From the IMG/VR virus record IMGVR_UViG_3300035698_011864, positions 1-29,194 of that record: a DNA stretch of 29,194 nucleotides. One strand, given 5' to 3'. The first letter of the stretch is position 1; every line of letters begins with the position of its first letter. A program made the position numbers and the translations under genes. This document shows, one piece after another, positions 1-29,194 of this stretch. The notes under the pieces are model-generated. The model saw nothing but the letters and a program-made list of their open reading frames with translations, was not told the DNA's origin and did no database searches. The DNA is from a virus.

Positions 1-104
1 ACCTGGATGAAGATGATTTTATCTATGCCCACACTTTGGGGTCGGCCAGTACCAACGCACCTGGCAGGGTAGGTTTCTCTATCGTACAGATCTCAGAAGA
101 TTAA
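1..104 (+). CDS. Phage tail fibre, 3' end only (C1q-like tip)
   Basis: The window opens inside a gene. Reading from base 3 gives 33 residues ending VQISED and a TAA at 102-104. They match the last 33 residues of the fibre protein at 27541-28854 apart from four substitutions near the left end (EDDF against ATDY). The piece is therefore the last strands of a C1q/TNF-like receptor-binding domain. The rest of the gene lies upstream of the window. Identity to the other copy is seen directly; the fibre role is inferred from that paralogue. Confidence 0.85.
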   Translation, partial: LDEDDFIYAHTLGSASTNAPGRVGFSIVQISED

Positions 105-138
105 ACAAAGGAAATCATGAGCTTAGACTTAATAAGAA
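1..138 (+). repeat. Direct repeat, left copy (fibre end, spacer and MSLDLIR start)
   Basis: Bases 1-138 repeat at 28751-28893. Bases 42-115 are identical over 74 positions. There are six mismatches before that, a 5-base gap (taaat missing here) just before the next ATG, and one silent change in the following codons. The repeat covers a fibre 3' end, the ACAAAGGAAAT ribosome site and the first seven codons of the next gene. Confidence 0.9.
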
Positions 139-146
139 TTAGATGA
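117..146 (+). pseudogene. Truncated start of a fibre module (MSLDLIRIR)
   Basis: A nine-codon ORF sits behind an AAAGGAAAT ribosome site and starts MSLDLIR, exactly like the gene start at 28872. After seven codons the similarity ends and TGA follows. No C1q-like domain is present downstream in any frame. I read it as the stub left where the fibre array ends. It could instead be a coupling peptide for the following zinc-ribbon ORF. Confidence 0.45.
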
Positions 147-178
147 CACTAACACTAAGAAAACCAGGACCACACAAT

Positions 179-277
179 ATGTATTGCAATACTTGTCTTA
201 AAAGTACCGAACACAAGGAAACAAAAGCCGGGATGAAATGCGAGACTTGCAAGCGAGAGTTAGCTCGGACAAGATAA
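179..277 (+). CDS. Small zinc-ribbon peptide
   Basis: This 32-residue ORF is not found in longer-ORF scans. It has two Cys pairs, CNTC at residues 3-6 and CETC at 21-24, with a basic tail, which is a minimal zinc ribbon. An AGGA lies 9 bases before the ATG. Its TAA overlaps an in-frame ATG of the next gene (TAATG at 275-279), a junction type used repeatedly in this genome. The role is unknown; a DNA- or protein-binding adaptor is possible. Confidence 0.5.
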   Translation: MYCNTCLKSTEHKETKAGMKCETCKRELARTR

Positions 278-573
278 TGGACAAGATAATGGACAAGATA
301 GATAAAATCCTGGAAAAGGTTACTGAACTTGCTATAGACACTGCAGGCATTAAAAAAGACGTGAGTATCAACACCAAGGACCTGCACACACACATCAAGA
401 GAACCAACCTCCTGGAAGAGCGTATGGAGCAACATGCAAAGACCACCGATGATCAAATGGAAGAAGCCTTGATTCCGATAAAATTCATCAAGGCTGTACC
501 TAAAAGCTTATTCAAGGCACTAACCGTTCTGACCATAATCGTCGGAATCTTAAAATCACTAGGGATAATATAG
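277..573 (+). CDS. XhlA-like coiled-coil protein with one membrane helix
   Basis: The frame is open from ATG 238, but the ATG at 277 forms a TAATG overlap with the zinc-ribbon ORF and is the better start; it gives 98 residues. The N-terminal two thirds is an amphipathic coiled coil (MDKIMDKIDKILEKV, then IKKDVSINTKDLHTHIKRTNLLEE). The last 25 residues are one hydrophobic helix ending LGII. This plan, soluble coiled coil plus C-terminal anchor with the NTKDLHTHIKRT block, is that of XhlA/holin-associated phage proteins. A part in lysis at the inner membrane is inferred. The DKIMDKIMDKI start comes from a short DNA repeat. Confidence 0.65.
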   Translation: MDKIMDKIDKILEKVTELAIDTAGIKKDVSINTKDLHTHIKRTNLLEERMEQHAKTTDDQMEEALIPIKFIKAVPKSLFKALTVLTIIVGILKSLGII

Positions 574-580
574 TAAAGCA

Positions 581-646
581 ATGAGAGTACGTGTAACAAC
601 CCAAGAAGACGCTAACTATGATAATAGGCAGTTAGATCATATCTAA
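581..646 (+). CDS. Possible 21-residue leader peptide
   Basis: ATG 581 opens a 21-codon ORF whose TAA lies inside the inverted repeat at 631-647. The ribosome site is weak. It could be a leader peptide coupled to the hairpin, or chance. Low confidence. Confidence 0.2.
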   Translation: MRVRVTTQEDANYDNRQLDHI

Positions 647-647
647 C
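631..647 (+). promoter_or_regulatory. Inverted repeat GTTAGAT-cat-ATCTAAC
   Basis: A perfect 7-base inverted repeat with a 3-base centre lies 24 bases before the next gene. An upstream CTAAC at 612-616 can pair with the first half instead, so two alternative hairpins are possible. It could be an operator or an RNA switch upstream of the 672 gene. No T-run follows, so it is not a standard terminator. Confidence 0.4.
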
Positions 648-671
648 CGGTAATAAAGGATATACCACCTT

Positions 672-932
672 ATGAACAAAGCCATGGCTATAGATGTCCT
701 CAGGGACTATACAGATACAATAGCAATCCAGCGTCTTCTCTTATCTCAATATAAAATAGATTCCACAGAAAGAGTTAGACGAGGAACACTCCAAAGATAT
801 ATAGCCTCTACACTTAACCTAACAATTAATCCTAGATTCTATTCCTTAATGAGTACTGTAATAGCAGGTCTCCCAATCAAGAACATCAAAGTCCAAGGCA
901 TAGCTCACTACAAGGGTATAACCCTACGTTAG
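672..932 (+). CDS. Hypothetical protein, 86 aa
   Basis: A small basic protein starting MNKAMAIDVLRDY. The central LRRGT-like stretch and the RYIASTLNL segment could be helical, but no known motif is recognised. An AAAGGA lies 11 bases upstream of the start. The TAG is followed directly by the promoter at 936-963. The region holds similar short accessory genes, typical of the part of a phage genome between lysis and packaging genes. Confidence 0.6.
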   Translation: MNKAMAIDVLRDYTDTIAIQRLLLSQYKIDSTERVRRGTLQRYIASTLNLTINPRFYSLMSTVIAGLPIKNIKVQGIAHYKGITLR

Positions 933-935
933 TGT

Positions 936-963
936 TTAACCAGGACACTTGGTATAGTATTAT
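936..963 (+). promoter_or_regulatory. Sigma70-like promoter, GTTTAACC family
   Basis: TTAACC at 936-941, 16 bases, then TATTAT at 958-963. The preceding GT and the GTTTAACCAGG block are shared with the promoters at 2907-2934 and 22712-22739. It points at the ATG at 998. Confidence 0.65.
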
Positions 964-997
964 TGTATGCGCAATCAAGCGCTTAGGAGATAGACAT

Positions 998-1309
998 ATG
1001 AAGATTACATTGTATCGAACCTCAGGATCACCAATCAATCCTGACCACAACAAGCTTTACTTCGAAGGGCTTAACAAAGAGATGGACAACCTTGAAGCAA
1101 CCATGGGTAAATGCAACGAAGACAACGCAAAAGACTACCAAGAGATCATGGAGCAGATCCATAGGACTTTATCTCAATCCTACCCTAACAAAAAAAGTAT
1201 TCAATGCCCAGACACACCTAAAGCTATCAAAGACCTATGTAAGGAATACGGCTCTGTAGCGTTCTGTCTCGAAGAAGATAAGCTTGCACTCTACATAATG
1301 GATGCCTAA
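998..1309 (+). CDS. Hypothetical protein, 103 aa
   Basis: The frame is open from a GTG at 932, but that start lies within or before the promoter and has no ribosome site. ATG 998 follows AGGAGATAGACAT and is chosen. The protein starts MKITLYRTSG, has a charged helical middle (EMDNLEATMGKC, KDYQEIMEQIHRTL) and ends LALYIMDA. No family is recognised. Its TAA overlaps the start of the phosphoesterase gene (TAATG at 1307-1311), so the two are probably translated together. Confidence 0.65.
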   Translation: MKITLYRTSGSPINPDHNKLYFEGLNKEMDNLEATMGKCNEDNAKDYQEIMEQIHRTLSQSYPNKKSIQCPDTPKAIKDLCKEYGSVAFCLEEDKLALYIMDA

Positions 1310-2019
1310 TGAAGCACAATAACTCAAGAATATTAGTAATCAGCGACATGCATATCCCTTATAACCATCCTGACCTACTACCATTCCTCAAGGCTGTCAA
1401 TAAGAAGTACAAGCCAACCAGAATTATATGTGTGGGTGACGAGGTAGATAAGCATGCTATGTCCTTCCATGACTCTGATCCAGACCTAATGTCAGCAGGA
1501 GATGAATTACTCGAGTCTATCAAGGTGCTTCAACCTATCTATAGCCTATTTCCTAAAGTCGACCTCGTTGACTCTAATCACGGTTCAATGGTGTTTAGGA
1601 AGTCAAAAGCACATGGCATCCCTAGAAAGTACTTGAGAGACTACGGGGAAGTATTGGAAGCACCAAAGACGTGGATGTGGCACAATACTCTAACAATCAC
1701 ACTACCAAACAAGCAGAAGCTCTTCGTATGTCATGGTCAAAGCAAGAATGGTCTTAAACTAGCCGCTGCAATGGGTATGAACACAGTCCAGGGTCACTTC
1801 CACACTGAATTCAACATACAATATGGTGCATCACCTTCACAACTGTACTGGGGAATGAGCGTAGGATGTCTGATAGACGACGATTCTATGGCTTTTCACT
1901 ACAATAAGATCACTCCTGGACGACCAATCATAGGCTTAGGCATCATCATAGACTCACAACCTAAGCTTATCCCTATGGTTTTGAAGAAGGGTGGACGCTG
2001 GAATGGTAAAGTAGACTAA
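1309..2019 (+). CDS. Calcineurin-like metallophosphoesterase
   Basis: The 236-residue protein carries the metallophosphoesterase signature in order: D-x-H at residues 13-15 (ISDMH), GD at 43-44 (VGDEVD), NH at 90-91 (SNHG, where many members have GNHD/E), a lone His at 142 (CHGQSK) and GHxH at 162-165. These residues hold two metal ions. The family hydrolyses phosphate mono- or diesters. Phage members near packaging genes are often annotated as putative DNA-repair or nuclease enzymes; the substrate here is unknown. The start overlaps the upstream stop, and the stop overlaps the next start. Confidence 0.88.
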   Translation: MKHNNSRILVISDMHIPYNHPDLLPFLKAVNKKYKPTRIICVGDEVDKHAMSFHDSDPDLMSAGDELLESIKVLQPIYSLFPKVDLVDSNHGSMVFRKSKAHGIPRKYLRDYGEVLEAPKTWMWHNTLTITLPNKQKLFVCHGQSKNGLKLAAAMGMNTVQGHFHTEFNIQYGASPSQLYWGMSVGCLIDDDSMAFHYNKITPGRPIIGLGIIIDSQPKLIPMVLKKGGRWNGKVD

Positions 2020-2189
2020 TGCCTAGACCACACAAGAAGAAGAGACTGGCTATAGAGTGGGCGATGGACATGAAGTCGTCTAAGCTCGGTTACAAGCTTG
2101 AAGGCTCTGAAAGAATCAGAGCCAAAGAAGAAATACGAGAATTGCTTCTCGACCACCTAGATGAGGAAACAGATGAATCTACTACATAA
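2019..2189 (+). CDS. Small basic/acidic protein, 56 aa
   Basis: A TAATG overlap with the phosphoesterase gives the start. The N-terminus is strongly basic (RPHKKKR) and the C-terminal half is a charged helix ending in an acidic tail (LDEETDE). The last 17 bases overlap the methyltransferase start at 2173, and its codons carry that gene's ribosome site. No family is recognised. The coupled position at both ends supports it being translated. Confidence 0.55.
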   Translation: MPRPHKKKRLAIEWAMDMKSSKLGYKLEGSERIRAKEEIRELLLDHLDEETDESTT

Positions 2190-2898
2190 CAGCGATTGCT
2201 CAACCATTCTAAAGAAATTGCCAGACAACTCAATAGACCTAATCCTAACTGATCCACCCTATGGTACGACATCTTTAAAATGGGACTCAGTGCTAGACTT
2301 CGAACAGTTGTGGCCTGAAATATGGCGCGTGTTGAAGCCTAAAGGTATCTGCGTCTTATTCAGCGCAGAACCATATACGTGTCAATTAAGAATGAGTCAA
2401 ATCAAGCACTTTAAGTATCCGCTCATTTGGAAGAAGGAATCACCAAGTAATCCAATCAATGCTAAAAGACGATTTCTTAATTATATAGAAGACCTAAGTA
2501 TATTCTATAAGAAGTTCGGTACATACAACCCTCAAGACTTGATTAGGATCAATAAGCAGATGGTAACAAGCAGACCACCTAATAGTAACAATTTATGTCA
2601 TACAGGCATTTCTAATGGGTCATATATTCAAGAATACACAAACTATCCAACTAACATATTAGAATTCAATAGACCACGTAAAGAAAGGATTCACCCTACA
2701 CAGAAGCCAGTACCATTGCTTGAATACCTAATCAAGACATACACTAACGAGGGTGAGACAGTGCTGGACTTCACAATGGGCTCAGGAAGCTGTGGTATAG
2801 CTTGTAACAACACCAAACGTGACTTCATTGGTATCGAAAGTGATATTGATATGTTCGCTAAAGCTAAAGAATGGATAGAACGGGGTGACACAGCCTAA
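2173..2898 (+). CDS. Site-specific DNA methyltransferase, N6-adenine/N4-cytosine, permuted (beta-type) order
   Basis: Start ATG 2173 has GAGG 6 bases upstream; the in-frame ATG at 2161 has none. The 241-residue protein has catalytic motif IV DPPY at residues 27-30, HPTQKP at about 174-179 and the AdoMet-binding loop DFTMGSGS at about 199-206. The order catalytic motif first and AdoMet motif last is that of the beta class. It transfers a methyl group from AdoMet to the amino group of A or C in a fixed DNA site. No restriction gene lies beside it, so a role in shielding phage DNA from host restriction, or in regulation, is inferred. The recognition site cannot be read from the sequence. Confidence 0.9.
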   Translation: MNLLHNSDCSTILKKLPDNSIDLILTDPPYGTTSLKWDSVLDFEQLWPEIWRVLKPKGICVLFSAEPYTCQLRMSQIKHFKYPLIWKKESPSNPINAKRRFLNYIEDLSIFYKKFGTYNPQDLIRINKQMVTSRPPNSNNLCHTGISNGSYIQEYTNYPTNILEFNRPRKERIHPTQKPVPLLEYLIKTYTNEGETVLDFTMGSGSCGIACNNTKRDFIGIESDIDMFAKAKEWIERGDTA

Positions 2899-2906
2899 TA
2901 CCTCGT

Positions 2907-2934
2907 TTAACCAAGGCTTGTGTTACTATATAAA
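2907..2934 (+). promoter_or_regulatory. Sigma70-like promoter, GTTTAACC family
   Basis: TTAACC at 2907-2912, 16 bases, TATAAA at 2929-2934. The block GTTTAACCAAGGCTTGTGTT is nearly the same as in the minus-strand promoter at 22712-22739, including the spacer. It would start the operon of the HTH protein at 2967 and the packaging genes behind it. Confidence 0.75.
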
Positions 2935-2966
2935 TGTAAGACATTTCAAACCAAGGAGACAGGCAC

Positions 2967-3371
2967 ATGGCATTACGAGACTACATAGCAAACACACTCA
3001 AGAATCTACACACTAAGAATCAGATCGACTGGCTAGAAGAAGCAGACATAGTCATGGAGCAAATCCTAGACCCTAATTGGAACCCACCTGCGGTCCACGC
3101 TAAGAAGAACGCAACCAAATGCGAATCTTATGCACAGTTCCAAGCCGAATACCCATCAGCAATACATAACAAGATCTACAACTACCTCCTGAACAGTCCA
3201 GAACCATTATCAAGACAAGAACTAGCAGATGACCTTAACCTACGACTGGCAACCGTATGTGGACGATGTAAGGAGCTAATTGACAGCGAAGTGATAGTTG
3301 TACATAGTAAAATACATAATGAAGACACAAATCGCATGGTAGAGATATTAACCATCGTGAAATTAAAGTAA
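2967..3371 (+). CDS. Winged-helix DNA-binding protein, 134 aa
   Basis: The start follows AAGGAGACAGGCAC and is 33 bases after a promoter -10 box. The N-terminal half is helical without a known motif. Residues about 75-134 read as a winged helix: a first helix (IHNKIYNYLLNS), PLSRQELADDLNL with recognition helix RLATVCGRCKELI, then two strands (SEVIVVHSK, RMVEILTIV). It is the first gene behind a strong promoter, ahead of packaging genes, so a transcription regulator of the late genes is a reasonable guess. Confidence 0.65.
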   Translation: MALRDYIANTLKNLHTKNQIDWLEEADIVMEQILDPNWNPPAVHAKKNATKCESYAQFQAEYPSAIHNKIYNYLLNSPEPLSRQELADDLNLRLATVCGRCKELIDSEVIVVHSKIHNEDTNRMVEILTIVKLK

Positions 3372-3384
3372 CTCGGAGATAGTA

Positions 3385-3753
3385 ATGAGTAAGAGTAAGG
3401 AATTCATACAACTACAGAAAGAATGGCAACAGAAGCTAGTAGACTCTGGCTTTAAGGACATCGAGTACTTTGACAAAGACATGAATGCTAGGGACATGAT
3501 GTACCAGGAAGCAGTCAAGGCAGGCACAGCACTCAAAGACAAGTTCGAATCTACAGAACAATACTACATAGAAGCAGGTCAGTTCTTCCATCATCATGAG
3601 TTCCTCACCAAAACCGACAAAGACATCTGGTTCCTGCATTCAGAAGGACATCCCTACAGAGAGATCGCTAAACGACTTGATGCTCCTTACCAAGCGGTGT
3701 TCAAGACTGTCAACAAATACAAGAAGTTAATGCTTGATCCACTATACCGCTAA
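3385..3753 (+). CDS. HTH protein, candidate small terminase or regulator
   Basis: The 122-residue protein starts behind CGGAGATAGTA. The first 70 residues are charged helices. The C-terminal 40 residues look like a sigma-region-4-type helix-turn-helix: TDKDIWFLHSEG, then HPYREIAKRL and PYQAVFKTVNKYKK. It lies 13 bases behind the winged-helix gene. Phages need a small terminase that binds DNA near the terminase gene, and this is one candidate; a transcription factor is equally possible. Confidence 0.55.
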   Translation: MSKSKEFIQLQKEWQQKLVDSGFKDIEYFDKDMNARDMMYQEAVKAGTALKDKFESTEQYYIEAGQFFHHHEFLTKTDKDIWFLHSEGHPYREIAKRLDAPYQAVFKTVNKYKKLMLDPLYR

Positions 3754-3788
3754 TCGTATCGGTAATTATAAGTGAGGTACAGAGAGAC

Positions 3789-4127
3789 ATGAGTACGACA
3801 TACGAAACACTAGAATCAGCCCTAGACATCATCAGTGAAGACATAGCTAAGATCAAGACGCTATCTAAAACTAAAGACACTCTAGAACGCTCAGAAGCCA
3901 ACAAGCTTACCGACTATATCAAAGCTCTCCTATCTGTACATAAAGAAGAACGCGAAGAACTCAAGTCTATGTCCTTGAATACTAAGGGTGTAGGTGAACT
4001 TGAGGATCTCGCTAAAGAAGCTCTCACATTCCTGGGTCTAGCACCTGAAGAGGAAGAAGAGAGTGGAGAGATGCAAGGTCCACCGAGACCCAAGGAGATA
4101 GATGATGAGCCTACCGATAACACATAG
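3789..4127 (+). CDS. Hypothetical acidic-tailed helical protein, 112 aa
   Basis: The first 70 residues form long charged helices (ESALDIISEDIAKIKTL, LTDYIKALLSVHKEEREEL); the tail is acidic and proline-rich (EEEEESGEM, PPRPKEIDDEP). Such proteins often lie just upstream of large terminase genes, and an oligomeric small-terminase-like part cannot be excluded. GAGG lies upstream of the ATG. The last 23 bases overlap the acetyltransferase gene. Confidence 0.55.
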   Translation: MSTTYETLESALDIISEDIAKIKTLSKTKDTLERSEANKLTDYIKALLSVHKEEREELKSMSLNTKGVGELEDLAKEALTFLGLAPEEEEESGEMQGPPRPKEIDDEPTDNT

Positions 4128-4533
4128 ACCAATAATAAATACAGACGTACCTTTTATTTATTCAACATGGTTAAAGAGTTACAGACAGATGCCTTATGCA
4201 TCCTCGATGAGCAACGATACATTCTTCCATCATCATAAACAAGTAATCGAGAAGATCCTCGCTAAGCCTAACACCACAGTTATTATCATATGTGAAGATA
4301 CAGACCCCAATCACATCTATGGTTACTCAGTGGTAGAGACATACGGCGATGCTTCAATCATCCACTACGTCTATGTCAAACACAGTTACAGGAAGATGGG
4401 CCTTGCAGGAACATTACTCAAAGCTCAGATTCCTCTATTAGGAGAGAAGCTTACCTTTGTTTCACACGAGTCTAGACACCACCAGGCATTTAAGAGCAAG
4501 TTTAATATAGAATTCAATCCGTATATCATATAA
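4105..4533 (+). CDS. GNAT-family N-acetyltransferase
   Basis: Two ATGs stand in a row; AGGAG at 4093-4097 is 7 bases from the one at 4105, which is chosen (142 residues). The GNAT acetyl-CoA loop is seen as VYVKHSYRKMGLAGTLL (V-x-x-x-x-R-x-x-G-x-A), after the strand that precedes it (SIIHYVYV). The family moves acetyl from acetyl-CoA to an amine. Phage GNATs of this type sit among head genes in several podoviruses; the target is unknown. A second, shorter GNAT lies at 17507-17839. Confidence 0.8.
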   Translation: MSLPITHRPIINTDVPFIYSTWLKSYRQMPYASSMSNDTFFHHHKQVIEKILAKPNTTVIIICEDTDPNHIYGYSVVETYGDASIIHYVYVKHSYRKMGLAGTLLKAQIPLLGEKLTFVSHESRHHQAFKSKFNIEFNPYII

Positions 4534-4546
4534 TTAGGAGACAGTT

Positions 4547-4732
4547 ATGAAGAACATGGAAGAGATTAACGCACGTTACCAAGAGCTATGTACCATCCTA
4601 GGAGACGTTAGTGTCAAGAAGAAGGGACTAGAAAATCATGAGAAGCAGTTATTCGAAGAGCTCAACAAGCTAGACGAGCAAGCAAGGAAGCTTTGTCATA
4701 CACCTGTAGCTGAGGAATCTAAAGATGAATAA
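4547..4732 (+). CDS. Small coiled-coil protein, 61 aa
   Basis: It starts behind TTAGGAGACAGTT. Residues 4-48 are a continuous heptad-type helix (EINARYQELCTIL, KKKGLENHEKQLFEELNKLDEQ), followed by an acidic tail. No family is recognised. The last eight bases (ATGAATAA) overlap the start of the next gene. Confidence 0.6.
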   Translation: MKNMEEINARYQELCTILGDVSVKKKGLENHEKQLFEELNKLDEQARKLCHTPVAEESKDE

Positions 4733-5090
4733 AGCCTGTAGCAAATGCAAAGAAACCAAGTATCTAGATCAGTTCCGTGACAACATAGAAGGACTACAGC
4801 GAGCCATGAACTACCTTAATCAGTCAAACTCAGTCAAACTAGATTCACTATCGTTAGCAAACAGTATAAAGGTTGGTAAGAAACAGCCCCTATTCTTACG
4901 GTTTCCTGAATACGACATGACACTCACAGGACAAACGATTAGTATTAAAGACAAAGAGGGCAATGAAACCTTTACAACAACCGCAAATGTACCTTGGTAT
5001 GTGGAACTAAAAGACAGTAGCGTACCACCTGAGGAAGATAATGACTCCAGTAAAAGCAAGAGCAATACTAAGAGAGCTGTCAAAGCGTAA
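4725..5090 (+). CDS. Hypothetical protein with half zinc ribbon, 121 aa
   Basis: The N-terminus MNKACSKCKETKYLDQF has one CxxC pair and closely resembles the start of the complete zinc-ribbon protein encoded at 22743-23120 on the other strand (MKKCSRCKESKALSHY), but the second Cys pair is missing. From about residue 28 it continues as a beta-rich domain (KQPLFLRFPEYDMTLTG, NVPWYVELKD) with a Ser/Lys tail. It looks like a fusion of a broken zinc ribbon to an unrelated small protein. An internal ATG at 4806 could start the second part alone. The end overlaps the terminase gene by 50 bases. Confidence 0.6.
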   Translation: MNKACSKCKETKYLDQFRDNIEGLQRAMNYLNQSNSVKLDSLSLANSIKVGKKQPLFLRFPEYDMTLTGQTISIKDKEGNETFTTTANVPWYVELKDSSVPPEEDNDSSKSKSNTKRAVKA

Positions 5091-6465
5091 GGGGGTACAG
5101 CCACAATGGTTTAACCCCGCCTTCAAAGCTCAGAATGATTTCATACAAGATAAAGCTAAACTTAAAGCTGTTCAATGCACTCGTAGGGCTGGCAAGTCTT
5201 ACGGTGCAGGCTTGTACGCCTTCCGCGAAGCTTTTGAAACCCCAGGAGTATCAGTAGCTATCATAGGGCTTACTAGGGACTCCATCAAGCGTATCTTTAT
5301 GAAAGATATACTCCATACCATCAATGAGAACCTCAAACTCAATGCTATTCCTAATAAATCAGACCTTACCTGGACACTACCAAACGGTTCTATCATCTAT
5401 CTCATAGGTATAGATAGCAATGTTGAGGATATGAACAAGTTATTGGGTCAGAAGCTTAAGCTCGCAATAGTCGATGAAGCAGCATTCTATCGCATAGACC
5501 TCGAGAAGCTAGTTTACGAGGTGTTAAAACCAGCAATGATTGACCATGACGGTACAATAGCACTAATCTCAACCACATCGCACCTTACCTCATCCTTATA
5601 CTATGACATCACTAATGATCAAAAGAAGGGTTGGAGCATACATAAGTGGACCGCACACGACAATCCTTATATATCTGAGCAATGGAATAAGGAGATAGAG
5701 ATACTGAAGGAGAATGAACCTAACATAGAGAACATTCCCCACTTCCAACGCATGTACATGAATCAGTGGGTAGTTGATATAGACGCGTTAGTTTATCGTT
5801 ACAAGTCTGGAAACGAACTAGACACATTACCTAAGACCAAGATGAGCTATGTCCTAGGAATCGATTTAGGATACAATGACGCTACAGCTATGGCTGTATG
5901 TGCCTATAACGACAATGATCCTAATCTATATATAGTCGAGACCTTCCAACAATCAGGTATGGACTTCACTGACGTCGCAAACAAGATCAAGGAGCTTGAC
6001 GCTAACTATGATTTTAACCGTATGGTTGTCGACGGTGCGGTAAAGCAAGGTATAGAGGAGATGAAGAAGAGGCACTCTTTGCCACTTATCATCGCCGAGA
6101 AGCAGGGCAAACGGGATTACATCGAATTGCTCAATGCGGATCTAACGCTCAACAGAATCAAAGTCCTACCACCTGCAGCAGAGATTATCACTGAATGGTC
6201 TAAGCTCGTCTGGGACGAAAGAAACTTACTTAAAGGCAAGCATGTCGAACATGTAGGGTGTCAAAACCACTTAAGTGATGCCTTCTTATATGCCTGGCGT
6301 TATTGTTATCAATATACGTCTAAACCTAAGTATCTCAAGCCAGCCCCTAACTCTGAGCAAGCCGTAGATAAATTCTGGCAGGATGAAGCTGACGCTAAAG
6401 ATAAGAACCCGGTACCTTTGTGGGAAAGAGAAGAAGATGGTAATGAGATGCCAAACTGGCTATAA
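5041..6465 (+). CDS. Large terminase subunit (DNA packaging motor)
   Basis: The 474-residue protein has both domains. ATPase: Walker A CTRRAGKS at 46-53, Walker B LAIVDEAAF at 141-149 and coupling motif ISTTS at 176-180. RNase H-like nuclease: Asp275 in GIDLGYND, Asp331 in VVDGAVKQG and Asp413 in NHLSDAFLYAW. It docks on the portal, pumps DNA into the procapsid and cuts the concatemer. The ATG has GAGGAAG 7 bases upstream and overlaps the previous gene. The packaging type (cos, headful or terminal repeat) cannot be told from this alone. Confidence 0.95.
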   Translation: MTPVKARAILRELSKRKGVQPQWFNPAFKAQNDFIQDKAKLKAVQCTRRAGKSYGAGLYAFREAFETPGVSVAIIGLTRDSIKRIFMKDILHTINENLKLNAIPNKSDLTWTLPNGSIIYLIGIDSNVEDMNKLLGQKLKLAIVDEAAFYRIDLEKLVYEVLKPAMIDHDGTIALISTTSHLTSSLYYDITNDQKKGWSIHKWTAHDNPYISEQWNKEIEILKENEPNIENIPHFQRMYMNQWVVDIDALVYRYKSGNELDTLPKTKMSYVLGIDLGYNDATAMAVCAYNDNDPNLYIVETFQQSGMDFTDVANKIKELDANYDFNRMVVDGAVKQGIEEMKKRHSLPLIIAEKQGKRDYIELLNADLTLNRIKVLPPAAEIITEWSKLVWDERNLLKGKHVEHVGCQNHLSDAFLYAWRYCYQYTSKPKYLKPAPNSEQAVDKFWQDEADAKDKNPVPLWEREEDGNEMPNWL

Positions 6466-6505
6466 TCAAGACGGTATTAGTGATAACAGCAATTAGGAGA
6501 TAGTT

Positions 6506-6700
6506 ATGAGTGAAGATAGTAAAATCAAACAGTTAGAAGAAGTATTAAAGCTAATGACTCGCTATAAGGTCAATGACGTAGAGATTGATGGTATTAAGGT
6601 TACCAAATGCTACCACGAGTTCCCAGAGAATGATAAGAAGAACACCAAAACGTTTGATAGTATGACTGATGAAGAGTATCTTTTCGCTAGCGCCACTTAA
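6506..6700 (+). CDS. Hypothetical protein between terminase and portal, 64 aa
   Basis: It starts behind TTAGGAGATAGTT. One N-terminal helix (KIKQLEEVLKLMTRY) is followed by a short strand block (VNDVEIDGIKVTK) and an acidic tail (MTDEEYLFAS). Small proteins of this build and position occur between terminase and portal in other podoviruses; the role is not known to me. It lies 12 bases before the portal start. Confidence 0.65.
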   Translation: MSEDSKIKQLEEVLKLMTRYKVNDVEIDGIKVTKCYHEFPENDKKNTKTFDSMTDEEYLFASAT

Positions 6701-6712
6701 AGGAAACAGAAT

Positions 6713-8596
6713 ATGAGCAAGAATGTCACAGTCGAATTCGTAGGAGCCAGGAACTCTGCCTCTACGAAGCAACAATACAGATGGTGGGTCGAAGGGGCTT
6801 CTACCATGTATCAGTCCATATTCTCTGTTGTCAATAGGATTGAGAACCAGAACAACTATCAACATGGACTCAACATCAAGCATGCTAGACTCTACTCTGA
6901 CCTTGAACTCCTAGGATTTGCTTCCTACCGTCTGTCTACTTCTAATAGAAATAATAACCTTACAACCAACAGACTGACCTACAACCTAATCAAGTCTGTC
7001 ATCACAACTGCTGCCTCTAAGATAGCTAAGAACAAGCCTAAGCCTCAATTCCTTACAGATAAGGGCGACTGGACTCTCCAGGATAGAGCTAAGAAGCTTA
7101 CTCAGTATGTAGAAGGGGTCTTTTATGACTGTGATCTCTATGACGTAGCTCAGAAAGCTTTCGTAGATGGCTGTATCTTCGGTACTGGTGGTATCAAGTT
7201 CTTCGAGAAGGATGGCAGAATTGCTGCTGAGAAGGTCTTTATTGATGAGATGAGGGTTGACTACGTAGAAGGAATGAGCGGTAAACCTAAGCAAATACAC
7301 CAAGTTAAGTATCTATCTCGTGATCTTCTTGCAGAAATCTATCCTGATCATATGTCAGCTATACAGGGCGCTACATCTGGCCTAGAAGCTGGTGATGAGT
7401 CTGTTGATGATGTAATCAAGGTCGTAGAATCATGGCGACTGGGTACATATAAGAAGAACAAGGACGGTAAAGCTACTGGATCACATGGTAAGCATGCTAT
7501 CTCAATAGACAACGCTACACTCTTCGAAGAGGATTATGACAAGGATTACTTCCCTTTCGTCTTCTTTCGATGGGACAACAGAGTGTCAGGCTTCTTCGGC
7601 TCAGGTCTTGCAGAAGAACTATGTGGAATTCAACTAGCAGTCAACAAGACTCTAATGAACATCCAGAGAGCTCAACACTTGATTGCAGTACCTAGAATCG
7701 CCATTGAAGATGGTTCTAAAGTATCTCCTGCACAGATTAACAACGACATAGGCGCTATTATCAGATATACTGGTACTGCACCTCGATTCGACACCCCTAC
7801 AGCTATGAACGGTGAAGTCTATAATCACCTTAAGTGGTTGATTCAATCAGGATATGAAGTGACTGGGGTATCTCAGATGTCTGCTACCTCACGGAAACCA
7901 TCAGGACTTGACTCTGGAGTAGCTCTACGTGAGTTTAACGACATAGAAACTGAACGATTCATGCTAACAGGTATGAGATACGAGGCGCTCTTCATGGACG
8001 CCGCAAAGATCATCATCGATATGTCACGAGACATGTACTCCAACGACCCATCCCTTAAGATCAATCTTCCTGGTGCTAGCTTCATATCTACCATCAAATG
8101 GAAAGATGTTAATCTAAGAGATGACCAGTTCAAGATGAAAGCATTCCCAGTATCACTACTTCCTTCTACGCCAGCTGGCAAGTTACAGAAGGTACAGGAA
8201 ATGGTCCAAGCTGGTTTTATTCCTCAGGAGCAAGCCATTCAGTTATTAGACTTTCCAGATATAGGTGCCTATGAGTCCATCGAGACTGCTAATCTTAATC
8301 TTATCCAGAAGACTCTAACTGAAATGGTAGATACAGGAGCTTATATACCACCTGAACCACAGATGAATCTAGAACAGGCTGGCTTATACGCTCATAAAGC
8401 ATACTTGAACGGCCGGGTAACAAACCTTGCTGAGGATCGCCTCGAGCTTCTACTTAGATTCATTGATGATGCTGAACGTCTCAAGAACCTAAAAGCACAG
8501 GATCAACAACAAGCACCAACCGCACCAACCGCACCAACCGCTGTTCCTGAAGCACCATTGCAAAGTGATTTGTTACCCAACCTACCCCAAGTATAG
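6713..8596 (+). CDS. Portal protein (head-tail connector)
   Basis: The 627-residue protein follows the terminase, as portals do, and has the usual length for podovirus portals. Typical features are the N-terminal YRWWVEGASTMYQS segment, the conserved-looking GCIFGTGGIKFF stretch after long helices, and FRWDNRVSGFFGSGLAEEL before the stem region. Twelve copies are expected at one capsid vertex as the DNA channel. The C-terminus ends in APT repeats encoded by three 9-base repeats (8513-8539). The ribosome site is AAAGGAAACAGAAT. Confidence 0.88.
   Translation: MSKNVTVEFVGARNSASTKQQYRWWVEGASTMYQSIFSVVNRIENQNNYQHGLNIKHARLYSDLELLGFASYRLSTSNRNNNLTTNRLTYNLIKSVITTAASKIAKNKPKPQFLTDKGDWTLQDRAKKLTQYVEGVFYDCDLYDVAQKAFVDGCIFGTGGIKFFEKDGRIAAEKVFIDEMRVDYVEGMSGKPKQIHQVKYLSRDLLAEIYPDHMSAIQGATSGLEAGDESVDDVIKVVESWRLGTYKKNKDGKATGSHGKHAISIDNATLFEEDYDKDYFPFVFFRWDNRVSGFFGSGLAEELCGIQLAVNKTLMNIQRAQHLIAVPRIAIEDGSKVSPAQINNDIGAIIRYTGTAPRFDTPTAMNGEVYNHLKWLIQSGYEVTGVSQMSATSRKPSGLDSGVALREFNDIETERFMLTGMRYEALFMDAAKIIIDMSRDMYSNDPSLKINLPGASFISTIKWKDVNLRDDQFKMKAFPVSLLPSTPAGKLQKVQEMVQAGFIPQEQAIQLLDFPDIGAYESIETANLNLIQKTLTEMVDTGAYIPPEPQMNLEQAGLYAHKAYLNGRVTNLAEDRLELLLRFIDDAERLKNLKAQDQQQAPTAPTAPTAVPEAPLQSDLLPNLPQV
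8513..8539 (+). repeat. Three tandem 9-base repeats in the portal tail
   Basis: The unit GCACCAACC occurs three times in a row and encodes the APT repeats near the portal C-terminus. Copy number could vary by slippage without breaking the frame. Confidence 0.85.
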
Positions 8597-8604
8597 CTTA
8601 TATG

Positions 8605-8626
8605 CGGGTCCTAAGCAAGACCCATT
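8605..8626 (+). terminator. Weak hairpin after the portal gene
   Basis: GGGTC and GACCC pair around an 8-base loop shortly after the portal stop. No T-run follows, so it is more likely a processing or stability hairpin than a strong terminator. Confidence 0.3.
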
Positions 8627-8672
8627 AATAAACTGCTCACATTTTAATATACTCAATAACTAGGAGATAATT

Positions 8673-9551
8673 ATGAGTAACGAAGTAGTCGTAGAACAAA
8701 TCATCGGTAACCCAGCTGCAGACGCACAAGCAGAAGTCACCCCTGATCCTCAGGATGCAACACCTGCCCCTGCCCCTGCCCCATATGATGACATGTCAGC
8801 CCGATTCGCTGCATTATCCCGTAAGGAGAAGTACCTACAGGAACAGTCAGCAGCCTACAAGGCAGAAGCAGAAGCCTTCAAAACACAGAAAGAAGGATAT
8901 AAGTCTCAGGATGAACTAGCATCACAATTCAAACAAAATCCTCTAGCTGTCTTAAAACACTACGGAATCTCATTCGATGATATGATTGCTGCTTCCTTAG
9001 GCGAAGACCTTCCTCCTCCAACTAACGAATCTCAGATTGAAATGCTACGAGCAGAGATCGAAGGATTCAAAACCTCACAGATAGAAAAAGAAGAGGGTAT
9101 CAGAAGAGCTGAGGAAGATGCATATCAAAATAGTATTGATGAGGCAATACTTTCTCATCAATCTAAGATCATAGATCACTTAAGCCAGAACGTAGCCAAA
9201 TACGAGTTAATTGGTCTGCAGGGTGAACAGGATTTAGTTTGGGAAGTCACAGAAGCTCACTATGAAGCTCACGATGGTGAAATCTTAACTCCAGAACAAG
9301 CATCAGACAAAGTTGAGGCTTACCTTGAAAAGAAAGTACGCGACGCAATGAATCTTAAAAGGTTCGGAGCAGAGGCACCAACGACAGATAGTGCTCAATT
9401 TACAGTAGAAGACGTCAGAACTGCTGAGAAACCAAAGTCACATACTCTGACATCAGATCATGTGCAGCAAGCAGCTCCTTCGGGAAAAGTTCGTCATGTA
9501 GATATTGATGAGTCTAAAAGAAACGCTGCAAGCTTACTTAAATGGAACTAA
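8673..9551 (+). CDS. Capsid scaffolding protein
   Basis: The 292-residue protein lies between portal and capsid genes, the classic scaffold position. It has an Ala/Pro-rich acidic start (about residues 12-38), then RFAALSRKEKYLQEQ and a long charged coiled coil (to about 90), a middle acidic helical part and a basic C-terminal end (DESKRNAASLLKWN) that would bind the inner capsid face. Scaffolds guide procapsid assembly and leave before or during packaging. The ribosome site is TAGGAGATAATT. Assignment rests on position and composition. Confidence 0.82.
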   Translation: MSNEVVVEQIIGNPAADAQAEVTPDPQDATPAPAPAPYDDMSARFAALSRKEKYLQEQSAAYKAEAEAFKTQKEGYKSQDELASQFKQNPLAVLKHYGISFDDMIAASLGEDLPPPTNESQIEMLRAEIEGFKTSQIEKEEGIRRAEEDAYQNSIDEAILSHQSKIIDHLSQNVAKYELIGLQGEQDLVWEVTEAHYEAHDGEILTPEQASDKVEAYLEKKVRDAMNLKRFGAEAPTTDSAQFTVEDVRTAEKPKSHTLTSDHVQQAAPSGKVRHVDIDESKRNAASLLKWN

Positions 9552-9578
9552 CTCCATTACAAACAAGCCGGCAAGTAG

Positions 9579-9710
9579 AACAAGCTACTTAAAGGTAACA
9601 AAGTAAGATGTGTAGAAGACGATCTTGTTTTCGCATCTAATCGTGAAGCTGGAAAGCATTATGGGGTTGACGGTGGTAACATCGAGCTCTTAAGAAGACT
9701 GGATTCATGA
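9579..9710 (+). pseudogene. NUMOD1-like domain remnant between scaffold and capsid genes
   Basis: This frame is open for 43 codons but has no ATG, GTG or TTG near its start. The peptide contains KVRCVEDDLVF, ASNREAGKHYGVDGG and a short tail. This is the pattern of the NUMOD1-type helix-turn-helix found at the C-terminus of HNH homing endonucleases (KxVxCVETGEVFxSxxEAAxxxGVxxxxI). The nuclease part is absent. I read it as the scar of a homing endonuclease gene that once sat here; the match is from memory. Confidence 0.5.
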
Positions 9711-9722
9711 AGAAAATCAACC

Positions 9723-9738
9723 GCACGTTTGAACGTGC
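9723..9738 (+). promoter_or_regulatory. Hairpin GCACGT-TTGA-ACGTGC in the capsid gene leader
   Basis: A perfect 6-base stem with a 4-base loop ends 21 bases before the capsid ATG. The AAAAGGTAATAATATT ribosome site follows it. There is no T-run, so a stabilising or processing element for the capsid mRNA is more likely than a terminator. Confidence 0.45.
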
Positions 9739-9759
9739 ATAAGAAAAGGTAATAATATT

Positions 9760-10986
9760 ATGAGCTTGGATATGGTCAGCTTCGATGCCGCCCTTAAGCA
9801 GCATTACACAGACGACACGGTTCTAAACCTTGTCTACAAAGACAACCCACTTTTGGCTCTAATGCCTAAGTACGAAACCTTCGGCGGCAAGAACCTTCCG
9901 ATTCCATTAATCTATGGCAACCCACAAGGTCGAAGCAAGACTTTCACCAATGCTCAGACTCGTGGATCAGCCACTAATTCATTGATCACTGACTTCGTCC
10001 TAACACGAGTTAAGGATTATTCAATCGCTACTATCGATAATGAGACTCTTGAAGCCTCTAAGGGAAATGCAAACGCCTTCATGGAAGCTGCAACTACTGA
10101 AATCGACGGTGCTATTAACGCTCTTACTCGTTCTGTTGCTATCGGCATGTACGGTGATAGTTCTGCTACAATCGGTCAAGTTAACGCTGAGCCTTCTGTT
10201 GCTGGTACAACTGTTATCACCTTCAAGTCTGCTGGAGACATCACCAACATCGAAAATGGTCAGATCATCAATATCTGGTCTGCCAAGACTGGTGGAACAC
10301 AGCGCTCTACTGACGGTACTGATGTTTCATGGGAAGTTATCGCTGTTGACAGATCTGCAGGAACCTTCACCCTTGATGATGCTTACGACTCCTCTGGTAC
10401 AATCGCTGCTAATGACTACGTCTTCGTTGAAGGCGATAGAGGCTTAGGTCTCTCTGGTCTCGAAGCTTGGGTCCCAGCTGCTGCTCCTTCTGCAACTGCT
10501 TTCTTCGGTGTTGACCGATCTGCTGACACGCAACGTCTTGGTGGAGTTCGATATGACGGTTCTAGCGACCCGATCGAAGAAGCTCTAATCGAAGGTGCAT
10601 CACGTGCAGCTCGTGAAGGTGCTAAAGTCGACCATGCATTCCTTAGCTATGCTAAATATGCTGAGCTTGAAAAAGCTCTAGGAAGCAAAGTTCAGTATGT
10701 TGATCTTAAGATGACTGCTGAAATCGCTTTCCGCGGTGTAATGATCAACGGCCCACGTGGTCCAATCAAAGTCATTCCTGACCAAAACTGTCCAGACGAT
10801 GTTTGCTTTATGCTTCAATTGTCTACCTGGAAGCTTTACTCTTTAGGTAAGGCCATTCGAGTAATTGACACAGACGGTCTTTCAATGCTTCGTCAAGCAA
10901 GTGCTGACGGGGTTGAAGTTCGGTACGGATGTTATGCAAACGTCGGATGCCGTGGACCAGGACTAAACGTGAGGGTTGCTTTGTAA
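9760..10986 (+). CDS. Major capsid protein
   Basis: The 408-residue protein follows the scaffold and is followed by a strong terminator, as expected for the most expressed late gene. Its plan fits an HK97-fold coat: an N-terminal arm (residues 1-60, MSLDMVSFDAALKQHY), an E-loop-like part (NPQGRSKTFTNAQTRGS), long spine helix region (NAFMEAATTEIDGAINALTRSVAIGMYG), an inserted beta domain (about 140-230) and a C-terminal A-domain (DHAFLSYAKYAELEKALGS to GLNVRVAL). Codon use is rich in C/T-ending codons compared with its neighbours, as in highly expressed genes. Confidence 0.88.
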   Translation: MSLDMVSFDAALKQHYTDDTVLNLVYKDNPLLALMPKYETFGGKNLPIPLIYGNPQGRSKTFTNAQTRGSATNSLITDFVLTRVKDYSIATIDNETLEASKGNANAFMEAATTEIDGAINALTRSVAIGMYGDSSATIGQVNAEPSVAGTTVITFKSAGDITNIENGQIINIWSAKTGGTQRSTDGTDVSWEVIAVDRSAGTFTLDDAYDSSGTIAANDYVFVEGDRGLGLSGLEAWVPAAAPSATAFFGVDRSADTQRLGGVRYDGSSDPIEEALIEGASRAAREGAKVDHAFLSYAKYAELEKALGSKVQYVDLKMTAEIAFRGVMINGPRGPIKVIPDQNCPDDVCFMLQLSTWKLYSLGKAIRVIDTDGLSMLRQASADGVEVRYGCYANVGCRGPGLNVRVAL

Positions 10987-11296
10987 ACAAAAACAACAAC
11001 TTGCGCATAATTGAGAGGCCTTCGGGTCTCTCTTTTTATCTATAAAGCCAAGTCCTTAAACTCCACAGTCCTGCAAAGTAACCGACCGAAGGCTGAAAAG
11101 ACAAGCAAAAGCCTAAATAACGAAGCCATAGGATCTCCCCAGAGGTCCGCAAACCCCCTCCCCCCTATACTACCATACCCCTCAATTATCGCCATATTCC
11201 TGACCACACTAACCAAACCAGTATTAATGAGACATGAGTCTCAACAACTAACAGTGCTCTTCCTATTTTGATGAGACTAAATTAAGAGGTGATATT
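10987..11296 (+). other. 310-base non-coding region after the capsid gene
   Basis: Apart from the terminator at 11013-11040 I see no gene. A 86-codon reading frame across it starts at a TTG inside the hairpin and has no ribosome site. The stretch 11151-11182 is almost pure C/T/A. The end carries AAGAGGTGATATT, the ribosome site of the next gene. No clear promoter is seen, although one is expected behind a terminator. Confidence 0.6.
11013..11040 (+). terminator. Rho-independent terminator with TTCG tetraloop
   Basis: GAGAGGCC, loop TTCG, GGTCTCTC, then TTTTTA. The 8-base stem has one G-T pair and a C(UUCG)G tetraloop, a very stable form. It ends the capsid transcript, or lets part of it through to the tail genes. 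Confidence 0.9.
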
Positions 11297-11674
11297 ATCG
11301 CTAACAGGAACTACTCCCGAGTTCAGGGACTAAACAAAGAAATCAAGATCATCGCAGGTCGACTAGAAGATGATGACACCACAAATGCTGGACTTGGCTT
11401 CTCAGGAGCTAACACTGGAACTGGCGTCTACGTTGTTACTCTAGAAGACAAGTATAACGCTCTGTTGGCTTGTACAGCCACTCTTCAGACTACAACTGGT
11501 ACTGATGACTATAATGTCTGTGTCGCTGCTCACGATGTAACTAGTGCTAAGACTATCACTTTTCATGTCTACAAGAGCGATGGTGACGGAACTGGTACAC
11601 TTACTGACCTAGGCGATACTGACGAGATTCACTTCTCTGCATTCCTTCAGAACAGTGCAACTCCAAGCTTCTAA
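11297..11674 (+). CDS. Structural-type protein with ATC start, 125 aa
   Basis: The first ATG/GTG/TTG in this frame is the TTG at 11465, deep in the protein. The frame is open from 11249, and AAGAGGTGA, nearly the full anti-SD complement, lies 4 bases before ATC 11297; the ATC is the best start, giving M-ANRNYSRVQGLN. After a charged start (KEIKIIAGRLEDDD) the protein is Gly/Thr-rich beta (TNAGLGFSGANTGTGVYVVTL; TITFHVYKSDGDGTG) and ends in a hydrophobic strand (IHFSAFLQNS). Its place behind the capsid gene fits a minor head or decoration protein. The function is inferred from position. Confidence 0.7.
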   Translation: MANRNYSRVQGLNKEIKIIAGRLEDDDTTNAGLGFSGANTGTGVYVVTLEDKYNALLACTATLQTTTGTDDYNVCVAAHDVTSAKTITFHVYKSDGDGTGTLTDLGDTDEIHFSAFLQNSATPSF

Positions 11675-11679
11675 TCTAT

Positions 11680-11705
11680 ACTGGGTGGCTTAACGGTCAC
11701 CCAGT
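11680..11705 (+). terminator. Stable hairpin after the ATC-start gene
   Basis: ACTGGGTG and CACCCAGT form a perfect 8-base stem around a 10-base loop, six bases after the stop. It is followed by GTCTTAC, not a T-run, so it may be a weak terminator or an RNA-processing site. Confidence 0.5.
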
Positions 11706-11729
11706 GTCTTACTAAAGGACAATTACAAC

Positions 11730-12029
11730 ATGATGATTAATAAGAAAAAAATAGCTGCTCTTATCGTCAGAGGAATGGAAGATTTCAATCCTGATAGTGA
11801 CAAGAAGACAGCTGACATGTACATGGAAAAAGAACAAGGATTTAAGACTCCTGAGAAGCATGATGACTCTAGAATGGGTTATGAGATGGCCATGAAGGAC
11901 TTCATGGATGCTGTTAAAGATGGCGATGTTAAGAAAGCTTGTAAAGCTATGTGCGAATTCAATGAAATGAGTGAAGGCACGGAATATTACAAGGAAAGTA
12001 TGCATGGCGGAGATAAGGAGGAGTCCTAA
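11730..12029 (+). CDS. Hypothetical charged protein between capsid and adaptor, 99 aa
   Basis: Two ATGs stand in a row (11730, 11733). The protein is helical and strongly charged: KKIAALIVRGMEDFN, a Met-rich middle (GYEMAMKDFMDAVKDGD), a CKAMCEF pair of cysteines and an acidic tail. No family is recognised. Its end carries the AAGGAGGAG ribosome site of the adaptor gene and its TAA overlaps that ATG (12027-12031). Confidence 0.65.
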   Translation: MMINKKKIAALIVRGMEDFNPDSDKKTADMYMEKEQGFKTPEKHDDSRMGYEMAMKDFMDAVKDGDVKKACKAMCEFNEMSEGTEYYKESMHGGDKEES

Positions 12030-12721
12030 TGAGTAACACAGTTACACTACTTCAGCTTAAAACACAAAGCAGAGAAAGAGCGGATATGGAAAACAGTGAC
12101 TTCATCTCCGACTCTGAGCTAACCTCTTACATTAATTCCTCATATGCAGAGCTTTACGACCTGCTAGTATCTCGATATGAAGACTACTTTACAACTGAGA
12201 CTACCCAGACTGTTGCTTCTGGAGCAAGTAGCTTCACTCTACCTACTGACTTCTATAAACTTAGGGGATTAGATTTAGCTCTAGACAATAGCTCTAACAA
12301 CTACACACCAGTTCCTAGGTTTAACTGGAACAACAGGAACGCTAATGTCTCCAGACTCTTGTCTGGTCAGTTCAATGTCTCTTATAGGATAGTAGGCGGC
12401 AACATGGAATTGGTGCCCACAGATAGTGCATCAGGCGACTACAGAATATATTATGTTCCTATCTATACTCCACTTGTTGCTGACACAGACACAGCCGTAA
12501 CAGCAGTGTCCAACCAATCTTGGCACGAATACGTCATCGTAGACGTTGCTATCAAGATGTTATCTAAAGAAGAGTCATCTACCACTCATCTAGAACGTGA
12601 GAAGATGGCACTAATTGATAGGATTGAATCTGCAGCTCGTAACAGAGACGCTAATCAACCAGAAACTGTCTCTGATACAACTAGTCTATATAATGATCCT
12701 GATAGTCTGTTTGTGAGATAA
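12029..12721 (+). CDS. Head-tail adaptor (connector) protein
   Basis: The 230-residue protein follows the head genes. The first 50 residues form helices with the pattern LKTQSRERADMENSDFISDSELTSYINSSYAELYDLL, the usual start of adaptor/gatekeeper proteins that sit under the portal. A beta part follows (SSFTLPTDFYKLRGLDLAL; MELVPTDSASGDYRIYYVP), then a long C-terminal helix (ESSTTHLEREKMALIDRIESAA). Twelve copies would bind the portal ring and carry the nozzle. The start overlaps the upstream stop. Assignment is by pattern and order. Confidence 0.75.
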   Translation: MSNTVTLLQLKTQSRERADMENSDFISDSELTSYINSSYAELYDLLVSRYEDYFTTETTQTVASGASSFTLPTDFYKLRGLDLALDNSSNNYTPVPRFNWNNRNANVSRLLSGQFNVSYRIVGGNMELVPTDSASGDYRIYYVPIYTPLVADTDTAVTAVSNQSWHEYVIVDVAIKMLSKEESSTTHLEREKMALIDRIESAARNRDANQPETVSDTTSLYNDPDSLFVR

Positions 12722-12722
12722 T

Positions 12723-13031
12723 ATGAGTTTAAAAAAGATTAAAACAATAAATTCTAAGGACTATGAGCTTTCAAAAGTACAGCGTAACACTGCTGCATTT
12801 GCTCAACAGTTAATAGGTAATCCTATCTTAGACGGCAACCTGCTTGAAGACTTAGCAGTAACAACTACTGCCACAGACTTTTCACACGGTCTTGGTAGGA
12901 AACCTCTAGGGTATATATTAGTCAAAGCAAGCGCAGGAGTTACCTTATTTGACACAGAGTCAACTACTCCTAATGTCACATTAAAACTAACCGCAAGTGC
13001 GTCCAGCACTATTTCAATCTGGGTCTTTTAA
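12723..13031 (+). CDS. Small virion beta-protein, 102 aa
   Basis: After a basic N-terminus it is mostly beta: FSHGLGRKPLGYILVKASAGVTLFD and TPNVTLKLTASASSTISIWVF. The HGLGRxPxGYxLV block followed by a final Thr/Ser-rich strand is common in small tail or fibre-associated proteins of podoviruses. It lies one base behind the adaptor gene and nine bases before the collar fibre gene, so it probably joins the tail. Confidence 0.6.
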   Translation: MSLKKIKTINSKDYELSKVQRNTAAFAQQLIGNPILDGNLLEDLAVTTTATDFSHGLGRKPLGYILVKASAGVTLFDTESTTPNVTLKLTASASSTISIWVF

Positions 13032-13040
13032 GGAGTAACT

Positions 13041-14198
13041 ATGTCAACAACTTATATGTCTCTTACACTACCTACTGTTAGTGTTACAATAGGTCCAGAG
13101 TGGGCTACAGAACTTAACACAGCCCTAACCACTGTGGATGCTCATGATCACTCTACCGGATCAGGCAATAAAATAACCCAAGCAGGTATCAATGTTAATG
13201 GTACTGTTGAATTTAATGAGAATGCTATTACTGAGGTAGGATCAGCAACGTTTACTAGTCTAACCTCATTGCTAACAGCCACTAATCTGATTCAAGTTAA
13301 AGATGGAGATTTGTATTTCAATGATAGTTCCTCAAATCAAATTAGAATTACAGCTGGTGGAGCTCTTAATGTAGGTTCAGTTGGTGGTATTGGTGGTGAT
13401 TATGCCTCCACAGCTGCTACTGTCTTCTATACTGATGCATCTAAAACCTACTTCTTCCAAGATAGTACTGCTGCTAGGTCTAAGACTGATATTGGATCAC
13501 TAGTTGGTTCGACGCTCGGTATTGCAGCTACTACTACTACTGTAACATCAACCACTACAAACTTTACAGGTGCAACCACTTCACTTTCTAGCGCAACCAC
13601 TAACCTAAATGGTACAACCACCAACCTAAGCGGCACAACAGTCAACGTGTCAGCTGCCACAAACTTCTCTGTCCTACCAACTGGACGAGGCATGGGAATC
13701 CTAGGTGAAATAGTTTGGGTTGCAGCTAATCTAACAGGGGCACATACTATTCCATCAACTGGGACAATGGATTCTAGTGGATGGCAACTATGTGATGGTA
13801 GTGCAATCTCTGGATCAGCCACAATGTCTGGTACTATTCCTGATCTTACCGATTCTAGGTTTCTTATGGGCTCAACAACTGCAGGAACAACAGGCGGAGC
13901 TAACAGTATAACATTAGTAGAAGCTAACTTACCAAGCCATACTCACACCGGAACTACGGCTTCAGGTGGTTCGCATACTCACACTTTTACTAACGGTGCG
14001 TTTAACATGAATGAATCTGCATCGTCTGGCGGCAGTTTTCCTAGAGCAGCCAACTTGAGTAGTGACCGATTAGCGCCAACCATAACTGCTGGTGGAGCAC
14101 ACACTCACACATTCACCACCGCTGCTACTGGTTCAGGAACAAGCTTTAACAACAGACCACTTTATATAACCGCAGTACCATTAATGAGAGTAGGTTAA
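13041..14198 (+). CDS. Tail fibre/collar protein with HxH metal-site tip
   Basis: The 385-residue protein starts behind TTAAGGAGTAACT. Residues 1-50 hold VDAHDHSTGSGNKI, a common virion-attachment start of fibre proteins. Residues about 155-215 are Thr/Asn-rich repeats (TTTNFTGATTSLSSATTNLN), a trimeric beta fibre. The C-terminal third is a phage collar domain: GWQLCDGSAI, DSRFLMGS, NLPSHTHTG, SHTHTFT, AHTHTFT and PLYITAVPLMRVG. In T4 gp12 the HxH pairs of this domain bind a metal ion on the trimer axis. It likely forms part of the adsorption apparatus. Confidence 0.82.
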   Translation: MSTTYMSLTLPTVSVTIGPEWATELNTALTTVDAHDHSTGSGNKITQAGINVNGTVEFNENAITEVGSATFTSLTSLLTATNLIQVKDGDLYFNDSSSNQIRITAGGALNVGSVGGIGGDYASTAATVFYTDASKTYFFQDSTAARSKTDIGSLVGSTLGIAATTTTVTSTTTNFTGATTSLSSATTNLNGTTTNLSGTTVNVSAATNFSVLPTGRGMGILGEIVWVAANLTGAHTIPSTGTMDSSGWQLCDGSAISGSATMSGTIPDLTDSRFLMGSTTAGTTGGANSITLVEANLPSHTHTGTTASGGSHTHTFTNGAFNMNESASSGGSFPRAANLSSDRLAPTITAGGAHTHTFTTAATGSGTSFNNRPLYITAVPLMRVG

Positions 14199-14203
14199 GA
14201 GAT

Positions 14204-14458
14204 ATGCCAATTTATAAGATAAAATACCGCAAGATAGGTAAATGGTTCTGGACTACCAAGAAGGTAGTTGGAACTGGATTCAGTGAAGACTCAGGCAGAT
14301 TCTTTTTGTATGCAGCTGATGGCGGAATTCATGAAATACCAAATTGGCTTAATAATTATGAAGTAATTCTAGGCACTGATTGGGTAATAGCTACCAAAGA
14401 CAAGATGGAAGACGAAGCAGGCGCTGAAATAAAGCTTAGATCAAACATCAAAGCATAA
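14204..14458 (+). CDS. Hypothetical protein, 84 aa
   Basis: A small basic/aromatic protein starting MPIYKIKYRKIGKWFW, with a beta-rich middle (GRFFLYAADGGIHEIP) and LGTDWVIATKDKMEDEAG near the end. This build is seen in small proteins next to tail genes of other podoviruses, without known function. It lies six bases after the collar fibre and 24 bases before the ATC start of the nozzle gene. Confidence 0.65.
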   Translation: MPIYKIKYRKIGKWFWTTKKVVGTGFSEDSGRFFLYAADGGIHEIPNWLNNYEVILGTDWVIATKDKMEDEAGAEIKLRSNIKA

Positions 14459-14482
14459 CTCATTTAACTAAAGGAGATAGTC

Positions 14483-17470
14483 ATCGCGCTCTCTAAACAA
14501 AATATAGACATACTTTTTACAAAAGGTCTTAGTACAAAATCAGATTCTAAGTTAACTCTTGGATCTGATTTGTTAGGTCTTGAAAATGCTGTCTTTAATA
14601 AGAGTGGTAGGATAGATAAGCGTAATGGATATACAGCTCTCGGTAGGAAAGACTGTCAAGCTGGCACACCGTCTACCTATAATGCCCTTTTAACCTATGG
14701 TAACACCGAGCTATTGCTTGCGGCTGGAACTGATCTATATACTTATTCCGCAGCTTCATCTAATTGGATTAATAAGTCGTCATTTAAGTCTGTTTCTGTC
14801 TCATTAGACCAAATTGTTTCCAATAGTAGTGAACAAACTAAGATGGATAGCAGTGTTGTGGATAATATTGCTGTATATGCGTGGGAAGACACAAGAGGCG
14901 GTGTTAGATATTCAGTGCAGGATATTGGTACAGGGGCATACTTTGTATCTGATAATATTCTCGATATTGCAGGATCAGCTCCAAGGTGTATTGCAATTAA
15001 TAAGAATATATTTGTTTTTTACGGTGAAACCAATAGTCTTAAGTTCAAAATCATCCCATCAGGAGATCCTTGCAATCTTTCTGCAGGAACAACACGCTCT
15101 GACTTACATGGTGACTTCCTTTTTGACCTAGTTACGGTTGGTAATTTAGCTTATGCTTTCTATAAGACAACTACCGCTGCTGAGGGTAGATTGGTCGAGA
15201 TTGACTCTACAGGTGCAGGTACAGCCGTTAACACGATAACTGCTACAATCATCAATACTCTCTCTTTAAATACTTATACTAGTGATTCTGTTGCTTATTT
15301 AAATATGGCCTGGAAGCAAACAGCTTCCTTGATCATGTGCGCTATATCTACCCAATCTTTGTTGGAAATTGTAGCCCCCAAAACTCTTGATGCAACAGCC
15401 TCCACTGCTGTATCAAAAATAACAATTGCTAGAACTAATTCCACCGTTGACCAAGCAACTGTTTTGTACCAAACCGCCGCAGCGGCTGTTAAAGACGACC
15501 TGATCACATCTAACACACTTGATTTAGATGGAACCATTGGTACTCCTGCTGTATTTGCGAGGTCTCTAGGGCTAGCATCAAAGATCTTTAGTCACGAGGA
15601 TTCTCTATATGTCAACTGTTTACATGAATCTGACTTGCAATCTACAATATTTACTTTAGATTCTTCAGCTCAAGTTGTGGCTAAGCTCTCTGCAGGTAAT
15701 GCTGGTACCCATGCAGCTGTTGGTCCTCTGCTTCCAGCTATCTTAGATAGCGGTAATGGAACATTTTCTACCTTAATAAACATTAAAGGTCAAATCAGGT
15801 CTGAAAATGCAGTGATATTCTCTAGATTAGGAATTAGCAGGGCGTCTGTTGACTTCGAATCTCTGAATACCTATACATCAACCACCTTAAATGATAACCT
15901 TTTTGTTGTTGGCGGAATACTCAATACTTATGACGGTGATTCAATGGTAGAGCAAGGATTCAACTTGTTTCCTGAGGATCCAGCTGTTACATCGACACCA
16001 ACGACTACAGGATTCATGTCTGATGGTAGTTATCAATATCAAATCCTATATCAATGGATAGATGCTAAAGGCAAGACTCACCGTTCCGCACCATCTATAG
16101 CTTTTACGCAAGCATTAACTGGCAGCACATCAACGCAGAAAATAGTGATGGATATTCCTACACTTAGAATTACTAAGAAGACCACCCCTGAGCCAGAAGC
16201 AACCATAGAAGTGTTTAGAACAGAGGCTGGTGGCACTATCTTTTATAGGGTATCTAGTATTACCTCACCAACCTTTAATGACCCTACAGCTGACACTATC
16301 AGTTTCTCAGACACCTTAGCCGACGCATCTATCACAGGTAGTGAAATCCTCTATACGACAGGCGGAGTATTAGATAACATTGCTGCTCCTTCTTGTGACC
16401 TAATCACCTCACACCAGAATAGATTGTATATTGCAGGATTGCAGGATAAGCTTGAGATACGATACTCTAAAATAACCAGGGTTATTGAGGCACCTTCTTT
16501 TAACGAAGCATTATCACTTAAGGTTGATCCTAGAGGTGGTGATATTACTCAGATTGCCACAATGGACGCTTTTTTAGTAATATTTAAAGAGAATAATATA
16601 TATACCATATCAGGTGATGGCCCATCAGACACAGGGAGTGGGGACACATTCTCTGATCCTGAGCTAGTATCTTCTGATGTAGGATGTGTTGATCCTAATT
16701 CAGTTGTGTTAGGTCCTAATGGCTTATATTTTAAGTCTAGAAAAGGAATATACTTATTGAATAGGTCACTTCAGACCTCTTATGTCGGTGCTCCTGTAGA
16801 AGACTTCAATGATCTAGTTATAGTTTCAGCTAAACTCCTTGATCAGGTTAATGAAATTAGATTCTCAACAATGTCTGGCACTACACTGGTATATAACTAC
16901 TACTTTAACCAATGGTCAACCTTCACAGGACAGACTGCTGTGGATTCCGTTGTTTGGCAGAATACATTCTTATATGCCAGTACTGACAACACGATATATC
17001 AAGAAGATGCAACCACTCATCTAGACAATTTCTCTCCAATTAAGATGAAGGTAAGTACTGGTTGGATAACGCTTTCTGGTCTCCAAGGCTATCAAAGAGC
17101 ATATAAAGCTTCCATCCTTGGTGATTACAAGACTAAGCACTCATTACAGGCTTCCTTTTATACAGACTATTCATCTACCGTTAAGCAAGTGGCTACTTTT
17201 GCACCAGCTACCGTGTTGTCTATAGATAGTGGGGACTATGGTGATGGCACTTATGGTGATGGGGTATATGGGGGGACTGATAATGGCGTCTATCAATTCC
17301 AAGTTCATTTAAAACAACAGAAATGTCAAACAGTTAGAATAGTAATTGAAGATGTGATTGCTAACGCAGATATAATCGGTACAGGTGAATCACTGAATCT
17401 ATCAGGAGTTACTTTTCAGATTGGAACTAAGAGGGGGACAAACAAGTTGAAAACCTCTAAGACAAGTTAA
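14483..17470 (+). CDS. Tail nozzle / DNA-stabilisation beta-propeller protein, ATC start
   Basis: The frame is open back to a TAA at 14465, yet the first ATG/GTG/TTG is TTG 14570. AAGGAG with a 7-base spacing precedes ATC 14483, giving M-ALSKQNIDILFTKGLSTK, the familiar N-terminus of this family (then LGLENAVFNKSGRIDKRNGY). The 995-residue protein has many repeated beta blades, e.g. DGSYQYQILYQWIDAKGK, SHQNRLYIAGLQ, DAFLVIFKENNIYTISGDGP and GPNGLYFKSRKGIYLLNRS. Such proteins close the adaptor ring and form the nozzle of short tails. Near the end a Gly/Tyr/Asp repeat occurs (DYGDGTYGDGVYGG). Confidence 0.8.
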   Translation: MALSKQNIDILFTKGLSTKSDSKLTLGSDLLGLENAVFNKSGRIDKRNGYTALGRKDCQAGTPSTYNALLTYGNTELLLAAGTDLYTYSAASSNWINKSSFKSVSVSLDQIVSNSSEQTKMDSSVVDNIAVYAWEDTRGGVRYSVQDIGTGAYFVSDNILDIAGSAPRCIAINKNIFVFYGETNSLKFKIIPSGDPCNLSAGTTRSDLHGDFLFDLVTVGNLAYAFYKTTTAAEGRLVEIDSTGAGTAVNTITATIINTLSLNTYTSDSVAYLNMAWKQTASLIMCAISTQSLLEIVAPKTLDATASTAVSKITIARTNSTVDQATVLYQTAAAAVKDDLITSNTLDLDGTIGTPAVFARSLGLASKIFSHEDSLYVNCLHESDLQSTIFTLDSSAQVVAKLSAGNAGTHAAVGPLLPAILDSGNGTFSTLINIKGQIRSENAVIFSRLGISRASVDFESLNTYTSTTLNDNLFVVGGILNTYDGDSMVEQGFNLFPEDPAVTSTPTTTGFMSDGSYQYQILYQWIDAKGKTHRSAPSIAFTQALTGSTSTQKIVMDIPTLRITKKTTPEPEATIEVFRTEAGGTIFYRVSSITSPTFNDPTADTISFSDTLADASITGSEILYTTGGVLDNIAAPSCDLITSHQNRLYIAGLQDKLEIRYSKITRVIEAPSFNEALSLKVDPRGGDITQIATMDAFLVIFKENNIYTISGDGPSDTGSGDTFSDPELVSSDVGCVDPNSVVLGPNGLYFKSRKGIYLLNRSLQTSYVGAPVEDFNDLVIVSAKLLDQVNEIRFSTMSGTTLVYNYYFNQWSTFTGQTAVDSVVWQNTFLYASTDNTIYQEDATTHLDNFSPIKMKVSTGWITLSGLQGYQRAYKASILGDYKTKHSLQASFYTDYSSTVKQVATFAPATVLSIDSGDYGDGTYGDGVYGGTDNGVYQFQVHLKQQKCQTVRIVIEDVIANADIIGTGESLNLSGVTFQIGTKRGTNKLKTSKTS

Positions 17471-17506
17471 CTAAACTAGTATATATGAGACCATGGAGAG
17501 ATAGAT

Positions 17507-17839
17507 ATGTATTTTGAGTATTTGATAGAGAGGCGTCCAGAATGCAAAGTATTGAAGAACGACAAAGGATTCGCCATTTATAGCTTTACAGATAACAGTG
17601 TCTATATTGAGGAAATATATGTTAAACCAGAATTCAGAAAAGAAGCAGTTGCATCTCAACTCTCTGAAACTATTCAACAAGAAGCTCGAGATATGGGATG
17701 TTTACAGGTACTAGGTTCTGTCTCACCATCTGCTCACGGCAGCACAGAATCAATAGCTGTACTTTTAGCTCACGGGATGACCTTAATGAGTAGTCAAGAC
17801 GATTTAATATGGTTTTACAAGAACCTAGAGGAAAAATAA
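17507..17839 (+). CDS. Small GNAT-family acetyltransferase
   Basis: The 110-residue protein has the GNAT core: a strand pair (GFAIYSFTDNSVYIEEIYVKPEF) followed by the acetyl-CoA region FRKEAVASQLSETIQQEA and a last strand ending LIWFYKN. The R/Q-x-x-G-x-G/A loop is reduced to RKEAVAS, so activity is less sure than for the GNAT at 4105. The N-terminal helices of full-length members are missing. GGAG precedes the ATG. The stop overlaps the next start (TAATG at 17837-17841). Confidence 0.7.
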   Translation: MYFEYLIERRPECKVLKNDKGFAIYSFTDNSVYIEEIYVKPEFRKEAVASQLSETIQQEARDMGCLQVLGSVSPSAHGSTESIAVLLAHGMTLMSSQDDLIWFYKNLEEK

Positions 17840-19302
17840 TGGGAACAGCAAAAAAAGCAGCAAAAAAAGCAGAGGGCGCGTTAAAAGCAGGAGCCGTGGG
17901 TGGTATTCCAGGCGCCATAGCCTCTGCTACCGGAGCCGACGAGACGCTAAAAAAGGCAGTTGACTCCGCAACAGGTAGAACTGCCGCCAGAAATAAAGAC
18001 GCTAAACAAACACAAGCCCAGGATGATGCAACCAGAAAGAGCGATGGAGTCTCTGCTGAAGCTGGAAGAATTCGAGAAGGGGCTGTTGAAAAGAAGACTG
18101 AACTAGAATCTAGATCTAGGGATATAGGTAAAGCAGAATCCGAACGCATTGATCGTAGTAGTGTTCGAGACATAGCAACAGAGAAATTGACTGGAGCTGG
18201 TGTTAAAGCTGCTGGTGTGGATGCTGCAACAATAGACAAAGATCCTCAAGCACAATTCCGAGACACTCAACAGACATTAGGAGCCCAACTAGCTGCAACT
18301 GCTGCCGGTCAAGGTGTTACTCCAGCGCAACTTCAACTGAAGCAAGCAACTGATCAGAATATAGCTCAACAAGCAGCAATGAGAGCAGGCGAATCTGGTG
18401 CTGGCGCGGCATTGGCAAGACGCGAAATAGGTAGAGTTGGTGCACAAACAGCACAACAAGGAGCACAACAGTCAGCGCTTCTAAGGTCTCAAGAAACCGC
18501 ACAAGCACAACAACAACTTGGAACCCTTGCAGATCAGGCCAGAACCCAAGATATTGGACTGGCTACCTCCCAAGCAGGTCTGGAACAACAAGCTAACTCT
18601 CAAGCTAGTGCCCAACAGCAAGCTGCATTTCTTCAAGGAAGTGCCCAAGAGCAAGAAGCTATGTTGGCAACTGCCGAGAATGACTTGCGAGCACAGATGG
18701 CCAACCAAGGTGTTGATCTGGATGTTCTTAAAGATAATGCAAAACGAGGTGATGCAGCTTCATTTGCCAACGTTCAAAGCCAGTTACAACAACTTGGTAT
18801 GTCAGATGCCATGATAAGATCATATATGGCACAGGAACTTGGTTCAGTCGGAGTACAAGCAAACATAGCCAACGCTCAGCAAGCAGCTATATCAGCTCAA
18901 GGCATTGCAGCACAGCAAGCAGCAGCACAAAGAGAAGCAGGCGGGATTGGAGTCCTTGGTGCCCTTGGAGCTGCAGGGATAGCGGCCTCAGATATTAACC
19001 TGAAAACCAATATTAAGGACGGTAAGAAATCAATTGGTGAATTCCTTAGCTCTTTAACATCTAATGATTATGAGTACAAAGACAAGAAATTCGGTAAAGG
19101 TAAACAAAACAGTGTGATGGCTCAAGAACTGCAGAAAACTGACATTGGATCTAAATCAGTCATCGAAACTCCTGAAGGACTCATGGTCGATTACCAAAGT
19201 CTTTTGCCGGCAATGTTGGCAGGTCTAGCTGAAACTCATAATACCGTTATGTCCTTAGAAGATGCACTATCTGCTAAGAAAATGAAGAAGGAAGCTAAAT
19301 AA
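17839..19302 (+). CDS. Internal virion protein with C-terminal S74 chaperone-like domain
   Basis: Start ATG 17839 forms TAATG with the GNAT stop and has GAGGAAAAATA before it. Of 487 residues, the first 380 are Ala/Gln-rich helix with little else (AQQAAMRAGESGAGAALARREIG; SAQEQEAMLATAEN), typical of proteins ejected with phage DNA. From residue 384 it reads SDINLKTNIKD, then YEYKD, NSVMAQEL and GLMVDYQSLLPAMLAGLAE, the pattern of the peptidase S74 intramolecular chaperone with the SD...K start. S74 domains normally trimerise tail spikes and cut themselves off, so the fusion to an ejection-type protein is notable. Confidence 0.75.
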   Translation: MGTAKKAAKKAEGALKAGAVGGIPGAIASATGADETLKKAVDSATGRTAARNKDAKQTQAQDDATRKSDGVSAEAGRIREGAVEKKTELESRSRDIGKAESERIDRSSVRDIATEKLTGAGVKAAGVDAATIDKDPQAQFRDTQQTLGAQLAATAAGQGVTPAQLQLKQATDQNIAQQAAMRAGESGAGAALARREIGRVGAQTAQQGAQQSALLRSQETAQAQQQLGTLADQARTQDIGLATSQAGLEQQANSQASAQQQAAFLQGSAQEQEAMLATAENDLRAQMANQGVDLDVLKDNAKRGDAASFANVQSQLQQLGMSDAMIRSYMAQELGSVGVQANIANAQQAAISAQGIAAQQAAAQREAGGIGVLGALGAAGIAASDINLKTNIKDGKKSIGEFLSSLTSNDYEYKDKKFGKGKQNSVMAQELQKTDIGSKSVIETPEGLMVDYQSLLPAMLAGLAETHNTVMSLEDALSAKKMKKEAK

Positions 19303-20900
19303 TGCCAACAATAGAAGAACTACAACAACTTAAAGATAAATCTGTGCAAGAAGAGCCAGGTTTCCTTGATAATTTAGGTAATGTTATAAAGAAGTTCCCT
19401 TTGAACCCATCACTCACTAACCCTCAGCCCAGTTTTAATGCACCTTTACCTACTGCGGCTATTCCACCTACTACGGCTATTCCACCTACTACTGTGGCTA
19501 TTCCACCTACTACGGCTATTCCACCTACTACTGCGGCAGCAGTGGTTGATTCAGCGTCTCCTGGAACCGATACTGAAGAAGATGATACAAAAGAAGATGA
19601 TACAAAAGAAGCCCTCAAAACAAAAGAAGTAGAACTAGTGGGTGCAGCCAAAGCACAAGAAGAATTATTCACTTCCTTAGAGGAGCAAGGACAAGCACAG
19701 ATAAAACAACTCGAAATCCAAAGTGAAGTTGCTGCAGCACAAGAAGAAGTAAATAGGCAAGCAGCAGCTGCGAAGGCTAGCCAAGCTGAACAAAATCAAG
19801 CAACTTTCGAGACAGTTATTGCTGATTATGATAAAAAGGTTGAAGACTTAAGTAATCAACAATATCAAGGCTATTGGGCTGACAAAAGTACAGGACATAA
19901 AATACTTGGGGCAATCAGCCTAGCGTTAGGTGCATACGCAAGTTCTATCGGGGGTGGACCAAATACTGCACTTAAGATAATTAATGGAGCTATCGAGGAT
20001 GATCTGGCTGCTTTTAAAACCAATACTCAGAACAAACTAAATGCACTACAGGCATCTAAAACTTCTGCAACTTTTAAACAGCAGCAAGGTAAGCAATTAC
20101 TCCTAAATCTCGAAGCTCGCAAGACAGCAAACCTTGCTCAAGTCTCTAATAAGATGGGATCTATGGGACAACGACTAGGTACAACAGCAGCCGCAGCTAA
20201 ACTAGAAGCAGCTAAAGCACAGATTGATGCTGAGCTTGCTGCTAAGAAGCTTGAGTTCGAGAATAAGCTATCTACTAAAATTGCCACGACTCGTAGATTA
20301 GCTGCCACTCCTGGACAAAAAGATGTTGATAAAGCTTATGCAAAAGACTTCAATAAGTTTATTGGAAAAGGTAGACAGAACGTCATTAACAGTATCGATA
20401 AACTAAATAAGCTTCAAAAAGAATTAGAGCAAGAAGCTAAGAGGCTATTTGGAGCTGGTGGCGGTACAATTGCTAGTTCAGTATCAGACGTCTTTAGGAC
20501 TGAGAAGAGTGTTCGCTTACGAGATGATATTCAAAATGCAGCCAACAGCTCATTGAAAGAACTATTTGGTGGAGGATTGAGTGATGCTGAAAGAATGAGT
20601 GCTGCAAAAGAATTTTATAATGACAGCTTAGGTTCAGAAAACAACGCTAAGATCTTGAGAAGAAAAATAGGTGAGCTTCAGTCTGGTTTAAAAAATGAAA
20701 CTGAAAAAGCTAGATTCTTTAGAAAACATGGAACTCTTACTGGGTTTGGAGCTGGAGTCTTAGATGAGGTTGTCAACCAAATTGCTCCAGATGGACGCCA
20801 GCCACAATTCCCAATGACAATAACAAAAGATGGAAGTGAAGCTTCCGTAAGCAATGAAGCTGAATTAACAGAAGCCCTTAGCGAAGGATGGTCGAAATAA
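19302..20900 (+). CDS. Internal virion / DNA-ejection protein with AIPPTT repeats
   Basis: The 532-residue protein is coupled to the previous gene by TAATG. Residues about 50-80 hold four AIPPTT repeats. An acidic segment (TEEDDTKEDDTKEA) follows, then long Ala/Gln/Glu helices (about 110-180), a glycine-rich hydrophobic hairpin that could enter a membrane (KILGAISLALGAYASSIGGG), and further helices to the end. Proteins of this composition in this place are carried inside the head and form the channel across the cell envelope at infection. Role inferred. Confidence 0.68.
   Translation: MPTIEELQQLKDKSVQEEPGFLDNLGNVIKKFPLNPSLTNPQPSFNAPLPTAAIPPTTAIPPTTVAIPPTTAIPPTTAAAVVDSASPGTDTEEDDTKEDDTKEALKTKEVELVGAAKAQEELFTSLEEQGQAQIKQLEIQSEVAAAQEEVNRQAAAAKASQAEQNQATFETVIADYDKKVEDLSNQQYQGYWADKSTGHKILGAISLALGAYASSIGGGPNTALKIINGAIEDDLAAFKTNTQNKLNALQASKTSATFKQQQGKQLLLNLEARKTANLAQVSNKMGSMGQRLGTTAAAAKLEAAKAQIDAELAAKKLEFENKLSTKIATTRRLAATPGQKDVDKAYAKDFNKFIGKGRQNVINSIDKLNKLQKELEQEAKRLFGAGGGTIASSVSDVFRTEKSVRLRDDIQNAANSSLKELFGGGLSDAERMSAAKEFYNDSLGSENNAKILRRKIGELQSGLKNETEKARFFRKHGTLTGFGAGVLDEVVNQIAPDGRQPQFPMTITKDGSEASVSNEAELTEALSEGWSK
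19458..19535 (+). repeat. Four 18-base tandem repeats coding AIPPTT
   Basis: The unit GCTATTCCACCTACTACG recurs four times with one 3-base insertion (GTG) between the second and third. It makes a proline-rich linker. Copy number may vary between relatives. Confidence 0.85.
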
Positions 20901-21880
20901 TGGGATGGAAGGATACGATAAAGCCACAAACGACTGACACCACAGGCTGGAGATCCACAATTAAACCTGCCGAGAAGCCAGAACCTGGATTCTTTGATGA
21001 AGGCGGCCAGTTTGAGGCAGGCAGCAGTGGACTGGCTCAAGGTGTTACTGCTGGGTTTTCTGATGAAATCATTGCAGGTGGTCGATCTTTCTTTAATGAC
21101 ATCACATATGATGATGCTTTAGCTGAGGAACGATCTCGCATGAAAGCATTGAAGGAAGCTCACCCGATAACTTTTAATACCATGGACATCGGTGGCAGCG
21201 TTGCGCTACCTATTCCTGGCTTAACAAACGTAAAAGCAGCTACACTCGCAGGTAAACTTACAAAAGGAGCTAAAGTAGGTGCTGGTCTAGGTGGATTAGA
21301 AGCTGCTGGTAGAACAGAAGAGGACTTATTCTCTGCAGAAGGAGTAGAGGATGTTGCCTTAGGTGCTGCTCTTGGCGCTACAGGCGGTGCAGTACTAGGT
21401 GCTGCAGGTGCCGCGGTAGGTGCGGTTGGTGCTGCAGCAAAAAAAGTTAAAGACAAGGGTGTCACAGCGCTTGTGGGTAGGAAAGTTAAAAGGACCAGAT
21501 CTGGTCCTTTTAACTTTGGAGCTGGTCCTTTAAACCTTAAGCCTGAAAAACTTAAGGAAGAGCAAATCGCTAGTTTTTTGGAAGATAAGAGTAATAAAGA
21601 TATTTTTGATTTTAGCCCGGTAGATTTAGTTATATTCGCTGCTGAGACTGCCTCTGGTGGGCTTGGGCTTGGTGTAGCTACCAAGAGAGTGATTCAAAAG
21701 AATCTTTCTAAACCAGAGGTTCAAAAGAAATGGATTGACCGGATCTTAAAGTCTGAAGCATACTTAGCAAATATAGCTAAGGTTGCAAAGAAGATGAAGG
21801 TTAAACCATCTGTATTAAATAAGCTGAAGCAGAAGACTTGGATGCTAAAGATCGGAATTAACGAGATGGATGATCTGTAA
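20900..21880 (+). CDS. Internal virion protein with glycine-zipper segment, 326 aa
   Basis: ATG 20900 forms TAATG with the previous stop and is preferred to ATG 20888. The protein starts with two short repeats (GWKDTIKP, GWRSTIKP), followed by GFSDEIIAGGRSFFNDITYDDALAEERSR, a block I associate with the N-terminal part of large phage ejection proteins. Residues 145-180 are a Gly/Ala zipper (GAALGATGGAVLGAAGAAVGAVGA) likely to insert in membrane. Relatives can be far longer, so this may be a shortened form. The 36-base palindrome at 21482-21517 is inside the gene and codes for KVKRTRSGPFNF. Confidence 0.65.
   Translation: MGWKDTIKPQTTDTTGWRSTIKPAEKPEPGFFDEGGQFEAGSSGLAQGVTAGFSDEIIAGGRSFFNDITYDDALAEERSRMKALKEAHPITFNTMDIGGSVALPIPGLTNVKAATLAGKLTKGAKVGAGLGGLEAAGRTEEDLFSAEGVEDVALGAALGATGGAVLGAAGAAVGAVGAAAKKVKDKGVTALVGRKVKRTRSGPFNFGAGPLNLKPEKLKEEQIASFLEDKSNKDIFDFSPVDLVIFAAETASGGLGLGVATKRVIQKNLSKPEVQKKWIDRILKSEAYLANIAKVAKKMKVKPSVLNKLKQKTWMLKIGINEMDDL
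21482..21517. terminator. 36-base perfect palindrome, candidate bidirectional terminator
   Basis: The 18 bases ending CCAGA are followed by their exact reverse complement. The transcript on either strand would form GGACCA-GATC-TGGTCC extended by A-U pairs and followed by TTTT. A third copy of CTGGTCCTTT lies at 21523-21532. It is inside a coding region, about 380 bases before the point where the plus and minus genes converge. Confidence 0.6.
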
Positions 21881-21897
21881 ACTCAATCATTAGAGTC

Positions 21898-21990
21898 TTA
21901 TTTGTCGCTTTTCAAGGTACCATATTTGAATTCAAGATATACACCGAGTGGCACCACCACCACCAATACAATAATTGTTATTATGCTCAT
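21898..21990 (-). CDS. Single-helix membrane peptide, 30 aa
   Basis: CAGGAG lies 8 bases before the ATG at 21990 (an ATG at 21996 is also in frame). The peptide is one hydrophobic helix (MSIITIIVLVVVVPLGVYLEF) with a short basic tail. It is the last gene of the minus-strand operon and lies 18 bases from the end of the convergent late operon. Small membrane peptides of this type can act as toxins, holin partners or host-protein inhibitors; no family is recognised. Confidence 0.5.
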   Translation of the reverse strand: MSIITIIVLVVVVPLGVYLEFKYGTLKSDK

Positions 21991-22012
21991 AATCATTCTC
22001 CTGTGCGGTTTG

Positions 22013-22118
22013 TTAACGCTTGATGCAAACACCTTTTAGATCACCACTTTTGTGACATTGATCCCCAACAACACCTTGTGCAATCCCTGCTGATAATAAA
22101 CTTAATACTAATAATCAT
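22013..22118 (-). pseudogene. Small secreted peptide, frameshifted near its start
   Basis: AAGGAGA leads to ATG 22118, which overlaps the upstream stop (ATGA), and gives MIISIK in one frame. One base further on, the other frame reads LLSAGIAQGVVGDQCHKSGD and ends CIKR. Joined, MIISIK plus LLSAGIAQG is a fine signal peptide followed by a two-Cys mature part. The join needs loss of one T in a TTT run. It may be a mutation, a sequencing error or frameshifting. The downstream frame has no start codon of its own. Confidence 0.45.
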
Positions 22119-22174
22119 TCTCCTTCTTCAACCATATCAAGTAGTTCGCATAGTTGGTCTTCTGTAAGCTCCAT
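22115..22174 (-). CDS. Acidic 19-residue peptide
   Basis: GAAGGAGATAGATA precedes the ATG, an excellent ribosome site, and a promoter lies just upstream (22194-22222). The peptide is acidic and helical (MELTEDQLCELLDMVEEGE). Its TGA overlaps the next ATG. It could be a real micropeptide or a leader that loads ribosomes for the secreted peptide. Confidence 0.45.
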   Translation of the reverse strand: MELTEDQLCELLDMVEEGE

Positions 22175-22193
22175 TATCTATCTCCTTCATGTT

Positions 22194-22222
22194 ATAATAG
22201 GATCGTTTTGTTAATCAGTTAA
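22194..22222 (-). promoter_or_regulatory. Sigma70-like promoter for the tiny end genes
   Basis: On the minus strand TTAACT, 17 bases, TATTAT. It overlaps the end of the 22211-22438 gene and points at the peptides at 22174 and beyond. Confidence 0.6.
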
Positions 22223-22438
22223 GCATGAGCCCTCATCAGCGAGCAAGACTGGGTCTTTAGGATGGTGGTATCCATGCTTCTCATAATACTCGTCGAACTG
22301 CAAAGCTAAAAATAATTCCGTCCAATAAAGCTTTTGAGCTTTTGTTTTGGCATTTAGGATATTGAATTGAAGTTGTCGTCTCCAAGCATCATCTTTGTTA
22401 CGGTTCAGGATTGGGTTTAAATCTAATACGTTGCTCAT
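22211..22438 (-). CDS. Hypothetical protein, 75 aa
   Basis: The frame is open from 22477, but ATG 22438 has GGGAGAATAAC before it and does not overlap the upstream gene. The protein reads MSNVLDLNPILNRNKDDAWRRQLQ, then helices with many aromatic residues (LYWTELFLALQFDEYYEK) and a His/Asp-rich end. No family is recognised. It lies one base behind the 22440-22685 gene and is probably co-translated. Confidence 0.6.
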   Translation of the reverse strand: MSNVLDLNPILNRNKDDAWRRQLQFNILNAKTKAQKLYWTELFLALQFDEYYEKHGYHHPKDPVLLADEGSCLTD

Positions 22439-22439
22439 G

Positions 22440-22685
22440 TTATTCTCCCATAACAGTATCAATCTCTTCATCGTCACACACTACAATAAATCCATGGCCC
22501 TCATGAATAGAGCCTTCGTCATACGCTTTACGTGTTTTTGCATTGTTCATTGCTTGTTCTACTTTTGGATACTTACGTTCAAGTCCTTCGGCGCTATCAG
22601 CCCCAACCCACTCATTTGTGTCTAAGTCGAGCTTCTGTACGATATAATATAATTCACTAGTTAAGATTACTCGATATTTACTCAT
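22440..22685 (-). CDS. Hypothetical protein, 81 aa
   Basis: It starts behind AAGGAGATAAATT and a GTTTAACC-family promoter. It begins with a strand pair (KYRVILTSELYYIVQKLDLDTNEW), a helix (EQAMNNAKTRKAYDEG) and a last strand (GFIVVCDDEEID). The mixed alpha/beta build is common in small phage early proteins that bind host factors, but no family is recognised. Confidence 0.6.
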   Translation of the reverse strand: MSKYRVILTSELYYIVQKLDLDTNEWVGADSAEGLERKYPKVEQAMNNAKTRKAYDEGSIHEGHGFIVVCDDEEIDTVMGE

Positions 22686-22711
22686 AATTTATCTCCTTGT
22701 TGATGTTCATA

Positions 22712-22739
22712 TGTATATGGTAACACAAGCCCTGGTTAA
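22712..22739 (-). promoter_or_regulatory. Sigma70-like promoter, GTTTAACC family (minus strand)
   Basis: On the minus strand TTAACC, 16 bases, TATACA. The block GTTTAACCAGGGCTTGTGTT differs from the plus-strand promoter at 2907-2934 at a single base in 20, spacer included. Such likeness in two unlinked places supports a phage-wide promoter family. Confidence 0.75.
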
Positions 22740-22742
22740 ACA

Positions 22743-23120
22743 TCATCCTTTGCGTTCTTTGTCACTGTTAAAGATAGGAGCTTCTTGCTTGTCAGCGATC
22801 ATTCCGTCAAGCATGAAGATTTCACTCACCAATACTCCTTTGCTGTTCCATACATATTGTGCAGGCTTATCAACTCGATGCAGCTTCCCGTCACGGTTGT
22901 AGTAACCTTTAATCCTGAGGCGGTCACTTTCGTAGATCTCACGTGTAAAGCCTGTGGATGTCTTGGTGATCTTTACATCGTCTTCAAGGCACTTATAAAG
23001 CTTTTTCTTACGTGTATTAATACATACCTTACAGGCTGGATTGTGGCCACCAGGACTATCTTTCTTTAATCCATAGTGACTTAAAGCTTTGCTTTCTTTA
23101 CATCTGCTGCATTTCTTCAT
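22743..23120 (-). CDS. Zinc-ribbon protein with MORN-like tail, 125 aa
   Basis: The start follows AGGAGATAGACAT. Residues 1-35 hold two Cys pairs (CSRC at 4-7, CKVC at about 30-33) with KALSHYGLKKDSPGGH between, a zinc ribbon known from small phage proteins and HNH relatives. No HNH residues are seen. The second half has RIKGYYNRDGKLHRVDKPAQY and VWNSKGVLVSEIF, the pattern of MORN/YwqK-like beta repeats (YxxDGKLHRxDGPA). Function unknown; DNA or protein binding is likely. The protein at 4725 shares its first half ribbon. Confidence 0.65.
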   Translation of the reverse strand: MKKCSRCKESKALSHYGLKKDSPGGHNPACKVCINTRKKKLYKCLEDDVKITKTSTGFTREIYESDRLRIKGYYNRDGKLHRVDKPAQYVWNSKGVLVSEIFMLDGMIADKQEAPIFNSDKERKG

Positions 23121-23138
23121 ATGTCTATCTCCTAAATA

Positions 23139-23144
23139 TTATTA
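23139..23144 (-). promoter_or_regulatory. -10 box upstream of the zinc-ribbon gene
   Basis: The minus strand reads GGGTATAATAAT about 19 bases before the ATG at 23120, with the ribosome site between. No good -35 element is seen at 16-18 bases. Confidence 0.35.
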
Positions 23145-23270
23145 TACCCTAGTCTCTCTTTTCAGTATGAGAAGATCAAGCTTAATGAGTATTCTAGTCT
23201 CTGAGTCCATGGGTATATTGAAAGCAGAGATAGCTGCCATATAGCTGAGGTACATGAGATCGTAGTTCAT
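23142..23270 (-). CDS. Hypothetical protein, 42 aa
   Basis: Its ATG overlaps the stop of the 12-codon ORF before it (ATGA). The protein is short and amphipathic (MNYDLMYLSYMAAISAFNIP, RILIKLDLLILKRET). Its last codons overlap the TATAAT box of the next gene. Not recognised; supported mainly by the coupled position. Confidence 0.4.
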   Translation of the reverse strand: MNYDLMYLSYMAAISAFNIPMDSETRILIKLDLLILKRETRV

Positions 23271-23305
23271 TGGTCCTCATCCATTACTAAAGTATCCTTA
23301 CTCAT
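23267..23305 (-). CDS. 12-codon coupled ORF
   Basis: MSKDTLVMDEDQ. Its ATG overlaps the TGA of the open frame before it, and its TGA overlaps the next ATG. It could carry ribosomes along the chain of tiny ORFs rather than make a useful product. Confidence 0.25.
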   Translation of the reverse strand: MSKDTLVMDEDQ

Positions 23306-23461
23306 CGTTTCTTCACTGTGGGTCTCTTTCGATTGGTTAAACTATCGTTAGGATGACAGAATGCACCCTTAAAGGTCCGTAAAGGCGTTTGCCTTAGTAT
23401 CCATACTCTGGCAAGGTTTGCGCGTGATGTGGTTGATATTTGGAGTCCGCATCTTACTCAT
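23302..23461 (-). CDS. Small ORF with possible +1 frameshift
   Basis: ATG 23461 overlaps the helicase end and gives 30 residues (MSKMRTPNINHITRKPCQSM, ending AFTDL) to TAA at 23369. The last codons are CTT TAA. A +1 slip of the CTT tRNA onto TTT would continue with KGAFCHPNDSLTNRKRPTVKKR to a TGA at 23302 that overlaps the next ATG. The second frame has no start codon of its own. The CTT-stop arrangement is like the prfB frameshift site, though the SD-like boost is weak (GGA). Without slippage the gene ends at 23369. Confidence 0.4.
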
Positions 23462-24533
23462 CGTTTAATATTGTGCATGCTTCATGCGATAAACGCCCAG
23501 CCCTGAGTTCCGCAGAAGCTTCAACCATGCGCCCTTTATCATACATGAGCTCTAGAGTCCCTTTCTTCTTAAATCGTCTGTTCTTGTGTATTTCATATTC
23601 AGTTATTCCAGTAACAGTATCATAAGGCTTTACTTCAATTACAACTGTTGAGAATCTATTGATTGCTCCCCCCATAATAAGCCTAGCATCTAAAGCTTTA
23701 CCAGTCTTCTTATCGCTTGAGTGCATTTGGGCTGCAATTACAACAGGGAACGATACTTTGTTGATGAGGTTCTTCATGTCACTTAGAAACTTCTCTATCT
23801 GGAAGTAGTGACCATCGGTGCTAGTTGAGCCTGCTGCATATATGTTGGTAAGATAATCAATGACACATACATCGAATGATACATCTGCACCCTCTATATC
23901 CTCCACGATCTTCAGAACTGTCTCAGACTTCGTTGTTCCGTTCCCGCTTAGTTCTGTATCAATAACCATTAATTCTTTGTCTCGGATCAATCTAAGGACC
24001 CTGGTCATTAGTTTTTGTCTATCGTGATCAAGTAAGTCACCATTAAAATGATCAAGAGGATCGAGTCCAAGAAGCACACATGCCACACCATTGTATATGT
24101 CAGTCTTAAATTCCTCATTTGATATAATGAGCGGTCGTTTACCATTCTCAATATAAGTAGCTGCTATATTTACAGCACTTGTGGTTTTACCTTGCCCAGT
24201 ATAAGCACATACTGCGACTAATTGACCTGGTACCATCTTAAAAAAATCATCAAATGCTGGATTGAGGAATGAAGTTGCGTCTTGTAATGACCTTTGATCT
24301 CGTTTCGTGTCTCGAACATAATCATTAAGAATTCTATCCCTATACGCCGTAAATAGGTCATTCGTTATGTCTTTTGTAAGAGCATCAACAGAAGCATTCT
24401 CTTCTTGTAGGAACCTTTCTTTTGCATAATCCCTGTTTGTTTTAGCGTCTTTAACATATGCGGCCTTCTCATCTTGTTTTGCTGCCCTTAAAAACCCATC
24501 TTGTTCTGTTAAGTTTATTAATTCATTAATCAT
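23454..24533 (-). CDS. DnaB-like replicative helicase
   Basis: The 359-residue protein has the RecA-like core of hexameric helicases: Walker A TGQGKTT at 112-118, the LIISNEEF segment after it, Walker B VCVIDYL at 222-228, the Gln/His motif AAQMH at 267-271 and a basic arginine-finger-like end (HKNRRFKKKG at 315-324). The first 90 residues are a charged helical linker; the DnaB N-terminal primase-binding domain is not obvious. It unwinds phage DNA ahead of the polymerase. GGGAG precedes the ATG, which overlaps the initiator stop by 8 bases. Confidence 0.9.
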   Translation of the reverse strand: MINELINLTEQDGFLRAAKQDEKAAYVKDAKTNRDYAKERFLQEENASVDALTKDITNDLFTAYRDRILNDYVRDTKRDQRSLQDATSFLNPAFDDFFKMVPGQLVAVCAYTGQGKTTSAVNIAATYIENGKRPLIISNEEFKTDIYNGVACVLLGLDPLDHFNGDLLDHDRQKLMTRVLRLIRDKELMVIDTELSGNGTTKSETVLKIVEDIEGADVSFDVCVIDYLTNIYAAGSTSTDGHYFQIEKFLSDMKNLINKVSFPVVIAAQMHSSDKKTGKALDARLIMGGAINRFSTVVIEVKPYDTVTGITEYEIHKNRRFKKKGTLELMYDKGRMVEASAELRAGRLSHEACTILNDE

Positions 24534-25368
24534 TTTTAACTCCCATTATCTTGTCTATTTGATCATCTGTTATTGTTTCAGTCGTTTTTGATAGTGATTT
24601 ATGTATGCTTTTAGGTTGTTTCTTAGGTTTCTGGGTTATTCTTACAGGATAAGCATGAGCAAAGCCTGTATGTAATGCATTCTCAATGTCAGCCCGCCAC
24701 TTTTTATCCTTAACTGTGGAAGCTAGACATTTCTGTATGAACTTCATCTCTATGTTAACAAAGTCCCTGGTTAAGTCAGCATCTACCAGGATGTCGAATA
24801 ATCCATGATAGGATTGGTTGTATGTAGGTGATGACGCATGATCAGGATGATCAGCTTTGAAAGTATTGATTATGTCAGCGAGAAGAGTCCTATTATCAGG
24901 AAGTGAAATTATAATTGATGGTGGTTCCTTAAGGACCACATTTCCTGATGACGAAGAGTCTTTAATGGGTATCATCTGGTGATGCCCCCGTATCACATTT
25001 GATGCCCCCTTGGAATCATTGACTATTTTGAATTTAGCTTTAAGTCTTTGTTCAACATTTCCATCCTTATCTTTCCAAGCAGAAACAGGCGTGAAGTAGA
25101 AATTCCAACCATCGCTCCTTCTATCTACTTCTATCATCTTACGTTCTTCTAATACAAGTAGGTGTTTTTTAATAGTATTTTCTGACATTCCTGTATTTCG
25201 GGCTACATTCTTCATTGAGCTCTTCCAATCAGGCTTCTGGCTATATATATATCTGTAGATGTCTCTACCATATACATCAAGATCAACTTCCCATATCTCA
25301 TTAGGTGTTCTAGAGTAGCCCGCCTTATTACTCATCGCTTGTTCTGAATCTATTTTGTTAATACTCAT
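24526..25368 (-). CDS. Winged-helix replication initiator-like protein
   Basis: The frame opens at 25398, but ATG 25368 follows AAGGATTTATA and overlaps the upstream TAA, giving 280 residues. The N-terminal 90 residues hold a winged helix of the replication-initiator type: RDIYRYIYSQKPDW, NVARNTGMSENTIKKHLLVLEER and the wing KMIEVDRRSDGWNFYF. The middle is poorly ordered in sequence; the C-terminal end is basic and ends TDDQIDKIMGVKN. Placed directly before the helicase, it probably binds the phage origin and loads it, as lambda O or DnaD-type proteins do. The origin itself was not found. Confidence 0.78.
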   Translation of the reverse strand: MSINKIDSEQAMSNKAGYSRTPNEIWEVDLDVYGRDIYRYIYSQKPDWKSSMKNVARNTGMSENTIKKHLLVLEERKMIEVDRRSDGWNFYFTPVSAWKDKDGNVEQRLKAKFKIVNDSKGASNVIRGHHQMIPIKDSSSSGNVVLKEPPSIIISLPDNRTLLADIINTFKADHPDHASSPTYNQSYHGLFDILVDADLTRDFVNIEMKFIQKCLASTVKDKKWRADIENALHTGFAHAYPVRITQKPKKQPKSIHKSLSKTTETITDDQIDKIMGVKND

Positions 25369-25565
25369 TATAAATCCTTCATGTTGTTGATTAGACATAT
25401 AAGTAGCTCATTGTGATTCTCAAATATCTCTTGATACATGCTTGCATTGGTTCTGTGAGCCACACTTTTTCCAGCTTCTTCAGTGTAAGGGCAGGATAAT
25501 CCGTAGTCGTAGTAGGTGTCGGAGATAATACTCATGGCTTCAAATAGTTTCTGTCTTGCATTCAT
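25368..25565 (-). CDS. Hypothetical early protein, 65 aa
   Basis: It lies one base behind the ribbon-helix-helix gene, with GAGG about 10 bases upstream, and its stop overlaps the initiator start. It is helical with two Cys (about residues 24 and 56), SIISDTYYDYGLSCPY and IFENHNELLICLINNM. No family is recognised. Confidence 0.6.
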   Translation of the reverse strand: MNARQKLFEAMSIISDTYYDYGLSCPYTEEAGKSVAHRTNASMYQEIFENHNELLICLINNMKDL

Positions 25566-25566
25566 G

Positions 25567-25725
25567 TTACTTAACCTCGTTTTCTAAGTCGATTAAAAGC
25601 TTCGCATGAGCTTTTTTGATTGCTTTTCTTAACAGGAAGCTAATATTGACACCGTTCTTCGTGAGGTCTTTAGCCATGTCGATTTCAGCTTGTGTTACGC
25701 TTGTGTTGATCTGAGTGTGTTTCAT
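25567..25725 (-). CDS. Ribbon-helix-helix (Arc/CopG-like) regulator, 52 aa
   Basis: ATG 25725 follows AAAGGAGAATAGA; the in-frame ATG at 25785 lies upstream of the -10 box and is rejected. After the start comes a short strand HTQINTSV, then helix TQAEIDMAKDLTKNG, a turn VNISFLLRKAIKKAHAKLL, the Arc/CopG fold with the polar strand residues that touch DNA bases. As first gene of the replication operon, with a palindrome over its own promoter, it is likely an autoregulator of early genes. Confidence 0.72.
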   Translation of the reverse strand: MKHTQINTSVTQAEIDMAKDLTKNGVNISFLLRKAIKKAHAKLLIDLENEVK

Positions 25726-25752
25726 TCTATTCTCCTTTAGTGTTCTGAATCT

Positions 25753-25769
25753 ATTATACGATGTCGTAT
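25753..25769 (-). promoter_or_regulatory. Early promoter -10 box overlapped by a palindromic operator
   Basis: On the minus strand TATAAT is at 25758-25753. The palindrome ATACGA-2-TCGTAT (25756-25769) overlaps it. A weak -35 (GACAGT) lies 18 bases away. A repressor binding here would block the replication operon; the ribbon-helix-helix protein is the natural candidate. Confidence 0.6.
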
Positions 25770-25810
25770 GTTTCTTACTGTCCAATCATACCAAGTGGGT
25801 TGGCTTAAAC

Positions 25811-26014
25811 AGAAGCTAATGATGGTTTCAAATTAAAGTATGGAATTACTAGCGGTTACAAGCCTAAGATAAAATATAGGGGCACAACTCAAATTATGCC
25901 CAGCAAAGCTTTTATAAGCAAAGCTTTTATAAGCAAAAACACGATGGTAATGATCGTTATGAATTAAGTGTGGTTGGTAATTCAATTAACTTTGGCGTTA
26001 GTGTTAATCTTTAA
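25811..26014 (+). pseudogene. Plus-strand gene remnant, C-terminal beta part, frameshifted
   Basis: Two overlapping frames carry protein-like sequence. The first reads TEANDGFKLKYGITSGYKPKIKY and RGTTQIMP, then runs through a duplicated AFISK. The second reads NDRYELSVVGNSINFGVSVNL and stops at 26012-26014. There is no start codon upstream. The ending in alternating beta strands resembles the end of a beta-barrel or beta-rich protein. A 15-base duplication sits at the break. No family is named. Confidence 0.45.
25902..25931 (+). repeat. Two tandem copies of a 15-base unit
   Basis: AGCAAAGCTTTTATA occurs twice in a row and is followed by AGCAAA, a partial third copy. It lies in the gene remnant near the frame change. 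Confidence 0.85.
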
Positions 26015-26183
26015 ACAAAGACTTCTTGGATTTCTCATAACTATTGGAAGCAGCCACAGAAGCGACCACGCCAGCTATGGCGACTGAAACGTCGGTACCC
26101 TTATGGTAACCTAGAAATGTTAAACAAACGACCCCAAGCAGACCCAGTAAGCTTCTGCGACATCTAACGATTGGATGATTCAT
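26004..26183 (-). CDS. Holin-like two-helix membrane protein, 59 aa
   Basis: This gene is below the usual ORF length. ATG 26183 overlaps the previous stop and follows GGAGGAAGAGTA, a very strong ribosome site. Residues 12-26 (LLGLLGVVCLTFLGY) and 31-48 (DVSVAIAGVVASVAASNS) are two membrane helices, with a basic start (RCRR) and a basic tail (KSKKSLFKD). The GTDVSVAIAGVVASV second helix matches the pattern of small phage holins. It would form the inner-membrane hole at lysis. No endolysin is seen beside it. Confidence 0.6.
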   Translation of the reverse strand: MNHPIVRCRRSLLGLLGVVCLTFLGYHKGTDVSVAIAGVVASVAASNSYEKSKKSLFKD

Positions 26184-26329
26184 TACTCTTCCTCCTCGTC
26201 CTGCTTCTTGTCATGGCTACCAAACTTCTCTAAGGCTTCACGTATCTTCTTAGCTATACTCTTCTTCGGCTCATTCTTCTTTTCACGCTTTCTACGCTTG
26301 TAATCGTCTAGAGAGATGATGTTGCTCAC
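26183..26329 (-). CDS. Highly charged protein, 48 aa (GTG start)
   Basis: The frame is open from 26473. An AGGA directly touches ATG 26338, too close to be used, but is 9 bases from GTG 26329, which gives MSNIISLDDYKRRKREKK. That start also avoids overlap with the upstream gene. The rest is a run of Lys/Arg followed by Glu (DEEEE). No family is recognised. The coupled stop of this gene feeds the holin-like gene. Confidence 0.55.
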   Translation of the reverse strand: MSNIISLDDYKRRKREKKNEPKKSIAKKIREALEKFGSHDKKQDEEEE

Positions 26330-26330
26330 T

Positions 26331-27029
26331 TTACACATTCCTGTTAAGAGTCTGTTGTATATCAGTCTGTGTTGCTTCAGTGTCCATATCGATACTCTTA
26401 CCGTCCTTTTCTTCTTCTGATGTAAGGTTTTGCTGAAGACGATCAAGGGCCTCTGGGGCAATCCTAGGAACACCTAACACAAGAGACAAGATGTTATTCT
26501 TTTGTCGTGACATGGATGCTCCGTCTTTGCCTTGTAATTCAGCAATCTGCTCTAATATAGCTTCTTTAAGAGATTGAGCATACTCAGGATAGAACAACTC
26601 CAAAGCATCAACTTCAGTTCCTGTTAACGAGCCAGCCCTCATCAGCTCTAGAATATGACCAGGATCTTGAAGCACTCGTACTGACCTGATGAATTTACTC
26701 TTTTCAAAGTCAGAAGGCTCTCGTTCATCAATTCCAAACAAGTCAACACTTAAATTAACTGGAACCGATTGCCTAAGTTGTTCAAAATGCTGAGCCATCT
26801 GAGCTACACGTACATCCCGATCTTCCCCTTCACCTTCAGAAGCGATCTTCAAGATCTTGTCTTCACCTAGTCCTTTATCAATCGCCGCTTTAATCTTGCC
26901 AAAATCAGCTAACTTAAAAGCTGGTTCAAACTTATGTGAACCAAAGTCGTTTTTGATAAATTCACTTATCTCTTTATTAACATTTACTTTTTTAGGACTC
27001 TTGCCTAAATTTAACATCTTTACCAGCAT
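26331..27029 (-). CDS. Virion-type helical protein on the early strand, 232 aa
   Basis: AAGGAGACAAG precedes the ATG. The first 80 residues are charged helices (FGKIKAAIDKGLGEDKI). The region ILELMRAGSLTGTEVDALELFYPEYAQSLKEAI, followed by NNILSLVLGVPRIAPEALDRLQ, resembles a module I know from the C-terminal part of large phage ejection or head proteins. Here it stands alone and on the strand opposite to the other virion genes. It may be a separate structural protein made with the lysis genes. The resemblance is from memory and needs a profile search. Confidence 0.5.
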   Translation of the reverse strand: MLVKMLNLGKSPKKVNVNKEISEFIKNDFGSHKFEPAFKLADFGKIKAAIDKGLGEDKILKIASEGEGEDRDVRVAQMAQHFEQLRQSVPVNLSVDLFGIDEREPSDFEKSKFIRSVRVLQDPGHILELMRAGSLTGTEVDALELFYPEYAQSLKEAILEQIAELQGKDGASMSRQKNNILSLVLGVPRIAPEALDRLQQNLTSEEEKDGKSIDMDTEATQTDIQQTLNRNV

Positions 27030-27119
27030 CTTGTCTCCTTACACTGCATTCAATAATACCAATCCAGTATATATGAGGGATAACCCTCCACGACCCTTAA
27101 TCACAGGAGTGACCTAACC
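27030..27119. promoter_or_regulatory. Divergent spacer between minus block and fibre genes
   Basis: The 90 bases separate two ATGs facing away from each other. On the minus strand GGTATTATTG is a possible -10. A perfect hairpin or operator GAGGG-ATAA-CCCTC lies at 27075-27088. AGTATATATGAG at 27067-27078 also occurs before the GNAT gene (17479-17490), so it may be a second promoter motif. Confidence 0.45.
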
Positions 27120-27461
27120 ATGGGCTCAAAGAGAACACTTACATATTCAGAACTTATAGTGGCAGGAGATATGTCAGAAGACATCACTGGCCCTTCCACT
27201 AATATCCTACACCTAGATCGGGTAGGTTTTCAGTTAGTTTGGACTGGAACACCCACTGGCACCTTTAGTGTCGAGGTCTCCAATGACGAGGAGACTTGGG
27301 CCGCAATGACATTATCTGTAGCTGTGACTGCTGCTGGCAGTGCCGACAATGCCTTTCTGGATATTGAGACGGGTGCCGCATACGTTAGGGTCAAATATAC
27401 CGATACCAGCGGCACAGGCTCATTGGATGCCCACATAGTAGCTAAGAGTATCAGCGGATGA
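27120..27461 (+). CDS. Virion beta-sandwich protein, 113 aa
   Basis: The start follows CACAGGAGTGACCTAACC. The protein is one beta sandwich: NILHLDRVGFQLVWTGTPTG, TFSVEVSNDEETWAAMTL, AYVRVKYTDTSGTGSLDAHIVAKS. This WTGTPTGTFSVxVSND pattern is familiar from small phage decoration or fibre-base proteins. It lies just before the fibre gene and is coupled to it through a 27-codon ORF, so it may cap or hold the fibre. Confidence 0.65.
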   Translation: MGSKRTLTYSELIVAGDMSEDITGPSTNILHLDRVGFQLVWTGTPTGTFSVEVSNDEETWAAMTLSVAVTAAGSADNAFLDIETGAAYVRVKYTDTSGTGSLDAHIVAKSISG

Positions 27462-27541
27462 GTTTGGCTCTCGTTGAAGCGACGAAAATCTGTAACTTGA
27501 CACTAGAGTCCGCCATATCTTGTCTCAAGGAGTTGAAATAA
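27458..27541 (+). CDS. 27-residue coupling ORF
   Basis: Its ATG overlaps the previous stop (ATGA) and its TAA overlaps the fibre ATG (TAATG). It reads MSLALVEATKICNLTLESAI to LKELK. The AAGGAG ribosome site of the fibre gene lies inside it. Exact overlaps at both ends suggest it is translated. Confidence 0.45.
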   Translation: MSLALVEATKICNLTLESAISCLKELK

Positions 27542-28854
27542 TGAGCCAATACGCCAGTGCCTCCGGGTTTAAAGGAACATCCATTGGGTTGGTTGACCCC
27601 ATGACTACACGGGGCGACCTCATTTACAAGAATGCAGCGAGTGCTACGGCCCGATTACCCGTAGGCACCACAGATCAATTCCTAGGTTCAGATGGCACAG
27701 ATAGTGCATGGGCCACGATTTCTCACCTGGTTCTAACTAGTATCGGAACCAAAAGTCACGCAACGATCGATTCGGAGCTTGACGCTAAGCTAGATGACTT
27801 CACCTCTACAACGGACCATGCCTTGGTTCGAACGGATGGAACTTCCGGGGAAGCCGTACAAGATAGTGGAATCATTATCGATGACAGTGACAATATATCC
27901 GGCATTGCTAGTATTACCATCGGTGGCGACGTTGTTTTGAACCGGGATAGTGCAAACGTGCTTCGAACCCCGGATTCTCTTATTGTTGACGGGGATCTGA
28001 CCGTTAGTGGCACGACGACAACAATAAATACAGCCAACCTGGCAGTGGAAGACGCTAATATTCTTATGAATAGTGGTGCAGGTGCCGCACCAGCCGATGA
28101 CGTAGCCGGTCTTTCAATCGAAAGAGGAGCTTCTGGTGCAGATGGTAGCCTTGTCTGGAATGAGACTAACGATCGATTTAAACAAGGACTTGTGGGATCG
28201 GAAGTCGAGATTGTTGATTTAACTGGAACCCAAGTACTTACCAACAAGACGATGACCTCACCAGTACTCAACACTGCCATCTCGGGTACTGCTTTCCTGG
28301 ATGAAGATGATTTAACTAGCGATTCTGCTACTAAAGTCGCGTCCCAGCAGAGCATCAAGGCCTATGTTGATGCTGCAACCCCAGTAGCCGCTACACCCAC
28401 AGCTACTGGATTGGTTAAAGCCCCTAATTCATTCATAAGAATGCAGGGCGGTAATGGCCACGGTAGTACGGCCACTAAAATCCGAAGATTCACCAATACG
28501 GTAACAAGTACGGGATCTAATATCACTTTGACACAAAGTGCCACGGCAGGTGATAAATTCACCATTAACGCAAGCGGTATCTATGCCATCTCTTACTTTG
28601 ATTTATATGATGTCATCAGCCCTTTCGGATTAACCCTTAACAGCACCCAGACAACGACATCAATCGAGAATGTTACCCCCGAGACTGTTAGATTGGCCAT
28701 GGGTTACTCCAACGTCGTCAACCATACAGATACAATCTGTTGGACCGGGCACCTGGATGCAACAGATTATATCTATGCCCACACTTTGGGATCGGCCAGT
28801 ACCAACGCACCTGGCAGGGTAGGTTTCTCTATCGTACAGATCTCAGAAGATTAA
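27541..28854 (+). CDS. Tail fibre protein with C1q-like tip
   Basis: ATG 27541 has AAGGAG 8 bases upstream; a TTG start at 27520 is less likely. Of 437 residues, the first 100 hold repeated beta segments with MTTRGDLIYKNAASATARLPVG, a common phage fibre block. Then come GGDVVLNRDSANVLRTPDSL, DGDLTVSGTTTTINTANLAVED and LTGTQVLTNKTMTSPVLN, typical shaft repeats. After SATKVASQQSIKAYVDAATP and TPTATGLVKAPNSF, the last 130 residues form a C1q/TNF-like jelly roll (FTINASGIYAISYFDLYD to VQISED). The tip would bind the host surface. Its end is repeated at bases 1-104. Confidence 0.85.
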   Translation: MSQYASASGFKGTSIGLVDPMTTRGDLIYKNAASATARLPVGTTDQFLGSDGTDSAWATISHLVLTSIGTKSHATIDSELDAKLDDFTSTTDHALVRTDGTSGEAVQDSGIIIDDSDNISGIASITIGGDVVLNRDSANVLRTPDSLIVDGDLTVSGTTTTINTANLAVEDANILMNSGAGAAPADDVAGLSIERGASGADGSLVWNETNDRFKQGLVGSEVEIVDLTGTQVLTNKTMTSPVLNTAISGTAFLDEDDLTSDSATKVASQQSIKAYVDAATPVAATPTATGLVKAPNSFIRMQGGNGHGSTATKIRRFTNTVTSTGSNITLTQSATAGDKFTINASGIYAISYFDLYDVISPFGLTLNSTQTTTSIENVTPETVRLAMGYSNVVNHTDTICWTGHLDATDYIYAHTLGSASTNAPGRVGFSIVQISED

Positions 28855-28893
28855 ACAAAGGAAATTAAATCATGAGTTTAGACTTAATAAGAA
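28751..28893 (+). repeat. Direct repeat, right copy (fibre end, spacer and MSLDLIR start)
   Basis: This is the second copy of bases 1-138, in the same direction. The 74 identical bases are here at 28792-28865. It has a 5-base insertion before the ATG at 28872. Confidence 0.9.
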
Positions 28894-29194
28894 AAAAATG
28901 ATAAAGAGCAAACCAGCACAGAGATAGAGTCTGATATTGGGGACGCTACTACCAGTACCGCAGGGCTAGTTAAGATACTGCCCGCTATAAGACTAAGTAT
29001 AAGTTCAGGATATGCTATCCCGTCCAATACGGCGATTAACTATGACACAGAGGACTACAAGGTAGGGACTTGGTCCCATACTAGCGGTACTGTGACTATC
29101 CTTGAGACTGGGTTGTACTTATTTGTGGGTTCTATAGAAAGTTCTGGCAACTTTTCCGGAGGTGAGGAGTTTTACCTGAGGCGAGGCAACACCA
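28872..29194 (+). CDS. Second fibre tip module, partial, out of frame at an A7 tract
   Basis: ATG 28872 reads MSLDLIRKK and stops at TGA 28899-28901. The +1 frame then runs open to the window end and is clearly protein: STAGLVKILPAIRLSISSGY, YKVGTWSHTSGTVTILETG and LYLFVGSIESSG, a C1q-like jelly roll as in the gene before. It has no start codon of its own. Six A instead of seven at 28892-28898 would join MSLDLIRKN to DKEQTSTEIE in one frame. So the gene is off by slippage, is frameshifted in translation, or carries a sequence error. The 3' end lies outside the window. Confidence 0.7.

Follow-up and report, generated by a model that had tools for sequence, protein, structure and literature searches.

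In marine phages, metaviromic islands contain C1q-domain receptor-binding genes beside the tail fibre, which under-recruit and vary among concurrent strains (PMC3909814). In the Ackermannviridae, gene addition led to tsp4/tsp5 recombination or deletion (PMC11414711). Fibre-gene duplications in the Xanthomonas phages Xp10, OP1 and Xop411 and in EfV12-phi1 alter host range or accompany gained infectivity (PMC2248197, PMC6365445), and short direct repeats surround the duplicated fibre domains of the Xanthomonas phages (PMC2248197).

The locus analysed here is likely an unusual example of a known variable fibre-tip cassette, in tandem arrangement. A tip following directly after the fibre gene, a trait of such cassettes, was found (27520-28854, then a second tip frame), and the relatives are similar. 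The less usual feature is the common part, which is a 3' end, an RBS and the next start. With the metaviromic islands the locus has in common a C1q-like module near the tail fibre, diverged tip cores, more conserved flanks and an uncultured phage as its source; the islands, however, were reported as under-recruiting in read mapping, whereas the present locus adds a near-identical junction of two modules, known from one contig sequence (PMC3909814). The multi-tailspike clusters of Ackermannviridae similarly have successive receptor-binding genes with common parts able to recombine, but they share a 5' assembly domain, whereas here the 3' end, the RBS and the start of the next ORF are shared, and the likeness is one of arrangement (PMC11414711). 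Fibre-domain duplications resemble the locus in their tandem repetition within the fibre locus; in contrast to the separate ORFs with diverged cores described here, they are in-frame inside one gene and have been seen to vary. The pelagiphages HTVC103P, HTVC104P and HTVC115P and Puniceispirillum phage HMO-2011 have fibre/structural proteins with a stalk segment of about 50 aa that is 72-82% identical to fibre 1 (residues ~234-284), but the tip is unmatched and their genomes measure 54-55 kb.

The window, i.e. the whole stretch of DNA that was analysed, is the entire virus record (29,194 bases, classed as linear), and both copies of the junction are the ends of one metagenomic contig. The window probably represents the almost complete genome of a tailed, uncultured phage and was opened within the receptor-binding cassette. 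Recognisable proteins are a terminase, a portal, a coat protein, a DnaB-like helicase, an initiator and a metallophosphoesterase. Relatives of the coat protein in IMG/VR showed identities of up to 87%, and terminase and portal are 55-66% identical in the three closest coat relatives. Distant from the fibre cassette, the ORF at 17809-19302 has a C-terminal Peptidase_S74 domain (chaperone of endosialidase). Two acetyltransferase-like ORFs (GNAT by eye) lie at 4102-4533 and 17507-17839; the former is kept immediately before the terminase in many relatives.

The two ends of the window contain the following features:

27120-27461, + strand: small conserved ORF of 113 aa that heads the fibre cassette (weak PHROG tail/unknown matches)
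27520-28854, + strand: fibre gene 1, 444 aa, with a structural-protein stalk (phrog_6002) and its own C-terminal tip
28414-28851, + strand: tip region of fibre 1, weakly C1q-like (E 0.017 in a single comparison to the C1q domains of relatives)
28751-28901, + strand: right junction copy, comprising the fibre end, AAAGGAAATTAAATC and the MSLDLIRKK ORF (136/151 to 1-146)
28872-28901, + strand: ORF MSLDLIRKK-stop, with TGA at 28899-28901 (read from the sequence)
28891-29194, + strand: second tip, an open, stop-free frame cut by the contig end
1-146, + strand: left junction copy (by alignment to 28751-28901)
3-104, + strand: last 33 residues of a fibre/tip ORF truncated at the contig start, the C-terminal 27 residues being identical to fibre 1
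117-146, + strand: ORF MSLDLIRIR-stop, nine codons (read from the sequence)
143-277, + strand: zinc-ribbon-like ORF of 44 aa with two CxxC motifs (weak Pfam zinc-domain matches, below cut-off)
238-573, + strand: holin-like ORF with a coiled coil and a C-terminal hydrophobic stretch (by eye from the sequence)

Alignment of positions 1-146 with 28751-28901 revealed direct copies with 136/151 identities and one 5-base gap. The longest exact run comprises 74 bases (42-115 = 28792-28865) and confirms the first-pass annotation, which had reported the junction at both window ends in direct orientation with 74 identical bases. The second-longest exact repeat of the window has 38 bases and lies within a coding repeat at 19457. 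Chance as the origin of the 74-base repeat was ruled out, as the longest exact repeats in 20 shuffles of the sequence measured 13-16 bases. Each copy consists of the end of a fibre ORF, then AAAGGAAAT and then the MSLDLIR start; on the left the order is 33 fibre-type codons, a stop, AAAGGAAATC and MSLDLIRIR-stop. Substitutions and a TAAAT indel distinguish the copies, and to the right of the repeat the remaining 293 bases are unlike the left-end sequence. An assembly overlap of one single copy, which had been named beforehand as the finding that would speak against the repeat, was ruled out, strictly taken, by the differences between the copies and by their diverging flanks. Direct terminal repeats, as in linear phage genomes, were likewise ruled out because the copies are non-identical and 293 bases separate the right copy from the contig end. 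An end-to-end direct repeat was found in 0/56 whole relative contigs, and the repeat of the window is therefore not a routine assembly product.

Within the first 19 bases of the left end, five positions differ from the right copy. Eighteen of these 19 bases are identical to 28296-28313 in fibre gene 1, about 450 bases upstream, and CCTGGATG occurs at three sites only, namely the left end, the right copy and 28296-28313. The leftmost bases are thus less trustworthy, and the match hints at a chimeric or allelic left end; the patch may be a small conversion patch, an allele or a contig-end error. If allelic, the two ends would represent two versions of one junction from concurrent strains with or without a second tip gene, and no tandem array would exist in one genome: the left end would come from a strain without the second tip (fibre 1 end, MSLDLIRIR, zinc ribbon) and the right end from one that carries it. 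With few changes, the left copy could represent the end of fibre 1 itself, and the match of 18 bases elsewhere in fibre 1 points in the same direction. Assemblies that break at a strain branch, however, normally retain a long stretch of exact identity there, and the left end starts with just 9 matching bases followed by the divergent patch. Receptor-binding genes of marine phages are known to vary strongly among concurrent strains (PMC3909814); still, we regard two alleles, including this assignment of the ends to strains, as rather unlikely.

At the right end, the codons of the MSLDLIRKK ORF are ATG AGT TTA GAC TTA ATA AGA AAA AAA TGA. The frame of the second tip reads KNDKEQTSTEIESDIGDATTSTAGLVK...TGLYLFVGSIE...YLRRGNT and is +1 relative to MSLDLIR, across an A7 run at 28892-28898. 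No ATG, GTG or TTG was found near its 5' end. Judged by the reading frames, MSLDLIR would most simply be its natural start, which would require a one-base change in or near the A7 run. The loss of register between MSLDLIR and the second tip at this run could reflect an error, decay or phase variation. A search for a frameshift-driving RNA structure at the junction revealed none beyond shuffles (z -0.73). A contig-end artefact, in which ~300 bases at the right end or ~20 at the left end stem from a mis-join to the fibre module of another phage via the shared junction, would agree with the one-base frame break, which falls precisely on the A7 run at the beginning of the new module, with the divergent patch at the extreme left end, and with joins that have no confirmation from relatives, none having been found for either tip. 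As the differences between the junction copies are not explained by one simple overlap and the GC content of the right end agrees with the fibre, we consider this artefact decidedly unlikely.

To characterise the tips, we used an alignment of four C1q domains from the relatives G004, G008 and G026. The second tip matched this alignment with E 0.0029 (single comparison) and phrog_15750 with E 0.0038. The corresponding value for the fibre 1 tip was 0.017, and another part of fibre 1 gave 0.83. The hhalign probabilities for the tips against the C1q domains of relatives were low (11% and 3%). A C1q-related factor was among the top PDB matches of the fibre 1 tip (E 0.1, not significant), Pfam C1q (PF00386) showed no match above cut-off in the window, and structure models of the tips (pLDDT 33 and 41) were too low in confidence to show a ten-stranded jelly-roll fold. 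Among the fibre cassettes of relatives, one ORF of G004 contains two C1q domains above the Pfam cut-off, and weaker ones are present in G008 and G026. For the tips of the window, 'C1q-like' may be taken as a reasonable lead, not as family membership. The right junction had been described as leading into a new C1q-like tip; a new module is present there, but it is out of frame with MSLDLIR and its C1q likeness is weak.

The left end had been described as a stub from which the new module is missing. The MSLDLIR ORF is short there, but it is a nine-codon ORF whose TGA overlaps the ATG of the next ORF (ATGA coupling), the 44-aa zinc-ribbon-like ORF. The holin-like ORF (238-573) showed no significant family match. 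The truncated ORF 3-104 probably forms the 3' end of the second tip gene.

With moderate confidence we favour a tandem tip array on a circular or permuted genome, with both contig ends belonging to one fibre cassette. The genome would have been cut open inside this cassette, and on the closed map the ORF 27120-27461 would be followed, in this order, by fibre gene 1 and its tip, a short second tip gene, the MSLDLIRIR mini-ORF, the zinc-ribbon ORF and the holin-like gene. The two contig ends would then adjoin, and the two partial ORFs would form one gene, starting at MSLDLIR (28872...) and finishing at window position 104. The gene ends, the following RBS and the MSLDLIR start would have arisen by duplication, or stayed similar through recombination, as the tip cores drifted apart. 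The tips presumably bind host receptors, and recombination at the conserved ends could lead to tips being added, dropped or exchanged.

Several observations argue for this closed map. Fibre-type sequence is present at either end of the record, and the left end has the layout of the relatives, with a fibre C-terminus, short ORFs and a holin-like ORF. The GC content of the two partial ORFs (46% and 49%) fits fibre 1 (48%) and not the phage mean (42%). Successive tip domains or ORFs are found in relatives, with an ORF of G004 that contains two C1q domains and with adjoining paralogous C-termini in G026 (37% over 107 aa). The lack of end-to-end repeats in the 56 relative contigs also fits. Counted from the G of the G-[IL]-Y motif common to both tips, 91 residues follow in fibre 1 and 27 in the right module (~64 fewer), and the left fragment supplies 33; in one gene about 31 residues (~90 bases) would thus be missing, which is a projection and not a measurement. 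The scanned window ORFs include no recognisable endolysin, so the unassembled stretch may exceed ~90 bases. Against the closed map stand the classification of the record as linear, the frame of the second tip, which disagrees with that of the sole start likely for it, and the 18-base match of the extreme left end to the upstream site in fibre 1. The tandem tip modules with near-identical junctions proposed in the first-pass annotation are accordingly the most likely anatomy if the ends adjoin, but the middle of the second module is unassembled, its frame is shifted and the copies are maybe two alleles.

Homologues of the ORF 27120-27461 were found in 14/27 relatives (61% identical in G001), and the fibre genes of relatives differ downstream of it. 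Fibre 1, whose residues 109-258 correspond to the virion structural protein phrog_6002, matched only 1/27 relative records, and weakly. Searches of viral contigs revealed no relatives of the fibre 1 tip, the second tip or the holin-like ORF, and searches of genome contigs for the tips and the holin-like ORF revealed nothing useful, with one weak match of 58 aa; either tip is thus without relatives found, while the coat protein reaches 87% identity. The comparison with related phages, suggested earlier as a check, did not extend the observation, as none of the fibre regions of 14 relatives holds such a near-identical direct repeat at fibre ORF junctions; the repeats present there are 60-82% alike and lie mostly inside coding regions. 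No further copy of the junction was detected in IMG/VR by exact or degenerate pattern, and a search for the MSLDLIR start across 128 loci (1.2 Mb) revealed the window's own copies only.

In four relative loci (L116, L121, L122, L128), small ORFs that contain a coiled coil or a hydrophobic stretch lie shortly after the fibre genes (by eye). GIY-YIG homing-endonuclease-like ORFs lie between two fibre ORFs in L120 (G026; 205 aa) and L123 (G004; 217 aa) (by eye), and HNH-like ORFs adjoin fibre genes in L118 and L122; these endonucleases could help to move fibre modules. Comparison of window 26331-28854 with L015 (G001) showed that the block with the homologues of 26331-27029 and 27120-27461 is inverted relative to the terminase genes in this relative.

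Long direct repeats are in principle able to recombine, and from its arrangement host-range switching through this repeat, as proposed in the first-pass annotation, is possible. A dedicated switching cassette, in which tips would be switched on, off or over as the phage grows, through repeat recombination or slippage at the A7 run, would accord with the long exact direct repeat flanking a module and with an A7 run where the second tip, out of frame in this record, has its only likely start. In other phages, altered host range or infectivity goes along with a changed number of repeats in fibre genes (PMC2248197, PMC6365445). However, the window proteins scanned include no recombinase, invertase or reverse transcriptase, and the fibre regions of the 14 relatives have no such junction; we consider a dedicated cassette extremely improbable. 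As to a diversity-generating retroelement or a site-specific inversion cassette, the repeat described here is direct and not inverted, and the proteins scanned, which did not cover every small ORF of a maybe incomplete genome, contain neither a reverse transcriptase nor an invertase. It is very doubtful, too, that a tip array uses its shared 3' ends, RBS and next starts as recombination handles and a slipping A7 run as an on/off switch, which would give several receptor specificities per population.

Features at the ends of metagenomic virus contigs are best read on the closed map, and the two ends of this window are probably one locus. If the array is real and variable, it would offer small uncultured phages a concrete, repeat-mediated means of gaining or losing receptor-binding tips.
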